A DNA stretch of 64,000 nucleotides from Ornithinimicrobium cerasi (GTDB lineage Bacteria; Actinomycetota; Actinomycetes; Actinomycetales; Dermatophilaceae): assembly GCF_003702705.1 (NCBI RefSeq), contig NZ_QZMN01000005.1, positions 223,151 to 287,150 on the forward strand, given 5' to 3'. A model generated the notes under the pieces. That model made no database searches. It was given only the letters and a program-made list of their open reading frames with translations, and was not told where the DNA came from. The translations under genes were made by a program, and so were the position numbers. Positions within the stretch are counted from its first letter, which is position 1, and every line of letters begins with the position of its first letter. Of the stretch, positions 1 through 64,000 are shown piece by piece.

Positions 1-244
1 CTCGCTCCTGCTGATCACCTTCTCCCCGGTCGTGTCCGGCTCGGAGACGTCGATGATCACCAACCAGGCGGTCGACTTCGCGATCTTCCCGCTCGCCAAC
101 CCGGGCATCGTCTCCATCCCGCTGGCCTTCTTCCTGGGCTGGCTGGGCACGGTGACCAGCTCGGAGCACAACGAGCAGAAGTGGGCCGAGGTCGAGGTCC
201 GCAGCCTGACCGGCCACGGCGTCGCCGAGGCCGTGGACCACTGA
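1..244 (+). CDS. actP: Cation/acetate symporter, C-terminal end (partial)
   Basis: Only the last 80 residues are present; the reading frame is open from base 2 and stops with TGA at 242-244. The piece starts inside a membrane segment (LLLITFSPVVSG), has one more hydrophobic helix (IVSIPLAFFLGWLGTV) and ends in a short acidic cytoplasmic tail containing E-V-R-x-L-T-G. That ending is typical of actinobacterial sodium:solute symporters of the ActP/MctC type, which import acetate and other short carboxylates with Na+ or H+. The next gene is acetyl-CoA synthetase, the usual partner, which supports acetate as substrate. A methionine-like GTG at 32 is internal and is not a start. Confidence 0.75.
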   Translation, partial: SLLLITFSPVVSGSETSMITNQAVDFAIFPLANPGIVSIPLAFFLGWLGTVTSSEHNEQKWAEVEVRSLTGHGVAEAVDH

Positions 245-320
245 TCCGCGGGCACGACCCGGCGGGGTCGGGAGGCCTTGCCTCTCCCGGCCCCGCCGAG
301 CCCGAGCCGTGCGGGCGCGG

Positions 321-357
321 CATACTCGACCCGACCGAAGGCAACGACGCTAGGAGG
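321..357 (+). promoter_or_regulatory. Possible acs promoter -10 and ribosome binding site
   Basis: CATACT at 321-326 resembles a -10 element about 37 bases before the acs start, and AGGAGG at 352-357 is an ideal Shine-Dalgarno sequence 5 bases before ATG 363. No clear -35 is visible. The gap from the symporter stop is 118 bases, enough for a separate promoter. The SD assignment is firm, the promoter is a guess. Confidence 0.4.
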
Positions 358-362
358 CACCC

Positions 363-2354
<1,992 letters not shown>

Positions 2355-2361
2355 ACCCCCG

Positions 2362-2430
2362 ACTCACAGGCACGAATCCTGCGGGCAGGTGCATGCATCA
2401 GCCCGGGACAGGGGGTTCGTGCCTGTGAGT
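2362..2430 (+). terminator. Nested inverted repeat after acs, probable terminator
   Basis: A perfect 15-bp inverted repeat, ACTCACAGGCACGAA (2362-2376) and its complement (2416-2430), extended inward by wobble and GC pairs, encloses a second hairpin CGGGC (2382-2386)/GCCCG (2401-2405) with a TGCATGCA loop palindrome. It begins 8 bases after the acs stop. There is no T-tract, as is common for actinobacterial terminators. The same structure could be a cruciform or small repeat element. Confidence 0.55.
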
Positions 2431-2431
2431 G

Positions 2432-2490
2432 CGGGGGTGGGGGTCGATCGGGGGTGGCGGGTGGGGCGGCGATCGGGGGTGGGGGGTGGG
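2432..2490 (+). repeat. G-rich tract with 13-bp direct repeat
   Basis: Between the acs hairpin and the NRPS start lies a run of G-blocks of 3-6 bases. CGATCGGGGGTGG occurs at 2445-2457 and again at 2470-2482. The spacing of G-runs fits the pattern for an intramolecular G-quadruplex on the plus strand. An open frame crosses it but codes only Gly/Trp-rich low-complexity sequence, so it is taken as non-coding. Confidence 0.6.
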
Positions 2491-2518
2491 CGTTGAGGCG
2501 GCGGCCGGGCGGGTGCGC

Positions 2519-2524
2519 CAGACT
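2519..2524 (+). promoter_or_regulatory. Putative -10 for leaderless NRPS start
   Basis: CAGACT lies exactly 6 bases before GTG 2531. It differs by one base from TAGACT found at other starts in this window with the same spacing. This placement would make the transcript start at or next to the GTG, and no Shine-Dalgarno sequence precedes it. Confidence 0.35.
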
Positions 2525-2530
2525 CTGCTC

Positions 2531-5500
2531 GTGACCCGGCCCGTGCACCCCGTCCCGGCGTCGCTGCTCGCCGGCGACCGGGCGGCAGCGCGACGGACGC
2601 TCGTGGACGTCATCGGGCGCAGCGTGCAGGAGACGCCCGACGCCCTCGCGGTCGACAGCGGGGTCCGGACGCTGACCTACGCCGAGCTCGACGCCGTCGC
2701 GGGTCAGCTCGCCGCGCGGCTGGCCGAGCACGGCATCGGGCGCGGCGCGCGCGTCGGGGTCCGGGTCAGGTCGGGCACCACCGACCTCTACGCCGCCATC
2801 CTCGGCGTCCTCTACGCCGGCGCGGCCTACGTCCCCGTCGACGCCGACGACCCCGACGAGCGGGCACGCGTCGTCTTCGCCGAGTCGCAGGTGGCCGCGG
2901 TGGTGGGCAACGACCTGGCTCTCAGCCCCCGCCCCGGTGCTCCGACGGGGACCCCGGGCGAGGGGCCCACGGTGGACGACGACGCCTGGGTGATCTTCAC
3001 CTCCGGCTCCACGGGCACCCCCAAGGGCGTGGCCGTCAGCCACCGCAGCGCCGCCGCCTTCGTCGACGCCGAGTCGCGGCTCTTCCTCGCCGACGGCGAG
3101 CCGATCGGACCGGGGGACCGGGTGATGGCCGGGCTGTCGGTCGCCTTCGACGCCAGCTGCGAGGAGATGTGGCTGGCGTGGGCGCACGGCGCCTGCCTCG
3201 TCCCGGCACCGCGGTCGCTCGTGCGCGCCGGGGTCGACGTCGGGCCGTGGCTGGTCGCCAACGACATCACCGTCGTCTCCACGGTGCCGACGCTGGTGGC
3301 CCTCTGGCCGCCGGCCAGCCTTGAGCAGGTGCGGCTGCTGATCCTGGGCGGGGAGGCCTGCCCGCCGGAGCTCGCGGCCCGGCTGCAGGCACCCGGCCGC
3401 GAGGTGTGGAACACCTACGGCCCGACGGAGGCCACCGTCGTCGCCTGCGCCGCGGTCCTGGACGGCACCGACCCGGTCCGGATCGGGCTGCCGCTGGACG
3501 GCTGGGACCTGGCCGTCGTGGACGAGCACGGTCGGCCGGTGCCCGAGGGGGCCTCCGGTCAGCTGATCATCGGCGGCGTCGGGCTGGCCCGCTACCTCGA
3601 CCCGGCCAAGGACGCCGAGATGTACGCCCCGATGCCGACGCTGGGGTGGGACCGCGCCTATCGCTCGGGGGACGTCGTCGTCAACGACCCGGCGGGGCTG
3701 CTCTTCGCCGGGCGGGCCGACGACCAGATCAAGCTGGGTGGCCGCCGGATCGAGCTCGGGGAGATCGACGGGCAGCTGCTCCGGCTGCCCGGGGTCGCCG
3801 GAGCCGCCGCGGCCGTGCGCCGCACCGCCTCGGGCAACCAGCTGCTCGTCGGCTACCTCGCGGTGGACGCCACCTACGACGCCGACACGGCCCTGACCCT
3901 CCTGCGCGAGCGCATGCCGGCCGCTCTCGTCCCCCGGCTGGCCGTCGTCGAGGACCTGCCCACCCGCACGTCGGGCAAGATCGACCGCGACGCCCTGCCC
4001 TGGCCGTTGCCCTCCACCCGTACCGCCGCGCCCTCCGGCCTGACGCCGCTGCAGAGCTGGGTCGGGGAGATCTGGCACGACGTCCTGGGCGCCGACGTCA
4101 CCTCGCCCAAGGACGACTTCTTCGACCTCGGCGGTGGCTCGCTGACGGCGGCGCAGGCCGTGGGCCGGCTCCGCGAGCGCTTCCCGGAGGTCGCCGTCGG
4201 GGACCTCTACGCCAACCCGCGGGTCGGCGCGCTCGCGGTGGTCCTCGAGCAGCTCGGTGGCGGCCCGGCCCGGCTGGACCGCACGGTCGCCCCCATCCGG
4301 CCGCGGACGCAGGTCGGCCAGGTGCTGGCGCTGCTGCCGCTGCGCACGCTGGCGGCGGGCCGGTGGGTGGCGTGGCTGCTGCTCGCCTCCGCGCTGCTGC
4401 ACGGGCGACCCGGGTTCGGCTGGGCGGTGGACGTCCCGGGGTCCGTCGCGCTGCTCACCGCCGTCCTCTTCCTCGTCCCGCCGGTCCGGATGGGCCTGGC
4501 CGCCCTCCTCGTCCGCGTCGTGCTGCGCGGTGTGGGCCCCGGCACCTACCCGCGGGGCGGCCGGGTTCACCTGCGCCTGTGGCTGGCCTCCCGGATCCAG
4601 GACGAGCTCGCAGCGGTGTCGACCGCCGGCGCGCCCTGGCTGCAGCGCTACGCCCGCAGCCTCGGCGCCGACATCGCCCCCGGTGCCGACCTGCACGCGC
4701 TCCCACCGGTCACCGGCCTGCTCACCCTCGGTCGGCGGTCCGCGGTCGAGCCCGAGGTCGACCTCGGTGGGTTCTGGATCGACGGCGACCGGCTGCACGT
4801 GGGCCGGGTCCGCGTGGGCGAGCAGGCCCGTGTCGGCGCGCGCAGCATGCTCGGTCCCGGGGCCGAGGTCGCACCCGGGGCCGAGGTCGCACCCGGCTCC
4901 CTGGTGCTCGGGCGGGTCCCGCCGGGTGAGTACTGGTCGGGCTCGCCCGCCGAGCGCAGCTCCGACGGGGCCCGCAGCGCCTGGACCGAGGAGGAGCCGC
5001 CACCCGGGCGGCTCTGGTGGATCGGGTATGCCGTCTCCGCCCTCCTCGTCGCCGCGCTCCCCGTGCTCGCGGTCCTCGCCGGCGGGGCGCTCGTGGTGCG
5101 CCTCGGCTGGGCGTGGCTGCCGCTCGCCGCCCTCTTCGGGTATGTCGTGCTCGCCGCGCTCGTCCTGGTGCTGGTCCGGGTCTGCTCCCTGTGGGTGACC
5201 CCGGGCCACCACCCGACCCGCTCGGCCAGGGGCCTGGCCGTGTGGACCACGGTCCGGGTCCTCGACGAGGCCCGCACCTGGCTCTTCCCCCTCTACTCCG
5301 CCGCGTTCACGCCCGTCTGGCTCCGCCTCCTGGGCGCCCGGGTCGGCCGCGGCGTCGAGGCCTCGACGGTGCTGCTCATCCCGCGGCTGGCGCACGTCAA
5401 CGACCACGCCTTCCTCGCCGACGACACCCTCATCGGCTGCTACGAGCTGTCCCGGGGCTGGATGCGGGTCGAGCGGGTCAAGGTCGGCAAGCGCGCGTTC

Positions 5501-6385
5501 GTCGGCAACTCCGGGATGGTCTCCGCCGGCCGCAAGGTCCCCAAGGAGTCGCTCGTCGCCGTCCTCTCGGCCGCCCCGCGCCGCAAGAAGGTCAGGGCCG
5601 GCACCTCCTGGCTCGGCAGCCCGCCGACCCGGCTGCGGCGGGCGGCCAGCACGGTCGACCCGGGCCGGACCTACGACCCGCCGACCCGGCTCAAGGTCTA
5701 CCGGGGGCTGCTGGAGACCGGCCGCCTCGTCCCCCTGCTGCTCACGGTGCTGCTCCACCTCGGGGTCGCGGTCGCCCTGCTCGCGCTGCTGCGCGTGCAC
5801 GTCCTCGTGGGCCTCGCCCTCGGCGGCGTGGTGCTGATCCTGGCCGGGGTGGTCGCCGCCCTGCTGACCTGGGCGGCCAAGTGGGCGCTCGTGGGGCGGC
5901 ACACGTCCGGGGACCACCCGCTGTGGTCCGGGTTCGTGTGGCGCAACGAGCTGGCCGACACCTTCACCGAGGTGCTCGCCGCGCCGTGGTTCGCCTCGGT
6001 CACCCAGGGCACCGTCGTGCTCAACGTCTGGCTGCGGATGCTCGGGGCGAAGATCGGGCGCGGGGTGTGGTGCGACAGCTACTGGCTGCCCGAGACCGAC
6101 CTCGTCGAGCTGCGCGACGGGTCCACGGTCAACCACGGGTGCGTGGTGCAGACCCACCTGTTCCACGACCGGGTGCTGAGCATGGACACCGTCACCCTGC
6201 AGCTGGGTGCGACCCTGGGACCCAACAGCGTCATCCTGCCGGCCGCGACGATCGGCCGGCACGCCACGGTGGGACCGGTCTCGCTCGTCATGCGCGGCGA
6301 GTCGGTGCCCTCCCAGACGCGGTGGCTCGGCAACCCGATCGGGCCCTGGGACGACGACCCGACCACGACGAAGGAGCGCCGGTGA
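2531..6385 (+). CDS. Pls/PosA-type NRPS: A-T module with six-TM C-terminal region
   Basis: About 1284 residues from GTG 2531; an earlier GTG at 2429 would add only G-rich low-complexity sequence. Order: adenylation domain (about 25-490) with TSGSTGTPKG, N-T-Y-G-P-T-E, G-R-x-D-D-Q-I-K and TSGKIDRDALP; carrier domain (500-575) with DLGGGSLTA, Ser537 being the phosphopantetheine site; then about 680 residues with three pairs of membrane helices (about 610-660, 827-890, 1066-1115) and left-handed beta-helix hexapeptide stretches, including a tandem GAEVAP repeat. This is the layout of epsilon-poly-lysine synthetase and its relatives: no condensation or thioesterase domain. Aligning to PheA gives pocket residues D-A-E-S-I-G-T-V-V-K, close to the lysine code I recall. 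A membrane-bound homopolymer or short-chain synthase is inferred. It overlaps the M1 peptidase by GTGA. Confidence 0.87.
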   Translation: MTRPVHPVPASLLAGDRAAARRTLVDVIGRSVQETPDALAVDSGVRTLTYAELDAVAGQLAARLAEHGIGRGARVGVRVRSGTTDLYAAILGVLYAGAAYVPVDADDPDERARVVFAESQVAAVVGNDLALSPRPGAPTGTPGEGPTVDDDAWVIFTSGSTGTPKGVAVSHRSAAAFVDAESRLFLADGEPIGPGDRVMAGLSVAFDASCEEMWLAWAHGACLVPAPRSLVRAGVDVGPWLVANDITVVSTVPTLVALWPPASLEQVRLLILGGEACPPELAARLQAPGREVWNTYGPTEATVVACAAVLDGTDPVRIGLPLDGWDLAVVDEHGRPVPEGASGQLIIGGVGLARYLDPAKDAEMYAPMPTLGWDRAYRSGDVVVNDPAGLLFAGRADDQIKLGGRRIELGEIDGQLLRLPGVAGAAAAVRRTASGNQLLVGYLAVDATYDADTALTLLRERMPAALVPRLAVVEDLPTRTSGKIDRDALPWPLPSTRTAAPSGLTPLQSWVGEIWHDVLGADVTSPKDDFFDLGGGSLTAAQAVGRLRERFPEVAVGDLYANPRVGALAVVLEQLGGGPARLDRTVAPIRPRTQVGQVLALLPLRTLAAGRWVAWLLLASALLHGRPGFGWAVDVPGSVALLTAVLFLVPPVRMGLAALLVRVVLRGVGPGTYPRGGRVHLRLWLASRIQDELAAVSTAGAPWLQRYARSLGADIAPGADLHALPPVTGLLTLGRRSAVEPEVDLGGFWIDGDRLHVGRVRVGEQARVGARSMLGPGAEVAPGAEVAPGSLVLGRVPPGEYWSGSPAERSSDGARSAWTEEEPPPGRLWWIGYAVSALLVAALPVLAVLAGGALVVRLGWAWLPLAALFGYVVLAALVLVLVRVCSLWVTPGHHPTRSARGLAVWTTVRVLDEARTWLFPLYSAAFTPVWLRLLGARVGRGVEASTVLLIPRLAHVNDHAFLADDTLIGCYELSRGWMRVERVKVGKRAFVGNSGMVSAGRKVPKESLVAVLSAAPRRKKVRAGTSWLGSPPTRLRRAASTVDPGRTYDPPTRLKVYRGLLETGRLVPLLLTVLLHLGVAVALLALLRVHVLVGLALGGVVLILAGVVAALLTWAAKWALVGRHTSGDHPLWSGFVWRNELADTFTEVLAAPWFASVTQGTVVLNVWLRMLGAKIGRGVWCDSYWLPETDLVELRDGSTVNHGCVVQTHLFHDRVLSMDTVTLQLGATLGPNSVILPAATIGRHATVGPVSLVMRGESVPSQTRWLGNPIGPWDDDPTTTKERR

Positions 6386-7680
6386 AGGGTGCCGACCCCT
6401 ACGTGCCCGGGCACGGGGACCTCAGCTACGACGTGCTCCACCACGACCTCACCCTCGACTACTCGGTGGTGAGCAACCGCCTCGAGGGCGAGGCCGTGCT
6501 GCGCTGCCGCGCGGTGGCACGCCTCACCGAGCTGCGGCTGGACCTGCGGCTGCGCGCCGACAAGGTCAGCGTGGGGGGCCGCCCGCCCCGTCGGTTCCGG
6601 GTCGCCGACGGCAAGCTGGTCATCACCCTCGTCGAACCCGTCGAGCCGGGTTCCGAGCTGAGCGTGCGGATCCGCTACTCGGGCAACCCGCGCCCCCTCG
6701 CCAAGAGGGGACTCGACGCGGCCGGGTGGGAGGAGCTGGAGGACGGCGTCATCGTCGCCTCCCAGCCGCACGGGGCCCCGAGCTGGTTCCCCTGCAACGA
6801 CCGGCCGTCGTCCCGCTCGACCTACCGGCTGACCCTCACCACCTCCGCGGACTACCACGTCGAGTTCAGCGGGGAGCCGGTCAGCGTCCGCCGTGGCGGG
6901 GCCACCCGGACCTGGAGCTTCCGCCAGGACCGGCCGATCGCGCCCTACCTCGCGACGGTCCAGATCGGCCGCTACCAGGTGAGCACCCAGAAGGCCGTGG
7001 TGCCCATACGGGTGGTCGGGCCGCCCGGCATCAGGGGCAACGGCTTCTCCGCCTCCTTCGGCCGGCAGCCGGCGATGATGGCCTACTTCGTCGAGGCGTT
7101 CGGGCCCTACCCGTTCGACTCCTACACCTGCGTCATCACCGCGGACGACCTCGAGATCCCCCTGGAGTCGGCGGCGCTGTCGACCTTCGGGCGCAACTTC
7201 GCCTCCGCCGACTGGGACAGCGTGCGGCTCGTCGCCCACGAGATGGCGCACCAGTGGTTCGGCAACGCCGTGACCGTCGCGTCCTGGCGGGACATCTGGT
7301 TGCACGAGGGGTTCGCCTGCTACGCCGAGTGGCTGTGGTCGGAGGAGTCGGGCAGACGGACCGCGGACGCGTGGGCCCGGCACCACCACGGGTTGCTGGC
7401 CGGGGGCCACCACCAGCCCGCCCCCCTCGTGGACCCCACCGTCCGGCACATGTTCGACGACTGGGTCTACAAGCGGGGCGCGCTCACCCTCCACGCCCTG
7501 CGCCGGGAGGTGGGCGACGCGACCTTCTTCACCATCCTGCGCTCCTGGGTCGCCGGCCACCGGTGGGAGAGCGTCACCACCGCGCAGTTCGTCGCGCACT
7601 GCGCCGACGTCGCCGGCCGGGACCTGGCACCGCTGCTCGCGCCGTGGCTGCACTCGCGGGACCTGCCACACCTGACCTGA
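6382..7680 (+). CDS. M1 family zinc aminopeptidase
   Basis: 432 residues, the short actinobacterial form of the M1 family (full-length PepN is about 850). The zinc motif is H286-E287-M-A-H290 with the third ligand E309 after 18 residues (L-H-E-G). The GAMEN exopeptidase loop is replaced by I-P-L-E-S, keeping the glutamate that anchors a free N-terminus. No signal peptide or membrane helix is seen. Start GTG 6382 overlaps the NRPS stop (GTGA), so the two are translationally coupled. In this context it may trim or degrade the NRPS product; a zinc exopeptidase that degrades poly-lysine is known from producers. A general dipeptide role cannot be excluded. Confidence 0.88.
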   Translation: MKGADPYVPGHGDLSYDVLHHDLTLDYSVVSNRLEGEAVLRCRAVARLTELRLDLRLRADKVSVGGRPPRRFRVADGKLVITLVEPVEPGSELSVRIRYSGNPRPLAKRGLDAAGWEELEDGVIVASQPHGAPSWFPCNDRPSSRSTYRLTLTTSADYHVEFSGEPVSVRRGGATRTWSFRQDRPIAPYLATVQIGRYQVSTQKAVVPIRVVGPPGIRGNGFSASFGRQPAMMAYFVEAFGPYPFDSYTCVITADDLEIPLESAALSTFGRNFASADWDSVRLVAHEMAHQWFGNAVTVASWRDIWLHEGFACYAEWLWSEESGRRTADAWARHHHGLLAGGHHQPAPLVDPTVRHMFDDWVYKRGALTLHALRREVGDATFFTILRSWVAGHRWESVTTAQFVAHCADVAGRDLAPLLAPWLHSRDLPHLT

Positions 7681-7704
7681 GCGTGACGTGAGGGGCCCTG
7701 AGGA

Positions 7705-8346
7705 TCAGTGCGGCGCGGCGAGCACCGCGACGAGCCCGGGCGGTGCGGGCAGGTCGGTCAGCCCCGACTCCTCGGCGAGCCGCACGTGGGTCATCGGGGT
7801 CGCCAGTCCGGTCCCGCGTCGTTTGAGCACAGCCTCCTTGGCGGCCCAGCACCGTGCCCGCGCCCTGTCGTCCCTCGCCGCCCCCGGGTCTGCCTCCCCG
7901 TCCGCCGACGCGCCCGCCGACCCGTCCACCGACTCCCCGTCCGCCAGGACCACCGCGTCCGACCAGCCGTGCGCGACGTCCTGGACCACCTCGGCGTCCA
8001 CGCCGACCGGACCGCGCAGGGAGACCGCGGTGACGACATACCCCCCGGCCCTGGCGAGGGAGACCCACACCTCGCGGGGTCGGGTATGCCGTATCCCGGT
8101 CCCCGACCCGTTGCCGGCGCCCACCCCGGCCCGCCGGTCCCGCGCGTGCGTGGCCCACGGTCGGCCGTGCAGGTCCGAGCCGCAGCCGGGGCAGAGCCGC
8201 CCGACGGTCACGACCCCCGGGCCCAGCACGGCGAGGACGTGCCGGCGCAGCAGGGTGTCCACCTGCTCGTCCCCCGACGCGCCGTCGTGCCAGGCGACGG
8301 CCGGGGTCTCCTGCGGGGCGGACACGGGCGACTCAGCCTGCCGCAC
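7705..8346 (-). CDS. 4'-phosphopantetheinyl transferase (Sfp type)
   Basis: 213 residues. The two family motifs are present: G-V-D-A-E (115-119) with the Mg-binding Asp and Glu, and C-W-A-A-K-E-A-V-L-K (166-175). An N-terminal C-P-G-C (52-55) followed by H-G-R-P is also common in actinobacterial members. Between the motifs sits an unusual Gly/Ala/Asp-rich insert (about 136-160). It transfers phosphopantetheine from CoA to carrier-protein serines, and the obvious client is Ser537 of the convergent NRPS only 24 bases away from the peptidase end. GTG 8346 overlaps the end of metB by 14 bases; GTG 8325 is an equally possible start. Confidence 0.85.
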   Translation of the reverse strand: MRQAESPVSAPQETPAVAWHDGASGDEQVDTLLRRHVLAVLGPGVVTVGRLCPGCGSDLHGRPWATHARDRRAGVGAGNGSGTGIRHTRPREVWVSLARAGGYVVTAVSLRGPVGVDAEVVQDVAHGWSDAVVLADGESVDGSAGASADGEADPGAARDDRARARCWAAKEAVLKRRGTGLATPMTHVRLAEESGLTDLPAPPGLVAVLAAPH

Positions 8347-9541
8347 GCCCCGGCAGCGGCAGGGGCGTCGTGGTGGCCGCAGCCGCCCGGTCGAGGGCGG
8401 CCCGGACGTCGGCCCGCAGGTCGTCCGGGTGCTCGATGCCGACGGAGAGCCGGAGCAGACCGTCGCCGATCCCCGCGACAGCGCGGGCCTCCGGCGTCAT
8501 GGAGGCGTGCGTCATCGTGGCCGGGTGGGCGACGAGGCTCTCCGTGCCGCCGAGCGACTCGGCCAGGCTGAAGCAGACCAGCCCGTCGACGAACGCACGC
8601 ACCGCGGCCTCACCCCCGACGAGGTCGAGGGAGAGCATCGAGCCGAACCCGTCCTGCTGCCGGGCCGCGACCTCGTGCCCGGGGTGGGTGGGCAGGCTGG
8701 GGTGGTGGACGGCGGCCACGGCGGGGTGGTCGAGCACCTCGGCGAGCACCGCGTCGGCGTTCTCCTCGTGGGCTCGCAGACGCGTGTGCAGGGTGCGCAG
8801 GCCGCGCAGGGTGAGGTAGGCGTCGAACGGGCTCCCGACCAGCCCCAGCACGTTGGCCAGGTCCTGCAGCTGCTCGTGCTGCTCGGGGGTGCGGGCCACC
8901 ACGGCGCCGCCGACGACGTCGCTGTGGCCGTTGATGAACTTCGTCGTCGAGTGCACGACGAGGTCGGCGCCGTGCTCGAGCGGGCGCTGCAGCGCGGGGG
9001 AGAGAAAGGTGTTGTCGACCACGACGGTGGCGCCCGCGGCGTGCGCCGCGGTCGAGACCGCGGCGAGGTCGGTGATGCGCAGCAGGGGGTTCGACGGGGT
9101 CTCCACCCAGACGACCGTCGGCGGCTCCGGGCCGTCCAGCTCGGCCGTCAGCGCGGCCGCGTCACCCAGGTCGACGGTGCGGTAGCGCAGGTGGCCCCGC
9201 GCAGCCAGGGTGTCGAAGAGCCGCCAGGTCCCGCCGTAGCAGTCGTGGGGGATGAGGACGGTGTCCCCCGGCGTGAGGAGGAGGGAGGTGGTGAGCGTGA
9301 TCGCGGCGAGGCCGGTGGGCGTGACGGTGGCCCCGTGGCCGCCCTCCAGGGTGGCGAGCGCCTCGCCGAGCACGTCGCGTGTGGGGTTGCCGCAGCGGCT
9401 GTAGTCGTAACGCCGGGGCTGGTCGAAGCCGGTGAAGCTGTAGGTCGTCGACAGGTACAGGGGCGGGACGATGGCGCCCTCGCCGGGGTCGGTGTCGATG
9501 CCCGCGCGGACGCCGCGCGTGAGCCGGGTGGTCTCGGTCAT
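8333..9541 (-). CDS. metB: Cystathionine gamma-synthase/lyase family PLP enzyme
   Basis: 402 residues from ATG 9541, which has GAGGG 5-9 bases upstream; the open frame extends 39 codons further but without SD or family similarity. Fold-type I PLP enzyme: Y-S-R-C-G-N-P-T-R near residue 50, V-V-D-N-T-F at 174-179, and the Schiff-base lysine K201 in S-T-T-K-F-I-N-G-H-S-D. The C-terminal S-L-G-G-T-E-S-L-V-x-H-P-A and S-V-G-I-E-H-x-x-D-L blocks are typical of this family. Synthase and lyase cannot be told apart by eye; actinobacterial genes of this form are usually called metB (O-acyl-homoserine plus cysteine to cystathionine). Confidence 0.88.
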   Translation of the reverse strand: MTETTRLTRGVRAGIDTDPGEGAIVPPLYLSTTYSFTGFDQPRRYDYSRCGNPTRDVLGEALATLEGGHGATVTPTGLAAITLTTSLLLTPGDTVLIPHDCYGGTWRLFDTLAARGHLRYRTVDLGDAAALTAELDGPEPPTVVWVETPSNPLLRITDLAAVSTAAHAAGATVVVDNTFLSPALQRPLEHGADLVVHSTTKFINGHSDVVGGAVVARTPEQHEQLQDLANVLGLVGSPFDAYLTLRGLRTLHTRLRAHEENADAVLAEVLDHPAVAAVHHPSLPTHPGHEVAARQQDGFGSMLSLDLVGGEAAVRAFVDGLVCFSLAESLGGTESLVAHPATMTHASMTPEARAVAGIGDGLLRLSVGIEHPDDLRADVRAALDRAAAATTTPLPLPGRAAG

Positions 9542-9609
9542 GTCGCCCTCTGCCTGGGTGGTCCGGAGACCCGGGGCGCGTGCGTCGGTCACGGCCCGGG
9601 AGTGGCCCG

Positions 9610-9615
9610 AAACTA
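9610..9615 (-). promoter_or_regulatory. Possible metB -10 box
   Basis: TAGTTT read on the minus strand (9615 to 9610) would give a leader of about 60 bases ahead of metB. The leader has a short GC hairpin (GGGCCACTCCCGGGCC) but I see no conserved S-adenosylmethionine riboswitch core. No good -35. Confidence 0.25.
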
Positions 9616-9709
9616 GCATGCTGACGAACGAAGTGCGTCCCGCATCAGGTCGAGACATCCGTCACCGAAGAACCTGCGTCAGGGAGGGTTTCGGCGCGAG
9701 GGATCTGCC

Positions 9710-10147
9710 TCAGGCCTCGTCGGGGATCATGTGCCGCCAGGGACGAGCCAGGTGGAACTCCCGCCCGCTGAGCTCGGCCACGTGGATCGCGACCACGTTG
9801 AACTTCTCGGAGCTGATCCAGGGACGCAGCCGCAGGTTGTCGGTGTCGCGGGCGTCCTGGCCCTCGAGGATGTGGGCCTTGCCGCGCGCGATGACGCTCC
9901 AGGCGGCCTCGTCCTCGTCGTCGATCCGGTCGATCTCGAACGCGACGTCCTCGTTCATCACGACGCCGAGCAGCTTGGAGCCCTCCGCCGTGCGGAAGAT
10001 GATCTTCCCGTCGGCGACCGCGTAGTTGACCGGGGCGATGTGCACCTCGTCGGCGAGGTGGTAGGCCATCCGTCCGATCTCGGTCGCGTCGAGCCGCGCC
10101 CAGCACTCCTCCTCGGACAGGACCTGCATGGGGCGTGCCTCAGACAT
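9710..10147 (-). CDS. Pyridoxamine 5'-phosphate oxidase family protein
   Basis: 145 residues. Split-barrel flavin-binding fold of the small PNPOx-like family: C-W-x-x-L-x-x-x-x-I-G-R-M-A near the N-terminus, V-N-Y-A-V, I-I-F-R-T-A-E-G-S-K-L, V-A-F-E-I-D and W-S-V-I-A-R-G-K-A. Proteins of this size bind FMN, F420 or heme-type ligands; none has the catalytic residues of true PNP oxidase, so the substrate is unknown. Start ATG 10147 has GGGAGAGG upstream. It stands alone, divergent from the formate dehydrogenase operon. Confidence 0.8.
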   Translation of the reverse strand: MSEARPMQVLSEEECWARLDATEIGRMAYHLADEVHIAPVNYAVADGKIIFRTAEGSKLLGVVMNEDVAFEIDRIDDEDEAAWSVIARGKAHILEGQDARDTDNLRLRPWISSEKFNVVAIHVAELSGREFHLARPWRHMIPDEA

Positions 10148-10214
10148 GGTGTCGCCTCTCCCGTGAGCTGGTCGCCCCAGTCTATGACAGGACGTCGTAG
10201 TGCTGCCCGTCGGA

Positions 10215-10233
10215 CCCCAGCCCTATGCTGGGG
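10215..10233 (+). promoter_or_regulatory. 7-bp hairpin over a -10-like element before formate dehydrogenase
   Basis: CCCCAGC-CCTAT-GCTGGGG is a perfect 7-bp inverted repeat with a 5-base loop, 35 bases before GTG 10268. TATGCT inside it matches a -10 box, so the dyad could be an operator covering the promoter, or a hairpin at the 5' end of the message. Confidence 0.4.
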
Positions 10234-10267
10234 GGACCGGCGACCGGCGACAAGGAGGTTGGCGTCC

Positions 10268-10699
10268 GTGACCCCATCGGCGAGGGAGCTGGCGGCTGCC
10301 CGGGCTCACGAGCGCGGCCCGCTGCTGGAGATCCTGCACGACGTCCTGGACGCGCGGGGGTGGATCAGCGAGCAGGACGTCCGGGAGGTCGCGGACGTCC
10401 TCAACCTGTCCGTGGCCGAGGTGCACGGGGTGGTGAGCTTCTACTCCGACCTGCGCCGCACGCCGCCCCCGGCCCACACGGTGCGGGTCTGCCGGGCCGA
10501 GGCGTGCCAGTCCGTCGGTGCCGAGACCCTGCACCGCGAGGCGGTGGCGGCCCTGTCCGGGCAGGAGGGGGTCGAGGTGCACGAGGTCTTCTGCTTCGGC
10601 AACTGCGCGCTGGGGCCGAGCGTGGAGGTGGACGGCACGCTCCGGGGACGGATGACCATCGAACGGCTGCTGGCTGAGGCAGGAGGGTGGACGTCGTGA
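10268..10699 (+). CDS. fdsG: NAD-dependent formate dehydrogenase, gamma subunit (NuoE-like)
   Basis: 143 residues from GTG 10268, with AAGGAGG 9 bases upstream. Thioredoxin-like [2Fe-2S] protein of the NuoE/FdsG family: the four cluster cysteines are in V-C-R-A-E-A-C-Q and C-F-G-N-C-A-L-G-P. The N-terminal helical part (L-L-E-I-L-H-D-V-L, V-S-F-Y-S-D-L) is family-typical. It carries electrons next to the flavin of the beta subunit. Its stop overlaps the start of the beta-subunit gene (GTGA). Confidence 0.92.
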   Translation: MTPSARELAAARAHERGPLLEILHDVLDARGWISEQDVREVADVLNLSVAEVHGVVSFYSDLRRTPPPAHTVRVCRAEACQSVGAETLHREAVAALSGQEGVEVHEVFCFGNCALGPSVEVDGTLRGRMTIERLLAEAGGWTS

Positions 10700-12249
10700 C
10701 CACGACCGTGTGGGTGCCGCGTGACAGCTCCGCGCGCGCCGTCGGGGCCGACGAGGTCGCCTCGGCGCTGGCCGCGGTCGAGGGTGTGACGGTGCGGCGC
10801 AACGGGACCCGGGGGATGCTCTGGCGTGAGCCGCTCGTGGAGGTGGAGACCGACCGGGGGCGTGTCGGCTACGCCGGCGTGGAGGCTCCCGCCGTGCCGG
10901 AGCTGGTGGCGCAGGGGCTGCTGGAGGGGGCGGACCTGGCGTGCGGGATCGGGGTGGTGGACGACGACCCGTGGCTCACCGGCCAGGAACGGGTCACCTG
11001 CTCCAGGCTCGGGCTCGCCGAGCCGACCGACATCGAGGCGTATGCCGCGCGCGGCGGCTGGGAGGGCCTGCGCCGGGCCGCGGTGCTCGAGCCGGCCCAG
11101 GTCGTCGAGGAGGTCATCACCTCGGGGCTGCGGGGGCGCGGGGGAGCCGGTTTCCCCACGGGCATCAAGTGGCGCACGGTCCTGGAGGCCCGGCAGGGCG
11201 GCGCACCGCAGGCCTTCGTGGCCTGCAACCTCGACGAGGGCGACTCCGGGACCTTCGCCGACCGCATCCTCGCCGAGGGCGACCCGTTCACGCTGCTGGA
11301 GGGCATGACCGTCGCCGCGCTGGCCGTCGGGGCGACCGAGGGTTACATCTACTGCCGCAGCGAGTACCCCGACGCCGTCGCCACCCTGCGGGAGGCGATC
11401 GCCGTCGCGCAGGAGTTCGGCTACCTCGGCGACGTGCTCGGCACCGGCCGCCACTTCGACGTCGTGGTCCGCGAGGGCGCCGGCGCCTACATCTGCGGCG
11501 AGGAGACCTCGATGCTGGAGTCTCTCGAGGGCCGTCGGGGGGAGGTGCGTGCCAAGCCGCCGATCCCCGCGCTGTCCGGGCTCTGGGGCGCTCCGACGGT
11601 CGTCAACAACGTGCTGACGTTCGCCGCCGTGCCGATGATCCTCGCCGGGGGCGGTCAGGCCTACGCGGACCTCGGCACCGGCCGCTCGCGGGGCACGCAG
11701 CTGTTCCAGCTGGCCGGCAACGTCGCCCGCGGCGGGCTCGTCGAGCTGTCCTTCGGGGTGACGCTGCGCCAGCTCGTCGAGGACTGGGGCGGGGGGACCC
11801 TCAGCGGCCGCCCGGTCCGCGCCGTGCAGTGCGGCGGTCCCCTCGGGGCCTACCTGCCCGCCGACCGGCTCGACGTGCCGATGGACTACGAGGCGCTGGC
11901 GGAGGCCGGCGGCATGCTCGGTCACGGCGGCATCGTCGTCTTCGACGAGTCGTTCGACGCCGCCCGGATGGCCCGCTTCGCGATGGAGTTCTGCGCCGCC
12001 GAGTCGTGCGGGAAGTGCACCCCCTGCCGCGTCGGGTCCACGCGTGGGGTCGAGACCATCGACCGACTCTGCGGCGCTTCTGCGGACGGTCCCGACGGCA
12101 CCGGGCGGACGCAGCTGCTCGTGCTGCTCGAGGACCTCTGCGAGACGATGACGAAGGGGTCCCTGTGCGCGCTCGGCGGACTCACGCCGCTCCCCGTCCG
12201 GAGCGCCCTCGAGCACTTCCCGGAGGACTTCGAGAGGAGCCGGTCATGA
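10696..12249 (+). CDS. fdsB: NAD-dependent formate dehydrogenase, beta subunit (NuoF-like)
   Basis: 517 residues from GTG 10696 (SD AGGAGG at 10681-10686). The NADH/FMN domain carries G-L-R-G-R-G-G-A-G-F-P-T-G-x-K-W and A-C-N-x-D-E-G-D-S-G-T-F, and G-A-G-A-Y-I-C-G-E-E-T. The N3-type [4Fe-4S] ligands are C438, C441 and C444 in E-S-C-G-K-C-T-P-C-R plus a later Cys in S-L-C-A-L-G-G. A region of about 120 residues ahead of this resembles the degenerate thioredoxin-like extension of FdsB proteins. It reduces NAD+ with electrons from formate. Overlaps both neighbours by four bases, so the operon is tightly coupled. Confidence 0.93.
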   Translation: MTTTVWVPRDSSARAVGADEVASALAAVEGVTVRRNGTRGMLWREPLVEVETDRGRVGYAGVEAPAVPELVAQGLLEGADLACGIGVVDDDPWLTGQERVTCSRLGLAEPTDIEAYAARGGWEGLRRAAVLEPAQVVEEVITSGLRGRGGAGFPTGIKWRTVLEARQGGAPQAFVACNLDEGDSGTFADRILAEGDPFTLLEGMTVAALAVGATEGYIYCRSEYPDAVATLREAIAVAQEFGYLGDVLGTGRHFDVVVREGAGAYICGEETSMLESLEGRRGEVRAKPPIPALSGLWGAPTVVNNVLTFAAVPMILAGGGQAYADLGTGRSRGTQLFQLAGNVARGGLVELSFGVTLRQLVEDWGGGTLSGRPVRAVQCGGPLGAYLPADRLDVPMDYEALAEAGGMLGHGGIVVFDESFDAARMARFAMEFCAAESCGKCTPCRVGSTRGVETIDRLCGASADGPDGTGRTQLLVLLEDLCETMTKGSLCALGGLTPLPVRSALEHFPEDFERSRS

Positions 12250-15227
12250 CCGTCCCGCCCCCGACGATGCTCGCCCAGCAGGTGGCCGCGCTCGGTGACG
12301 ACGCCCAGCGCCACCCCGACCCGACGGGCACGCCATACCTGCCGGAGCCCGACCTGGGGACCCCCCGGGTGGAGGGGACCGCCGAGGTCACCGTGAGCGT
12401 CGACGGGCGCGAGGTCGTCGTGCCGGGCGGCACGTCGGTGCTGCGCGCGGCGCGCGAGGCGGGGGTCGACGTGCCGAGCCTGTGCGCCACCGACTCGCTG
12501 CGCGCGTTCGGGTCGTGCCGCCTCTGCCTGGTCGAGGTGGAGGGGGGCAAGGGGGTGCCGGCCTCGTGCACGACCCCGTGCGCCGACGGCATGGTGGTGC
12601 GCACGGACACCGAGCAGGTGCAGCGGCTGCGTCGCGGCGTGATGGAGCTGTACCTCACGGACCACCCCGTCGACTGTCCCGGCTGCGCCCGCGGCACCTG
12701 CGAGATCCAGGCGCTCGCCCGGCGAACGGGCGTGGCGGAGGTGCGCTACGGGTTGCCGGCCGCGGGGTCGGGGCCCGCCTCCCGCGTGGACGGCGGTGCG
12801 TCCCGCGACACCACGAACCCCTACTTCGACTACGACCCCCAGGCGTGCATCGTCTGCTCGCGCTGCGTGCGCGCCTGCGCCGACGTCCAGGGCACCTTCG
12901 CGCTGACGGTCGAGGGGCGCGGTCTCGCATCCCGGATCGCCCCGGGGCCGACGGAGTTCATCGCGTCCGAGTGCGTCTCGTGCGGCGCGTGCGTGCAGGC
13001 GTGCCCGACGGAGGCCCTGGTGGAGAAGTCCCTCGTGCAGCTCGGTATGCCGACGCGCGCCGTGGAGACGACGTGCGCCTACTGCGGGGTGGGCTGCACC
13101 TTCCGTGCCGAGGTGCAGGGTGCCGCCGAGGAGACCAGGGTGGTCCGGATGACGCCGCTGAAGGCCGGTGGCGCCAACGAGGGGCACTCGTGCGTCAAGG
13201 GCCGGTTCGCCTACGGCTACGCCGCGCACGACGACCGGCAGCTGCGGCCGATGGTGCGCGAGAGCATCGAGGACGAGTGGCGGGTGGTCTCCTGGGAGGA
13301 GGCGATCGGCCGGGTCGCGGAGGGGTTCCGCGGGATCCAGGAGAGGCACGGCGTGGGGGCCGTGGGCGGCATCTCCTCCTCCCGGTGCACCAACGAGGAG
13401 GTCTACGTCGTCCAGAAGATGGTGCGGGCGGCGTTCGGCAACAACAACATCGACACCTGTGCGCGGGTGTGCCACAGCCCGACGGGGTACGGCCTGAACC
13501 AGACGTTCGGCACCTCGGCGGGCACCCAGGACTTCGAGTCGGTGGACCACACGGACGTGATGCTGCTCATCGGTGCCAACCCCACCGACGCCCACCCGGT
13601 CTTCGGGTCGCGGATGAAGCAGCGGCTGCGCAAGGGCGCCCAGATCATCGTCGCCGACCCGCGTCGGATAGACCTCGTGCGGTCCCCGCACGTCCAGGCC
13701 GCGCACCACCTGCCCCTGCTGCCGGGGTCCAACGTCGCGTTCATCAACGCGATGGCGCACGTGGTGGTCACCGAGGGCCTGCACGACGAGGAGTTCCTCC
13801 GTGACCGGTGCGAGGACGTGGACGCCTACCTGGAGTTCGCGCGGGACGAGGGCAACAGCCCGGAGGCGACGGCCGAGGCGACCGGGCTGGACCCGGAGCA
13901 GCTGCGCGCGGCGGCGCGGTTGTACGCCAGCGCGCCGAACGCCTCGATCTACTACGGCCTCGGCGTCACCGAGCACAGCCAGGGCTCCACGATGGTGATG
14001 GGTCTGGCGAACCTCGCGATGCTCACCGGCAACATCGGCCGCAGGGGGGTGGGCGTCAACCCGCTGCGCGGGCAGAACAACGTGCAGGGGTCCTGCGACA
14101 TGGGCTCCTTCCCGCACGAGCTCCCGGGTTACCGGCACATCTCCCGCCCCGAGGTGCGGGCGATCTACGAGGACCTCTGGCAGGTGCGGCTCGACCCCGA
14201 GCCCGGCCTGCGCATCCCCAACATGTTCGACGCCGCGCTCGGCGGGACGTTCAGGGGACTCTTCGTGCACGGGGAGGACATCGCGCAGTCGGACCCGAAC
14301 CTCCAGCACGTGCGGGCCGCGCTGTCGGCGATGGAGCTCGTCGTGGTGCAGGACCTCTTCCTCAACGAGACCGCCCGCTACGCCCACGTGTTCCTGCCGG
14401 GCAGCAGCTTCCTGGAGAAGGACGGGACGTTCACCAACGCCGAGCGCCGGCTCGGGCGGGTCCGTCCGATCATGCCGTCCAAGGTCGGCAAGGACGAGTG
14501 GCAGATCGTCTGCGAGATCGCCACCGCGATGGGCTTCCCCATGTCCTACGGCTCGGCGTCGCAGATCATGGACGAGATCGCCGCGACCACCCCGACCTTC
14601 GCCGGGGTGAGCTTCGAGCGGCTGGACCGCGAGGGCTCGATGCAGTGGCCCGTCAACGAGGCGGCGCCGAGCGGCACGCCGACCATGCACGTGGAGGAGT
14701 TCGTGCGCGGCCGGGGCCGGCTCGTCCCGACGGTGTTCGTGCCGACCACCGAGCGCACCAACCGCCGGTTCCCGCTCATCCTCACCACCGGCCGGATCCT
14801 CACCCAGTACAACGTCGGTGCCCAGACCCGGCGGACCGCCAACTCGACGTGGCACCCGGAGGACGTGCTGGAGATCCATCCCAGCGACGCCGAGCTGCGC
14901 GGGATCCGCAGCGGCGACACGGTCGAGCTGTCGAGCCGGGTCGGGACCACCGCCCTCACCGCGCTGGTCTCGGACCGGATGCAGCCCGGCGTGGTCTACA
15001 CGACCTTCCACCACCCCGTCACCGGCGCCAACGTCGTCACGACCGAGAACTCCGACTGGGCGACCAACTGCCCCGAGTACAAGGTGACCGCGGTCCAGGT
15101 CGCGGTGGCCAACGCCCGGGAGGGGCGGCATACCGACGGGCGTGCTGGCCGCGACCTGGGCGTGAGTGACGCGCATGAGCCGATCGACCCGGCGGTGCCC
15201 TTCAGCGTGGCGGGGTCAGGGCGATGA
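12246..15227 (+). CDS. fdsA: NAD-dependent formate dehydrogenase, alpha (catalytic) subunit
   Basis: 993 residues, ATG 12246 overlapping the beta stop (ATGA). N-terminal plant-type [2Fe-2S] domain (about 45-115, C-A-T-D-x-L-x-x-F-G-S-C-R-L-C), the Cys-His NuoG-like cluster (H-P-V-D-C-P-G-C), two [4Fe-4S] ferredoxin motifs (C-I-V-C-S-R-C-V-R-A-C and C-V-S-C-G-A-C-V-Q-A-C), a further [4Fe-4S] site C-A-Y-C-G-V-G-C, then the molybdopterin domains. The metal ligand is Cys409 in A-R-V-C-H-S-P, so no selenocysteine. Oxidises formate to CO2 in the cytoplasm with a bis-MGD molybdenum or tungsten cofactor. The FdhD sulfurtransferase it needs is not in the window. Confidence 0.95.
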   Translation: MTVPPPTMLAQQVAALGDDAQRHPDPTGTPYLPEPDLGTPRVEGTAEVTVSVDGREVVVPGGTSVLRAAREAGVDVPSLCATDSLRAFGSCRLCLVEVEGGKGVPASCTTPCADGMVVRTDTEQVQRLRRGVMELYLTDHPVDCPGCARGTCEIQALARRTGVAEVRYGLPAAGSGPASRVDGGASRDTTNPYFDYDPQACIVCSRCVRACADVQGTFALTVEGRGLASRIAPGPTEFIASECVSCGACVQACPTEALVEKSLVQLGMPTRAVETTCAYCGVGCTFRAEVQGAAEETRVVRMTPLKAGGANEGHSCVKGRFAYGYAAHDDRQLRPMVRESIEDEWRVVSWEEAIGRVAEGFRGIQERHGVGAVGGISSSRCTNEEVYVVQKMVRAAFGNNNIDTCARVCHSPTGYGLNQTFGTSAGTQDFESVDHTDVMLLIGANPTDAHPVFGSRMKQRLRKGAQIIVADPRRIDLVRSPHVQAAHHLPLLPGSNVAFINAMAHVVVTEGLHDEEFLRDRCEDVDAYLEFARDEGNSPEATAEATGLDPEQLRAAARLYASAPNASIYYGLGVTEHSQGSTMVMGLANLAMLTGNIGRRGVGVNPLRGQNNVQGSCDMGSFPHELPGYRHISRPEVRAIYEDLWQVRLDPEPGLRIPNMFDAALGGTFRGLFVHGEDIAQSDPNLQHVRAALSAMELVVVQDLFLNETARYAHVFLPGSSFLEKDGTFTNAERRLGRVRPIMPSKVGKDEWQIVCEIATAMGFPMSYGSASQIMDEIAATTPTFAGVSFERLDREGSMQWPVNEAAPSGTPTMHVEEFVRGRGRLVPTVFVPTTERTNRRFPLILTTGRILTQYNVGAQTRRTANSTWHPEDVLEIHPSDAELRGIRSGDTVELSSRVGTTALTALVSDRMQPGVVYTTFHHPVTGANVVTTENSDWATNCPEYKVTAVQVAVANAREGRHTDGRAGRDLGVSDAHEPIDPAVPFSVAGSGR

Positions 15228-15258
15228 CGGGGGTCGGGCGCAGGACGGGGGGCGGCGG

Positions 15259-15543
15259 ATGAGCGCGGCCGGGGTCGAGGAGGGCCACGACCCTCGCGAG
15301 CTGCTGTCGCCGGAGGTGCGTCTCGGCGGCGACATCGCGCGGGCACTGGCGCACCTGGGGGAGGACGCGCCGACGGAGATCGCGACGCACCTGCGCAAGT
15401 TCTGGGACCCGCGGATGCGCGCGGCGATCCTGGAACGGCTGCGTGCCGGGGAGATCGAGGACCCCCTCCTGCGGGCCGGGGTGGAGGCGTACCTCGAGGG
15501 CGAGGTCGACCGCGGGGAGGTCCGGGAGCCCTCCGGTGGCTGA
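15259..15543 (+). CDS. fdsD: Formate dehydrogenase delta subunit
   Basis: 94 residues from ATG 15259, 31 bases after the alpha gene. The H-L-R-K-F-W-D-P-R-M-R block at its centre is the hallmark of FdsD, a small protein that belongs to or helps assemble soluble formate dehydrogenases. The rest is charged and helical. Only the G-rich GGGGGGCGGCGG precedes the start, so the SD is weak and translation may rely on coupling. It is the last recognised subunit of the operon. Confidence 0.85.
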   Translation: MSAAGVEEGHDPRELLSPEVRLGGDIARALAHLGEDAPTEIATHLRKFWDPRMRAAILERLRAGEIEDPLLRAGVEAYLEGEVDRGEVREPSGG

Positions 15544-16105
15544 GGTGGGGGAGTCCGCGGACGCCCCACGGGCGATCGCGGGGTGGTTCGGGTGGAGGTA
15601 TGCCGCCTGCGGGCTGGGATGGGGCGTGGTCGTCGGTGGCGCGACGGGGGTGCTGGTGGGGGTGGTGCTGGCGATGGTCCTCGCGTGGGAGAGCACCGCT
15701 GGTCTGACGGCGTGGATCGGTCTGGCGGTGTCGCTGCCGCTGATGGGCCTGGTCTACGGCGCTGCGCTGGGCGGTGTGGCGGGGGGTCCGGGCGGGATGG
15801 TCAACGCCGTCGTGCAACCGCGGGTCAGGGGTGAGCGCGCCGGCTGGTGGTCCTCGTGGCTCATCTCCGCCGCGGCCGCGCTGGGCACGGTCCTGGCGCT
15901 CGCGGTGTGGCAGGTCGGTCGCGGCGTCGTCGACCCGCCGGAGGGGATGTCTCGGGTGGCCGAGGCGGGGGGCATCAGCCTGTGGGCGGTCCCGTCAGCG
16001 GTCGTCGGCGGGTGGTTGGTCGCGAGGACGAACCGAGGGCTGCGTCGGCGCGGGGAGGGTGAGGCCTGGCTCTCCCCCTCCGCGTCTCGGACGACGGTGT
16101 TCTAG
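15536..16105 (+). CDS. Small multi-pass membrane protein, function unknown
   Basis: 189 residues from GTG 15536, overlapping the FdsD stop. Four hydrophobic helices rich in Gly, Ala and Val, with glycine-zipper-like stretches (GWGVVVGGATGVLVGVVLA, GLVYGAALGGVAGG); short Arg-rich loops; no catalytic motif. Overlap with the formate dehydrogenase operon implies co-transcription, but I do not recognise it as a known subunit. It could anchor or be incidental. Confidence 0.6.
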   Translation: MAEVGESADAPRAIAGWFGWRYAACGLGWGVVVGGATGVLVGVVLAMVLAWESTAGLTAWIGLAVSLPLMGLVYGAALGGVAGGPGGMVNAVVQPRVRGERAGWWSSWLISAAAALGTVLALAVWQVGRGVVDPPEGMSRVAEAGGISLWAVPSAVVGGWLVARTNRGLRRRGEGEAWLSPSASRTTVF

Positions 16106-16199
16106 GGCGGTGGCGTCGGCCGGTCGCCGGAGGCCGGGCGTCGAGGGCCGAGGGCCGGGGATGCGTCGCGCCGGGGGTGGACGGCCGCCCGGTCTGTGC

Positions 16200-18344
16200 T
16201 CAGAAGGGGGGTGGGGTGTCGGTGGGGGACGGCTCGGGCGGCTGGGTGGTCTGTTCTGCGGACGGTTCGTCGTCCGGGTCGACAAAGGGGTCGGTCCAGT
16301 GCTGCGCGCGGAGGAGGGTGGCCGGGGGGACCGTGATGATCTGCTCAGGCGTGGGAGTGCCGGGTCGGTGCCCGTCGACCTTGCGTGCGTCGGTCTCGCG
16401 GGTGCGGCGGAGCCAGATGGCCGGGTGTGGGCCGCCGATCAGCTCGTCGTCGCTGTCCGGGTCGTCGTCGGGGGTGGCGACCCGGTCGGTGGTGGCGCGC
16501 GCGGTCAGCGCGGCGTGGACGAGGAAGGAGGCCAGGTCGCGCCGGTCCTCGGGACGCAATCCTGCCGGGTGGCGCGGGTGGAGTTCTCCCGGGTCGTCGC
16601 TGCAGGAACCACCGTCGCTGGTCGGGGTGCCGGTGGAGAGATACTGGCGGTAGTCGTGCGATCGGGTGCGGTAGAGGCGGCCGAACATCGAGGTCCACGT
16701 GAGGGTGCGGGCGGGGTCCATCTGCGCGGCCCACTCCTTGGCGGTCTTGGCCCAGTGCCACCCCGTGTCCAGGACCTGCAGGTTCAGCTCTGCCGTCGGT
16801 CCTGAGGAGTGGTACTCCATGACGTGGTCGAGCTGGCTGTCGCTGGCCGGTGTGGTGGAGCCGATGCCGCGGGAGTGCACGTCGGCGGCGAGGACCTGTG
16901 CGCGCATCGCGGCGTCGGGGCGGTACCGGGCGACGGAGCGTTCGATGCAGCGACCGTCGGCGGGGTCGAAGAGGATGCGGGACAGGGTGGTGCCCGGGCT
17001 GAGCGCGGCCAGCCGCAGCGCGCCGGCGGTCAGGAAGAGCGACTCGCGTCCCAGGGCCGCGCCGACGCCCTCTCGTTCCTGTCTCTGACTACCGGGGCTG
17101 GCCCGATCGGCACCGTCCCCCGTCATGTCCTGCCCGGTCAGGACGGGACGTCCGGTGAGGACGTCCCAGGGCACCAGCACCTGCAGGTGGTAGGTCGGCG
17201 TCCCGGTGAGGATCGCGGCCAGGAGGGCCACCTCGTCCGGATCGAGCAGGTGGTCGCCCAGGTCGTCGGAGGTGGGCCGGTCGTCCGGGGTCGCCGGGAG
17301 GGGGAGGGTTCCGTGAAGGAGCAGGGAGCGGGCCAGGTCCGAGCGCAGCTGCGCCAGGGTGCGGGGGTCGCCAGCCTGCCTGGCCCGGCGTGCCAGACGG
17401 TGGAGGCGGTCGGCGCAGGCGGCGATCGAGGCGGCGTCGGCGGTGATGACGAGCTGCCCGCTGCCGTCGTCGTCGACGCAGCCGAGGGCGTCGCGCAGCC
17501 GGTACCTCTCGTGGCGGTCCTTGCGGTCGGCGTCCGGGTCGGCGCCTCGGGCCTGGGCGAGCATCCGTGCGAGCGAGCGGGCGAACGGCTTGGCCTGCCA
17601 CGGGTCGGGGCTGACGTTCCCGTCCGGGTCCAGCCGGGCGGCGTCGACCTGACGGGGGTCGGCACTGGTGGCGAACAACGCCGTGGCGATGTGCGGTCCG
17701 TGCTCCTCCCGCAGCCTCCCGGCCTCGCGCCAGAACTGCTCGACCTGGTCCCACGTCGCGATCCCCGCGTCCAGGCCCTCGTCGAGGGGTCGGCGTATCG
17801 GGGAGGGGGACAGGGCGATCGCGACGAGCTGGCGGGACTTGCCGCGCCCCCAGCCGGTGAGGGCGGCGAGCTGCGAGGCGGTCGCGGACTTGGTGCGGGC
17901 CCGCCACCGCTCGCGGCCGGTCTTGGACAGCTCGTCGGGAGCGGCCACGTGCTGGCGGCGCAGCAGCTCCTCGCCGGTGCGGGTGGCGAGCTGGGTGGTG
18001 GCGTGCAGGCGGGCCCCGGCCAGCGCGGTCAGGAGGCGCTGAACCGCCTCGATGCCGTCGAGGCACTCCTGGGGGGACAAGCCGTCCCTCCGCTGCAGGA
18101 GGGGCAGGACGGCAGCGAGCAGGTCCTGGGGGGAGGGGGTCGCGGCGACCTGCGCGCGCAGGGGTCCGTGAAGGTCGAGGCGAGCACCGGGGACCGCGCA
18201 GCGGCGGGACGCGTCGTGACCCTGCAGGACCGGTCCGGCCGGCGTACGGCACCCCTGGACCTCGCGAGCCAGACACCCGGCCAGCTGCTGCTCCGTCCAG
18301 GGCCTGCTGCGGCCCTCCTGCGGGACCGTCGTCGTCGATCGCAT
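16200..18344 (-). CDS. DUF222/13E12-type protein with degenerate HNH nuclease domain
   Basis: 714 residues from ATG 18344, which has GGGGGAGG 6 bases upstream; ATG 18383 in the same frame is possible. The helical DUF222 region covers roughly 80-350 (Q-L-A-T-R-T-G-E, K-S-A-T-A-S-Q-L-A-A-L-T-G-W-G). The nuclease-like end (about 515-580) keeps L-D-H-V-M-E-Y, a Thr-x-Glu-Leu-Asn-Leu segment and T-G-W-H-W-A-K, but lacks the zinc cysteines usual in HNH modules. The tail is acidic and Pro-rich. These proteins occur in many copies in actinobacteria and are linked to the 13E12 repeats; their function is not established. Convergent with the formate dehydrogenase operon. Confidence 0.8.
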   Translation of the reverse strand: MRSTTTVPQEGRSRPWTEQQLAGCLAREVQGCRTPAGPVLQGHDASRRCAVPGARLDLHGPLRAQVAATPSPQDLLAAVLPLLQRRDGLSPQECLDGIEAVQRLLTALAGARLHATTQLATRTGEELLRRQHVAAPDELSKTGRERWRARTKSATASQLAALTGWGRGKSRQLVAIALSPSPIRRPLDEGLDAGIATWDQVEQFWREAGRLREEHGPHIATALFATSADPRQVDAARLDPDGNVSPDPWQAKPFARSLARMLAQARGADPDADRKDRHERYRLRDALGCVDDDGSGQLVITADAASIAACADRLHRLARRARQAGDPRTLAQLRSDLARSLLLHGTLPLPATPDDRPTSDDLGDHLLDPDEVALLAAILTGTPTYHLQVLVPWDVLTGRPVLTGQDMTGDGADRASPGSQRQEREGVGAALGRESLFLTAGALRLAALSPGTTLSRILFDPADGRCIERSVARYRPDAAMRAQVLAADVHSRGIGSTTPASDSQLDHVMEYHSSGPTAELNLQVLDTGWHWAKTAKEWAAQMDPARTLTWTSMFGRLYRTRSHDYRQYLSTGTPTSDGGSCSDDPGELHPRHPAGLRPEDRRDLASFLVHAALTARATTDRVATPDDDPDSDDELIGGPHPAIWLRRTRETDARKVDGHRPGTPTPEQIITVPPATLLRAQHWTDPFVDPDDEPSAEQTTQPPEPSPTDTPPPF

Positions 18345-18387
18345 CGCTGCCTCCCCCGGCGCCGCCCCTCGCCGCCCCGTCATGGCC

Positions 18388-18393
18388 AGTATA
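18388..18393 (-). promoter_or_regulatory. -10 box for the DUF222-HNH gene
   Basis: TATACT on the minus strand (18393 to 18388) is the best -10 match in the window. Transcription would begin near 18381, giving a 37-base leader with SD before ATG 18344. This favours 18344 over 18383 as the start. Confidence 0.5.
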
Positions 18394-18472
18394 GGACACC
18401 TGTTCGAAGTCCACGGGCTGCGCGCCGTCGTGGACGACAGGGAGCATGCGCGAGGAGGGTGTGGATGCGGAC

Positions 18473-18617
18473 GTCACCCGGGGGTGGAGGAGAGAGAGCT
18501 CGTCGGGGAGGTGAGGGGGAGTCACCGGGGACTGGCGGGAAGACGGAGGTCCTCGGGGTGGACCCGTGGCTGCGCCCGCCGGTGCTCTCGCAAGGAGAGC
18601 GAGGTCACCCGGGGGTG
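18473..18617. repeat. 15-bp direct repeat flanking a small hairpin
   Basis: GTCACCCGGGGGTGG occurs at 18473-18487 and again at 18603-18617. Between them, GCTCTC (18584-18589) pairs with GAGAGC (18595-18600) around GCAAG; read on the minus strand this lies just past the MFS stop and may act as its terminator. No gene is seen between 18384 and 18627. Confidence 0.5.
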
Positions 18618-18627
18618 GGGCGAGAGG

Positions 18628-19875
18628 TCACCGCGCGCGCCGGTGCCAGAGCCACAGCGCCCCACCCAGCACCGCGAGCGCCGCGCTCGCGAGCGCGACC
18701 TGCAGGAGGCTGCCGTCCACGAGCGGCACGAGCGCCCCGGCCAGGGCGGCGTTGAAGAGCAGCGACGCGAAGGACGCCATCGAGGCGGCGGCCCCGCGAC
18801 GCTCGGGGAAGAGGTCCAGCATCGCCAGCTGCAGCAACGGGAAGACGATGCCGATGCCGACCCCCAGCAGCGTCGGGCCGACCACCGCCCACGGCAGCAC
18901 CGGCACCGTCGCCGTCAGCACGACGTTGACCGCCGCCGAGGCCAGCAGGCCCACCATCGCCCCGTCCACGAGCCGCCGCGGGTCCACCCTTCCCGCGAGC
19001 CGGGTCGAGAGCCACGACCCGGCCACCATGCCGGCGATCATCGGCACGAAGAGCAGCCAGAAGTCGCGCTCCCCCCGCCCGAGCAGGTCCACGACGATGA
19101 TCGGCGCCCCGGCCACGTAGATGAAGTAGCTGGCGAACGCGAAGGTCGTGCACAGCGCCAGCCGCTCGAAGCGCCACGACCGCGCGACCTCCCACAGGCC
19201 GCCGACCACCGACCCCAGGTGCAACGGCTGCCGAGCCGACCTCGGGAGCGTCTCCGGCAGGACGAGCGCCGTGAGCACGGCGACGAGGACGGCATACCCG
19301 GCCACGAAGACGAAGATCGCCTGCCACGGCCCGAACCGCAGGATCTCGCCGCCGACCACCGGCGCGACCGCCGGCGCCACGGCGAAGACCATGAGCACCC
19401 GCGCCATCATCCGCTGCGCCTGCGCACCGCTGTAGAGGTCCCGGATGACGGCCCGGCTGACGATGGTCGCCGCCCCCGCGAACAACCCTTGCGCCACCCG
19501 CCCGGCGAGCAGCACCTCGAAGGTCGGGGCGAGGAGGCAGAGCAGCGAGGCGAGGACATACCCCGTCAGCCCGCCGATCATCACCGGCTTGCGCCCCAGG
19601 CTGTCCGAGAGCGGTCCGTGGAAGATGCTCATGACGCCGAAGCTGAGCAGGTACACGCTCGTGACCTGCTGCATCGCCGTCGTGTCGACGGCATACTCGC
19701 GACCCACGTCGGGGTAGGCCGGGAAGATCGTGTCGATGGTGAACGGCCCGAGCATCGCGAGGCTGGCCAGCACCAGCGTGAGCAACCACGCCGGACGCGT
19801 CGACAGCACCGGCTGCCCCGCCTCCGGCACCCGCTCCGTCCCCGTCACCGTGCGCACGCTACCCGGCGCACCCAC
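18628..19875 (-). CDS. Bcr/CflA-type MFS drug exporter
   Basis: 415 residues, 12 predicted membrane helices. Family marks: P-x-Y-P-D-V-G in the first loop, the MFS signature G-P-L-S-D-S-L-G-R-K-P-V between helices 2 and 3, and V-S-R-A-V-I-R-D-L-Y-S-G in the region specific to Bcr/CflA transporters (bicyclomycin, chloramphenicol, sulfonamide or dipeptide export). Proton antiport in the plasma membrane is expected. The start is GTG 19875; AGGAGG lies only 3 bases ahead, so a GTG a few codons downstream may be used instead. Divergent from the GH13 gene. Confidence 0.85.
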   Translation of the reverse strand: MGAPGSVRTVTGTERVPEAGQPVLSTRPAWLLTLVLASLAMLGPFTIDTIFPAYPDVGREYAVDTTAMQQVTSVYLLSFGVMSIFHGPLSDSLGRKPVMIGGLTGYVLASLLCLLAPTFEVLLAGRVAQGLFAGAATIVSRAVIRDLYSGAQAQRMMARVLMVFAVAPAVAPVVGGEILRFGPWQAIFVFVAGYAVLVAVLTALVLPETLPRSARQPLHLGSVVGGLWEVARSWRFERLALCTTFAFASYFIYVAGAPIIVVDLLGRGERDFWLLFVPMIAGMVAGSWLSTRLAGRVDPRRLVDGAMVGLLASAAVNVVLTATVPVLPWAVVGPTLLGVGIGIVFPLLQLAMLDLFPERRGAAASMASFASLLFNAALAGALVPLVDGSLLQVALASAALAVLGGALWLWHRRAR

Positions 19876-19999
19876 CTGCCTCCTCGCACGCCGGGGACCG
19901 GTCGGCCCCGCCGACTAGCATGGGCGGGCCGGGCGCGGTCGTCGCGCCCGTCCTCTGCGACCGGGGTCCCCCGGCCGCCACCGACCAGAGAGGTATGCC

Positions 20000-21739
20000 G
20001 TGAGCGCTGCGGGTATGGGGGCCGTCCCCGTCGACGGAGGTTTCGCCTTCCGGGTCTGGGCACCGAACGCCGACGCCGTGCACGTCGTCGGCGACTTCAA
20101 CGGCTGGGACCACGCCGCCGACGCCCTGCACCACGAGGACAACGGCCACTGGTACGGCGAGGTCAAGGGGGCCGAGCACGGCCAGGAGTACCAGTTCCTC
20201 ATCTCCAACGGCGAGCAGCGCCTCCTGCGCATCGACCCCCGCGCCCAGGCCGTGACCAACTCCGTGGGCAACGGCCACCTCTACGACCACTCCCGTTTCG
20301 ACTGGGGCGACGACGAGGTGTTCGAGACGCCCGGCCAGCACGAGCTGGTCGTCTACGAGACCCACATCGGCAGCTTCGTGCCGAGCGGCGACGGCGGCCC
20401 GGCCGACCTGCACGACCTCACCGGCAAGCTGGACTACCTCGTCGGGCTCGGGGTCAACGCGGTCGAGCTGATGCCGCTGATGGAGTTCGCCGGTGACTAC
20501 TCCTGGGGCTACAACCCGGCGCACATCTTCGCCGTGGAGCACACCTACGGCGGCCCGGTCGCCCTGAAGAACTTCGTCCGCGAGGCCCACAAGCACGGCA
20601 TCGCCGTCCTCGTCGACGTCGTCTACAACCACTTCGGCCCGAGCGACCTCTCGCTGTGGCAGTTCGACGGCTGGTCCGAGAACGGCAAGGGCGGGATCTA
20701 CTTCTACAACGACCACCGCAGCAGCACCCCGTGGGGCGACACGCGACCCGACTACGGCCGGCAGGAGGTGCGTGACTTCATCCTCGACAACGCCCGGATG
20801 TGGCTGCGCGACTACCACGCGGACGGCCTGCGCCTGGACATGACGCCCTACATGCGCAAGGTCGACGGCTTCAGCGGCGACATCCCCGAGGGCTGGGAGA
20901 TGATGCGCATGATCGCCGAGATGGTCCGCACGGAGTTCCCCGGTCGTCTCGTCTTCGCGGAGGACCTGCACAACGACGCGGCCGTCACCAAGGTCGGCCA
21001 CGGCGGTGCCTCCCTGCACGCTCAGTGGGACAACCAGTTCGTCCACCCGGTGCGCGAGGCGCTCATCACTCACTCGGACGAGCACCGCTCCATCCCCGCC
21101 GTCGCCCAGGCGGTGATGCACCGCTACCACCACGCGTTCGACCGGGTCATCTACACCGAGTCCCACGACGAGGTCGCCAACGGCAAGGCGCGCATCACCT
21201 CCGAGGTCCGCGGCGACAACCCCAGCGGCTGGGACGCCCAGAAGCGCGCCACCCTCGGGGCTGCGCTGGTGCTCACCTCCCCGGGGATCCCGATGCTCTT
21301 CCAGGGCCAGGAGTTCCTCGAGGACGAGTGGTTCCGCGACACCGTCCCGCTGGACTGGGAACGGGCGTGGGCCTTCCGGGACATCACCCAGATGTTCCGC
21401 GACCTCATCCGCATGCGCCGCAACCTCGACGGTGACACCGCCGGGCTGTCCGGCCCCGAGACCAGACTGGTGACCCTCGACGACGACGCCAACGTCATCG
21501 CCTACGTCCGCTCCACCGGCGACGGCCAGCACGTGCTCGTCGCGCTCAACCTCACCGGGCACGCGGTGCAGCGCAAGGTCACCCTGCCCGGCGGGGTCTG
21601 GCGGGTGCGGTTCAACAGCGACGCCCGCCGCTACAGCCAGATCTTCGGCGACCACGCCACCCCGGACCTGGACGCCCAGGACGGTGAGGCCGTGCTCGAC
21701 CTCGGCCCCTACTCGGCGGTGGTCTTCGTCCCGGCCTGA
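20000..21739 (+). CDS. GH13 alpha-glucan enzyme with CBM48 (branching-enzyme-like)
   Basis: 579 residues. N-terminal CBM48 (about 10-95: V-W-A-P-N-A-D-A-V-H-V-V-G-D-F-N-G-W) and a GH13 barrel with nucleophile D280 (L-R-L-D-M-T), acid E321 (F-A-E-D) and D390 (S-H-D-E-V). G-Y-N-P-A-H-I-F and D-V-V-Y-N-H-F-G are the other conserved barrel motifs. S-H-D-E-V-x-N-G-K resembles glycogen branching enzymes, but at 579 residues it lacks their N-terminal N1 domain, and trehalohydrolase-type activity is possible. Start GTG 20000 has AGAGAGG upstream; TAGCAT at 19916 may be its -10. The 3' end runs 31 bases into the convergent regulator gene. Confidence 0.85.
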   Translation: MSAAGMGAVPVDGGFAFRVWAPNADAVHVVGDFNGWDHAADALHHEDNGHWYGEVKGAEHGQEYQFLISNGEQRLLRIDPRAQAVTNSVGNGHLYDHSRFDWGDDEVFETPGQHELVVYETHIGSFVPSGDGGPADLHDLTGKLDYLVGLGVNAVELMPLMEFAGDYSWGYNPAHIFAVEHTYGGPVALKNFVREAHKHGIAVLVDVVYNHFGPSDLSLWQFDGWSENGKGGIYFYNDHRSSTPWGDTRPDYGRQEVRDFILDNARMWLRDYHADGLRLDMTPYMRKVDGFSGDIPEGWEMMRMIAEMVRTEFPGRLVFAEDLHNDAAVTKVGHGGASLHAQWDNQFVHPVREALITHSDEHRSIPAVAQAVMHRYHHAFDRVIYTESHDEVANGKARITSEVRGDNPSGWDAQKRATLGAALVLTSPGIPMLFQGQEFLEDEWFRDTVPLDWERAWAFRDITQMFRDLIRMRRNLDGDTAGLSGPETRLVTLDDDANVIAYVRSTGDGQHVLVALNLTGHAVQRKVTLPGGVWRVRFNSDARRYSQIFGDHATPDLDAQDGEAVLDLGPYSAVVFVPA

Positions 21740-22416
21740 GCGGCCCGGCCGCCCTGCGGCACGGGGTGGGTCACCCGGACCCGGTCGGGCAGCATGCCGT
21801 GGTCCAGACCCCAGAGCACGGCCTGGGAGCGTCGGGACACATCCATCTTGCGGTAGGCCGTGCGGACGTAGGTCTTGACCGAGTTGATCGAGAGGTAGCT
21901 GCGGGCTGCGATGTCGGCGTTGGTCAGACCCTGGGTGATGAGCGCGATGACCTCGGACTCCCGAGGCGAGAGGCCCTCGCCCCGCCCCGGCCAGTCGCCG
22001 CCGCTCACCTCGGGCTCCGCGCCCACCTCGTGCTGGGTCGAGACCACGACGTCGCCGCGCGCCATCCGCTCGATCGCGGAGACGAGCTCCTCCGCCGGCA
22101 GGGACTTGTCGAGATACCCCCGGCAGCCCTTCGCCAGCGCGACCTCGACGAGCTGCGGGTGCATGTTCCAGGTGTAGACCGCGATGGCCCCGGTGTTGGA
22201 CTGGTCGAGCACGACGTCGATCTCCGAGCTGTCCACCTGGGTCTCGGAGAAGGTGTCGTAGAGGGTGACGTCGACCGAGGCGTTGACCGGCAGGGAGGCG
22301 TCCAGCTCGACGACCTCGATCCGCCCGTCGAAGGGTTGCAGCATGGCGTGCAGCCCCCGCACGACCACCTCGTAGTCGTTGACGAGAGCCACCCGGACCC
22401 GTCCGCTCGCTGCCAT
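21709..22416 (-). CDS. NarL/LuxR-family response regulator
   Basis: 235 residues. Receiver-like domain with the acidic N14-D15 region and likely phospho-Asp D54 (T-L-Y-D-T); the usual Thr/Lys switch pair is partly kept (Y-T-W-N, L-D-K-S). C-terminal LuxR helix-turn-helix (about 150-205: L-S-P-R-E-S-E-V-I-A-L-I, N-A-D-I-A-x-x-S-Y-L-S-I-N-S-V-K-T-Y-V). No kinase is adjacent. Start ATG 22416 has TACCCT 8 bases upstream and no SD, so the mRNA may be leaderless. The coding end overlaps the GH13 gene tail to tail. Confidence 0.85.
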   Translation of the reverse strand: MAASGRVRVALVNDYEVVVRGLHAMLQPFDGRIEVVELDASLPVNASVDVTLYDTFSETQVDSSEIDVVLDQSNTGAIAVYTWNMHPQLVEVALAKGCRGYLDKSLPAEELVSAIERMARGDVVVSTQHEVGAEPEVSGGDWPGRGEGLSPRESEVIALITQGLTNADIAARSYLSINSVKTYVRTAYRKMDVSRRSQAVLWGLDHGMLPDRVRVTHPVPQGGRAAQAGTKTTAE

Positions 22417-22424
22417 AGGGACAC

Positions 22425-22430
22425 AGGGTA
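22425..22430 (-). promoter_or_regulatory. -10 box for leaderless regulator start
   Basis: TACCCT on the minus strand, 8 bases before ATG 22416. Part of the recurring -10-at-start pattern in this window. Confidence 0.35.
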
Positions 22431-22454
22431 CGCACCGGTAGCCCGGACGTCGCT

Positions 22455-22485
22455 CTCGGTTGACCGAGCCTCACCCCTGTGGGTG
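22455..22485. promoter_or_regulatory. Two short dyads in the regulator/GT2 divergent promoter
   Basis: CTCGGT-TG-ACCGAG (22455-22468) and CACCC-CTGT-GGGTG (22472-22485) are perfect inverted repeats lying side by side in the 105-base gap between divergent genes. TTGACC inside the first could serve as a -35. Operators for the LuxR-type regulator are a plausible reading. Confidence 0.35.
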
Positions 22486-22521
22486 TGGTAGAGGGATCCG
22501 CGGAACTGGAAGTCTCGGACG

Positions 22522-23391
22522 GTGAGAGAACACATCGCCGTCCTGACCATGACCCGAGGCCGCCACGAGCAGCTCCTGGGACAGGTCGACGGACTGTCCG
22601 TCGGGTCACGGCCCCCGTTCATGCACAGCGTGGTGTCGATGGGGGACCGGGACCTCACCCGCGGCCGCCTGCCGCTGGGCACGGACCGGTGGCGCACGGT
22701 GGTCCGCCCCGTCCCCACCGACCGCCGTGCCCTGCCGCTGGCCGCGGCCCGCAACCTCGCCGCGCAGGAGGCGATCGACGGCGGCGCCGAGGTCCTCGTC
22801 TTCCTCGACGGTGACATCATCCCGGGCAGCCGCACCCTGGAGCGCTACGCCGAGGTCCTCACCGGTCCCCGGGCGTCGGTCGGCCTGGCCGACGTCGACG
22901 GACCCGTCCTGTGGTGCGGCCCGATCCTCCAGCTCGAGCCCCTGGAGCCGGGCGCGGTCGGTTACCCGATGCGTCGCCTCAACACCCTCGCGCGCCGCAC
23001 CCCCGGGACACCCCGCGTCCGGGTGGGGGAGGTCCGGGTCGAGGAGCGCTGGGAGCTCTTCCGGGCCGTGGCGTTCGCGATGACCACCGAGGACTTCCTC
23101 GCCACCGGGGGCTTCCACCCCGGCTACACCGGCCACGGGCTGGAGGACGCCGACTTAGCCGAGGTGGTCCGGCGCGCCGGCGGCACGATGGCCTGGGTGG
23201 GCGGCGCGACCGCCTACCTGCAGCCCGGGCAGCAGGTCGCCCCGGAGCACGAGGTGCGGATCGCCGCCAACCACGCCCGCATCTGGCGGGAGCGGTGGGA
23301 CGAGTCAGCCAACCACCCGTGGCTCACCCGTCTCGTCGCGGAGGGTCGGCTCACCCGCGGGCAGGACGGCAGCTACAGCCTGGCGGCCTGA
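22522..23391 (+). CDS. Family 2 glycosyltransferase
   Basis: 289 residues, soluble. N-terminal nucleotide-sugar domain starts with I-A-V-L-T-M-T-R-G-R; the metal-binding D-x-D is in V-F-L-D-G-D-I-I-P-G (about 93-102). The acceptor half has G-G-F-H-P-G-Y-T-G-H-G-L-E-D-A-D-L, the galactosyltransferase C-terminal type, where E-D binds the acceptor. The acceptor is unknown and no polysaccharide genes are nearby apart from the GH13 enzyme. Start GTG 22522 has no strong SD. Confidence 0.82.
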   Translation: MREHIAVLTMTRGRHEQLLGQVDGLSVGSRPPFMHSVVSMGDRDLTRGRLPLGTDRWRTVVRPVPTDRRALPLAAARNLAAQEAIDGGAEVLVFLDGDIIPGSRTLERYAEVLTGPRASVGLADVDGPVLWCGPILQLEPLEPGAVGYPMRRLNTLARRTPGTPRVRVGEVRVEERWELFRAVAFAMTTEDFLATGGFHPGYTGHGLEDADLAEVVRRAGGTMAWVGGATAYLQPGQQVAPEHEVRIAANHARIWRERWDESANHPWLTRLVAEGRLTRGQDGSYSLAA

Positions 23392-23407
23392 CCGCCTCAC
23401 CCTCGGC

Positions 23408-26173
23408 TCACCCGGTCACGGCCACCACGGCGTGCGCGCCCCGCTCGGCGTCCACCATCACGTGGCTCACCGCCGGGTAGTGACCGGCCTCGGGGAAGGT
23501 CAGCTCGACGAAGCCGCCCTGCGCCGCCTGCAGCCCCAGCGTCTGCGCGCCGGACCCCTCCGCGCGCGGTCCGAGGAGGTAGGCGCCCTCGGCATACACC
23601 GTGTCGAACTGGCCGCCGACCACGTGGAACGAGCTGGCCCGGCTCGGCCCCGCGTCGAGCACCCAGATCCGCACCCGCTCGCCGACCCGCGCGGCCATCG
23701 GGTGCTGGTCGTACTGGTTGGCGATGCCGTTGAAGGTGACGAACGCCGGCCGCTCGGCCGCGACCGCGTCGGCGTCGACCTCCGCAGCCTCCACCTCACC
23801 CTGACCGGTGCCGGTCGCCAGGTAGACCTCGGACTGGACCAGGACGTACTCCCGGTCGACCTCCGGCAGCCCCTCCTCCGGCTCGATGACGACGGCCCCG
23901 TGCATGCCCGCGGCGATGTGCGAGCTCATCGGCATCGTCGAGCAGTGGTACATCCAGATCCCCGCCCGCGTGGCGGTGAACCGGTAGACGAGGCTCTCGC
24001 CCGGCGCGATCGTGCGCATCGGCCGGTCGGGGGCGAGGGCGCCGGCGTGGAAGTCGATGGAGTGCCCGATGGAGCCGTCGTTGACGAGGGTGATCTCGAA
24101 GACGTCGCCGACCCGCCCGTGGAGCGTGGGCCCCGGCACCTGCCCGCCGAACGTCCACCGCGTCTGCGTGACGCCCGGCGCCACCTCGAGCTCGACCTCC
24201 TCCACCTCGAGGGTGAGCCGGTGCACCCGCTCGTCGGTGAGAGGGGCGAGGACGGGGTCGACCGGCGCGGCCACCACCGCGTCCGGGTCGAGGGAGGGCG
24301 TCGCCCTCGAGGGGTATGCCGTACCCGCGCCGGCCGATCCGGTGCCGCCGGCCGCTCCGGTGGCTGACCCTGGGCCGGCCGGCCCTGCGTCGGTGCCCCC
24401 GGTGACGACGACGTCGAAGGTCATCCCCATCTGCCGGTGACCGACGATCGTGCACCAGCCCTCGACGGACTCCCCGACCACCCCGAGATCCAGCGTCGCG
24501 CTCTCACCGGGCGCCAGGCGGGGAGTGCGCTCGTCGAGCAGCTGGAGGTCGTGGACGGTGGTCGGGTCCTCGTTGACCAGCTCGACGACGAGCCGGTCCC
24601 CGGCGGGCACCTCCACCGACGACGGCTCGAACCGCATGTCGAGCGCGCGCACCTGGACCGTCGTCGTGCGGCCGGTCGGCTCCACCGCCGTGCGGCCCCC
24701 GGACACCGTCCCGGTCCCGCCGCCCAGCCCCGCGGCGGCGGGGTCGAGCACCACCCCCACCGAGACGGCGAGGACGAGGGCGGAGAGCGCCGTGACGAGC
24801 TGGCCGCCGGACCAGACCGACGGCATCCGGTCGGGGGCCCCCGCGGCCAGCCCGGGCGCCGGCCGCGCCCCGGCGGGCCGCTCCCCCCGGGCCTGGGCCT
24901 CGGCGACCTCGCGGCGGGCGCGGACCGAGGCCAGGATCCCGCCGACCATGAGGGGCACGAAGGCGGCCAGCGCGAGCAGCACCAGGCCCGACACCAGGAC
25001 CCGCACCCAGCTCGGCACCGGGAGCAGGCACAGCAGCAGCCCGAGGTTGACCGTGACGAGACGCGCGGTCCCGAACCGGTCGAACCACCGCTGGCCGGCG
25101 CGCACCACGGTCTTGCCGCCGCCGAGGACGGAGGGGACGAGGTAGGAGAGGGCGCCGGGGAGCAGCTGGCCGGCGAACCCGACGACGAGGATGGCGCTCA
25201 CCGTCCCGAAGCCGGTCGTGAACTCCCCCCACGTCCCGCTCCGCGCCAGCCGGACGAGCACGACGACGATCCCGCCGAGCCACCAGAGCAGCGACAGCCC
25301 GACCGAGGCGGGCGCGAACTCGCGCGGCGGGGCCTTGCGGACCGGTGCGAGGGCGGCGCTGGCCCACCAGAGGAGCGCGACGGCATACCCGGTGAGGGCC
25401 AGGAGGGCGAGCAGGCGCACGCCCGCCACCCCCGCGACCACGAGAAGCGACAGGGAGGCGACGAGCAGGGGCAGCGCCTCCGTGGCGCGGCGCTCCGCGG
25501 CCGGGCCGATCGGGGTGCGCAGCATCGTCGGCCACAGCGTCAGCAGCGTGCCCGTCACCGTCAGCCCGACCCACCCGAGGACGTTGACCGCCACGTGCGC
25601 GAGGAGGAACCGGCCGTGCAGGGGGTCGCCGAGGCCGAGGGCCAGGGTCGCGCCGAGGGTCGCCCCGACGGGCAGGCAGACGGCGGCGGCGAGGTAGTAG
25701 CGGACGGTGATCCGGAACCGGCCGGGCAGCGCCACCCGCAGGCGCCGCCACAGCTGCACCCCGTGCCAGGCGACGGCGACGGTGACCAGCGAGGCCCCGA
25801 CCACCGTCACCGGCCACCACCCCGTCGGGACGCCGACGAGCGTGACCGCCGTGCCGACGAGCAGGAGCAGGAGGCGCCGGGCCTGGACGCGGCGGTCGTC
25901 CAGCCCCGGCGCGGTCTTGAGGAGCGCCTGGGTGAAGTGGGTGCTCCACACCATGATCGAGTGGGTCAGCGCGCCGAGGAGGACCAGGTGGACCATGAGC
26001 CATCGCGACCCCGGCACGAACGGGTGCACGAGGGTCATGAGCACGGCCAGCACGAGCCACAGCAGGCCGGGGTAGTCGCGCAGCGCCCAGCGCCCGCGAC
26101 CGGTGCCGGCGCCTCGGGCCGGACGCGGGGGTCGGGACGAGGACGGTCCGGCGGGCAGAGAGGGTGCGCTCAC
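23408..26173 (-). CDS. nirK: Copper nitrite reductase fused to a multi-TM domain and an extra cupredoxin
   Basis: 921 residues. Residues about 35-480 hold a dozen or so hydrophobic helices with conserved histidines (L-T-H-S-I-M-V-W-S-T-H-F). Next comes a cupredoxin (about 495-590) with W-C-T-I-V-G-H-R-Q-M-G-M, a type-1 copper site, then a Ser/Gly/Ala linker. The last 300 residues are a two-domain NirK: G-H-S-I-D-F-H (type-1 and type-2 His), Y-H-C-S-T-M-P-M-S-S-H-I-A-A-G-M (type-2 His, then Cys, His, Met of type-1) and S-F-H-V-V-G-G (third type-2 His). All seven ligands are there, so nitrite reduction to NO outside the membrane is expected. GTG 26173 overlaps the hemerythrin stop. Confidence 0.88.
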   Translation of the reverse strand: MSAPSLPAGPSSSRPPRPARGAGTGRGRWALRDYPGLLWLVLAVLMTLVHPFVPGSRWLMVHLVLLGALTHSIMVWSTHFTQALLKTAPGLDDRRVQARRLLLLLVGTAVTLVGVPTGWWPVTVVGASLVTVAVAWHGVQLWRRLRVALPGRFRITVRYYLAAAVCLPVGATLGATLALGLGDPLHGRFLLAHVAVNVLGWVGLTVTGTLLTLWPTMLRTPIGPAAERRATEALPLLVASLSLLVVAGVAGVRLLALLALTGYAVALLWWASAALAPVRKAPPREFAPASVGLSLLWWLGGIVVVLVRLARSGTWGEFTTGFGTVSAILVVGFAGQLLPGALSYLVPSVLGGGKTVVRAGQRWFDRFGTARLVTVNLGLLLCLLPVPSWVRVLVSGLVLLALAAFVPLMVGGILASVRARREVAEAQARGERPAGARPAPGLAAGAPDRMPSVWSGGQLVTALSALVLAVSVGVVLDPAAAGLGGGTGTVSGGRTAVEPTGRTTTVQVRALDMRFEPSSVEVPAGDRLVVELVNEDPTTVHDLQLLDERTPRLAPGESATLDLGVVGESVEGWCTIVGHRQMGMTFDVVVTGGTDAGPAGPGSATGAAGGTGSAGAGTAYPSRATPSLDPDAVVAAPVDPVLAPLTDERVHRLTLEVEEVELEVAPGVTQTRWTFGGQVPGPTLHGRVGDVFEITLVNDGSIGHSIDFHAGALAPDRPMRTIAPGESLVYRFTATRAGIWMYHCSTMPMSSHIAAGMHGAVVIEPEEGLPEVDREYVLVQSEVYLATGTGQGEVEAAEVDADAVAAERPAFVTFNGIANQYDQHPMAARVGERVRIWVLDAGPSRASSFHVVGGQFDTVYAEGAYLLGPRAEGSGAQTLGLQAAQGGFVELTFPEAGHYPAVSHVMVDAERGAHAVVAVTG

Positions 26174-26607
26174 GGGACGGGCGGCGTGGCCCGGTCCACC
26201 TCGTCCCAGTCCGGGCCGTCGAGCGCGATCGCCGAGGCGGGGAAGAGACCGTTGTCCTCGCGGTCGACGTGGTGCCGCAGGTCGTGCAGGAAGGCGTCGA
26301 CGAGGTCGTGCTCACCGGCGGCGATCCGCTCGAGCTGCGCGTCGAGGGTCGTGTGCTCGGCGCACAGGCTGTCGATGTGGTCGGTGAACTCCTCCTGCTG
26401 CCGCATCACCGCGAACAGCCCGACCTCCTCCGCACGCGTGTGCGGGTGCAGCAGCGCGCCGACGGCGTCGACCGCCGCCGCGACCTGCGAGGGGTTCCCC
26501 TCCTCGCAGGCCCGGCGCAGCGACCCTGCGGCGTTGACGATCTCGGTGTGCTCGGCCATGAACCGGCCGATGACCGTGATCGACTCGCAGCCGCAGTAGG
26601 TGCACAT
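26170..26607 (-). CDS. Hemerythrin-domain protein
   Basis: 145 residues. Four-helix HHE domain with H-T-E-I near 20, H-P-H-T-R-A-E-E (54-61), H-I-D-S-L-C-A-E-H-T (77-86) and H-D-L-R-H-H-V-D-R-E-D (107-117), which can bind a di-iron centre. An N-terminal C-T-Y-C-G-C is distinctive. Relatives bind O2 or NO or repair iron-sulfur clusters (YtfE/Ric-like). Lying directly before nirK with a GTGA overlap, a role in NO trafficking or detoxification is the best inference. Confidence 0.85.
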   Translation of the reverse strand: MCTYCGCESITVIGRFMAEHTEIVNAAGSLRRACEEGNPSQVAAAVDAVGALLHPHTRAEEVGLFAVMRQQEEFTDHIDSLCAEHTTLDAQLERIAAGEHDLVDAFLHDLRHHVDREDNGLFPASAIALDGPDWDEVDRATPPVP

Positions 26608-26610
26608 GCC

Positions 26611-26913
26611 TCAGGCGGTACGCGTCAGGCGCAGGGTCCAGGCCTCGGGGCCGCGCTCGCGGTAGTCCCAGGTCACCGCGTCGCCCTCGCGCTCGCTGAT
26701 CTGCGCGAGCAGCGGCAGCGGGTCGTGCGGGGCGATGAGGTCCATCTGCTGGCCCGGGCGCAGGCCGCCCAGCGCCCCGAAGATGGTCGCGTGCCGGATC
26801 GCGTGCGGGATCTGCCGTGCGTCCAGCGCGGGGACGCCCTCGTCGGTGCAGCCGCAGCCGCAGCCGGTCTGGCTCTTCTGCGTGAGCGGGAGCTCGGGTC
26901 GGGTGTCGGTCAT
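26611..26913 (-). CDS. DUF2249 domain protein
   Basis: 100 residues from ATG 26913, with AAGGAG 8 bases upstream. N-terminal Cys cluster G-C-G-C-G-C, then a TusA-like alpha/beta fold: L-D-A-R-Q-I-P-H-A-I-R, L-R-P-G-Q-Q-M-D-L-I-A-P-H-D-P-L-P-L-L. DUF2249 proteins recur beside hemerythrins and nitrite or NO reductases in denitrifiers; the biochemical role is not known. The hemerythrin gene starts 3 bases after its stop. Confidence 0.8.
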   Translation of the reverse strand: MTDTRPELPLTQKSQTGCGCGCTDEGVPALDARQIPHAIRHATIFGALGGLRPGQQMDLIAPHDPLPLLAQISEREGDAVTWDYRERGPEAWTLRLTRTA

Positions 26914-26948
26914 GGGTTCTCCTTCTCTCGGGTGGGTCAGGGCGGTGC

Positions 26949-28349
26949 TCAGCTCGGCTTGGGCGCCCCCGGGCGGGCGTAGCGCCACCAGGTGATGCCG
27001 ACGCACATCGCGGCCCACGCGATGCCGATCAGGTAGAAGGTCGTCGGGCTCATCAGCGTCAGGCCCACGCCGAAGAGGAACGGCCCGAAGGCGGCGATCG
27101 CGGCGGTCCAGCCGATGACGCCGCCGGCCTGCCGCCGCTCGAAGATCATCGGCATCTGCTTGAACGTCGAGGCGTTGCCGATCCCGGCGAAGAGGAAGAT
27201 CGCCAGCATGCCCCAGAGGAACTGCCGGAAGTCGCCGCTGAGCGCCTCCGCCGACGAGACGTCCGGGGTGAGCGCGGGGATCGTGAAGGCGATCGAGACG
27301 ATGAGCCCGAGACCGGAGATGAGCGTCCAGATGGCGCCACCCATCTTGTCGGTCAGCGGCGAGAACGCGATCCGGGCCCCCGCGCCGACGAGCGGCCCGA
27401 GGAAGACGAACGCGGCGACGTCGGGCACGTCGTAGCCGGCGACGAGCAGCTGGGCGTCCGCACCCGCGCCGACGATGATGTCCTGGTTGCCGATGCCGTA
27501 CAGGTTGGCCATCAGCAGCCCGAACTGCGCGGCCAGCCCGGAGAACGTGCCGAAGGTCATGATGTAGAGGATCGTCATCCACCAGGTGTCCTGGTTGGAG
27601 AAGATGTCGAACTGCTGGCGGATGTTGGCCTTGATCGGCACCGACTTCAGCATCGTCCACGCCAGGATCGCGCCGACGACCATCAGCGGGATCCACACGA
27701 ACGCCGCGTTCTGGTACCAGACCTCCTGCGCCTCCTGGCCGGGCAGCTGCATCTGCTGGCTGCCACCGAAGACGGCCAGCGCCCCGAGCGCGATGAGATA
27801 GGGGGTGAGCAGCTGGACCAGGGAGACGCCGAAGTTGCCGATGCCGGCCTGCAGGCCCAGGGCCGTGCCCTGCATCCGCTTCGGGAAGAAGTAGGAGGTC
27901 GAGGGCATGAAGCCGGAGAACGCGCCACCACCGATGCCGGCGAGGAAGGCGAGGACCATGAGCTCCCAGTAGGGGGCGGTCGGCTCCTGCACGCGGACGC
28001 CCCAGCCGAGGGTGGAACCGATGAGCAGCAGCGTGGTGAGCGAGACCATCCGTCGCGTGCCCATCATCGGCGGCAGCACCATCCAGGCCAGGCGGAACAG
28101 GCCCGCCGCCAGGCCGGGCATGGAGGCCATCCAGTAGAGCTGGCTCTTGGTCCACTCATACCCGAGGGCGTTGAGCTTGGGGATGATCGCGCTCGGCAGG
28201 AACCAGGCGACGAAGGCCAGGGTGAGGCAGAACGTGGTGATCCACAGGGTCCGCCAGGCCAGGCCCTTGTCCCAGGTCTCCTCGTTCTCCGGGTCCCAGG
28301 ACTGCAGCCACTCACCTCCGGTGCGGCGGTCGGGTCGGGTGGTGCTCAT
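26949..28349 (-). CDS. narK2: NarK-family nitrate/nitrite transporter (second copy)
   Basis: 466 residues, 12 helices. Nitrate-porter motifs: G-G-G-A-F-S-G-F-M-P-S-T-S-Y-F-F-P and the second nitrate signature G-I-G-N-A-S-T-F-K-Q-M-P, with the W-rich N-terminus (W-D-P-E-N-E-E-T-W-D-K) seen in type II NarK proteins that exchange nitrate for nitrite. ATG 28349 overlaps the upstream narK1 stop (ATGA). It would bring nitrate to the cytoplasmic NarG site and export nitrite for the extracellular NirK. Confidence 0.88.
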   Translation of the reverse strand: MSTTRPDRRTGGEWLQSWDPENEETWDKGLAWRTLWITTFCLTLAFVAWFLPSAIIPKLNALGYEWTKSQLYWMASMPGLAAGLFRLAWMVLPPMMGTRRMVSLTTLLLIGSTLGWGVRVQEPTAPYWELMVLAFLAGIGGGAFSGFMPSTSYFFPKRMQGTALGLQAGIGNFGVSLVQLLTPYLIALGALAVFGGSQQMQLPGQEAQEVWYQNAAFVWIPLMVVGAILAWTMLKSVPIKANIRQQFDIFSNQDTWWMTILYIMTFGTFSGLAAQFGLLMANLYGIGNQDIIVGAGADAQLLVAGYDVPDVAAFVFLGPLVGAGARIAFSPLTDKMGGAIWTLISGLGLIVSIAFTIPALTPDVSSAEALSGDFRQFLWGMLAIFLFAGIGNASTFKQMPMIFERRQAGGVIGWTAAIAAFGPFLFGVGLTLMSPTTFYLIGIAWAAMCVGITWWRYARPGAPKPS

Positions 28350-29755
28350 GCGCGGGCCTCCTCGAGGCGGTCGGTGCTGGGCGTGGTGGGGTCGCTGTGG
28401 TCAGGGGTGTGCCGGTCCGGCGCCTCCAGCTTTTCGGCGAGCTCGGGCGACTGCTCGTGCAGCATCTGGACGATCGTGAGGTGCATCCACAGCAGGCAGA
28501 CGGCGGTGAGCAGGAACAGCACGAAGAAGGTCGAGGTGGGGAAGCCGGACCAGGCCTTGGTGTAGGCGAACATCGGCGGGAGGAAGAAGCCGCCCAGTCC
28601 GCCGAGCATGCCGACGAGGCCGCCGACGGGGCCGACGTTGCCGGGGAAGTACTCGGGGATGTGCTTGTAGACGGCGGCCTTGCCGACCCCCATCGCGCAG
28701 CCGAGGAGGAAGAGCAGGGCGGTGAACGGGACCACGTGCATCGCGTAGGCGAGGTGCTCGGTCTGCGTGCCGTCGGCGTGGTCGATGACGATGCGGCCGT
28801 TGGGCATCATCAGGATGCCGGTGGTGACCAGCATGACGAAGAAGGTGCCGTACATCGCCCGCCGGGCCCCCCACCGGTCGCTGAACCAGCCGCCCACGGG
28901 GCGCAGCAGCGAGGCCGGGAAGATGAAGATCGCGGTGAGCAGGCCGGCGGTGGCGAGCGAGACCCCGAAGTTGTCCATGTAGTAGAGGGGCAGCCAGGCC
29001 GAGAGCGCGACGTAGGCGCCGAACACGGCGACGTAGTAGAGGCTGAACCGCCACACGCGCACCTGGTTCAGCGGGCGGAGCATCTCGCCCAGGGTCTTGC
29101 TCGAACCGGGCTTGTGGTCGTGGGCGGGGGTGAGCACCCAGACCAGCACGGCCATGACGAGCAGCAGCACGGCGTAGACCACCGGGATGAGGCGCCAGCC
29201 GCCCTGCAGGCCGAGCACGACGGTGGTGCCCGCGGTCCCCGCGATGATGGGAGGGCCGATGAACTTGGTCACCGAGGCGCCGACGTTGCCGGCGCCGAAC
29301 ACGCCGAGCGCGAGGCCCTGGCGCTCGCGGGGCGCCCAGGCGGCGTTCCACGCGATGCCGACCGAGAAGGAGTTGCCGGCGAAGCCGACGAGGAACGCCA
29401 GGACGAGGAGCATCCCGTAGCTCTCGGCCCGGCTGACGAGGAAGGCGGGGACGGCCGTGACGGCGAGCATCGCCGTCATCACGACCCGGCCACCGACGCG
29501 GTCCGCGAGCATGCCCGCGGGCAGGCGCCACAGGGAGCCGTTGAGGACCGCGACGGCGGCGATCCAGGACAGCTCGGTGTCGGAGAGCCCGAACTCCTCC
29601 TTGATGGGCTTGCCCAGGATCCCGAACATCAGCCAGACCGCGAACATCAGGGTGAAGGCGATCGTGGACATCCACATGACCCTCGAGGCTCCACGCGTGC
29701 CGGTCGACGGAGGACTGATCGCTGCCGGCGGTCCGCTGGTGGGTCGGGCGTCCAT
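28346..29755 (-). CDS. narK1: NarK-family nitrate transporter (first copy)
   Basis: 469 residues, 12 helices. Type I features: M-F-A-V-W-L-M-F-G-I-L-G, F-A-G-N-S-F-S-V-G-I-A-W-N-A, and G-V-G-K-A-A-V-Y-K-H-I-P-E-Y-F-P in the second half. Type I proteins are taken to be nitrate/proton symporters that start respiration before nitrite builds up. Start ATG 29755 has AAGGAG 6 bases ahead. The order narK1-narK2, overlapping by four bases, mirrors the fused NarK1-NarK2 protein of Paracoccus. It leads a five-gene minus-strand run ending in nirK. Confidence 0.88.
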   Translation of the reverse strand: MDARPTSGPPAAISPPSTGTRGASRVMWMSTIAFTLMFAVWLMFGILGKPIKEEFGLSDTELSWIAAVAVLNGSLWRLPAGMLADRVGGRVVMTAMLAVTAVPAFLVSRAESYGMLLVLAFLVGFAGNSFSVGIAWNAAWAPRERQGLALGVFGAGNVGASVTKFIGPPIIAGTAGTTVVLGLQGGWRLIPVVYAVLLLVMAVLVWVLTPAHDHKPGSSKTLGEMLRPLNQVRVWRFSLYYVAVFGAYVALSAWLPLYYMDNFGVSLATAGLLTAIFIFPASLLRPVGGWFSDRWGARRAMYGTFFVMLVTTGILMMPNGRIVIDHADGTQTEHLAYAMHVVPFTALLFLLGCAMGVGKAAVYKHIPEYFPGNVGPVGGLVGMLGGLGGFFLPPMFAYTKAWSGFPTSTFFVLFLLTAVCLLWMHLTIVQMLHEQSPELAEKLEAPDRHTPDHSDPTTPSTDRLEEARA

Positions 29756-29782
29756 CGCGCTCCTTAGTTTGGAGGATATGAC

Positions 29783-29796
29783 TCACTCAAATGTGA
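29783..29796. promoter_or_regulatory. Dyad TCAC-N6-GTGA upstream of narK1
   Basis: TCACTCAAATGTGA lies 28-41 bases before the narK1 start in an AT-richer patch. The arms resemble half-sites of CRP/FNR-family boxes (TGTGA/TCACA in reversed order). It could serve a regulator of the nar/nir genes. The whole 241-base divergent gap is AT-richer than its surroundings. Confidence 0.3.
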
Positions 29797-29931
29797 ACAG
29801 CGCAGAGCCTACACCCGTCCGGGCGGCTCGTGCACGGGGACGGACGTGACGTGAATTACGGCACGGATGCGTGGTGAAAACCCGACGTCAGCACGGGTGG
29901 CGGGACGGTTGGGACGTGGCCGCCGGACCGG

Positions 29932-29960
29932 TTGCGGTAGTGCCGGGCGGCTGCTTAGAT
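29932..29960 (+). promoter_or_regulatory. Putative promoter for the regulator-narGHJI operon
   Basis: TTGCGG (29932-29937), 17 bases, then TTAGAT (29955-29960), with TATAGA overlapping at 29960-29965 as an alternative -10. Start codon of the first gene is at 29997. This is the only AT-rich stretch on this side. Confidence 0.4.
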
Positions 29961-29996
29961 ATAGACGAACTTTCCCTCCTAACCCTGGTGGTGATC

Positions 29997-30794
29997 ATGC
30001 GCGACGCTGCGGACGTGAACGGCGCGGCGCTGCTCACCTCGGCCGTGCGCCGGCGCATCGTCGAGCACCTGGCCGAGCTGCCCCGGCTCGCGGCCGAGGG
30101 GCCCACGCGAGAGAGAGGGCTGACGGCGGCGGAGCTGGGCCGGGTCCTGGGCCTGCACACCACCACCATCCGTTTCCACCTCGACCAGCTGGTGGCCGCG
30201 GGCATCCTGCGCAGCCAGTTCGTGCGCAGCGGGGGCGCCGGCCGGCCCGCCAAGCGCTACGTCGTCGAGGAGACCGAGCTCGGGACCGTCGTCGCCGGGT
30301 CGTCCGAGGGGCCCTACCAGATCCTGGCCACCCTCCTGGCCGACGCCCTGGCCGAGGGCGGGCAGGAGGGGGTCAGCCCGGAGGCGGCCGGCCGCGACTG
30401 GGTCCGGCGCCGGATGGCCGCCCGCGCGCCCGAGGGCGGGACCCCGACGAGCGCCGGGACGCCCGGCGAGTGGGTCGGCAAGGTGGGTGCGGTCGTCGAC
30501 CTCCTCAGCGAGTGGGGCTACGTCCCCGACCTCGCGGTGACGGGCCAGGAGGGCGATGTGACGCTCACCCTGCACGACTGCCCGTTCCGCGACCTGGCGC
30601 GCGTCCACCCCGACATCGTCTGCGGGGTGCACCTCGGGCTGCTGCGCGGGGCGCTCGAGTCCGCCGGCGAGGACCAGGCCGGCGTCAGCCTGCAGCCCTT
30701 CGTGACCCCGACGACCTGCTCCGCGGTGCTGCTGCGCCGCGGCGCGCACCCCCTGCCGACCCCGATCGTCCGACACCGAGGAGAAACCGCATGA
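29997..30794 (+). CDS. ArsR-like winged-helix regulator with C-terminal cysteines
   Basis: 265 residues from ATG 29997 (GGTGGTG upstream). Winged helix at about 10-80: R-R-R-I-V-E-H-L, L-T-A-A-E-L-G-R-V-L-G-L-H-T-T-T-I-R-F-H-L-D-Q-L, G-A-G-R-P-A-K-R-Y. The C-terminal half has H-D-C-P-F-R-D-L, then P-D-I-V-C-G-V-H and T-T-C-S-A-V-L. This three-cysteine spacing occurs in COG2345/SufR-like proteins, where it holds an Fe-S cluster. Its stop overlaps the narG start (ATGA), so it is co-translated with nitrate reductase and is the likely oxygen, NO or Fe-S responsive regulator of the block. Confidence 0.8.
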   Translation: MRDAADVNGAALLTSAVRRRIVEHLAELPRLAAEGPTRERGLTAAELGRVLGLHTTTIRFHLDQLVAAGILRSQFVRSGGAGRPAKRYVVEETELGTVVAGSSEGPYQILATLLADALAEGGQEGVSPEAAGRDWVRRRMAARAPEGGTPTSAGTPGEWVGKVGAVVDLLSEWGYVPDLAVTGQEGDVTLTLHDCPFRDLARVHPDIVCGVHLGLLRGALESAGEDQAGVSLQPFVTPTTCSAVLLRRGAHPLPTPIVRHRGETA

Positions 30795-33700
30795 GCCAGG
30801 GCACGACGTCGTCCAGCCCCTCCGGGTTCGACGGCCCGCTGAGCGAGGCCCTCGTCAGCACCCGACGCTTCTTCACCCGGGGCACCGTCTCGGACGACGG
30901 CCGCACCCTCAACCTGCAGGGCGGGCGCACGGGTGACTCCTTCTACCGCGACCGGTGGAGCCACGACAAGGTGGTGCGCTCCACCCACGGCGTCAACTGC
31001 ACGGGCTCGTGCTCGTGGAAGGTCTACGTCAAGGACGGGATCATCACCTGGGAGGCCCAGCAGACCGACTACCCCTCCGCGGGGGCCGACCGGCCCGAGT
31101 ACGAGCCGCGCGGCTGCCCCCGCGGCGCGGCGTTCTCCTGGTACACCTACAGCCCGACCCGGGTGCGCTACCCCTACGTGCGCAGCACCCTGCTCGAGAT
31201 GTTCCGCGAGGCCCGGCGGGAGTTCGGCGACCCGGTGGTGGCCTGGGCCTCCATCGTCCAGGACGAGGAGAAGGCCCGCGCCTACAAGACCGCCCGGGGC
31301 AAGGGCGGGCTGGTGCGCTCCACCTGGGAGGAGGTCGTCGACCTCATCGCGGCCGCCTACGTCTACACGGTCAAGCGCCACGGCCCCGACCGGATCGCGG
31401 GCTTCTCCCCGATCCCCGCGATGTCGCCGGTGTCCTACGCCTCCGGCTCGCGCTTCAACGAGCTCATCGGGGCCCCGATGCTGTCCTTCTACGACTGGTA
31501 CGCCGACCTGCCCAACGCCTCGCCGCAGATGTTCGGCGACCAGACCGACGTCCCCGAGTCCGGCGACTGGTGGGACGCGGGCTACCTCATCATGTGGGGC
31601 TCCAACGTCCCGCTGACCCGCACCCCCGACGCGCACTGGATGACCGAGGCCCGCTACCGGGGGCAGAAGGTCATCGCGGTCGCCCCCGACTACGCCGAGA
31701 ACGTGAAGTTCGCCGACGAGTGGGTCGCCTCGGCCCCCGGCACCGACGGCGCGCTCGCGATGGGCATGGGGCACGTGGTCCTGCGCGAGTTCTTCGTCGA
31801 CCGGCAGGTCGACTTCTTCACCGACTACAACCAGCGCTTCACCGACCTGCCCTACCTGGTGACGCTGGACGAGGTGACCGGCGGGGAGGGTGGCGCGAGC
31901 ACATACCGTCCGGGGAAGTTCCTCGTCGCCGGCGACCTGGAGGGCCACCCCGAGGCCGGGAGCGAGAACGCCATGTGGAAGCCGGCCGTCCTCGACGGCG
32001 CGACCGACCAGGTGGTCATCCCGAACGGCTCGATCGGCCACCGCTACGGAGACGAGGGCGTCGGGCGCTGGAACCTCGAGCTCGGTGACGTGCGCCCAGT
32101 CCTGTCCCTCTACGGCGACACCGGTGACGCGGTGGAGGTCGAGCTGCCGCGCTTCGACAACCTCGAGGGCCACCAGCGCCTGGAGCGCCGCGGCGTGCCC
32201 GTCCGCCGCGTCGGCGGCTACCTGGTGACCACCGTGATGGACCTCATGCTGGCCCACTACGGCGTGGGTCGGCCCGGTCTGCCGGGCGCCTGGCCGGAGG
32301 GCTACGACGACCCGTCGGTCCCCGCGACCCCCGCGTGGGCGGCGGAGATCTGCGGGGTCCCGGTCGAGCAGATCGTGCGGATCGCCCGGGAGTGGGCGCA
32401 GAACGCCATCGACACGACCGGCCGCGGGATGATCCTCATGGGTGCCGGCACCAACCACTGGTACCACTCCGACCAGATCTACCGCGCCATGCTCGTCCTC
32501 ACCACGATCACCGGGTGCCAGGGACGCAACGGAGGCGGCTGGGCCCACTACGTCGGCCAGGAGAAGGTCCGCCCGATCATGGGCTTCCAGCACCTCGCCT
32601 TCGCGCTGGACTGGGCCCGTCCGCCGCGGCACATGAACCAGACCGCGTACTGGTACGTCAACACCAGCCAGTACCGCTACGACACCTTCGACGCGGACGC
32701 CATCAACGGGGCGACCGGCGCCTTCGCCGGGCGCACCACGATGGACCTGCTCGCGCAGTCGGTGCGGCTGGGCTGGACGCCCTCCTACCCGCAGTTCGAC
32801 CGCAGCTCCCTGCAGCTCGCGGACGACGCGGCGGAGGCGGGGATGGGCGCGGGCGAGTATGTCGCGAGCCAGCTCAAGGAGGGCACGCTGCGGTTCGCGG
32901 TCGAGGACCCGGAGCACCCCGACAACCACCCCAAGATCCTCTCGCTGTGGCGGGCCAACCTGCTCGGCTCCTCGGCCAAGGGCAACGAGTACTTCCTCAA
33001 GCACCTGCTGGGCACCGACAACGCGGTGAAGGCCACCGAGGCTGCCGAGCACCACCGGCCGCAGGACGTCGTCTGGCCCGAGCGCGCGGCCGAGGGCAAG
33101 CTCGACCTGCTCCTCACCCTGGACTTCCGGATGACCAGCTCGACGCTGTTCTCCGACGTGGTGCTGCCGGCCGCGACCTGGTACGAGAAGCACGACATCA
33201 ACACCACGGACATGCACCCGTTCGTGCACTCCTTCAACCCCGCCATCGCGCCGCCGTGGCAGTCCAAGAGCGACTGGGAGGCCTGGAAGGCCATCGCCAA
33301 GCGGTTCTCCGAGCTGGCCGTCGACCACCTCGGCACCCGCACGGACGTCGTCACCAAGCCGCTGTGGCACGACACCCCCGAGGCGATGGCGACGGTCCAC
33401 GGCCGGGTCCTGGACTGGAGGAAGGGCGAGGTCGAGCCGGTGCCGGGCCGGACGATGCCGGTCATCGCCGAGGTAGAGCGCGACTACACCGCCGTCTACG
33501 CCAAGATGACCGCGATCGGCCCGCTCATGGAGAAGGTCGGGATGCTGACCAAGGGCGTGAAGTACGAGGTCGGCCGCGAGATCGACCTCCTGCGGCAGCG
33601 CCACGGCGTCGTCCACGACCCCGGGTCCGTCGCCGACGGGCAGCCGCGGATGGAGACCGACATCCAGGTCGCCGACTCGATCATGCACCTGTCCGGCGTC

Positions 33701-34531
33701 TGCAACGGGCACCTCGCCACCCAGGGGTTCAGGTTCCTGGAGAAGCGCACGGGCACCCAGCTGCACGACCTGTCGGCCGAGCACGAGGGCAAGCAGATCA
33801 CCTTCGCCGACACCCAGGCGGCGCCGGTGCCGGTGATCACCTCGCCGGAGTGGTCCGGCTCGGAGAGCGGCGGCCGGCGCTACAGCCCGTTCACGATCAA
33901 CATCGAGCGGTCCAAGCCGTTCCACACCCTCACCGGTCGCCAGCAGTTCTACCTCGACCACGACTGGGTGCAGGGGATGGGCGAGTCGCTGCCGACCTAC
34001 CGTCCGCCGCTGAACATGACGACGCTCTTCGGCGAGCGTCCGCTCGGGGACACCACCGACGAGCTGGGCAGCGTGGCCGTCTCGGTGCGCTACCTCACCC
34101 CGCACAACAAGTGGTCCATCCACTCCGAGTACCAGGACAACCTCTTCATGCTCTCCCTCTCCCGCGGCGGGCAGACGATCTGGATGTCCGACGTGGACGC
34201 CGCGAAGATCGGGGTGCGCGACAACGACTGGATCGAGGCGGTCAACCGCAACGGCGTCGTGGCCTGCCGCGCGATCGTCAGCCACCGGATGCCCGAGGGG
34301 ACGGTCTACATGCACCACGCGCAGGACCGCCTCATCGACGTCCCGCTCACCGAGACCGACGGCAAGCGGGGAGGCATCCACAACAGCCTGACGCGGATCC
34401 TGCTCAAGCCGAGCCACATCGTCGGCGGCTACGCGCAGCTGGCGTACTTCTTCAACTACATCGGCCCCACCGGGAACAACCGGGACGAAGTCACGATGAT
34501 CCGTAGGCGGACAGCGAAGGTGGAGTACTGA
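30791..34531 (+). CDS. narG: Respiratory nitrate reductase alpha subunit
   Basis: 1246 residues, normal for NarG. Carries bis-MGD molybdenum and the FS0 [4Fe-4S] cluster; the ligand motif S-T-H-G-V-N-C-T-G-S-C-S-W with its histidine is near the N-terminus, and Y-P-x-x-G is followed by R-G-C-P-R-G-A. Downstream blocks Y-A-D-L-P-N-A-S-P, W-G-S-N-V-P-L-T-R-T-P-D and G-T-N-H-W-Y-H-S-D are NarG-specific, and Y-D-T-F-D-A closes the central region. It reduces nitrate to nitrite on the cytoplasmic face of the membrane. ATG 30791 overlaps the regulator stop. Confidence 0.97.
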   Translation: MSQGTTSSSPSGFDGPLSEALVSTRRFFTRGTVSDDGRTLNLQGGRTGDSFYRDRWSHDKVVRSTHGVNCTGSCSWKVYVKDGIITWEAQQTDYPSAGADRPEYEPRGCPRGAAFSWYTYSPTRVRYPYVRSTLLEMFREARREFGDPVVAWASIVQDEEKARAYKTARGKGGLVRSTWEEVVDLIAAAYVYTVKRHGPDRIAGFSPIPAMSPVSYASGSRFNELIGAPMLSFYDWYADLPNASPQMFGDQTDVPESGDWWDAGYLIMWGSNVPLTRTPDAHWMTEARYRGQKVIAVAPDYAENVKFADEWVASAPGTDGALAMGMGHVVLREFFVDRQVDFFTDYNQRFTDLPYLVTLDEVTGGEGGASTYRPGKFLVAGDLEGHPEAGSENAMWKPAVLDGATDQVVIPNGSIGHRYGDEGVGRWNLELGDVRPVLSLYGDTGDAVEVELPRFDNLEGHQRLERRGVPVRRVGGYLVTTVMDLMLAHYGVGRPGLPGAWPEGYDDPSVPATPAWAAEICGVPVEQIVRIAREWAQNAIDTTGRGMILMGAGTNHWYHSDQIYRAMLVLTTITGCQGRNGGGWAHYVGQEKVRPIMGFQHLAFALDWARPPRHMNQTAYWYVNTSQYRYDTFDADAINGATGAFAGRTTMDLLAQSVRLGWTPSYPQFDRSSLQLADDAAEAGMGAGEYVASQLKEGTLRFAVEDPEHPDNHPKILSLWRANLLGSSAKGNEYFLKHLLGTDNAVKATEAAEHHRPQDVVWPERAAEGKLDLLLTLDFRMTSSTLFSDVVLPAATWYEKHDINTTDMHPFVHSFNPAIAPPWQSKSDWEAWKAIAKRFSELAVDHLGTRTDVVTKPLWHDTPEAMATVHGRVLDWRKGEVEPVPGRTMPVIAEVERDYTAVYAKMTAIGPLMEKVGMLTKGVKYEVGREIDLLRQRHGVVHDPGSVADGQPRMETDIQVADSIMHLSGVCNGHLATQGFRFLEKRTGTQLHDLSAEHEGKQITFADTQAAPVPVITSPEWSGSESGGRRYSPFTINIERSKPFHTLTGRQQFYLDHDWVQGMGESLPTYRPPLNMTTLFGERPLGDTTDELGSVAVSVRYLTPHNKWSIHSEYQDNLFMLSLSRGGQTIWMSDVDAAKIGVRDNDWIEAVNRNGVVACRAIVSHRMPEGTVYMHHAQDRLIDVPLTETDGKRGGIHNSLTRILLKPSHIVGGYAQLAYFFNYIGPTGNNRDEVTMIRRRTAKVEY

Positions 34532-34532
34532 C

Positions 34533-36314
34533 ATGCGCGTCATGGCACAGATGGCCATGGTCATGAACCTCGACAAGTGCATCGGGTGCCACACCTGCTC
34601 GGTCACCTGCAAGCAGGCGTGGACCAACCGCCAGGGCACCGAGTACGTGTGGTTCAACAACGTGGAGACCCGGCCCGGGCTGGGCTACCCCCGCGGGTAC
34701 GAGGACCAGGAGGAGTGGAAGGGCGGCTGGGTCCGCGCCGACAACGGCCGGCTCAAGCTGCGGGCCGGCGGCCGGCTCAACAAGCTGCTCACCATCTTCA
34801 GCAACCCGAAGATGCCCTCGATCCAGGACTACTACGAGCCCTGGACCTACGACTACGAGACGCTGCTCAACGCCCCGGCCCAGGAGCACTTCCCGGTGGC
34901 CCGGCCGTTCTCGCTCATCTCGGGCAAGCAGATCAACATCGAGTGGTCGGCCAACTGGGACGACGACCTCGGCGGCTCCCAGGAGCACGCGGTCAAGGAC
35001 CCGATGCTCAAGGGCATCGAGGACAAGGTGAAGTTCGAGTTCGAGCAGACCTTCATGTTCTACCTGCCCCGGATCTGCGAGCACTGCCTCAACCCCAGCT
35101 GCGCGGCGTCCTGCCCCTCCGGCGCGATCTACAAGCGCGAGGAGGACGGCATCGTCCTCGTCGACCAGGACAAGTGCCGGGGGTGGCGGATGTGCGTCAC
35201 CGGCTGCCCGTACAAGAAGGTCTACTTCAACCACAAGACCGGCAAGGCCGAGAAGTGCACCTTCTGCTACCCCCGCGTCGAGGTCGGCATCCCGACCGTG
35301 TGCGCGGAGACCTGCGTGGGCCGGCTGCGCTACATCGGCCTCATGCTCTACGACGCGGACAAGGTGCTGGAGGCCGCGGCCGTGGAGGACGAGCACGATC
35401 TCTACGAGGCGCAGCGCTCGGTCTTCCTCGACCCGCACGACCCGGCCGTCCAGCGCGAGGCCGAGCGCGCGGGCATCCCCGGCGACTGGGTCGACGCCGC
35501 GAGGCGGTCACCGGTCTGGAAGCTCATCAGCGAGTACAAGGTGGCGCTCCCGCTGCACCCGGAGTACCGCACGATGCCGATGGTCTGGTACATCCCGCCG
35601 CTCTCGCCCGTGGTCGACGTCATCAAGGACACCGGTTACGACGCGGAGGACAAGGACAACCTCTTCGCGGCCATCGACGCGCTCCGGATCCCGGTGGAGT
35701 ACCTCGCCAACCTCTTCACCGCCGGCGACGTCCGCCCCGTCAACGACGTGCTCCGCAAGCTGGCCGCGATGCGGTCCTACATGCGCGACATCAACCTCGG
35801 GCGCGACCCGCGCGCCGACATCCCCGAGGCGGTCGGGATGACCGAGGAGGAGATGTACGAGATGTTCCGCCTGCTGGCGATCGCCAAGTACGGCGACCGC
35901 TACGTCATACCGACGGCGCACGGCGAGCAGGCGCACGCCCTCGAGGAGCTGGCCACGGACTGCCCGGTCACCGGCTACGACGACGAGCTCATGGAGACCT
36001 CCGGACCCTTTGGCGAGGGGTCCGGCCGGGGGTCGCTGACCCCCGTCGCGGTGGAGAACCTGAAGATGCTCCAGGAGCGGCAGAGCGCGGACACGCTCGT
36101 CTCCGGCGCCAGCAAGCGCGGCCGGGTGAACCTGCTCAACTGGGACGGCCGGGGGGTGCCCGACGGCATGTTCCCCGGGCGCACCGAGCCCGCCCCCGCC
36201 GCGGCGTCCCCCGCGGGCCCCACCGCCTCGGACGCGACGGACGACCCGTCGCGGCTCCGGGGCGGCGAGGCGAGACCGGACAACACGGCCGGCGCCGGCG
36301 AGGGGCCACGCTGA
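34533..36314 (+). CDS. narH: Respiratory nitrate reductase beta subunit
   Basis: 593 residues. Four iron-sulfur centres: C-I-G-C-H-T-C-S-V-T-C near the N-terminus, C-E-H-C-L-N-P-S-C-A-A-S-C-P, the [3Fe-4S] type site with tryptophan in C-R-G-W-R-M-C-V-T-G-C-P, and C-T-F-C-Y-P-R with C-A-E-T-C. It passes electrons from NarI hemes to NarG. Starts one base after the narG stop. The last 60 or so residues form a Pro/Ala/Gly/Asp-rich disordered tail beyond the E. coli-type end. Confidence 0.96.
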   Translation: MRVMAQMAMVMNLDKCIGCHTCSVTCKQAWTNRQGTEYVWFNNVETRPGLGYPRGYEDQEEWKGGWVRADNGRLKLRAGGRLNKLLTIFSNPKMPSIQDYYEPWTYDYETLLNAPAQEHFPVARPFSLISGKQINIEWSANWDDDLGGSQEHAVKDPMLKGIEDKVKFEFEQTFMFYLPRICEHCLNPSCAASCPSGAIYKREEDGIVLVDQDKCRGWRMCVTGCPYKKVYFNHKTGKAEKCTFCYPRVEVGIPTVCAETCVGRLRYIGLMLYDADKVLEAAAVEDEHDLYEAQRSVFLDPHDPAVQREAERAGIPGDWVDAARRSPVWKLISEYKVALPLHPEYRTMPMVWYIPPLSPVVDVIKDTGYDAEDKDNLFAAIDALRIPVEYLANLFTAGDVRPVNDVLRKLAAMRSYMRDINLGRDPRADIPEAVGMTEEEMYEMFRLLAIAKYGDRYVIPTAHGEQAHALEELATDCPVTGYDDELMETSGPFGEGSGRGSLTPVAVENLKMLQERQSADTLVSGASKRGRVNLLNWDGRGVPDGMFPGRTEPAPAAASPAGPTASDATDDPSRLRGGEARPDNTAGAGEGPR

Positions 36315-37090
36315 TGCTGCCCTGGCGACGGCACCGCCGCACCGAGCCCCGTCTCTCGCCGCGGGCGCAGGCCGACGCCTGGCAGCTGTCCTCGCTGCTG
36401 CTGGACTATCCCGGGGACGACCTGCAGGCCCGGGTGCCGGTGCTCCGCGAGGTGGTCGCCGGGCTGCCGGAGCCGGTCGCCGCGCCGCTGGGTCGTTTCC
36501 TGCTCCACGTGGGGGCGACCCCGCTGGAGGAGCTGCGGCGCGACTACGTCGACACCTTCGACGTGACGCGCAAGTGCGCGCTGCACCTGACCTACTTCCT
36601 CTACGGCGACACCCGCAACCGCGGTGTGGCCCTGGTGCAGTTCAAGCAGCTCTACCGCCAGCACGGGGTCGAGCTGGCTGATGCCGACGCGGAGCTCCCC
36701 GACTACCTGCCCCTGGTGCTCGAGTTCGGCGCCACGGTGGCTCCGGAGGTCGGCTGGAAGGTGCTCAACGACCACCGGGTCGGGATCGAGCTGCTCCGGC
36801 GGGCGCTGGACCGGCGGGGCTCGGCCTGGCTGGACGTCGTGCAGGCGGTCCGAGCCACCCTGCCCGAGCTGGACGGCGACGACGAGGAGGCGCTGGCCCG
36901 CCTCATCGCGCAGGGCCCGCCGCAGGAGACGGTCGGGATCGACGATGCGCCGTACTCGATCGACCCTGCCCTCGACCACCTCCGCACCCCGCCCAGCAGC
37001 GGCTGCAGCGACGCGGCCGCCCCGGCCGGCACACGGCATACCTCCCCGCAGCCCCTGGGCAGCACCATCTCCGTAGGAGCCCCCCGATGA
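36314..37090 (+). CDS. narJ: Nitrate reductase molybdenum cofactor assembly chaperone
   Basis: 258 residues, TGATG overlap with narH. All-helical NarJ/TorD family: S-L-L-L-D-Y-P, Y-V-D-T-F-D-x-x-R-K-C-A-L-H-L-T-Y-F, Y-G-D-T-R-N-R-G and L-P-D-Y-L-P-L-V-L-E-F. It holds NarG ready for cofactor insertion. About 40 C-terminal residues are low-complexity (Ser/Pro/Gly) and likely disordered. The stop overlaps narI (ATGA). Confidence 0.94.
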   Translation: MLPWRRHRRTEPRLSPRAQADAWQLSSLLLDYPGDDLQARVPVLREVVAGLPEPVAAPLGRFLLHVGATPLEELRRDYVDTFDVTRKCALHLTYFLYGDTRNRGVALVQFKQLYRQHGVELADADAELPDYLPLVLEFGATVAPEVGWKVLNDHRVGIELLRRALDRRGSAWLDVVQAVRATLPELDGDDEEALARLIAQGPPQETVGIDDAPYSIDPALDHLRTPPSSGCSDAAAPAGTRHTSPQPLGSTISVGAPR

Positions 37091-37824
37091 GCACCTTCCT
37101 GTGGGTCATCTTCCCCTACATCTGCCTGGCGATCTTCGTCGTGGGGCACGTGTGGCGCTACCGCTACGACAAGTTCGGGTGGACCACCCGCAGCTCCCAG
37201 CTCTACGAGAGCAAGCTGCTGCGGATCGGCAGCCCGCTGTTCCACTTCGGCATCCTCGGGGTGGCGGTCGGCCACTTCATGGGGCTGATCATCCCGCAGA
37301 GCCTCACCGACCGGATGGGGGTCAGTCACGAGCTGTACCACGTCGTCGCGCTCGCCGGCGGCATCCCGGCCGGGATCGCGACGCTGGCCGGGCTGGCGAT
37401 CCTCGTCTACCGGCGCCGCACCGTCGGGCCGGTCTTCTCGGCCACGACGGTCAACGACAAGGTCATGTATGCCGTGCTCGCCCTGGTCATCCTGCTCGGC
37501 ATGTGGAACACGATCGCGGGCAGCCTGCTGACCATCGGCGGCGAGTACAACTACCGTGACGGTGTCTCCCCGTGGTTCCGGCAGATCTTCTGGTTCCAGC
37601 CGGACGCCTCGCTCATGGCGGGCGCGCCGATCGGTTTCAAGCTGCACGCGTTCTTCGCGTTCCTGCTCTTCGCGATGTGGCCGTTCACCCGCCTCGTGCA
37701 CGTCTTCTCGGCGCCCATCGGCTATTTCACCCGCCCCTACATCGTCTACCGCAGCCGCGACGACCGCCCCGGTGTCGCCACCGGCTCCCGCGCCCAGAAG
37801 CGCGGCTGGGAGCGCGTCGGATGA
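37087..37824 (+). CDS. narI: Respiratory nitrate reductase gamma subunit (cytochrome b)
   Basis: 245 residues, five membrane helices. Heme ligands H53, H63, H187 and H205 match the E. coli positions almost exactly (56, 66, 187, 205). It takes electrons from menaquinol at the outer face and delivers them to NarH, generating proton-motive force. The C-terminal 25 residues are Arg-rich and cytoplasmic. Overlaps narJ and the following cupin gene by four bases each. Confidence 0.95.
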   Translation: MSTFLWVIFPYICLAIFVVGHVWRYRYDKFGWTTRSSQLYESKLLRIGSPLFHFGILGVAVGHFMGLIIPQSLTDRMGVSHELYHVVALAGGIPAGIATLAGLAILVYRRRTVGPVFSATTVNDKVMYAVLALVILLGMWNTIAGSLLTIGGEYNYRDGVSPWFRQIFWFQPDASLMAGAPIGFKLHAFFAFLLFAMWPFTRLVHVFSAPIGYFTRPYIVYRSRDDRPGVATGSRAQKRGWERVG

Positions 37825-38231
37825 CCGACCCGGCCCACCCGGTGACGGGCGACCTCGCCCCGACCGAGGACGACGCCTCCAGCGTCGTCGACCTGCAGGC
37901 CGAGGGCGTCCGCCTGCTCGAGCTGGCGCGCTCGGGGGACCGCGGACGGGCGGTCCGCTCGGTGATGCGACAGCCGGGTCAGAACGCGATCCTGCTGGCG
38001 TTCCCCGCCGGCGGCGGCCTGCCGGGCCACGACGCGCCCGGTCCGGCGTCCCTGCTGTGCCTGTCCGGCTCTGTGGTGCTCGCCGCCGGGGAGGACGAGT
38101 GGCGCCTGCCCGCGGGCTCGGCGCACGTCATACCCCCGGTGCGGCACGAGGTCCGCGCCGAGGTGGACAGCGTCTGCCTGCTCACGGTGTCCCTGCCCCT
38201 GCCGGCAGACCCGCCCGGTACGGTCTCGTAG
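37821..38231 (+). CDS. Small cupin-domain protein in the nar operon
   Basis: 136 residues, ATG 37821 overlapping the narI stop (ATGA). Single small beta-barrel: L-L-A-F-P-A-G-G-G-L-P-G-H-D, A-S-L-L-C-L-S-G-S-V-V-L, W-R-L-P-A-G-S-A-H-V-I-P-P-V-R-H-E-V. The two histidines of the second motif could bind metal. Cupins of this kind usually act as sensors or small dioxygenases; there is no known one in nitrate reduction. Its stop codon forms the first bases of the next gene's -10 box. Confidence 0.72.
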   Translation: MTDPAHPVTGDLAPTEDDASSVVDLQAEGVRLLELARSGDRGRAVRSVMRQPGQNAILLAFPAGGGLPGHDAPGPASLLCLSGSVVLAAGEDEWRLPAGSAHVIPPVRHEVRAEVDSVCLLTVSLPLPADPPGTVS

Positions 38232-38234
38232 CCT
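38229..38234 (+). promoter_or_regulatory. -10 box for leaderless moeB start
   Basis: TAGCCT 7 bases before GTG 38242, no SD between. This suggests the cofactor genes can be transcribed separately from narGHJI. Confidence 0.4.
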
Positions 38235-38241
38235 CGGTGCG

Positions 38242-39375
38242 GTGACCCCCCTCCCACCGCTCGTCGAGCCCGGCCCCGACCTCACCTCGGCGCAGGTGTC
38301 GCGCTACTCCCGGCACCTGCTCGTGCCCGGGATGGGGATCGAGGCGCAGCGGCGCCTGCTCGCCGCGCGCGTGGCCGTCGTCGGTGCGGGCGGGCTCGGG
38401 AGCCCGGTCCTCGCCTACCTCGCGGCCGCCGGCGTCGGGCACCTGACGGTGATCGACGACGACGTGGTCGACGCGACCAACCTGCAGCGGCAGGTGATGC
38501 ACGCCACCGCCGACCTCGGCCGTCCCAAGGTGGAGTCGGCGGCGGAGTTCGTCCGCGGGCTCAACCCGGACGTCAGCGTCACGACGCGGCAGGTGCGGAT
38601 CGTGCCCGGCAACGCCCAGGAGCTCCTCGCCGGCCACGACCTCGTCCTCGACGGCGCGGACAACTTCCCCGCGCGGTATGCCGTGTCCGACGCCTGCGTC
38701 GCGCTCGGCCTGCCGGTGGTGTGGGCGGCGGTGCTGAGGTTCGACGCGCAGCTGTCGACCTTCGTGCCGGGGGGAAGCGAGGCGGTGAGCCTGCGCGACC
38801 TCTTCCCGGTGCCGCCGCGCCCGGAGGACGTGCCGTCGTGCGCGGAGGCGGGGGTGCTCGGCGCCCTGGTCGGCCAGGTCGGCTCGATCATGGCGGCGGA
38901 GGCGGTGAAGCTGATCTGCGGGTTCGGCGAACCGCTGGTCGGGCGGGTGCTGCTCGTGGACGCGCTGTCGCAGCGCACCCGCGAGGTGCCGCTGCGGCCG
39001 GCGGGCGTGGTGGTGGAGCTGCCCGTGCACGAGGTGGTGCGCGAGCTGGTGCCGCTGGAGGAGGTGTCCGCCGAGGACGTGCGGGGGCTGGCCGGCGCCG
39101 GCACGCACGTGCTCCTCGACGTGCGCGAGCCCGGCGAGCACGCCCTGGGGACGGTGCCCGGTGCGCTGACCGTGCCGGTGGGTGAGGTGCTCAGCTGGGA
39201 GGAGCTCGACTCCCACCTCCCGGAGGGACCGGTCGTCGTCTACTGCAAGGCCGGCCCCCGCGCCCGCCGCGCCGCCGCCCACCTCGTGCGCCTCGGCCAC
39301 CCCGACGTCCGCGTGATGACCGGGGGGATGCTCGCCTGGATCGAGCGCGTCGACCCCTCGCTCCCCACCTACTGA
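38242..39375 (+). CDS. moeB: Adenylyltransferase/sulfurtransferase (ThiF-rhodanese)
   Basis: 377 residues. N-terminal ThiF/MoeB domain: R-Y-S-R-H-L-L-V-P, V-V-G-A-G-G-L-G-S-P nucleotide loop, D-D-D-V-V-D-A-T-N-L-Q-R-Q, and the thiolester-region cysteine in V-P-S-C-A-E-A-G-V-L-G. C-terminal rhodanese (about 275-370) with the active cysteine in V-V-Y-C-K-A-G-P-R-A. It adenylates the C-terminal glycine of MoaD and supplies sulfur for molybdopterin synthesis; two genes on, moaD is its partner. The classic paired zinc CxxC motifs are not evident. MoeZ is an equivalent name. Confidence 0.9.
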   Translation: MTPLPPLVEPGPDLTSAQVSRYSRHLLVPGMGIEAQRRLLAARVAVVGAGGLGSPVLAYLAAAGVGHLTVIDDDVVDATNLQRQVMHATADLGRPKVESAAEFVRGLNPDVSVTTRQVRIVPGNAQELLAGHDLVLDGADNFPARYAVSDACVALGLPVVWAAVLRFDAQLSTFVPGGSEAVSLRDLFPVPPRPEDVPSCAEAGVLGALVGQVGSIMAAEAVKLICGFGEPLVGRVLLVDALSQRTREVPLRPAGVVVELPVHEVVRELVPLEEVSAEDVRGLAGAGTHVLLDVREPGEHALGTVPGALTVPVGEVLSWEELDSHLPEGPVVVYCKAGPRARRAAAHLVRLGHPDVRVMTGGMLAWIERVDPSLPTY

Positions 39376-39383
39376 GGGTGGCG

Positions 39384-40028
39384 ATGTCCACGCCGACCGT
39401 CGACCTCCTCGTCCTCGCGGGCGGACGGGGCGAGCGCCTCGGGGGCCATGACAAGGCCGCCCTGGTGATCGGCGGCCGGACCCTGCTCGACCGCGTCCTC
39501 GACGCGTCCTCGCTGCTGGGCGGCGGGGTGGTCGTCGTCGGTGACACCCCGGTGCCCGAGGGCGTGGTGCGCACGGTCGAGGACCCGCCCGACGGCGGAC
39601 CCGTGGCCGGGATCGCCGCGGGGCTCGCGGCCCTGGCCCAGGGGTTCCCTGCCGCGTGGGTCGCCGTCGTGGCCGTCGACCAGCCGGCCGCCCTCCCCGC
39701 CCTCACCGCCCTGCACGCGGCGTTGCCCGGGCTCCCCGACGACGTCGACGCGGTGAGCCACGCCGACCCCGGGGGTCACCGGCAGTGGCTGCTGGCCGTC
39801 TACCGCCGTGCCGCGCTGGAGGCGGCGCTCGCCGCCCTGCCCGGCCCACGTCATACCTCGGTCAGGCGGTTGGTCGCGGACCTGGCCTGGCACCTCGTGG
39901 AGCAGGGGGCCGAGCACGTGGGGGACGTGGACACGTGGGCGGCGGCGGCGGAGTGGGAGCGGCGCCTGGGCGGTGCGAGGATGGGCGCGGACGGGCGCGG
40001 GCGGCGGCCCGGGACGGAGGAGGTCTGA
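39384..40028 (+). CDS. mobA: Molybdenum cofactor guanylyltransferase-like protein
   Basis: 214 residues from ATG 39384 (GAGGG 5 bases ahead; GTG 39378 also possible). NTP-transferase start L-A-G-G-R-G-E-R-L-G-G-H-D-K-A-A-L, where the canonical G-G-D-K carries an extra His; then E-D-P-P-D-G-G-P-V-A-G-I-A-A-G-L and V-A-V-D-Q-P-A-A-L with D-Q in place of the usual D-x-P. Attaches GMP to molybdopterin to give the MGD cofactor needed by NarG and FdsA. TGATG overlap with moaD. Confidence 0.85.
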   Translation: MSTPTVDLLVLAGGRGERLGGHDKAALVIGGRTLLDRVLDASSLLGGGVVVVGDTPVPEGVVRTVEDPPDGGPVAGIAAGLAALAQGFPAAWVAVVAVDQPAALPALTALHAALPGLPDDVDAVSHADPGGHRQWLLAVYRRAALEAALAALPGPRHTSVRRLVADLAWHLVEQGAEHVGDVDTWAAAAEWERRLGGARMGADGRGRRPGTEEV

Positions 40029-40267
40029 TGGCGACGGTGAGGTACTTCGCGGCGGCGGCCGAGGCGGCCGGCACGGAGTCGGAGCGGGTGGCGGCCGACG
40101 ACCTGGGCAGCCTCAAGGCCCGCCTCGTCGCCCTGCACGGGGCCGAGCTCGCGCGGGTGCTGAGCCGCAGCTCGGTCCTGCACGAGGGGCAGTACGTGAG
40201 CGACCCGAGCCTGCCGATCGCGCACGACGCGGTGGTCGACGTCCTGCCACCGTTCGCCGGTGGCTGA
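40028..40267 (+). CDS. moaD: Molybdopterin synthase sulfur carrier subunit
   Basis: 79 residues, beta-grasp protein ending in P-P-F-A-G-G, the Gly-Gly tail that is adenylated and thiocarboxylated. V-R-Y-F-A-A-A-A-E-A-A-G-T is the usual N-terminus. ATG 40028 sits inside the mobA stop (TGATG). Its large partner MoaE is not in the window. Confidence 0.92.
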   Translation: MATVRYFAAAAEAAGTESERVAADDLGSLKARLVALHGAELARVLSRSSVLHEGQYVSDPSLPIAHDAVVDVLPPFAGG

Positions 40268-40297
40268 GCGACGGCCGGGTCTGTCCGTCGCGGGCAG

Positions 40298-40303
40298 TAG
40301 CGT
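40298..40303 (+). promoter_or_regulatory. -10 box for leaderless VanZ-GH15 start
   Basis: TAGCGT exactly 6 bases before GTG 40310; no SD. Confidence 0.4.
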
Positions 40304-40309
40304 CTGACC

Positions 40310-42049
40310 GTGCCGTCGGCGGACCTGCTCCTCCACGCCTACCCCGGGGTCGGGTGGTGGGGTGCGATCTGGGGGATCGTCGTCGGGGCGATGGTGCTGG
40401 TACGGCGACGACCGGACGGGAGGTGGTGGGCCGCAGGGGCGGCGGGGACGCTGGTGGCGGCGGCCCTCGTGCCGCCCCGGGGTGGCTGGGTCTCCGGCGT
40501 GGCGAGGGTGTGCGACCTGGGCGCGGAGCACGTGCTGATGCCGTGGCGGTGGGGCCAGCAGGACCCGCGCCTGGGGGCCGTGGTGCTCGTCCTCCTGGCC
40601 GGCGCCGTGGTGGCGCGGCGGCCGGCCTGGGTCGCCGGGCTGGCCGCCCTGCCGGTGGTCGTGGAGGTGGTCCAGTACGCGCTGCCCGGTCTCGGTCGGG
40701 CCTGCTCGGTGCCGGACCTCCTGCACACCTGGCTCGGGCTGGGGGTCGGGGTGCTGACCGGCCTGGGGGTCGGCGGTGCGGTCGCCCTCGCGCGGCGCGT
40801 GCCCCCGCGGGTGGTCACCGCCGGCCTGGCGGTGGTGCTGGGCCTGGCGGTCGTCGCCGGGGTGGCCGGGCAGGGCCGGGCCGCGGTCGACCCGCAGGCC
40901 CGCGTGCCGTTGGCCGGGGCGGAGCTGCTCGCGGGGTGGGACGACGCACCCGGTCCGGACGGCGCCGCGTGGTTGTCGGCCGGGACCGTCCCGGGGACGG
41001 GCACGGCATACCAGGGGATGGGGCGCGCCGCCCTGCGCGACCTGCACCTGCTCACCCGGGGGCCGGACGGTGAGGTGGCGCTGCCGCCGGCCGGGCCCAG
41101 CCCGAGGTGGGACTACTTCTGGCCGCGGGACGGGGCGTTCGTGGCGGCGGCGCTGGCCGGGACGGGGCACGGCGACGACGCCGCGGCGCTGCTGGTGGAG
41201 GTCGCCGGCCTCTACCTCGACCCGGGGCTGGGCCCGGACGCGCGCTACCTGCTCACCGGCGGACGGGTCACGACCGACCCGAGGCGGGCCCAGGGTGACG
41301 GCTGCGGATGGCTGCTGTGGGCGGTGCACGAGACCGGTCGGGCCGTGGGGCCGGGGTCGGATCACCCGGCGGACCTGCCCGCGGAGGTGGCCGGTCTGCG
41401 CGACCGCTGCACCGACCAGCTCCTGAGGTCGACCGGCGGCGGCAGCCACCTGCCGGCCCCGGGCCCGGACTACTGGGAGCGGACCACCTTCGAGCACCTG
41501 CTCGGCGTCGCCGCCCCGGTCGCGGCGGGGCTGCGGTCCGCCGCGCTGGACTACCGCGCGCTCGGCGAGGTCGAGCGCGCCGGCGAGGTCGAGCGGGCCG
41601 CGGCCGGGGTGCGTGCCGAGATCGAGCGGGTCTTCGGGCCGGGCTACCTGCGCGCCGGCACCGGCGGCGGGCTCGACGCGGCGACGGCGATGCTCCTGCC
41701 GCCGTTCGACCCCGACCCGCTGCCGGGCGTCCGCGAGGCGTGGTCGGCCTACCAGGAGCAGGCGCTGCGACCCGCCGGCGGCCTCGCCCCCGGCACGGCC
41801 TGGAAGCAGGACGGCATCTCCTGGACCCCGCAGGTCGGGCTGGTCGCCCTCACCGCCGCGGCCGCCGGCGAGGACGAGGTGGCCCGGCGGTGGCTGGACT
41901 GGCTGGACGTGCACCGCGCACCGTGGGGTTCGCTCCCGGAGAAGGTGGACTCGGCCGGCCGACCCGGGGGCCCGGCGCCGCTGGGGTGGACGACCGCCCT
42001 CGTGGTGCTGACCCTGGGCGCCCTGGAGCAGGACTCCCCGGCCGGCTGA
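40310..42049 (+). CDS. VanZ-like membrane domain fused to a GH15-type glycoside hydrolase domain
   Basis: 579 residues. About 1-185: five or so helices with VanZ-like spacing (W-G-A-I-W-G-I-V, D-L-G-A-E-H-V-L-M-P-W, V-V-E-V-V-Q-Y-A-L-P, D-L-L-H-T-W-L-G-L). About 205-575: an (alpha/alpha)6 domain with P-R-W-D-Y-F-W-P-R-D-G-A-F-V-A-A-A-L near 270, a glucoamylase family signature, later Y-W-E-R-T-T-F-E-H and W-K-Q-D-G-I-S-W-T-P-Q-V-G-L near the end, with probable general acid and base Glu/Asp residues. An extracytoplasmic enzyme acting on glucans or teichoic/lipid-linked glycans is inferred. Confidence 0.75.
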   Translation: MPSADLLLHAYPGVGWWGAIWGIVVGAMVLVRRRPDGRWWAAGAAGTLVAAALVPPRGGWVSGVARVCDLGAEHVLMPWRWGQQDPRLGAVVLVLLAGAVVARRPAWVAGLAALPVVVEVVQYALPGLGRACSVPDLLHTWLGLGVGVLTGLGVGGAVALARRVPPRVVTAGLAVVLGLAVVAGVAGQGRAAVDPQARVPLAGAELLAGWDDAPGPDGAAWLSAGTVPGTGTAYQGMGRAALRDLHLLTRGPDGEVALPPAGPSPRWDYFWPRDGAFVAAALAGTGHGDDAAALLVEVAGLYLDPGLGPDARYLLTGGRVTTDPRRAQGDGCGWLLWAVHETGRAVGPGSDHPADLPAEVAGLRDRCTDQLLRSTGGGSHLPAPGPDYWERTTFEHLLGVAAPVAAGLRSAALDYRALGEVERAGEVERAAAGVRAEIERVFGPGYLRAGTGGGLDAATAMLLPPFDPDPLPGVREAWSAYQEQALRPAGGLAPGTAWKQDGISWTPQVGLVALTAAAAGEDEVARRWLDWLDVHRAPWGSLPEKVDSAGRPGGPAPLGWTTALVVLTLGALEQDSPAG

Positions 42050-42095
42050 GCCTCGGGCCGGGCGGGCCGGGCCCGGCCGACGCATCCCCGGTCGC

Positions 42096-42497
42096 TCAGG
42101 ACGCGCCCTCCGTGAGGTGGCGGCGCCGCAGGACCACCACGAGGCCCAGCGCGGCGAGCGCGCCGACCCAGAGGTTCACCTCGGACCACACCCAGTGCCG
42201 CCCCGGTCCGGGCGCCGCCCAGGCGTCCACCCCGGCGGCGACGACCAGGGTCAGCCCGACGCCGGTGACCGTGGCGAGCACGGCCGACCCGGCGCGCACC
42301 CAGCCGGGCCGGCCGCGGGTGAGGGAGAGGGCGAGGCTGACGACCGTCGTCAGCATGGCGAGCAGGCCGGCCAGGAAGAGCGGCGACTCCCACGGTGAGA
42401 GGTCCAGGCCGCCGGCGATCCCGATGGCGGTGGACTTGGCTCCCCACAGCAGGACGGTGGCGACGGCGGCGACGAGGGCGAGGCGTGTGCTGTTCAT
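42096..42497 (-). CDS. Four-helix membrane protein, function unknown
   Basis: 133 residues from ATG 42497; the frame could start 13 codons earlier but those are Arg/Pro-rich. Four hydrophobic segments (A-L-V-A-A-V-A-T-V-L-L-W-G, F-L-A-G-L-L-A-M-L-T-T-V-V-S-L-A, V-L-A-T-V-T-G-V-G-L-T-L, V-G-A-L-A-A-L-G-L-V-V-V-L). No catalytic or binding motif. Divergent from the kinase gene, so a link to that system is possible. Confidence 0.6.
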   Translation of the reverse strand: MNSTRLALVAAVATVLLWGAKSTAIGIAGGLDLSPWESPLFLAGLLAMLTTVVSLALSLTRGRPGWVRAGSAVLATVTGVGLTLVVAAGVDAWAAPGPGRHWVWSEVNLWVGALAALGLVVVLRRRHLTEGAS

Positions 42498-42570
42498 GTC
42501 TCGAGGGTCCGGCCTCGGACCCGGCGGACGCCTCACTCCGCGGAGTGATGTGCGCTGACGTCCCGGTCCC

Positions 42571-42576
42571 TAGGCT
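42571..42576 (+). promoter_or_regulatory. -10 box for leaderless kinase start
   Basis: TAGGCT exactly 6 bases before GTG 42583; no SD. Confidence 0.45.
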
Positions 42577-42582
42577 CGGACC

Positions 42583-44475
42583 GTGGACCGCAGGACCGTC
42601 GCCGTCGTGCTGCTCGCCGCCGCGGGCGCGCTGCCGGTGCTCGCCGTGGCGCAGGGCTGGGGCTGGTACCTCGACGGACCCCTCCTCATCCTGCTCGCCG
42701 TGCTCGGGGGGTATGCCGCCGGCCTCTGGCTCCCGCGGTGGGCCGCCGTCGCCGGCGGCGTGCTGGCGGTCACCGGCCTCGTCCTCGCCAACCAGCTGCA
42801 GGACGCGGAGTACCACTGGATCGACGACACCGTCTTCTTCCTCGTGATCGTCGGCGGACCAGCCACCGCCGGGGCGGCGGTCGCGCTCCGGGCACGGCAG
42901 CTGCGGACCCTCGAGGCGCTCCGCGCCCAGCTCGACGAGCAGGAGCGGACCGAGGTCGCGGCCGCGCGACTGGAGGAGCAGACCCGGGTCCAGGAGCAGC
43001 TGCACGCCCGCCTGGCCGAGCGGATCGCCGGGATCGCCGTCCGGGCCGAGGGCGCCAGGCGGACCGTGGACCTGTCGCAGGACGCGTTCGTCGAGCTCGA
43101 GACCGAGGCCCGCGGGGTGCTGGACCAGCTGCGGGCCGTGCTCGGGTCGCTGCGCGAGGAGCCGACGGACCCCTCGGCGGGGGCCTCGACGGACCGGCCG
43201 CCGCAGGACGGGACGGACGCGCCCGCCGGCGAGGCGGCATACCCCGCCAGCGAGGGGGCACACCCGGCCCGCGAGGGGGCACACCCGATCCCCGGGCCGC
43301 GGCCGACCCGGCTGGACGTCGCGCTGGCGGTCGTCCTCGGCGGAGCGCTCGCCGTCGAGACGCTGGTCTCCTCGGTCGCCCGGGGACCGGCGTCCGCGAA
43401 CGTGCTCGCCGCGCTCGTGGTGACGGCCCCGCTGGTGCTCCGGCGGCGCCGGCCCGTGCTGGCCGTCGGGGGCACGACGCTGGCGGCCACGCTGATGAGC
43501 CTGGCGCTGACCCCGGTGTCCGCGACGGTGACCGGGGTGGCGGTCACCGCGGTGGTGTTCTACTCGGTCGGCGCCTGGTGCCGGGGGCGGTCGGTGCTGG
43601 TCGGCCTGGCGGTGGCGGTGGCGGGCACCCTGCTGGTCGGGGTGGCCGCGGGGGTGGCCGCAGCCGACGGCGGTGGGCAGGCGCCCGTCGTGGTCGCCTG
43701 GGGACTGGGCGCGGCGGTGCTGGGACGGGTGACGGCGGGGTGGCAGGAGCGGGTCCGGCGCACCGAGGAGGTGCTCGCGGCGCTCCAGGAGGGGCGGGGT
43801 GTCGCGCTGCGGCTGGCCCGGGCCCGGGAACGGCAGGCGCTGGCCAGCGAGCTGCACGACACCGTGGCCCACGCGATGACGGTGGTGTGCCTGCAGGCCG
43901 GCGCCCGACGCAGGGTGGTCAGGGACTCCAGGGACTCCAGGGACTCCGTGGACGCGGGGGCGACGCTCGCGACGATCGCGGCGGCGGCGACCTCCAGCCT
44001 GGAGGAGCTGCGCGAGGGGCTCGACGCGATCGGCGCGGGCGAACGGCCGCTGGACCCGTCGCGGGTCGTCGCCCTCGGCCGACGTGTGGGGGTCGACGTC
44101 GACGTCACCGGCCCGCCGCCCGCCGTGACCGGTCCGGTGGCGACGCTCGGCCTGCGGGTGCTGCGCGAGGCGCTCGTCAACGCCGCGCGGCACGCCCCGG
44201 GGGCGACGGCGCACGTCGCCATGGACGGCGCGGGAGGGAGCCTGCTGATCGAGGTCGAGGACGACGGGGGGACCGGCGGGTCGCTGGTGACCGGGAGCGG
44301 CAGCGGTCTCGACGGGCTCGCCGACGCGGTCCGCGACGCCGGCGGCAGCCTCGAATGGGGACCGCGGGCGACCGGCGGATTCCGCGTCAGCGCCCGGATC
44401 CCCGGGGGTGCACCCGCGACGGCCGCCCCGGTCGAGGTGGGGTGTGCCGCCTCTGCCCAGCAGGCGCTGCCATGA
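42583..44475 (+). CDS. NarL-type sensor histidine kinase with two phosphoacceptor-like modules
   Basis: 630 residues. Layout: three helices (1-100), coiled coil, first HisKA_3-like helix pair at about 135-192 with Q-L-H141-A-R-L-A-E instead of E-L-H-D, a disordered linker with repeated E-G-A-H-P, four to five more helices (245-385), the standard HisKA_3 with S-E-L-H425-D-T-V-A-H, then HATPase (E-A-L-V-N-A-A-R-H-A, E-V-E-D-D-G-G, G-S-G-L-D-G-L). Only one ATPase domain is present. A 9-base unit encoding R-D-S is repeated three times at 43921-43947. Overlaps its response regulator by ATGA. Confidence 0.85.
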   Translation: MDRRTVAVVLLAAAGALPVLAVAQGWGWYLDGPLLILLAVLGGYAAGLWLPRWAAVAGGVLAVTGLVLANQLQDAEYHWIDDTVFFLVIVGGPATAGAAVALRARQLRTLEALRAQLDEQERTEVAAARLEEQTRVQEQLHARLAERIAGIAVRAEGARRTVDLSQDAFVELETEARGVLDQLRAVLGSLREEPTDPSAGASTDRPPQDGTDAPAGEAAYPASEGAHPAREGAHPIPGPRPTRLDVALAVVLGGALAVETLVSSVARGPASANVLAALVVTAPLVLRRRRPVLAVGGTTLAATLMSLALTPVSATVTGVAVTAVVFYSVGAWCRGRSVLVGLAVAVAGTLLVGVAAGVAAADGGGQAPVVVAWGLGAAVLGRVTAGWQERVRRTEEVLAALQEGRGVALRLARARERQALASELHDTVAHAMTVVCLQAGARRRVVRDSRDSRDSVDAGATLATIAAAATSSLEELREGLDAIGAGERPLDPSRVVALGRRVGVDVDVTGPPPAVTGPVATLGLRVLREALVNAARHAPGATAHVAMDGAGGSLLIEVEDDGGTGGSLVTGSGSGLDGLADAVRDAGGSLEWGPRATGGFRVSARIPGGAPATAAPVEVGCAASAQQALP

Positions 44476-45122
44476 CCTCGGTCCTGCTCGCCGACGACCA
44501 GGAGCTGGTCCGCACCGGGCTGCGGATGATCCTGGCCGCCGAGGACGACCTCGAGGTGGTGGGCGAGGCGGCGGACGGCCGGGAGGCGGTGGACCTCGCG
44601 CACGAGCTGCGTCCCGACGTGGTGCTCATGGACATCCGGATGCCGGTGCTCGACGGGATCGAGGCGACGCGGCGGATCACCGGGTCGTTGCGGGACGTGC
44701 GGGTGGTGATGCTGACCACGTTCGACCGGTCGCAGCTCGTCTACGACTCGCTGCTCGCGGGCGCCAGCGGGTTCCTGCTCAAGGACGCGCCAGCCGAGCA
44801 GCTGGTCGGCGGGGTGCGGGCGGTGGCCCGGGGCGAGGAGCTGCTCGCCCCGCGGATCACCCGGCGGCTCATCGAGGAGTTCACCCGGGCGGGCCGGCAG
44901 GGTCGCCCGCCGGGTTACGACCAGCTGACCGAGCGGGAGACGGAGGTGCTCGGGCTGGTCGCCCGGGGTCGTTCCAACGCCGAGATCGCGACCGAGCTGT
45001 ACGTCAGCGTGCAGACGGTGAAGACGCACGTGGCGAGGGTGCTGGCCAAGCTCGGCCTCCGGGACCGGGTGCAGGTCGTCGTGCTGGCCTACGAGCACGG
45101 GCTCGTGCGCCCGGGGGAGTGA
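44472..45122 (+). CDS. NarL/LuxR response regulator partner
   Basis: 216 residues. Receiver with A-D-D-Q near 8-10, phospho-Asp D54 in V-V-L-M-D-I-R-M-P, Thr in M-L-T-T-F and Lys in L-L-K-D-A. LuxR helix-turn-helix at about 150-205 (L-T-E-R-E-T-E-V-L-G-L-V-A-R-G, N-A-E-I-A-T-E-L-Y-V-S-V-Q-T-V-K-T-H-V). ATG 44472 lies in the kinase stop. Likely regulates its own locus or the divergent membrane gene; the signal is unknown. Confidence 0.92.
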   Translation: MTSVLLADDQELVRTGLRMILAAEDDLEVVGEAADGREAVDLAHELRPDVVLMDIRMPVLDGIEATRRITGSLRDVRVVMLTTFDRSQLVYDSLLAGASGFLLKDAPAEQLVGGVRAVARGEELLAPRITRRLIEEFTRAGRQGRPPGYDQLTERETEVLGLVARGRSNAEIATELYVSVQTVKTHVARVLAKLGLRDRVQVVVLAYEHGLVRPGE

Positions 45123-45131
45123 CGTGACCCC

Positions 45132-46151
45132 TCAGCCGCCGATGCGGCTCATCGGGCGGGGCGGCTGGAGGAAGCCGGGCTCGTTGATGCCGTGGCCGGG
45201 CAGCTTCGCGCCGATGGAGAGCCGGAACAGGGCGGCGAGCTCGTCGTCCGAGGCGCCCGAGCGCAGCGCCTCGCGCAGGTCCGTCTCGCCGGTCGCGAAC
45301 AGGCAGTTGCGGATCTGGCCGTCCGCCGTCAGCCGCACCCGGTCGCACGTCCCGCAGAACGGCAGGGTCACCGACGCGATGACGCCGACCGTCGCGGGCC
45401 CGCCGTCGACGAGGAACAGCTCGGCGGGGGCGGAGCCACGGCTCTCGTCGGGCAGCGCCGTCAGCCGGTAGGCGGCGCGCAGCCGCTCGAGGATCTCCTC
45501 CCCGGTCACCATCCGCGACCGGTCCCACTGGTGCTGCGCGTCGAGCGGCATCTGCTCGATGAACCGCAGCTCGTAACCGTGCTCCAGCGCGAACGCCAGC
45601 AGGTCCACCGCCTCGACGTCGTTGACACCCCGCATCAGCACGGTGTTGAGCTTGACCGGCGTCAGCCCCGCCTCGGCCGCCCCGCGGATCCCCTCGAGGG
45701 TGTCGGAGAGCCGGTCCCGCTTGGCCAGGTCGAGGAAGACGTCGCGCCGCAGCGTGTCCAGGCTGACGTTGACCCGTGTCATCCCGGCCTCGCGCAGGGC
45801 CGCGGCGACGCGCGCCAGCCCCACCCCGTTGGTCGTCATCGAGATCTCCGGGGCCGGGTCCAGCGCGGCCAGCCCGGCCACCACCTCGACGAGGTCGCGG
45901 CGCAGCAGCGGCTCCCCGCCCGTGAGGCGGATCTCCTCGATCCCCAGGGACACCGCGACTCCCCCGAGCCGGACGAGCTCGGGCGTGGTGAGCATGGTGT
46001 CGCGCGGCAGCCAGGGCACCCCCGCCTCGGGCATGCAGTACGTGCACCGCAGCGAGCAGCGGTCGGTCACCGAGATGCGCAGGTCGCGGTGGACACGCCC
46101 GAAGCCGTCCACGAGCGGGCCGCGCGGGGTGACCCCGGAGGGGGTGCTCAT
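45132..46151 (-). CDS. moaA: GTP 3',8-cyclase, first step of molybdopterin synthesis
   Basis: 339 residues. Radical-SAM cluster C32-S-L-R-C36-T-Y-C39, then L-T-G-G-E-P-L-L-R-R-D, M-T-T-N-G, S-L-D-T-L, and the second [4Fe-4S] site in P-F-C-G-T-C-D-R-V-R-L-T-A-D-G-Q-I-R-N-C. The C-terminal Gly-Gly needed for activity is present (S-R-I-G-G). Start ATG 46151 directly abuts the moaB stop (TAGATG). The partner MoaC is not in the window. Confidence 0.96.
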   Translation of the reverse strand: MSTPSGVTPRGPLVDGFGRVHRDLRISVTDRCSLRCTYCMPEAGVPWLPRDTMLTTPELVRLGGVAVSLGIEEIRLTGGEPLLRRDLVEVVAGLAALDPAPEISMTTNGVGLARVAAALREAGMTRVNVSLDTLRRDVFLDLAKRDRLSDTLEGIRGAAEAGLTPVKLNTVLMRGVNDVEAVDLLAFALEHGYELRFIEQMPLDAQHQWDRSRMVTGEEILERLRAAYRLTALPDESRGSAPAELFLVDGGPATVGVIASVTLPFCGTCDRVRLTADGQIRNCLFATGETDLREALRSGASDDELAALFRLSIGAKLPGHGINEPGFLQPPRPMSRIGG

Positions 46152-46676
46152 CTAGTGGTCACCCCCGGCGACCTGGTCGAGCAGGTGCCCCAGGAGGGGC
46201 CCGATGACGTCCATGCCCTCCCGGACCGCGGACGGGCGCCCCGGCAGGTTGACCACGAGGGTGCCGCCGGCCCCCTGGTCCTGCGTCCAGTCGACGACGC
46301 CGACGACGCCACGGGAAGCGGCGGCATACGGGGTATGCCGTGCGCCCTCCCGGCGGAGCAGCTCGGCCAGTCCCGGGTTGTCGCGGGTGATGACGGTGCG
46401 GGTGGCCTCCGGGGTGAGGTCGCGCGGACCCATGCCCGTGCCGCCGGTGGTGACGACGAGCCGGTGGCCGAGGGCGACCGCCTGGCGAAGGGCACCGGCG
46501 ACGGTGTCGATCCCGTCGGGGACGACCACGGGACCGTGCACGTCATACCCCAGCGTCTCGAGGGCGCCCAGGAGCACCTGGCCGGACTCGTCCTCGCGCC
46601 GACCGTCGGAGCTGCGGTCCGAGACGGTGACCGCGGTGACGGCATACCGCGGGGAGGGGAGGCTGGAGGGGGTCAC
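46152..46676 (-). CDS. moaB: Molybdenum cofactor biosynthesis protein (MoaB/MogA family)
   Basis: 174 residues. T-V-S-D-R-S-S-D-G near the N-terminus and T-T-G-G-T-G-M-G-P-R-D-L-T-P-E-A-T, the molybdopterin-binding signature; P-G-R-P-S-A-V at the end. Adenylates molybdopterin before metal insertion (MogA role) in most actinobacteria. GTG 46676 follows TAGACT by 6 bases, so the moaB-moaA pair appears to have a leaderless transcript. Confidence 0.88.
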   Translation of the reverse strand: MTPSSLPSPRYAVTAVTVSDRSSDGRREDESGQVLLGALETLGYDVHGPVVVPDGIDTVAGALRQAVALGHRLVVTTGGTGMGPRDLTPEATRTVITRDNPGLAELLRREGARHTPYAAASRGVVGVVDWTQDQGAGGTLVVNLPGRPSAVREGMDVIGPLLGHLLDQVAGGDH

Positions 46677-46682
46677 GCGGTC

Positions 46683-46688
46683 AGTCTA
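46683..46688 (-). promoter_or_regulatory. -10 box for leaderless moaB start
   Basis: TAGACT on the minus strand (46688 to 46683), exactly 6 bases before GTG 46676; no SD. Confidence 0.45.
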
Positions 46689-46699
46689 CGGAGCGTCGC

Positions 46700-47227
46700 T
46701 CAGAGCAACCGCTGGACCGCCCTCTCGGCGTCCCGCAGGAAGCGCAGGACGACGGCCCGCTCGTCCTCGTCGAGGGAGGCGTCGACCCGAGCCAGCTCCA
46801 TGAACATCGGCAGCAGGTGACCGAGCACCTCCTCGCGACCGGTGGGGGTCACGGCGACGACGGTGCGCCGACGGTCGGTGGCGTGCGGCTGGCGCTCGAC
46901 GTGCCCGCGGGCGGCGAGCCGGTCGACGATCCCGCTGGCCGCGGCGGAGGTGACGCCGAGGCGCTGGGCGAGCTCGCTGGGGCCGGTCGGGTTCTCCATG
47001 ACGTGCTCGAGGACGGCCATCTCGGTGTGCGTGAGGCCGGCTCGACGGGCGAGCGCCGGGGTGGCGCGGTGGCTGACGTCGAGCAGGCTGCGCAGTGCGT
47101 CGAGCGTCTCGCTGCGCTGCCACGACTGGACCCAGGCCGTGCTGTGCTGCTCGGGGGCGGCGGCCGTGGCGGGCGACCGGTCGGGGGTGCTACTCTCTGT
47201 CACGAAGTTTCTCACTAACTTAGACAT
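46700..47227 (-). CDS. MarR-family transcriptional regulator
   Basis: 175 residues (start ATG 47227; GTG 47203, eight codons on, is a good alternative). Winged helix: L-T-H-T-E-M-A-V-L-E-H-V, G-P-S-E-L-A-Q-R-L-G-V-T-S-A-A-A-S-G-I-V-D-R-L recognition region, and wing H-A-T-D-R-R-R-T-V-V-A-V-T. Divergent from an MMPL exporter, so likely its ligand-responsive repressor. Confidence 0.88.
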   Translation of the reverse strand: MSKLVRNFVTESSTPDRSPATAAAPEQHSTAWVQSWQRSETLDALRSLLDVSHRATPALARRAGLTHTEMAVLEHVMENPTGPSELAQRLGVTSAAASGIVDRLAARGHVERQPHATDRRRTVVAVTPTGREEVLGHLLPMFMELARVDASLDEDERAVVLRFLRDAERAVQRLL

Positions 47228-47249
47228 CTTCTTGGTTAGTCTGTACGGA
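47205..47249. promoter_or_regulatory. MarR operator candidates over the divergent promoter
   Basis: ACTAAC (47214-47219) pairs with GTTAGT (47235-47240); AAGTT (47205-47209) pairs with AACTT (47217-47221). On the plus strand TTAGAC (47220-47225), 18 bases, TACGGA (47244-47249) reads as a promoter for the MMPL gene, and the first dyad covers its -35 and spacer. The patch is far AT-richer than its surroundings. Confidence 0.45.
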
Positions 47250-47272
47250 TCCTACCTGAAGGAGTTCTCCTC

Positions 47273-49486
47273 ATGAACGGTCTCGTCTCCCTCCTGACGG
47301 GGCGACGCAGCTGGGTGCTGGCGCTGGTCGGGCTCATCCTCGGCGGCTGGCTGATCGCCGGCCTCGGACAGGCCGAGAACGAACCGGACCCCCTCTCCCA
47401 GCTCCCGGCCGGGTTCGAGAGCACCCAGGGCCAGGCGCTGCTGGAGGAGCTGCCCGACGAGGGGACCAGCGCCGCGATCGTGCTCTTCACCCGGGATGAG
47501 GGTGACATCGCCTCGGTGCTGCCCGAGCTCGGGGAGGTGCTGGCCGCCGCGTCGGAGACCTACGGCAGCGGCGACACGGCGGGAGGGCCGCCGCAGGGTG
47601 AGGGTCAACCCGGCGCCCCGGCCGAGGGGGAGGGTCAGCCGGGGGCTCCGGCCGAGGGGGAGGGCGGTCCGCCGCCCGGGGTGACGGAGGGCGGCATACC
47701 CGTCATCCCGTCCGAGGACGGCACCGCAGCGCTCGGGGTGCTCACCGTGGACTCGGCCTCCGCGACCGAGGTCCAGGAGGCGGTCACGGACCTGCGAGCC
47801 GACCTCGCCGAGGCCGTGCCGGACGGCGTGACGGCGCAGGTCACCGGGCCGGCCGCGATCCGTGCCGACCTCGCCTCGGTCTTCGACGGCGCCAACGTCA
47901 CCCTGCTCGCCGTGACGGCCGGCGTCGTGGCGCTGCTGCTCATCCTGACCTACCGCAGCCCCGTCCTCTGGGTCGTCCCGCTGGCCGTCGTCGGCGTCGC
48001 AGACCAGGTCGCGGCGGTCGCCGCGACGCACGTCCTGAAGGCGACCGGGGTGCCGTGGGACGAGTCGACGATCGGCATCCTCTCGGTCCTGGTCTTCGGT
48101 GCGGGAACCAACTACGCACTGCTCCTCATCTCGCGCTACCGCGACGAGCTGCGCACCCACGAGTCGCGTCACGAGGCGATGGCGGTCGCCCTGCGTCGCG
48201 CGTCCGAGGCGATCATCGCCAGCGCGAGCACGGTCGTGGTGGGCGTGCTGTGCCTGCTGCTGTCCGTCTTCCCCAGCACCCGGGGCCTGGGTCTGGCCTG
48301 CGCCGTCGGTGTGACGGTGGCCGCGATCGGTGTCCTCGGGCTGCTGCCCGGAGCCCTCGTGGCGTTCGGCCGGTGGGTGTTCTGGCCCCAGGTCCCCCGC
48401 GAGGGGCAGGTCGTGCTGAGCGAGTCCCGCTCGGTGTGGCGCCGCATCGGGGACGCGGTCGCCACCGCGCCGGCGGTCTACGTCGTCGGGACGCTGGCTG
48501 TGCTGGGTGCGATGGCGTTGGGTCTGACGCAGCTGCGCAGCGGGCTGGCGCCGGAGGACCAGTTCCTCGACACCCCCCAGGCGATCACCGCGGCCCAGCG
48601 GCTCGCGGAGTCCTTCCCCGCCGGCACCTCCGACCCCCTGCTGGTGGTCAGCCGCAGCGACGACGCGGCCGAGCTGGAGGAGCTCGCGACGACGCTCGGC
48701 GAGGTCGACGGGGTGACCACCGCCACCGCGCTGCCGCCCGTCGAGGGCATCGGCCAGGTGCAGCTCGTCCTCGAGGCCGAGCCGGGCAGCACGGCGTCGG
48801 AGGACACGGTCGCCGCCGTGCGTGGGGCTCTCGACGGACGGGCGGACACCTACGTCACCGGCGGCGAGGCCTCGGCCGTCGACGCCGACGCGGGTGCGGT
48901 CCGCGACCGCTGGGTGGTGATGCCGCTCATCCTGGTCCTGGTGCTCGGGGCGCTGATGGGCCTGCTGCGCTCGGTGCTGGCCCCGGTCATCCTCGTCGCC
49001 TCGGTCGTCGCGACGTTCTGCGCGGCGCTCGGCGTCTCGTGGTGGATCTTCACCGGGATCTTCGGCTTCGGTGCCGTCGACGCGACCATGCCGCTGCTCG
49101 CCTTCCTCTTCCTCGTCGCCCTCGGCGTGGACTACAACATCTTCCTCATCACCCGCACCCTGGAGGAGGCACGCGGTCACGGCACCCGCGAGGGCGTGCT
49201 GCGGGCGCTCGGCGCGACGGGCGGGGTGATCACCAGCGCCGGCATCCTGCTCGCGGCCGTGTTCGCCGTGCTCGGCGTGCTGCCGCTCGTGGTGCTCGCC
49301 CAGATCGGCGTGGTCATCTGCATCGGTGTGCTGCTCGACACCCTCGTCGTCCGGACCGTGCTCGTCCCCGCGATCGTGCGCCTGCTCGGCGAGCGGTTCT
49401 GGTGGCCGCGCAAGGTCGGCCCGGGCGTCGGTCCGCGGCACGCGGAGGGTCAGCCGGAGCGGGAGGTCGAGCCGGCGGTCGGCTGA
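47273..49486 (+). CDS. MMPL/RND-type membrane exporter
   Basis: 737 residues, two halves each with one N-terminal helix, an outer domain and five more helices. A-G-T-N-Y-A-L-L-L-I-S-R-Y-R-D-E-L and V-D-Y-N-I-F-L-I-T-R-T are the duplicated MMPL motifs. The first outer domain contains an in-frame repeat, G-E-G-Q-P-G-A-P-A-E twice plus a third partial copy (about 104-132). Start ATG 47273 follows GAAGGAG. Substrates of such proteins are lipids or drugs; with a divergent MarR gene, drug or toxic-compound efflux is favoured. Confidence 0.9.
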   Translation: MNGLVSLLTGRRSWVLALVGLILGGWLIAGLGQAENEPDPLSQLPAGFESTQGQALLEELPDEGTSAAIVLFTRDEGDIASVLPELGEVLAAASETYGSGDTAGGPPQGEGQPGAPAEGEGQPGAPAEGEGGPPPGVTEGGIPVIPSEDGTAALGVLTVDSASATEVQEAVTDLRADLAEAVPDGVTAQVTGPAAIRADLASVFDGANVTLLAVTAGVVALLLILTYRSPVLWVVPLAVVGVADQVAAVAATHVLKATGVPWDESTIGILSVLVFGAGTNYALLLISRYRDELRTHESRHEAMAVALRRASEAIIASASTVVVGVLCLLLSVFPSTRGLGLACAVGVTVAAIGVLGLLPGALVAFGRWVFWPQVPREGQVVLSESRSVWRRIGDAVATAPAVYVVGTLAVLGAMALGLTQLRSGLAPEDQFLDTPQAITAAQRLAESFPAGTSDPLLVVSRSDDAAELEELATTLGEVDGVTTATALPPVEGIGQVQLVLEAEPGSTASEDTVAAVRGALDGRADTYVTGGEASAVDADAGAVRDRWVVMPLILVLVLGALMGLLRSVLAPVILVASVVATFCAALGVSWWIFTGIFGFGAVDATMPLLAFLFLVALGVDYNIFLITRTLEEARGHGTREGVLRALGATGGVITSAGILLAAVFAVLGVLPLVVLAQIGVVICIGVLLDTLVVRTVLVPAIVRLLGERFWWPRKVGPGVGPRHAEGQPEREVEPAVG

Positions 49487-49520
49487 GCGGCTCCGTCCGC
49501 GCCAGGCGGCGGTCGAGCAC

Positions 49521-49569
49521 CAGGATCCACCCCGTGCGACGTCCTCGACGCTGCACCGGGTGGATCCTG
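49521..49569 (+). terminator. Strong hairpin after the MMPL gene
   Basis: CAGGATCCACCC (49521-49532) and GGGTGGATCCTG (49558-49569) form a perfect 12-bp stem, continued after one mismatch by GTGC/GCAC. It lies 35 bases after the stop; no T-run. Confidence 0.6.
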
Positions 49570-49606
49570 CTGCATCGAGGGACCCGCGGTGAGGTGATGC
49601 AGCAGG
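49566..49606 (+). repeat. Second hairpin overlapping the first
   Basis: CCTGCTGCATC (49566-49576) and GATGCAGCAGG (49596-49606) form a perfect 11-bp stem. Its left arm shares four bases with the right arm of the preceding hairpin, so the two compete in part. The rest of the 263-base gap to the MFS gene shows only the -10 and mini-ORF listed next. Confidence 0.6.
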
Positions 49607-49714
49607 ACAACCCCACGTGCGTCGTCCTCGTTGCCGCACCGGAGGCAATCCGGCTGGGCGGCCGACGGGAGGTCAGGGCGCGCGCGAGCGACCGGGGCGG
49701 TGCGGCGGCGCTGC

Positions 49715-49720
49715 TAGGTT
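49715..49720 (+). promoter_or_regulatory. -10 box for a leaderless transcript
   Basis: TAGGTT exactly 6 bases before GTG 49727, the start of a mini-ORF rather than of the MFS gene itself. Confidence 0.45.
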
Positions 49721-49726
49721 GACGCG

Positions 49727-49753
49727 GTGACGGACGGGCGGGGCGTGCGGTGA
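49727..49753 (+). CDS. Leaderless 8-codon upstream ORF
   Basis: GTG-initiated frame coding V-T-D-G-R-G-V-R, then TGA at 49751-49753. The stop overlaps the MFS start GTG 49750-49752 as GTGA, the same coupling used between real genes here. TAGGTT sits at leaderless distance. A ribosome starting on the 5' end would terminate on and could restart at the transporter. No known attenuation peptide motif. Confidence 0.4.
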   Translation: MTDGRGVR

Positions 49754-51030
49754 GCCCGGGGCGCCACCTCGTCGACGTCCGGCCGCTGCGGGAGAGCGCC
49801 GCGTTCCGCCGGTTGTGGCTCAGCGGGGTGCTCTCCGGGCTGGGCGGCCAGATCGCGGTCGTCGCCGTCCTGTTCCAGGTGTGGGACACCACCCGCAACC
49901 CCTACTGGGTCGGTGCGATCGGGCTGTTCCAGGCCGTGCCGATGGTGGTCCTGGGCCTGGTCGGCGGCCCGCTGGCAGACGTCCTCGACCGCCGGGTGGT
50001 CGGGCTCTGGTCGACCGGGGCCCAGGCGCTCGCCGCGCTCGGGCTGGCCAGCCAGCTCGTCCTGGGACCGCACCCGCTGGTGGTGATCCTCCTGCTCGTC
50101 GCGGCCCAGACGGGGGCCGGCGCGCTCGGTGCCCCCGCCCGACGGACCTACACCACGCGCCTGCTGCCGCGGGCGCTCGTCCCCGCCGGGATCGCCCTGC
50201 TGATGATCGCTTTCCAGGCCGCCATGCTCGTCGGCCCCGCGGTCGGGGGCATCCTCATCGACGTCGCGGGCGTCGCGGTCTGCTACCTCGTCAACGCCGT
50301 GGCCCTCCTCGTGTCCTGGACGGCCGTCCGGAGCCTCCCGTCCATGCGACCCGGCCGGGCGACGCGCCCGGACGCCGCCCCGGCCCCGGCCTCGGCCCGC
50401 TCCCGCCTCCTGCGTCGCGTCGGCACCGCGGTCGGGATGCTCGGCGAGGGGGTCGTTCTCATCGCGCGACGCCCGGTGCTCCGCGGCTCCTTCCTCGTCG
50501 ACCTGGCGGCCACCCTGCTCGCCTTCCCGGTCGCGCTCTTCCCGATGCTCAACGAGGAGCGCTTCGGCGGCGACCCCCGCACCCTCGGCCTCTTCCTGTC
50601 CTCGATGGCCGTCGGCGGCCTGCTCGCCGGCCTCTGGTCCGGCGCCGTGACCCGCGCCCACCGGCTCGGTCTCGTGCAGCTCGGCGCCGCCACGGTCTGG
50701 GGTATGGCGCTGCTCGCCTTCGCCCTCTCCGGCCCGGTCTGGCTGGCGCTGGGCTTCCTCGCCGTGGCGGGGGCGGCCGACACCGTCTCGGTGACCACCC
50801 GGGCGGCCATGGTGCAGCTGGACACCGCCGACAGCCACCTGGGCCGGGTGTCGGCGGTCGAGCACGTCGTCGGGGTGGCCGGCCCGGACCTGGGCAACCT
50901 GCGGGCCGGTGTGGTCGCCGGCCTGACCACGCCGGCGTTCGCGGCGGTCACCGGTGCGGCGCTGTGCGTCGTGGGGGTGGCGGTCGTCGGGCTGACCCAT
51001 CGCGGGGTGCGCGACTTCCGGGTCACCTGA
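49750..51030 (+). CDS. EntS-like MFS exporter
   Basis: 426 residues, 12 helices, MFS_3 type: A-F-R-R-L-W-L-S-G-V-L-S-G-L-G-G-Q-I-A, then G-L-F-Q-A-V-P-M-V-V-L-G-L-V-G-G-P-L-A-D-V-L-D-R-R, and S-A-V-E-H-V-V-G-V-A-G-P-D-L-G-N near the end. Enterobactin exporter EntS and many drug exporters belong here. It converges on a siderophore-uptake operon 40 bases away, so siderophore or related export is an attractive guess. Translation appears coupled to the mini-ORF. Confidence 0.8.
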   Translation: MSPGRHLVDVRPLRESAAFRRLWLSGVLSGLGGQIAVVAVLFQVWDTTRNPYWVGAIGLFQAVPMVVLGLVGGPLADVLDRRVVGLWSTGAQALAALGLASQLVLGPHPLVVILLLVAAQTGAGALGAPARRTYTTRLLPRALVPAGIALLMIAFQAAMLVGPAVGGILIDVAGVAVCYLVNAVALLVSWTAVRSLPSMRPGRATRPDAAPAPASARSRLLRRVGTAVGMLGEGVVLIARRPVLRGSFLVDLAATLLAFPVALFPMLNEERFGGDPRTLGLFLSSMAVGGLLAGLWSGAVTRAHRLGLVQLGAATVWGMALLAFALSGPVWLALGFLAVAGAADTVSVTTRAAMVQLDTADSHLGRVSAVEHVVGVAGPDLGNLRAGVVAGLTTPAFAAVTGAALCVVGVAVVGLTHRGVRDFRVT

Positions 51031-51041
51031 CGCCTGACCGT

Positions 51042-51061
51042 GGCGTCATCCCTCGGACGCC
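51042..51061. terminator. Short hairpin between convergent genes
   Basis: GGCGTC (51042-51047) and GACGCC (51056-51061) with an 8-base loop in the 39-base gap; could stop transcription from both sides. Confidence 0.4.
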
Positions 51062-51069
51062 GCCCGGGC

Positions 51070-51888
51070 TCAGGCGGTGGCGGCCAGCCGCCCTGAGTGG
51101 TGTCGGCCGACGGGCAGCACCATCGGCCGGCCCGAGACGGGGTCCGGCACGACCTCGCTGCTCATCCCGAAGACGGTGCGGATGACGGCCGGGGTCAGCA
51201 CCTCGGACGGATCACCGCTGGCGACGATCCGGCCCCGGGACAGGGCGACCAGACGGTCGGCGTAGCGGGCCGCGAGGTTGAGGTCGTGCAGCACCATGAC
51301 GATGGTCGTGCCCCGGTCGCGGTTGAGGTCGGTGAGCAGGTCGAGCACCTCCACCTGGTGGCAGATGTCCAGGTAGGTGGTGGGCTCGTCGAGCAGGAGG
51401 ATGTCGGTGCGCTGGGCCAGGGCCATCGCGATCCAGACGCGCTGGCGCTGCCCACCGGAGAGCTCGTCGACCACCCGGTCGGCGAGGTCGGAGGTGCCGG
51501 TCAGGTCGAGCGCCTCGGCGACGGCGAGGTCGTCGGCCCCGGACCACCGGCTCAGCAGGCGCTGGTGAGGGCTGCGGCCGCGGGCGACGAGATCGGCGAC
51601 GACGATGCCCTCGGGCGCGACCGGGGACTGCGGCAGGAGGCCGAGGGTGCGCGCCACCTCCTTGGTCGGCTGGCGGTGCAGCTCCTTGCCGTCGAGCAGC
51701 ACGCGTCCGCCCGAGGGGGGCAGGAGCCGGGCCAGCGCCCGCAGCAGGGTGGACTTTCCGCAGGCGTTGGCCCCGACGATCACCGTGATCCGGCCGTCGT
51801 CGACGCGCAGGTCGAGCTCCTCGACGACCGTCCGGTCGCCGTAGGCCAGCGTGACGGCCTCGGCGACCAGGGTGTGGGCGGTGGTCAT
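51070..51888 (-). CDS. fepC: Iron-siderophore ABC transporter, ATPase
   Basis: 272 residues from ATG 51888. Walker A G-A-N-A-C-G-K-S-T (39-47), signature E-L-S-G-G-Q-R-Q-R, Walker B D-I-L-L-L-D-E-P-T-T-Y-L-D, and H-loop V-L-H-D-L-N. The T-Y-L-D-I-C-H-Q stretch is typical of FecE/FepC-type ATPases. Start overlaps the permease stop (ATGA). Last gene of a four-gene operon. Confidence 0.93.
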   Translation of the reverse strand: MTTAHTLVAEAVTLAYGDRTVVEELDLRVDDGRITVIVGANACGKSTLLRALARLLPPSGGRVLLDGKELHRQPTKEVARTLGLLPQSPVAPEGIVVADLVARGRSPHQRLLSRWSGADDLAVAEALDLTGTSDLADRVVDELSGGQRQRVWIAMALAQRTDILLLDEPTTYLDICHQVEVLDLLTDLNRDRGTTIVMVLHDLNLAARYADRLVALSRGRIVASGDPSEVLTPAVIRTVFGMSSEVVPDPVSGRPMVLPVGRHHSGRLAATA

Positions 51889-52916
51889 GGAGAGCCTCCG
51901 GCGCGGTTGGTGCGGATCAGCAGGTGGACGAGGTAGGGCGCCCCGAGCACGCCGGTGACGACGCCGACGGGGTAGCGGTTGCCCGCGGCATGCTGGCCGA
52001 CGAGGTCGGCACCCAGGACCAGGACGGCGCCGACGAGGGCGGCCGGCACCATGAGCGAGGTGCCGGGGCCGACGATGCGGGCGGCGATCGGGCCGGCGAG
52101 GAAGGCGACGAACGCGATCGGACCGGCGGCGGCGGTGGCGAGGGCGACGAGACCGACGGCCGCCAGGATGGCGATGACCCGGGTGCGCTCCACCGGGACG
52201 CCCAGCGCGGCGGCGGCGTCGTCGCCGTGCTGCATGAGCCGCAGCGGCCGCGCCTGGGCGAGGAGGACCGGGGCGAGGACCAGGACGGCGAGGGTCAGCG
52301 GCGCCACGGTCGACCACACCGCCCCGTTCACGCTGCCGGTCAGCCAGCGCATCGCGGTCTGCAGGTCCCAGGTGGCCGCTCGCACGATGACGTAGGAGAC
52401 GACCGAGTCGAGCATCGCCGAGATGCCGATCCCGATGAGGATGAGCCGCGTCCCGACCACCCCGTCCCGGTAGGCGAGCAGGTAGATGACCAGGGCGGTG
52501 AGCAGCGCCGCCCCGATCGCCACGAGGGAGACGAGCGACTCGGGCAGGCGCAGCACCACGATCGCCACCACCGCGGCGGCGCTCGCCCCCGAGCTGATGC
52601 CGATGACGTCCGGCGAGGCCAGCGGGTTGTGCAGCATGGTCTGGAAGGTGACCCCGGCGAGGCCGAGGGCCAGGCCGGCGACGAGCGCGAGCGTCGTGCG
52701 GGGCAGCCGCAGCTCACCGACGGCGAACGAGGCTCCGGGAACGTGCTGCCCGAGGACGACGCGCAGCACCTCACCGGGGCCGTAGAAGGTCTGACCGACC
52801 ATGAGGCTGGTGGCGACCAGCGCGACGACGACCGCGGCGAGGATGCCGGTGAGCAGGGCGCGCGAGCGGGCGCGGCCGAGCCGTCCGGAGGTGACGGAGA
52901 CGAGGGTGGTCGTCAC
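51885..52916 (-). CDS. fepG: Iron-siderophore ABC transporter, permease 2
   Basis: 343 residues, FecCD family with about nine helices. R-L-P-R-T-T-L-A-L-V-A-G-L-A-L-G-L-A-G-V, N-P-L-A-S-P-D-V-I-G-I-S-S-G-A-S, and G-V-P-V-E-R-T-R, the cytoplasmic coupling loop to the ATPase. GTG 52916 overlaps the upstream permease stop. Forms a heterodimer with the preceding permease. Confidence 0.92.
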   Translation of the reverse strand: MTTTLVSVTSGRLGRARSRALLTGILAAVVVALVATSLMVGQTFYGPGEVLRVVLGQHVPGASFAVGELRLPRTTLALVAGLALGLAGVTFQTMLHNPLASPDVIGISSGASAAAVVAIVVLRLPESLVSLVAIGAALLTALVIYLLAYRDGVVGTRLILIGIGISAMLDSVVSYVIVRAATWDLQTAMRWLTGSVNGAVWSTVAPLTLAVLVLAPVLLAQARPLRLMQHGDDAAAALGVPVERTRVIAILAAVGLVALATAAAGPIAFVAFLAGPIAARIVGPGTSLMVPAALVGAVLVLGADLVGQHAAGNRYPVGVVTGVLGAPYLVHLLIRTNRAGGSP

Positions 52917-53959
52917 AGGGTCCTCCCGCGCATCCGGCGCACCACGACGATGAACACGGGGGCGCCGACGAGCGCCGTGACGATGCCGACGTCCACCTCT
53001 GAGGGGCGGGCGACCAGGCGGCCGACGAGGTCGGCGGCGGTCAGCAGCGCGGCCCCGACCACCATGGAGAGGGGCAGCAGCCACCGGTGGTCGCTGCCCA
53101 CGAGCAGGCGGCAGGCGTGCGGCACGACGAGGCCGACGAACCCGATCGGGCCGGCGACAGCGGTCGCGGCGCCGCAGAGCAGCACCGCACCGGTGGCCGC
53201 CGCCGCCCGGGTGAGCGCGACGCGCTCGCCGAGCCCGGCCGCCAGGTCGTCTCCCAGGGCGAGCGAGTTCAGCCCCCGGGCGACCACCAGGCACAGGAGC
53301 GTGCCGACGAGCAGGAAGGGCAGCACGGTGCCGATGCGCCCCAGGCTGGCCCCGCCCACCCCGCCGATCTGCCAGAACCGGAACGAGTCCATCACCGCGA
53401 TGCGCGGCAGGAGGATGGCGCTGATGAGCGAGCTGAAGGCCGCCGACGTCGCGGCCCCGGCCAGGGCGAGCTTCAACGGGGTCGCCCCCCCGCGCCCGAG
53501 CGAGCCCACGACATACACGAGGACGGCGGACACGGCGGCGCCGGCGATGGCGACCCAGATGAAGCCGGTCGGGGAGCTGAGACCGGCGAAGGCGATCCCG
53601 ACGACGACCGCGAGGGAGGCACCGGCCGTGACCCCGAGGATCCCCGGGTCCGCGAGCGGGTTGCGGGTGACGCCCTGCATCACCGCACCGGCCAGGCCCA
53701 GCACCGCCCCGACGAGCATCGCGAGCAGGGTGCGGGGGAGGCGCTTGTGCACCGCCGCCTGGGAGACGTTCTCGTCGAGCCCGCCGAGCGCGGCGAGGAG
53801 GTCCTCGAGGCTGACGTCGCGCACGCCGAGGGTCACCGACAGCACGGCGAGGACGCCGAGCGCCGCCACCGCGAGGGCCAGCCCCGCCAGGCGCGGCGAT
53901 GCCGTCACGGAGCGGGGCCGGGCCGCACCCCGTGGCGGTGAGTCCAGGACGGCGGTCAC
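52913..53959 (-). CDS. fepD: Iron-siderophore ABC transporter, permease 1
   Basis: 348 residues, FecCD family. R-L-P-R-T-L-L-A-M-L-V-G-A-V-L-G-L-A-G, N-P-L-A-D-P-G-I-L-G-V-T-A-G-A-S, and G-P-I-G-F-V-G-L-V-V-P-H, a conserved BtuC/FecCD block. GTG 53959 overlaps the binding-protein stop. The Arg-rich N-terminal tail is cytoplasmic. Confidence 0.92.
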   Translation of the reverse strand: MTAVLDSPPRGAARPRSVTASPRLAGLALAVAALGVLAVLSVTLGVRDVSLEDLLAALGGLDENVSQAAVHKRLPRTLLAMLVGAVLGLAGAVMQGVTRNPLADPGILGVTAGASLAVVVGIAFAGLSSPTGFIWVAIAGAAVSAVLVYVVGSLGRGGATPLKLALAGAATSAAFSSLISAILLPRIAVMDSFRFWQIGGVGGASLGRIGTVLPFLLVGTLLCLVVARGLNSLALGDDLAAGLGERVALTRAAAATGAVLLCGAATAVAGPIGFVGLVVPHACRLLVGSDHRWLLPLSMVVGAALLTAADLVGRLVARPSEVDVGIVTALVGAPVFIVVVRRMRGRTL

Positions 53960-55020
53960 CGGGTCGCGTCGGCGGCCTCGGCCAGGATCGAGAGGTAGTC
54001 CTCCAGGCCCCAGGCGACGGACAGGGGCGAGGGGTTGGCGGCCGCGGCGAGCGGGCTGTCGTCCTCCAGGACGGCCACGGCGCCGCGCTCGACCGCGGGG
54101 ATCGTGGACATCAACGGGTCACCCTGGACGAGCTCCAGGACCGAGCCGTCGGTCGCTCCGTAGGTGATGAACAGGTCCACGTCGGAGAAGGCGTCGCTCC
54201 TCTCCGCGCTGACCGTCTCGTAGAAGGAGTCGCTTCCCTGGGACGCCTCGGTGACGACCTGCGGCGTCTGCATGCCGAGGCTGCCCAGGAACCCGGCCCG
54301 CGGGTCGGCGCTGGTGTAGAAACCGATCTGGCTGAGGTCGTTGGGGTCCACGTAGGTGAACAGACCGGTCAGCCCCTCCAGCTGCGGGAAGCCCGCCACC
54401 GTCTCGGCGATCTCGGCGTCCAGGTCGGTGACCAGCTGCTCGCCCTCCGCCGCCAGCCCGAGCGCCTGGCTGTTGAGCTCGATCATCTCGTCCATCGTGG
54501 TGCCCCAGGCGATGTCCGGGTAGGCGACGACGGGCGCGATCTTGCTCAGCGTGTCGTACTCCTCCTGGGTCAGGCCGGAGTAGGCGGCGAGGATGACGTC
54601 GGGGCTGGTGTCGGCGACCGCCTCGAAGTCGATGCCGTCGGTCTCGTCGAACAGCACGGGGGTCGGCGCACCGAGCTCGCCGAGCCGGTCCTCGACCCAG
54701 GGCAGGACGCCGTCGCCGTCGTCGTCGCCCCAGGTGGCCCTGCTCATCCCCACCGGCACGACACCCAGCGCCAGCGGCACCTCGTGGTTGGCCCAGGCCA
54801 CGGTGGCGACGCGCTGCGGCGCCGCCTCGATCGTGGTCTGCCCGTAGGCGTGCTGCACGGTGACCGGGAAGGCTGCCGGGTCGGCGTCGGTCACGCTGCC
54901 TCCCGACCTCCCTGCGGCGTCGGCGGCGGTCCCGCCGGTGGTGGCGGCCTCACCGCAGGAGGCGAGCAGGAGGGCCGAGGCCACCGCGGCGGCGGTGGCG
55001 GAGGCGCGGGTCAGCAGCAC
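53956..55020 (-). CDS. fepB: Iron-siderophore binding lipoprotein
   Basis: 354 residues. Lipobox L-L-L-A-S-C22 after a short hydrophobic signal peptide; mature part is a type III periplasmic-binding fold (P-Q-R-V-A-T-V-A-W-A-N-H-E-V-P-L-A-L-G, D-V-I-L-A-A-Y-S-G). Tethered outside the membrane, it captures ferric siderophore for the permease pair. Start GTG 55020 with GAGGAG 6 bases upstream. First gene of the operon, behind an IdeR-type box. Siderophore identity is unknown. Confidence 0.92.
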   Translation of the reverse strand: MLLTRASATAAAVASALLLASCGEAATTGGTAADAAGRSGGSVTDADPAAFPVTVQHAYGQTTIEAAPQRVATVAWANHEVPLALGVVPVGMSRATWGDDDGDGVLPWVEDRLGELGAPTPVLFDETDGIDFEAVADTSPDVILAAYSGLTQEEYDTLSKIAPVVAYPDIAWGTTMDEMIELNSQALGLAAEGEQLVTDLDAEIAETVAGFPQLEGLTGLFTYVDPNDLSQIGFYTSADPRAGFLGSLGMQTPQVVTEASQGSDSFYETVSAERSDAFSDVDLFITYGATDGSVLELVQGDPLMSTIPAVERGAVAVLEDDSPLAAAANPSPLSVAWGLEDYLSILAEAADATR

Positions 55021-55049
55021 AACTTCTCCTCGATCGGGGTTTGGTGAGG

Positions 55050-55068
55050 GTAACCTAAGTTAGGGTAC
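55050..55068. promoter_or_regulatory. DtxR/IdeR iron box and fep promoter
   Basis: GTAACCTAAGTTAGGGTAC is palindromic except for one mismatched pair and the centre, and matches the DtxR/IdeR pattern TTAGG..CCTAA in its core. On the minus strand TTGACA (55082 to 55077) and TTAGGT (55058 to 55053), 18 bases apart, form the promoter, and the box covers its -10. Iron-replete DtxR should therefore block fepBDGC, and probably the divergent gene too. Confidence 0.8.
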
Positions 55069-55105
55069 GGTCCCGTTGTCAAATCATCCGAAGGAGCCAG
55101 CTGAC

Positions 55106-55930
55106 GTGAGCATCGCCCTCTCCACCACCGTCGTCCCTCCCGAGCGGGACGTGCACCGGTGCGTCCGGGGAACGGTGGGCGCGGTCGTGGAGGTCGCGCC
55201 GTGGCTGCGTCGTCTCACGGTCCGCGTCCCCGAGATGCAGGGGTATGACGTGCTGGGGCCCGACGAGTACGTCGGCCTGGTCATGCCGCGTCCGGGCGCC
55301 GCACTGCCGGACCTGTCCTCGGTCCGCGGTCCCAACCCCCGGCCGGTCCTGGGCGCGCTGCCCGAGTCCGTGCGGCCGGACGTGCGCTGGTACACCGTGC
55401 GGGGCTGGCGGCCGGCGACGGCCGAGCTGGACCTGGAGATCGTCCTGCACCCGGCGGGAGAGGTGGCTGAGGGCCCCGGTGCCACCTGGCTGCGCGGGGT
55501 CCGCGCAGGTGACCCGGTCGCGGTGCAGACGGGGTCGGCGAGCTTCGTCCCTGACAGCGGCGCCCGGGTGCGGCTGGTCGCGGGGGACGAGACGGCATAC
55601 CCCGCGATCGCCGGGGTCGTCGAGGCGACGCAGGGGAGGGGCCAGGCGCTGCACGTCCTCCTCGAGGTGGGGAGGACGGGGGTCCTGCCCGACCTGCCGA
55701 CCCCGGGGACCGGCAGCCTCACGGTGGTCGTCCGCGGCGACCGGCGTCCCGGGCAGGCGCTGCTCGAGGCCGTGCGAGCCGCGGACCTGTCCGACCTCGA
55801 CGACGCGTGGGTGGCCGGCGAGCAGGAGCTGGCGGCATCGGTGCGGCGTCACCTGGTCGCGGAGAGGGGGTTGGCCAGGACCTCGGTCTACTTCTGCGCC
55901 TACTGGATCCTGGGGCGTCCGCGCGGCTGA
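55106..55930 (+). CDS. Siderophore-interacting flavoprotein (ferric-siderophore reductase)
   Basis: 274 residues from GTG 55106, with AAGGAG 9 bases upstream. FAD-binding barrel with R-W-Y-T-V-R, then the NAD(P)H half: A-G-D-E-T-A-Y-P-A-I, W-V-A-G-E and the C-terminal S-V-Y-F-C-A-Y-W-I-L-G, all typical of the SIP/ViuB family. Releases iron from imported ferric siderophore by reduction in the cytoplasm. Divergent from the importer across the shared iron box. Confidence 0.92.
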   Translation: MSIALSTTVVPPERDVHRCVRGTVGAVVEVAPWLRRLTVRVPEMQGYDVLGPDEYVGLVMPRPGAALPDLSSVRGPNPRPVLGALPESVRPDVRWYTVRGWRPATAELDLEIVLHPAGEVAEGPGATWLRGVRAGDPVAVQTGSASFVPDSGARVRLVAGDETAYPAIAGVVEATQGRGQALHVLLEVGRTGVLPDLPTPGTGSLTVVVRGDRRPGQALLEAVRAADLSDLDDAWVAGEQELAASVRRHLVAERGLARTSVYFCAYWILGRPRG

Positions 55931-55958
55931 GACCGTGCTCGGCGTGCTACCCATAGGC

Positions 55959-56462
55959 ATGACCACTCCTGAGCACACCCAGAAGGTCGTCACCGCGCAG
56001 CGGCAGGTGGCTGCCGGCGCCGACCTGATCTTCGGCCTCGTCGCCGACCCCGCCGAGCAGCCCCGCTGGGACGGCAACGACAACCTGGCGGAGGCGCCGG
56101 CCGGGCAGCGGGTCAGGGCCGTCGGCGACGTCTTCTTGATGCGGCTGACCAACGGCAAGGACCGGGAGAACCACGTCGTCGAGCTCGAGGAGGGACGGCG
56201 GATCGCCTGGCGCCCGGCCAGCCCGGGGGAGGAGCCGGCGGGGCACCTGTGGCGGTGGGAGCTCGAGCCGCTCGACGCCACCCACACCCTGGTGACGCAC
56301 ACCTACGACTGGAGCGAGCTGCGCGACGAGGCGCGGCTGGCGCGGGCCCGGGCCACCACGGCGGACATGCTGGCCGCCTCGGTGGACCGGCTCGCCGCAC
56401 TCGCCGAGCGCCTGGACGCCGCGGCCCGGCACGCCGCGGGCGAGGAGGAGGTGGCCGGGTGA
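55959..56462 (+). CDS. SRPBCC (START-like) domain protein
   Basis: 167 residues from ATG 55959. Helix-grip fold: A-G-A-D-L-I-F-G-L-V-A-D-P-A-E-Q-P-R-W-D-G, V-G-D-V-F-L-M, R-I-A-W-R-P-A-S-P-G, T-L-V-T-H-T-Y-D-W-S. Relatives are polyketide cyclase-like or AHSA1-like proteins with a hydrophobic pocket; the ligand is unknown. No convincing SD. It leads a four-gene overlapping run. Confidence 0.75.
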   Translation: MTTPEHTQKVVTAQRQVAAGADLIFGLVADPAEQPRWDGNDNLAEAPAGQRVRAVGDVFLMRLTNGKDRENHVVELEEGRRIAWRPASPGEEPAGHLWRWELEPLDATHTLVTHTYDWSELRDEARLARARATTADMLAASVDRLAALAERLDAAARHAAGEEEVAG

Positions 56463-57244
56463 TCGAGCTGCTCACCCCGGACGAGGTCGACCGGGCCCGT
56501 CCCGCCGGGCGGTTCGTCGGCGACACGCTCCGGGCCCTGCAGGAGCGCGTCGAGGTGGGGACCAACCTGCTCGAGATCGACGCGTGGACCGCGCAGCGGA
56601 TCGCCGACCGGGGCGCGGTGTCCTGCTACGTCGACTACGCGCCCTCGTTCGGGCGGGGGCCGTTCGGTCACGTCATCTGCACCTCGGTCAACGACGCGGT
56701 GCTGCACGGGCTGCCGCACGACTACGCCCTGCAGCGGGGTGACCTGCTCACCCTCGACCTGGCGGTCTCCGTCGACGGCTGGGTCGCCGACGCCGCCGTC
56801 ACCTTCAGCGTCGGGCAGCCGGCGGCGGAGGCGGACCAGCGGATGATCGAGGCGACCCGGCGGGCGCTCGACGCCGCCGTCCGGCGGGCCCGCCCCGGCA
56901 ACCGGGTCGGCGACCTGTCGCACGTGATCGGGCGGACCCTGCGGCGGGCGGGGTACGGGGTGAACACCGACTTCGGCGGCCACGGGGTCGGCTCGACCAT
57001 GCACCAGGACCCGCACATCCCCAACGACGGCAAGGCGGGCAAGGGGCCGCGCCTCCAGCCGGGGATGCTGCTAGCCATCGAGCCGTGGGTGATGGCCGAC
57101 ACCGAGCGGCTCGTCGTCGACGACGACGGCTGGACGCTGCGCAGCGAGACGGGTGCGCGCACCTGCCACGTCGAGCACACCGTCGCGGTGACCGACGGCG
57201 ACCCGGTGGTCCTGACCCTGCCGGGTCCGCGCGGGGAGGGGTGA
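56459..57244 (+). CDS. map: Type I methionine aminopeptidase
   Basis: 261 residues, GTG 56459 overlapping the previous stop. Metal ligands D100, D111, H175, E208 and E239, with H83 in L-H-G-L-P, all in family positions (D-L-L-T-L-D, D-A-A-V-T-F, F-G-G-H-G-V-G, I-E-P-W, H-V-E-H-T-V). Removes N-terminal Met from nascent proteins. No ribosomal or translation gene is nearby, so this is probably not the housekeeping copy. Confidence 0.92.
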   Translation: MIELLTPDEVDRARPAGRFVGDTLRALQERVEVGTNLLEIDAWTAQRIADRGAVSCYVDYAPSFGRGPFGHVICTSVNDAVLHGLPHDYALQRGDLLTLDLAVSVDGWVADAAVTFSVGQPAAEADQRMIEATRRALDAAVRRARPGNRVGDLSHVIGRTLRRAGYGVNTDFGGHGVGSTMHQDPHIPNDGKAGKGPRLQPGMLLAIEPWVMADTERLVVDDDGWTLRSETGARTCHVEHTVAVTDGDPVVLTLPGPRGEG

Positions 57245-58023
57245 GGGTCGTGGAGCGGACCACGCTGAGGGGCACCTGGCTGATCACCGGCCTGCGCGGC
57301 ACCGTCGCGCCCAAGGTCGCGGCACGGGTGGTGGAGCTGGGCGGGGAGGTCGCCGCCTGGGACCGCGAGGCCGTCCCGGTCGACGACGTCGCCGCGGGGG
57401 CCGACTTCCTCGCCGCCCTGCGCCCGGCCGGCATCCTCCACCTGGGCATGGGTGCGGAGGAGTGGGCCGGGCGGCTCGCCGGTCACGCTGCGGAGCACCG
57501 GCTGCCCTTCGTCACCACCAGCTCGGTGTCGGTGTTCGGCGACGCGCCCGGTGACCCGGACGGCCCGTTCCGCCCGCAGGACGAGCCGACCGCCCGGGAC
57601 GACTACGGCAGCTACAAGGCGCGCTGCGAGCAGGCGGTGCGCACGGCATACCCGGCCGCGGTCGTCGCCCGGATCGGCTGGCAGGCCGACCCCGACGGGC
57701 TGGGCAACAACATGGTGGCGCAGCTCGCCGCCCAGGCCGAGGCCGGCGGCGGGACGGTGCGGGCGAGCCGTCTGTGGCGCCCGGCGACGTCGTGGATGAG
57801 CGACACCGCGGCCGCCCTCGTCGCGCTGGCGACCTCCGGCCGCTCCGGCACCGTCCACCTCGACAGCAACGCCGCGGACGGGTGGACCTTCCCCGAGATC
57901 GTCCGGTATGTCGCCCGCCTCACCGGCCACGACTGGACGGTCGAGGAGCACGAGGAGCTGGACCACGACACCCGGCTGGTCGGGGACGAGGACCTGATCC
58001 CCCCGCTCTCCGCGCGACGCTGA
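57241..58023 (+). CDS. NAD-dependent epimerase/dehydratase-like SDR
   Basis: 260 residues, GTG 57241 overlapping the map stop. Extended-SDR traits: catalytic Y-G-S-Y-K (about 121-125), S-S-V-S-V-F-G before it, R-I-G-W-Q after it, and T-S-W-M-S-D-T-A; the N-terminal L-I-T-G-L-R-G-T-V-A loop departs from the usual G-x-x-G-x-x-G. Closest feel is RmlD-like sugar-nucleotide reductase. Substrate unknown. Confidence 0.75.
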   Translation: MRVVERTTLRGTWLITGLRGTVAPKVAARVVELGGEVAAWDREAVPVDDVAAGADFLAALRPAGILHLGMGAEEWAGRLAGHAAEHRLPFVTTSSVSVFGDAPGDPDGPFRPQDEPTARDDYGSYKARCEQAVRTAYPAAVVARIGWQADPDGLGNNMVAQLAAQAEAGGGTVRASRLWRPATSWMSDTAAALVALATSGRSGTVHLDSNAADGWTFPEIVRYVARLTGHDWTVEEHEELDHDTRLVGDEDLIPPLSARR

Positions 58024-58883
58024 TGCGGTTCGGCGTCTCGGTCCCCTGTTTCGGGGTCGGTCTGGACGCCGCGCTCGTGGCGCGATGGGCCGTCTCCGCG
58101 GAGCGGGCCGGGTGGGACGGGTTCTTCCTCTGGGACCATCTCTTCGCCTTCGAGCCCGGACCGGTCGACGTCGTCGACCCGTTCATCGCCCTCACCGCGG
58201 CCGCGTGCGCCACCGAGCGGGTGCGGCTGGGCACCCTCGTCACCCCGCTCCCGCGCAGGCGCCCCCTCGTCGTGGCCCGCCAGAGCGTCACCCTCGACCG
58301 CCTCAGCGGCGGGCGGCTGGTGCTCGGGGTCGGCACCGGCGCGTTCCCGTTCGAGTGGGACTACTGCGGCGAGGAACCGGACCCCGTCGTCCGCGGCGAC
58401 ATGCTCGACGAGCACCTGGACCTGCTCGACCGGCTGTGGACCGGTGAGCCGGTCACGCACGAGGGGCCTTCCTACCGGGTCGCCGGGCCGGACTGGTCGG
58501 GGGTCTGCTGGCCGCCGGCGCTCCAGGAGCCGCGGATCCCGGTCTGGGTGGGCGGGAGCTGGCCGGGACGGCGGCCCTTCGCCCGGGCCGCCCGGTGGGA
58601 CGGGGTGGTGCCCATGCGGGCGGACGGCTCCTGGGAGGTGGCCGACACCACCGCGGTCACCGCGCGGATGAGGTCGCTGCGCGGGGGGCTGGACGGCTTC
58701 GACGTGGCGGTCCCCGGGGAGAGCGAGGCCGACGACCCCGACCGCCTGGGCCGCTTCCGTGAGCACGCGGACGCCGGGGCGACCTGGTGGGTCGAGGCGG
58801 TGCACCCGTGGCGCTTCGGCCATGTCGACGGCGCGGCGTGGCCGCTCGTGGCGATGCACGAGCGGATCCGGGCCGGCCCCTGA
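58023..58883 (+). CDS. LLM-class flavin-dependent oxidoreductase
   Basis: 286 residues, TGATG overlap with the SDR. Luciferase-like barrel: A-E-R-A-G-W-D-G-F-F-L-W-D-H, V-R-L-G-T-L-V-T-P-L-P-R-R-R-P, D-R-L-S-G-G-R-L-V-L-G-V-G-T-G and I-P-V-W-V-G-G-S-W-P. Uses FMN or F420. C-terminal W-W-V-E-A-V-H-P is common in the F420 group. Last gene of the operon. Confidence 0.88.
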   Translation: MRFGVSVPCFGVGLDAALVARWAVSAERAGWDGFFLWDHLFAFEPGPVDVVDPFIALTAAACATERVRLGTLVTPLPRRRPLVVARQSVTLDRLSGGRLVLGVGTGAFPFEWDYCGEEPDPVVRGDMLDEHLDLLDRLWTGEPVTHEGPSYRVAGPDWSGVCWPPALQEPRIPVWVGGSWPGRRPFARAARWDGVVPMRADGSWEVADTTAVTARMRSLRGGLDGFDVAVPGESEADDPDRLGRFREHADAGATWWVEAVHPWRFGHVDGAAWPLVAMHERIRAGP

Positions 58884-58891
58884 CCGCGGCG

Positions 58892-59395
58892 CTACGACGG
58901 GGTCGGTCGCACCGGCGGGTGCGCGACGTCGTACGACGCGAGCTCTGCCTCGGTGGGCACCTCGAAAAGCTCCCGCCAGGTCCCGATCTGCTCCCGCGTG
59001 ATGGCTGGCCGCTCCCGGCCCCTGGTGGCGATGCGTCGCCAGAGCTCGTCGTCGGGCGCGTCGAGGAAGTGGAGCTCCACCAGGGCGCCACGTGCCCGGG
59101 CGTCCTCGCGCAGGCCGTCGCGCTGGCTGCGGGCCCAGGTGCCCCACTCCACCACCACGCTGCAACGGACCTCCAGCAGCTCCAGAGCCAGCCCGTGCTG
59201 CAGCTGCTCCACTCCCTCCCGTGCCTCGACGTCCCACAGGCTCATCCGCAGCTGCTGCATCCACTCGTCGGCGCAGAGGCGCACGGCACCGCGCTCGCGA
59301 GCCAGTCGGGTGGCCGCCGTCGTCTTCCCGCTCCCGGGCAGGCCGCAGACGATCACCAACGTCGCCCGGGGTGGTCCCGGAGCCGCACGGTCCAT
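58892..59395 (-). CDS. P-loop kinase-like ATPase
   Basis: 167 residues from ATG 59395. Walker A G-L-P-G-S-G-K-T-T (18-26) right after the first strand, A-D-E-W-M at the Walker-B-like position, and a lid with R-x-x-x-R. Resembles the AAA_33/zeta-toxin-like small kinases and antibiotic or nucleoside kinases; substrate unknown. TAGAGT 7 bases before the ATG suggests a leaderless mRNA. Converges on the LLM gene with an 8-base gap. Confidence 0.78.
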   Translation of the reverse strand: MDRAAPGPPRATLVIVCGLPGSGKTTAATRLARERGAVRLCADEWMQQLRMSLWDVEAREGVEQLQHGLALELLEVRCSVVVEWGTWARSQRDGLREDARARGALVELHFLDAPDDELWRRIATRGRERPAITREQIGTWRELFEVPTEAELASYDVAHPPVRPTPS

Positions 59396-59402
59396 GCGCC
59401 GC

Positions 59403-59408
59403 ACTCTA
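59403..59408 (-). promoter_or_regulatory. -10 box for leaderless kinase-like gene
   Basis: TAGAGT on the minus strand (59408 to 59403), 7 bases before ATG 59395; no SD. Confidence 0.4.
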
Positions 59409-59484
59409 GGCCGACCGGTGGAGGTCGCGGTCGGGTCGGGGAAAAGTGGTCGACCGGGCGGGTGAGGCCGGGCCACCATGGCTC

Positions 59485-60960
59485 ATGCCTCTGGACGTGC
59501 GGGTGACGAGCGGGGTGGTCCGGGGCCGGGAGGAGGACGGGGTAGCGGTCTTCCGCGGGATCCCCTACGCCTCGCTGGCCGCGCGCTTCGGCCCGCCCGG
59601 ACCGGCGGTCCCCTGGGACGGCGTCCGGGAGGCTGACCGCTTCGGTCCTCCTCCGCCCCAGGGCGCGGGGTCGGGCCTGGACGCACCGGAGGAGCCGGGG
59701 GAGGAGTGGCTGACCCTCAACGTCTGGACGCCCGACCTGGGTGGCACATGGCCGGTGATGGTGTGGATCCACGGTGGTGCCTACCTCTTCGGGCGCTCGG
59801 ACCTGCCGGAGTACGACGGCGGCCTGCTGGCCCGGGGCGGGGTGGTCCTGGTGACCTTCAACTACCGGGTCGGGCTGGAGGGCTTCGGCCAGGTGGAGGG
59901 GACACCGGCCAACCGGGGGCTGCTGGACCAGGTGGCGGCGCTGGAGTGGGTGCGGGCGAACGTCGGCGCCTTCGGCGGTGACCCGGACCGGGTCACCGTC
60001 TTCGGGCAGTCGGCAGGTGGGGGGTCCGTGGCTGCGCTGATGGCGGTGCCCCGGGCACGTGGGCTCTTCGCCCGGGCGATCGCCCAGAGCGTTCAGGGGA
60101 GCTTCTTCACCCCAGCCCTAGCCGCCGACGTCACCCGCGCGTGCGCCACCGAGCTCGGCGTGCAGCCCGCCGACCTGCCCACGGTGGACCCCTGGCTCCT
60201 CCCGCTGGCCGCCGACGCGGTGCTGGGGCGGATGGACCAGCATGCCGACCGGTGGGGACGGGCCGCGCACGGACGGATCCTCCTCGCCCCGGTCGTGGAC
60301 GGGGACCTCCTGCCGACCACGCCGTGGGCGGGTCTGAGCGGCGAGGTGGAGCTGATGGTGGGCCACACCCGCGACGAGCAGCGCCTGCTCACCGCCCTCG
60401 CGGGGGAGCTGGGCCAGATCGCGGAGGCCCGGGCCGTGGAGACGGCCGAGATCTTCGCGCCGGACCCGGGGCGCTACCGGACGGCCCTCCCCGACCCCGA
60501 GGAGCTCTACGAGGTGGTCCGGTCCGACTGGTTGTTCCGGATGCCCTCGCTCACGCTGGCCGGGTCGCAGCTCGAGGCCGGCGGGGCGGCCCACCTCTAC
60601 GAGCTGACCTGGGAGGCGCCCGGGATGGGCGGGATGCTGGGCGCCTGCCACGGCCTCGACGTGCCCCTGGTCTTCGGCAACCTCACCGCCGGGCAACCCG
60701 CGATGCTGCTCGGTGAGCCCACCGAGGAGGCCCTGGCGGTGTCGGAGCAGATGCGCACCGCCTGGATCTCCTTCGCCACGACCGGCGACCCCGGCTGGCC
60801 GGGTTTCGACACCGGGGCGACCCGGGTGTTCGACGCCAGGCCGGCGGTCACGCCATACCCGGAGGTGCTCTCCCGGGAGATCTGGCGCGGCCTGACCCCC
60901 GGGGTGCTCGACCTGACGCCACCGCCGGGAGAGGCGGCTGCCGCCGGCCAGCAGCCGTAG
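59485..60960 (+). CDS. Type B carboxylesterase/lipase
   Basis: 491 residues from ATG 59485. Oxyanion region W-I-H-G-G-A-Y, nucleophile elbow G-Q-S176-A-G-G-G, early F-R-G-I-P-Y-A and L-N-V-W-T-P, and a late A-C-H-G-L-D-V-P-L-V-F that carries the catalytic His; the middle acidic residue is likely in the G-H-T-R-D-E-Q segment. No signal peptide, so cytoplasmic. Hydrolyses esters; natural substrate unknown. Confidence 0.9.
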   Translation: MPLDVRVTSGVVRGREEDGVAVFRGIPYASLAARFGPPGPAVPWDGVREADRFGPPPPQGAGSGLDAPEEPGEEWLTLNVWTPDLGGTWPVMVWIHGGAYLFGRSDLPEYDGGLLARGGVVLVTFNYRVGLEGFGQVEGTPANRGLLDQVAALEWVRANVGAFGGDPDRVTVFGQSAGGGSVAALMAVPRARGLFARAIAQSVQGSFFTPALAADVTRACATELGVQPADLPTVDPWLLPLAADAVLGRMDQHADRWGRAAHGRILLAPVVDGDLLPTTPWAGLSGEVELMVGHTRDEQRLLTALAGELGQIAEARAVETAEIFAPDPGRYRTALPDPEELYEVVRSDWLFRMPSLTLAGSQLEAGGAAHLYELTWEAPGMGGMLGACHGLDVPLVFGNLTAGQPAMLLGEPTEEALAVSEQMRTAWISFATTGDPGWPGFDTGATRVFDARPAVTPYPEVLSREIWRGLTPGVLDLTPPPGEAAAAGQQP

Positions 60961-60963
60961 GGT
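60958..60963 (+). promoter_or_regulatory. Possible -10 for the PhyH-type gene
   Basis: TAGGGT begins with the esterase stop codon, 39 bases before ATG 61003, which has GGAG upstream. No clear -35. Confidence 0.25.
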
Positions 60964-61002
60964 GAGCAGAGCCAGCCAGCCCCCTCCCGATCGGAGACCG
61001 AC

Positions 61003-61824
61003 ATGACGTCCACCCCGTCCGTGCCGGACTTCGCGGCGGAGGTCGAGGCGCTCCGCACCGACGGCATCACGGGCCTGCGGGGGGCGTTCAGCCGGGAGTG
61101 GGTGGCGCAGCTGGGCGAGGACGTGGAGGCGGCGTTCGCCGAGGCACGTGGTCGCGAGGGCGGTGCGGTGGGGCGCGGTCCGCAGCGCTGGTACGTCGAG
61201 GTGCACCCCGAGCAGATCCGCGGCTTCCTCGACCTGGTGGACCACGACTGGGTCAGGGGGGTGTCCGAGGCGGTGCTGGGACCCGACTACGAGATCGTGG
61301 AGATCGGGTTCGACATCCCCTTCCCGGGTGCCCGGGACCAGCCGTGGCACCGCGACTTCCCGATGCCGGAGGAGACCCGTGTCGAGCGCCGGCTCACCTC
61401 GCTCGCGTTCAACGTCACGACCGTGGACACCGTCGACGAGATGGGTCCGTTCGAGATCGCGCAGGGCACCCAGTGGGACGACTCGCCGACGTTCGACCAC
61501 GGCATGTTCCCGCCGAAGGAGGAGTACGGGCGCTACGAGGGGCTGGCGCAGCGGAAGTACCCGCAGATGGGTGACATCTCGGTGCGTTCGGCCCTCACCA
61601 TCCACCGTGGCACCACGAACCGCTCCCAGCTCTCGCGTCCGGTGGTCGTGCTGGGGGTCGACGCGCCGGGCGCCGGCAACGCCGAGCACCACGACCTCGC
61701 GATGACGCACGGCTACGCGCAGCGCCTGCCCGAGCGGGTGCGCGCGCACCTGCGGTGCCCGGTGGTGGACGAGCTGACCCCGATCACCCAGAAGCACACC
61801 ATCGAGGGTCTGGTGATGGGCTGA
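61003..61824 (+). CDS. Phytanoyl-CoA dioxygenase family (Fe/2-oxoglutarate) enzyme
   Basis: 273 residues. Double-stranded beta-helix with iron ligands H116 and D118 (P-W-H-R-D-F-P-M) and distal H201 (L-T-I-H-R-G-T-T-N-R-S), R207 probably binding 2-oxoglutarate. Members hydroxylate small molecules such as ectoine or secondary metabolites. The gene ends 2 bases before a membrane protein gene, suggesting one transcript. Confidence 0.85.
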   Translation: MTSTPSVPDFAAEVEALRTDGITGLRGAFSREWVAQLGEDVEAAFAEARGREGGAVGRGPQRWYVEVHPEQIRGFLDLVDHDWVRGVSEAVLGPDYEIVEIGFDIPFPGARDQPWHRDFPMPEETRVERRLTSLAFNVTTVDTVDEMGPFEIAQGTQWDDSPTFDHGMFPPKEEYGRYEGLAQRKYPQMGDISVRSALTIHRGTTNRSQLSRPVVVLGVDAPGAGNAEHHDLAMTHGYAQRLPERVRAHLRCPVVDELTPITQKHTIEGLVMG

Positions 61825-61826
61825 CC

Positions 61827-62618
61827 GTGGCCGGCCCGCCCGACGTCCGCTCCCGGGTCACGGCTGCCCGGTCGGTGGCCGTCCTCCTCGCCCTCGTCGC
61901 CCTGTTCATCATGATGGGGCTCATCGACCTGCTCACCCTGCCGGGCTGGGTGGATCAGCGGTACGAGTGGGAGGTGCCGCTCGAGGCGAGCTGGGGGGCG
62001 CTGTTCACCTTCTTCCTGGCGGGCGGGTACGTCTGGGTGGCCCTCTTCCCCCGGGCTCCGTGGCCGGCTTTCGTGCAGCTGGCGATCAGCGCGTCGGCGC
62101 TGCTGGTCAGCGCCGGGGCCGGTGCCGACCCGCGACCCCTCGTCGTGGCGCTGGGGGTCGTCGGGTCGGGACTGGTCCTGTGGTTGCTGCTGGGCAGACC
62201 CGCTGCTCCGAGGCTGGCCAGGCCCGCGGTGGCGTGGGCGCCCATGACCGTGGCGCTGCTCGGGTTCCCGCTCTGGCTCCCCTACGCGCTCGAGGCTCTC
62301 GCCCGCTCCCGGAGCGGCGAGCTCGGGACGATCACCCAGGGGATCGAGCACTGGCCGGTGCAGGGCGCCGTCGCCGTCGCCCTCCTGCTGGCCTCCCTGG
62401 CCGTCTCGCTGTGGGAGGACGCGCGCCCGCTGCTCCGGCTGGCGATCGCGCCGTCCGCGGTCTACATCGGTATGGCGGAGCTCGCCCACCCCGACAGGGC
62501 CGGCGCGATGGGGAGTCTGCCGTGGGGGGTCGGCGTCACCCTGTGGGGCCTGCTCTTGGCACTGGTCGTCGTCCCGCGCTCCCGCACCGGGAACGGCGCA
62601 GGGCCGGCCGATGCATGA
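61827..62618 (+). CDS. Seven-helix membrane protein, function unknown
   Basis: 263 residues from GTG 61827. Seven to eight hydrophobic helices (S-V-A-V-L-L-A-L-V-A-L-F-I-M-M-G-L-I-D, F-T-F-F-L-A-G-G-Y-V-W-V-A-L-F), conserved-looking W-P-V-Q-G and M-A-E-L-A-H. No family recognised. Its TGA stop is at the tip of a large terminator hairpin. Confidence 0.68.
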   Translation: MAGPPDVRSRVTAARSVAVLLALVALFIMMGLIDLLTLPGWVDQRYEWEVPLEASWGALFTFFLAGGYVWVALFPRAPWPAFVQLAISASALLVSAGAGADPRPLVVALGVVGSGLVLWLLLGRPAAPRLARPAVAWAPMTVALLGFPLWLPYALEALARSRSGELGTITQGIEHWPVQGAVAVALLLASLAVSLWEDARPLLRLAIAPSAVYIGMAELAHPDRAGAMGSLPWGVGVTLWGLLLALVVVPRSRTGNGAGPADA

Positions 62619-62640
62619 TGCATCGGCCGGCCCTGTGTCG
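62594..62640. terminator. Bidirectional terminator with stop codon in its loop
   Basis: A perfect 17-bp inverted repeat (62600-62616 and 62618-62634) around one central base, lengthened to about 23 bp by further GC and wobble pairs at its base. The TGA of the membrane protein gene spans the centre (62616-62618). It separates two convergent genes and can serve both. Confidence 0.8.
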
Positions 62641-62687
62641 TCAGGCGGCCTGCGGCCGCCGGTCGACGCTCCGGGAGCGTCGGTGTG

Positions 62688-62987
62688 TCAGTTCTCGTCG
62701 CGGACGACCCGGCTCTCGCGGCTGCCGGACTTGGCCAGGCCCCGGGAGATCATGTAGCCGATGGTCAGGAAGGTGATGTAGCGCATCGCCTGCTCCGCGC
62801 CGAAGGCGTCGCCGCCCTCGCCGCCGGCATCGGCGCTGCCGTTGTCGCCGACGACGAACGCGGTGATGACGATCGCGGCGACGGCCGCGAGGTAGGCGAA
62901 GAACTCGGTGGTCTTGGTGGACGACTTGGTCTCCGAGCCCAGGCGGGTCGCGGGGAGGTCGTGAATGGCGTGGTCAGTGTTCGACAT
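62688..62987 (-). CDS. Small conserved actinobacterial membrane protein
   Basis: 99 residues from ATG 62987. N-terminal L-P-A-T-R-L-G-S-E-T-K-S, helix E-F-F-A-Y-L-A-A-V-A-A-I-V-I-T-A-F-V-V, a Gly-rich loop, then R-Y-I-T-F-L-T-I-G-Y-M-I-S-R-G-L-A-K-S-G-S. I recall similar small proteins in other actinobacteria, function unknown. The SD lies in the perfect palindrome AAGGATCCTT (62989-62998), just before the start. Confidence 0.72.
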   Translation of the reverse strand: MSNTDHAIHDLPATRLGSETKSSTKTTEFFAYLAAVAAIVITAFVVGDNGSADAGGEGGDAFGAEQAMRYITFLTIGYMISRGLAKSGSRESRVVRDEN

Positions 62988-62988
62988 G

Positions 62989-62998
62989 AAGGATCCTT
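62989..62998 (-). promoter_or_regulatory. SD sequence within a 10-bp palindrome
   Basis: AAGGATCCTT is self-complementary and contains the AAGGA ribosome site of the small membrane protein. Pairing within the palindrome leaves no loop, but dimer or alternative pairing could hide the SD. Confidence 0.35.
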
Positions 62999-63261
62999 GA
63001 TGGAGTCGGGGGTGTAGTGCTCGCGATTGGCGGCGCAACAGGGGCGGCACAGGGAATGTGAGGCTGTTGTTCTCAACCTTCATTCCCGCGAGGCTTTCCT
63101 ACGTCGTCAACACTGCGGCACCTTTTCCCGACCCCCGACGGGGGGAACGGCCCTGGCGTGGTGACGGTTCACCCTGCCAGGGCCTGGGCCGCCTCATGAG
63201 TTGATGCGCGTCGACCGTGGGCACCAGCCTAGGTCCGCGGCCCCTGCGCCGGCGTTCTGAA

Positions 63262-63600
63262 TCAGTCCGCGAGGCCCGTGCTGACGGGGACGGGCGGTGC
63301 GCTCGCGACGTAGCGGGCGGTCGGGTCGAGCATGCCGTGCTGCACGCCCCACCGGACGCGGGTCAGCCCGTGCTCCTGCAGCGGCCAGCCACCTGGCTGT
63401 GAGGGGGTGGCCGTCGACGGAGGGGGCGTGGACACCCGGCCGCGGGACCGGTGGCGATCTCGGTGAGGACCCGGGCGAGCCCGGCCGGCGCACCCGGATT
63501 CGCCGGGTGGCGCCAGGACGGGCTGCCGGTCGAGCCTGGACCTGGTCGGCAGGCGGGGACGCGGTCTGGGGGCGGACGGTCATACGTGCGCCGGACTCAG
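63262..63600 (-). pseudogene. Frameshifted remnant of an unidentified gene
   Basis: On the minus strand three frames in turn show codons almost all ending in G or C and protein-like sequence: first A-N-P-G-A-P-A-G-L-A-R-V-L-T-E-I-A-T-G-P (about 63440-63525), then G-V-H-A-P-S-V-D-G-H-P-L-T-A-R-W-L (about 63385-63445), then L-Q-E-H-G-L-T-R-V-R-W-G-V-Q-H-G-M-L (ending at TGA 63262). This suggests one gene broken by two frameshifts and lacking its N-terminus. Family not recognised. Confidence 0.4.
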
Positions 63601-63739
63601 GGTCTCGTGAACGACGACGTAGGGGCGTGCGAGAGGCGGCCGTCCGAAGCAGCTCGGTGGTCGGGGCGCGGACGCGGTGGCTGACGTCTCCCCGCTAGCG
63701 GTCTGCCGAGCCCTGTTCTGGACCCAGCAGACCTCGGCC

Positions 63740-63809
63740 GACCTTCAGGGGCCCCCGAAGGTCCGCCTCCTAGCGACGGTACCCCCTTCGGGGTGACCCC
63801 ACCGGGTGG
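63740..63809. repeat. Cluster of three hairpins
   Basis: A 24-bp palindrome with one mismatched pair (63740-63763; arms GACCTTC/GAAGGTC and GGGG/CCCC), a hairpin ACCCC-CTTC-GGGGT (63781-63794) and the dyad CCACC-G-GGTGG (63799-63809) follow each other within 70 bases. No matching gene end lies on either side except the remnant gene. Confidence 0.5.
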
Positions 63810-63902
63810 ATCAGCGGCGGAGGTGGCCGACGCGGGTGGGAGCGGGTGGTTCTGCCGGCTTTCTGCTGCCGGCCACGGCAGCGCGGGTGAGACGATCTGG
63901 GC

Positions 63903-64000
63903 ATGAACAGCCCGGATCAGTTCCTCCACGATCTGTCGGCCGTGGCGCGGTCCTTGCAGAACGAGACCGGCACCCAGGCGACCCTGGAGATGGCGGTGAG
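63903..64000 (+). CDS. Probable GAF/ANTAR-domain regulator, N-terminus (partial)
   Basis: Starts at ATG 63903 and runs off the window after 32 codons. The visible start, with D-Q-F-L-H-D-L-S-A-V-A-R-S-L-Q and T-G-T-Q-A-T-L-E-M-A-V, matches the usual opening of actinobacterial GAF-ANTAR proteins, which sense ligands and bind RNA through a C-terminal ANTAR domain. GACGAT lies 6 bases before the ATG, so the start may be leaderless. The diagnostic domains are outside the window. Confidence 0.55.
   Translation, partial: MNSPDQFLHDLSAVARSLQNETGTQATLEMAV

Follow-up and report, generated by a model that had tools for sequence, protein, structure and literature searches.

Described Pls-type systems

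In Streptomyces albulus, the synthetase Pls combines an adenylation (A) domain, a thiolation (T) domain, and a terminal domain and has the substrate pocket DAESIGTVVK. Its gene is coupled to that of the peptidase PldII by a 4-bp overlap (PMC4361855); the mention of a phosphopantetheinyl transferase (PPTase) in the available portion of that report is a remark on genome-wide enrichment. Pls has also been published from coryneform actinobacteria. As described in the available portion of that work, Corynebacterium variabile carries a working enzyme of the same layout with a lysine-type pocket and a peptidase gene in the operon but gave no detectable polymer in culture, and in a Corynebacterium glutamicum experiment the Pls protein was detected and the polymer was not (PMC8117764). 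Thus, a native pls operon can be silent. In the same work, the C. variabile gene was expressed in Streptomyces coelicolor M145 under the S. albulus pls promoter. Acinetobacter baumannii PosA, a δ-poly-L-ornithine synthetase, belongs to the same family and has the same architecture. Position 2 of the pocket is reported as Ala for lysine, Met for ornithine, and Phe for diaminopropionate or diaminobutyrate, and a single Met-to-Ala change in PosA increased lysine efficiency nearly 10-fold (PMC10522769, available portion), indicating that PosA and Pls specificities lie close together. Synthetases of diaminobutyrate (Dab) and diaminopropionate (Dap) polymers likewise share family and architecture with the protein described here.

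The gene examined here lies in a 64,000-nucleotide stretch of Ornithinimicrobium cerasi DNA (the window). No report of ε-poly-lysine in Ornithinimicrobium, Ornithinimicrobiaceae, or Intrasporangiaceae was found in the open-access literature; the occurrence of a Pls in this genus is nevertheless less surprising given the published coryneform examples.

A full-length synthetase of the Pls/PosA family

The pls frame is open, begins with GTG, and encodes 1284 residues, with a third-position GC content (0.97) similar to that of the flanking genes (0.98 and 0.97). In a profile search, its product scored 635 bits against TIGR02353 (cut-off 423), covering model positions 3 to 695 of 695. The protein comprises one module, with an A domain, a T domain, and the TIGR02353 terminal domain and without a classical condensation or thioesterase domain, by which it classifies as a full-length Pls/PosA-family synthetase on sequence (Table 1). 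When PDB chains were searched with the A domain, the best match was 7WEW, an ε-poly-L-lysine synthase (about 629–631 bits, next chain 375), with 63% identity over 487 aligned positions. 7WEW is the A domain of the S. albulus enzyme, from which the protein described here differs in A domain sequence as well as in host.

Table 1 Features of the pls locus in window positions
Feature	Position	Strand	Evidence or remark
Imperfect inverted repeat, 24-nt arms 88% complementary, 33-nt spacer	2356..2436		Between acetate-CoA ligase gene and pls
pls, Pls/PosA-family single-module NRPS, predicted ε-poly-L-lysine synthetase	2531..6385	+	TIGR02353, 7WEW match, code, tree
Adenylation domain, residues 1–495	2531..4015	+	PF00501 206.8 bits; alignment to 1AMU and 7WEW
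Thiolation (carrier) domain, residues 510–569; phosphopantetheine Ser537 (nt 4139)	4058..4237	+	PF00550 43.8 bits
TM1–TM2, residues 629–665	4415..4525	+	Hydropathy; helices in AlphaFold model
C1 domain, hexapeptide-repeat type	4526..5011	+	PF00132 39.0 bits, residues 760–793; fold scarcely probed by structure comparison
TM3–TM4, residues 828–892	5012..5206	+	Hydropathy; helices in AlphaFold model
C2 domain, hexapeptide acyltransferase-like fold	5207..5716	+	Structure comparison
TM5–TM6, residues 1063–1122	5717..5896	+	Hydropathy; helices in AlphaFold model
C3 domain, hexapeptide acyltransferase-like fold; conserved Q1207, H1209, D1213	5897..6382	+	Structure comparison
pldII-like M1 zinc peptidase, 432 aa	6382..7680	+	PF01433 97.1 bits, PF17900 34.4 bits
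Sfp-type 4'-phosphopantetheinyl transferase candidate, convergent with peptidase	7705..8346	-	PF01648 27.5 bits

Adenylation pocket and phylogeny

To read the substrate pocket, the A domain was aligned with MAFFT to residues 234–335 of PheA (1AMU), the letters of which agree with the PDB chain at 102 of 102 positions. The pocket residues are D207, A208, E211, S250, I271, G273, T295, V303, V304, and K483 (DAESIGTVVK), the last assigned through the RTSGKIDR motif, whose Lys lies outside the PheA fragment. The earlier note had read the same ten residues, and with proper alignment the code did not shift to that of another amino acid. Eight of the ten match the lysine code of bacitracin synthetase, D-A-E-S-I-G-S-V-A-K, and all ten match the pocket of 7WEW. 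The same read-out applied to the A. baumannii gene (L088) returned DMEHNGTVSK, the code printed for PosA, which shows that the procedure works. Two diaminobutyrate-type rows (L087 and L089) gave DFECLSAVTK, and another NRPS A domain encoded in the genome of the window (L002), which has the sole complete code among that genome's other A domains, gave DARSHGLINK.

Phylogeny placed the synthetase in accordance with its pocket. In a quick tree with SH-aLRT support and midpoint root, in which 7WEW fills 37% of columns, 104 of 109 rows (including the window's synthetase and 7WEW) read DAESIGTVVK and fall together, separated by a branch of support 100 from the five rows with other codes (DMEHNGTVSK, DLEDIGTVVK, DFECLSAVTK twice, and DFECLSVVTK). 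The synthetase, for which the earlier note had proposed a phylogenetic check, therefore groups with 7WEW in a supported Pls group, apart from the ornithine, Dab, and Dap types and not in a clade of non-basic substrates; the PosA row on the far side is about 33–36% identical in the A domain region. Relatives were taken as the best 80 of 591, such that counts out of 80 describe close relatives and not the whole family. Among L092–L135, a homologue at the 1e-30 limit was present in 22, of which the window's own copy (L100) was omitted and 21 entered the tree. The tree does not include further above-cut-off TIGR02353 matches in G192 (C5), G159 (second place), and G039 (C14); L155 and L156 (from G039 and G192) served in neighbour scans only.

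Lysine, ornithine, and Dab had all been offered previously as substrates. Of these, lysine holds as the predicted substrate, whereas ornithine and Dab are less likely in view of the pocket identity with 7WEW, an Ala at position 2 (with Glu at position 3) where PosA has Met and Dab/Dap enzymes have Phe, the M1 peptidase neighbour described below, and the finding of neither an aspartate kinase (ask) nor a dat-type aminotransferase in a Pfam scan of eight genes between 363 and 15227. A Pls homologue with specificity for a different diamino acid (ornithine, Dab, or β-lysine), producing another cationic polymer, could be imagined, as family members with such substrates exist and one substitution moves PosA toward lysine (PMC10522769, available portion), and as the same genus holds a divergent Phe-type homologue (G022, DFECLSVVTK). 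Set against the pocket, the tree position among the Pls rows, and the gene context, on which these specificities were rejected, this reading appears very unlikely.

Carrier and terminal domains

All 109 aligned rows have Ser in the column of Ser537, 7WEW not being countable as it ends earlier and the aligner put its last residue there. Downstream, hydropathy indicates three hydrophobic regions, each long enough to accommodate two helices, and an AlphaFold model of residues 575–1284 (pLDDT 82.8, pTM 0.88) shows paired helices between three strand-rich domains. Structure comparison of the model matched an acetyltransferase-like fold for C2 and C3. Six transmembrane segments around three tandem C domains are thus predicted, and the A-T-six-TM-three-domain layout proposed earlier is borne out, at the level of domain matches, hydropathy, and the structural model.

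Identity of the terminal domain to the named Streptomyces rows L086 and L081 is merely 46% and 53%, respectively, and polymer chain length could therefore differ. A lysine-activating Pls that yields just short oligomers, or that is silent and has a role other than antimicrobial polymer secretion, would be in keeping with the lower conservation of the terminal half relative to the A domain, with the C. variabile precedent of a working enzyme without polymer in culture (PMC8117764, available portion), and with the patchy distribution of Pls in the genus, where TIGR02353 matches exceed the cut-off in nine of 32 genomes (the window's own included, with the lowest score of the nine). However, none of the three C domains or three helix pairs is missing or carries a deletion (median fill 161/162, 168/170, and 153/153 for C1, C2, and C3), and 37 residues of the terminal domain are conserved in 98% or more of 103 Pls rows as well as in the four non-Pls rows used for comparison, leaving this reading highly improbable.

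Coupled peptidase and flanking genes

The gene downstream of pls encodes a peptidase with the zinc motif HEMAH...WLHE, and the two genes share 4 bp (GTGA) where pls stops and the peptidase frame begins, as described for S. albulus pls-pldII. All 80 close relatives (best 80 of 591) have an M1 homologue after pls and in the same orientation; its stop-to-stop frame opens at most 100 nt past the pls stop in 76 of these, and the exact 4-bp overlap is present in 47 and absent from 33. A Streptomyces gene annotated pls (L086) has the same gene order and overlap as the window. No M1 peptidase was found within the stretch examined for one DAESIGTVVK row (L090), nor in the 6.9 kb examined around the PosA gene, which ends about 0.8 kb past it. 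In the diaminobutyrate-type rows, dat and ask adjoin the synthetase gene in place of an M1 peptidase, with dat matches of 702 to 1051 bits; three Pls relatives (L043, L052, and L085) have weak dat-like matches (162 to 198 bits) in their flanking sequence.

Since a Pls-family synthetase, a lysine pocket, the tree placement, and an M1 peptidase overlapping by 4 bp as in S. albulus are found together, the locus is very probably an ordinary pls-pldII operon for ε-poly-L-lysine in an Ornithinimicrobium-type actinobacterium, with substrate, product, linkage, and peptidase role that we infer from characterised relatives. Pocket, tree, and peptidase neighbour likewise support the earlier proposal of a lysine homopolymer synthetase outside Streptomyces. 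A chance match to the lysine code in an NRPS of unrelated kind has a negligible likelihood and was ruled out, as the family match spans the whole protein, the code is kept in 104 of 109 rows, and the peptidase neighbour is conserved.

Consensus promoter and terminator scans of positions 2200–8400 found none. Among the best 80 of 591 relatives, an acetate-CoA ligase (ACS) match was observed in 27, with 25 listed at no more than 104 bits and mostly representing the pls A domain itself; formate dehydrogenase β was observed in two, and γ and α in none. Three genomes of the same genus (G019, G030, and G031) do carry ACS (1340 to 1392 bits), a γ-subunit homologue (126 to 133 bits), and a weak α match near pls, which we read as a shared chromosomal location among nearest relatives. 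Given the rarity of such matches among the 80 relatives, a functional link of pls to the flanking ACS and formate dehydrogenase genes is unlikely.

A convergent phosphopantetheinyl transferase candidate

Sfp-type PPTases have a conserved Asp and W...KE...K residues. The product of the gene convergent with the peptidase is barely above the PF01648 cut-off of 25, and D116, W166, E170, and K174 (numbered from nt 8343) are invariant in 24 aligned rows, features that qualify it, by sequence, as an Sfp-type PPTase candidate. Neither this gene nor the coupled peptidase was mentioned in the earlier note. Such a candidate lies directly past the peptidase in 23 of the best 80 of 591 relatives, at least 1200 bp of room being available there in 77 of 80 loci (L016 has little). 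By order, these are 23 of 31 Micrococcales/Propionibacteriales loci versus 0 of 49 others, with order labels assigned by hand from record titles and the tree; L018 was counted with Micrococcales/Propionibacteriales, L073 and L080 with Mycobacteriales, and L027 with Mycobacteriales despite a tree-tool label of Cyanobacteriota. In two sister genomes, PF01648 matched nothing but the candidate and one short protein of AcpS size; this apparent lack of a second PPTase is not firm because PF01648 at E ≤ 0.001 matched 17 of the 24 candidates and missed seven.

The candidate could prime Ser537. One possible explanation of its distribution, which we advance tentatively and with slightly less than even confidence, is that Micrococcales and Propionibacteriales carry a self-sufficient cassette of pls, pldII, and a dedicated convergent PPTase priming Pls, which would function in and spread among AcpS-only hosts, whereas lineages with a general Sfp/PptT-type enzyme would carry pls-pldII alone. 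The candidate is a difference from the S. albulus system and from the Streptomyces pls locus L086, where the listed downstream genes bear other labels. No description of a pls-linked PPTase was found in the open-access literature.

Proposed pathway and significance

In the proposed pathway, the T domain would first be primed by a PPTase, possibly the convergent gene product, and the A domain would activate L-lysine with ATP and load it onto Ser537. The terminal domain, embedded in the membrane and built of three acetyltransferase-like C domains alternating with three helix pairs, would then join lysines iteratively via their ε-amino groups, and the chain would be released at the membrane. The M1 peptidase encoded by the coupled gene may trim or degrade the polymer and so protect the cell.

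The locus is a familiar pls-pldII system in a less familiar host, to which the linked PPTase candidate is the addition. It adds a host genus to the pathway of a commercially used antimicrobial polymer, ε-poly-lysine being a known food preservative. If the candidate primes Pls, it would be a part to include when moving the pathway into hosts, such as C. glutamicum, where Pls alone failed.

Domain architecture and predicted substrate of the pls product

The product of the pls frame (third-position GC, 0.97) contains AMP-binding, PP-binding and hexapeptide-repeat domains by Pfam and matches NCBIfam TIGR02353 (Pls/PosA family) at 635 bits over model positions 3–695 of 695, the cut-off being 423 bits. 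The top chain in a PDB search was 7WEW, named epsilon-poly-L-lysine synthase (629 bits; second chain, 375). Pocket residues of the adenylation (A) domain, taken from an alignment with PheA whose reference letters were verified against 1AMU, were D207, A208, E211, S250, I271, G273, T295, V303, V304, and K483, the same letters (D-A-E-S-I-G-T-V-V-K) that the earlier note had aligned by eye. All ten are identical in 7WEW, and the two A domains share 63% identity across 487 positions. To test the read-out, we applied it to the Acinetobacter row and obtained DMEHNGTVSK, equal to the PosA code printed in PMC10522769. The same procedure read DFECLSAVTK in two Streptomycetaceae rows, one with annotated diaminobutyrate transaminase and aspartate kinase neighbors and the other adjoined by homologues of both. 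PMC10522769 proposes, backed by a mutant, that substrate length is set by pocket position 2, with Ala directing lysine, Met ornithine, and Phe diaminopropionate or diaminobutyrate; position 2 of pls is Ala. An imperfect inverted repeat separates the acetate–CoA ligase gene from pls and could be the terminator of that upstream gene or an operator.

Features at the pls locus (window coordinates)
Feature	Position	Strand	Description
Inverted repeat	2356-2436		imperfect, 24-nt arms
pls	2531-6385	+	open frame, 1284 residues, GTG start
M1 peptidase gene	6382-7680	+	PF01433, PF17900; HEMAH plus third ligand Glu
Sfp-type PPTase candidate	7705-8346	-	PF01648, 27.5 bits (cut-off 25); convergent with M1 peptidase gene
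Cystathionine gamma-synthase family gene	8333-9658	-	TIGR02080 over its cut-off
NAD-dependent formate dehydrogenase-like operon	9731-15227	+	gamma-type (2Fe-2S), NuoF-like, molybdopterin subunits

Phylogeny and distribution of Pls homologues

A quick, midpoint-rooted tree was built from 109 rows (the window, 7WEW, the best 80 of 591 relatives, 6 plasmid-collection records, and 8 same-genus and 13 same-phylum homologues). A branch of length 1.66 (support, 100) separates the 104 rows that read DAESIGTVVK from the five with other codes. The window fell on the DAESIGTVVK side with 7WEW, which covers 37% of columns, in agreement with the Pls-like assignment of the earlier note. Within this group, 7WEW clusters with annotated Streptomyces pls, and the window with its own genus, then with Nocardioides and Intrasporangiaceae rows; the row of G002, a genome of the same genus, is at zero tree distance from the window. 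The one long-branch pair flagged, L019 with L032, is not adjacent to the window. Among the named records in the best 80 of 591 relatives, Ornithinimicrobium cavernae is closest, with 77% in its top-scoring segment.

TIGR02353 exceeded its cut-off in 9/32 genomes of the genus and 14/296 of a phylum sample, the window's own counted in each, and in 1/14 control genomes. Most genomes gave weak sub-cut-off matches, which we read as other hexapeptide-repeat proteins. Second matches, most over the cut-off, were seen alongside a Pls in the same genome, in frames of 829 to 919 aa (G192:C5, G159:C1, G039:C14, and G039:C1). Another genome of the genus, G022 (L092/L153), encodes a divergent Pls/PosA-family synthetase with the diaminopropionate/diaminobutyrate-like code DFECLSVVTK, possibly producing another cationic polymer in the genus; neither M1 peptidase nor transaminase/kinase (dat/ask) homologues were found in the 15.5 kb fetched around it. 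Pls outside Streptomyces is already known: the C. variabile enzyme was demonstrated to make polymer and homologues were described in eight coryneform genera (PMC8117764), and clusters were predicted in three cleanroom actinobacteria (PMC12067966). No report of Pls or polylysine for Ornithinimicrobium was found in the literature searched.

Pairing of pls with a pldII-like peptidase gene

The peptidase start and pls end overlap via GTGA. Among the best 80 of 591 relatives, an M1 homologue lies downstream of pls on the same strand in all 80; its stop-to-stop frame opens within 100 nt of the pls stop in 76 and 268, 430, 527, or 2068 nt past it in the other four, and the exact 4-bp overlap recurs in 47. 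An M1 homologue also adjoins pls in 7/8 other same-genus rows and 13/13 phylum rows. None was found in the stretches fetched beside the PosA-type, two diaminobutyrate-type, rhizobial, and G022 rows. L090 (Streptantibioticus cattleyicolor pSCAT) is an exception to the pairing: it reads DAESIGTVVK and groups with Pls in the tree, and no M1 peptidase was found in the stretch fetched. In S. albulus, pldII adjoins pls in a single operon with a 4-bp overlap (PMC4361855); it is translationally coupled to pls, and cells tolerate the polymer less well when pldII is repressed (PMC9223678).

A candidate PPTase beside the pls–peptidase pair

The PPTase candidate scores barely above the Pfam cut-off; its motif residues are invariant across 24 aligned frames. 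In the window, the cystathionine gamma-synthase gene precedes it in the same orientation, with 14 nt shared between the two frames, so the genes may be cotranscribed; no homologue of this neighbor was found in the best 80 of 591 loci. Three genomes of the same genus, G019, G030, and G031, have genes related to the formate dehydrogenase-like operon in the vicinity of pls. We found no report linking a PPTase gene to pls–pldII in the literature covered by our search.

An iterated profile detected the candidate in 23 of the best 80 of 591 relatives, in every case directly after the peptidase on the opposite strand; by order, these were 23/31 Micrococcales plus Propionibacteriales, 0/44 Mycobacteriales, and 0/5 others. 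Across the eight genomes of the genus searched with PF01648, the candidate is present in the window's, G019, and G030 and absent from G002, G005, G007, G017 (75% complete), and G031, each of which has a different long-frame match (247–387 aa) elsewhere. The only other match in G019 and in G030 is in a 168-aa frame, of AcpS size and putatively labeled as such from its length; either genome may hold a second divergent PPTase, since PF01648 matches 17 of the 24 aligned candidate frames and misses 7 at E 0.001. The window's genome has a further PF01648 gene beside a 4303-aa NRPS frame (G000:C51, about 255000-264211), one module of which has the A-domain code DARSHGLINK. The distribution of the candidate fits, short of proof, a dedicated Pls-activating PPTase.
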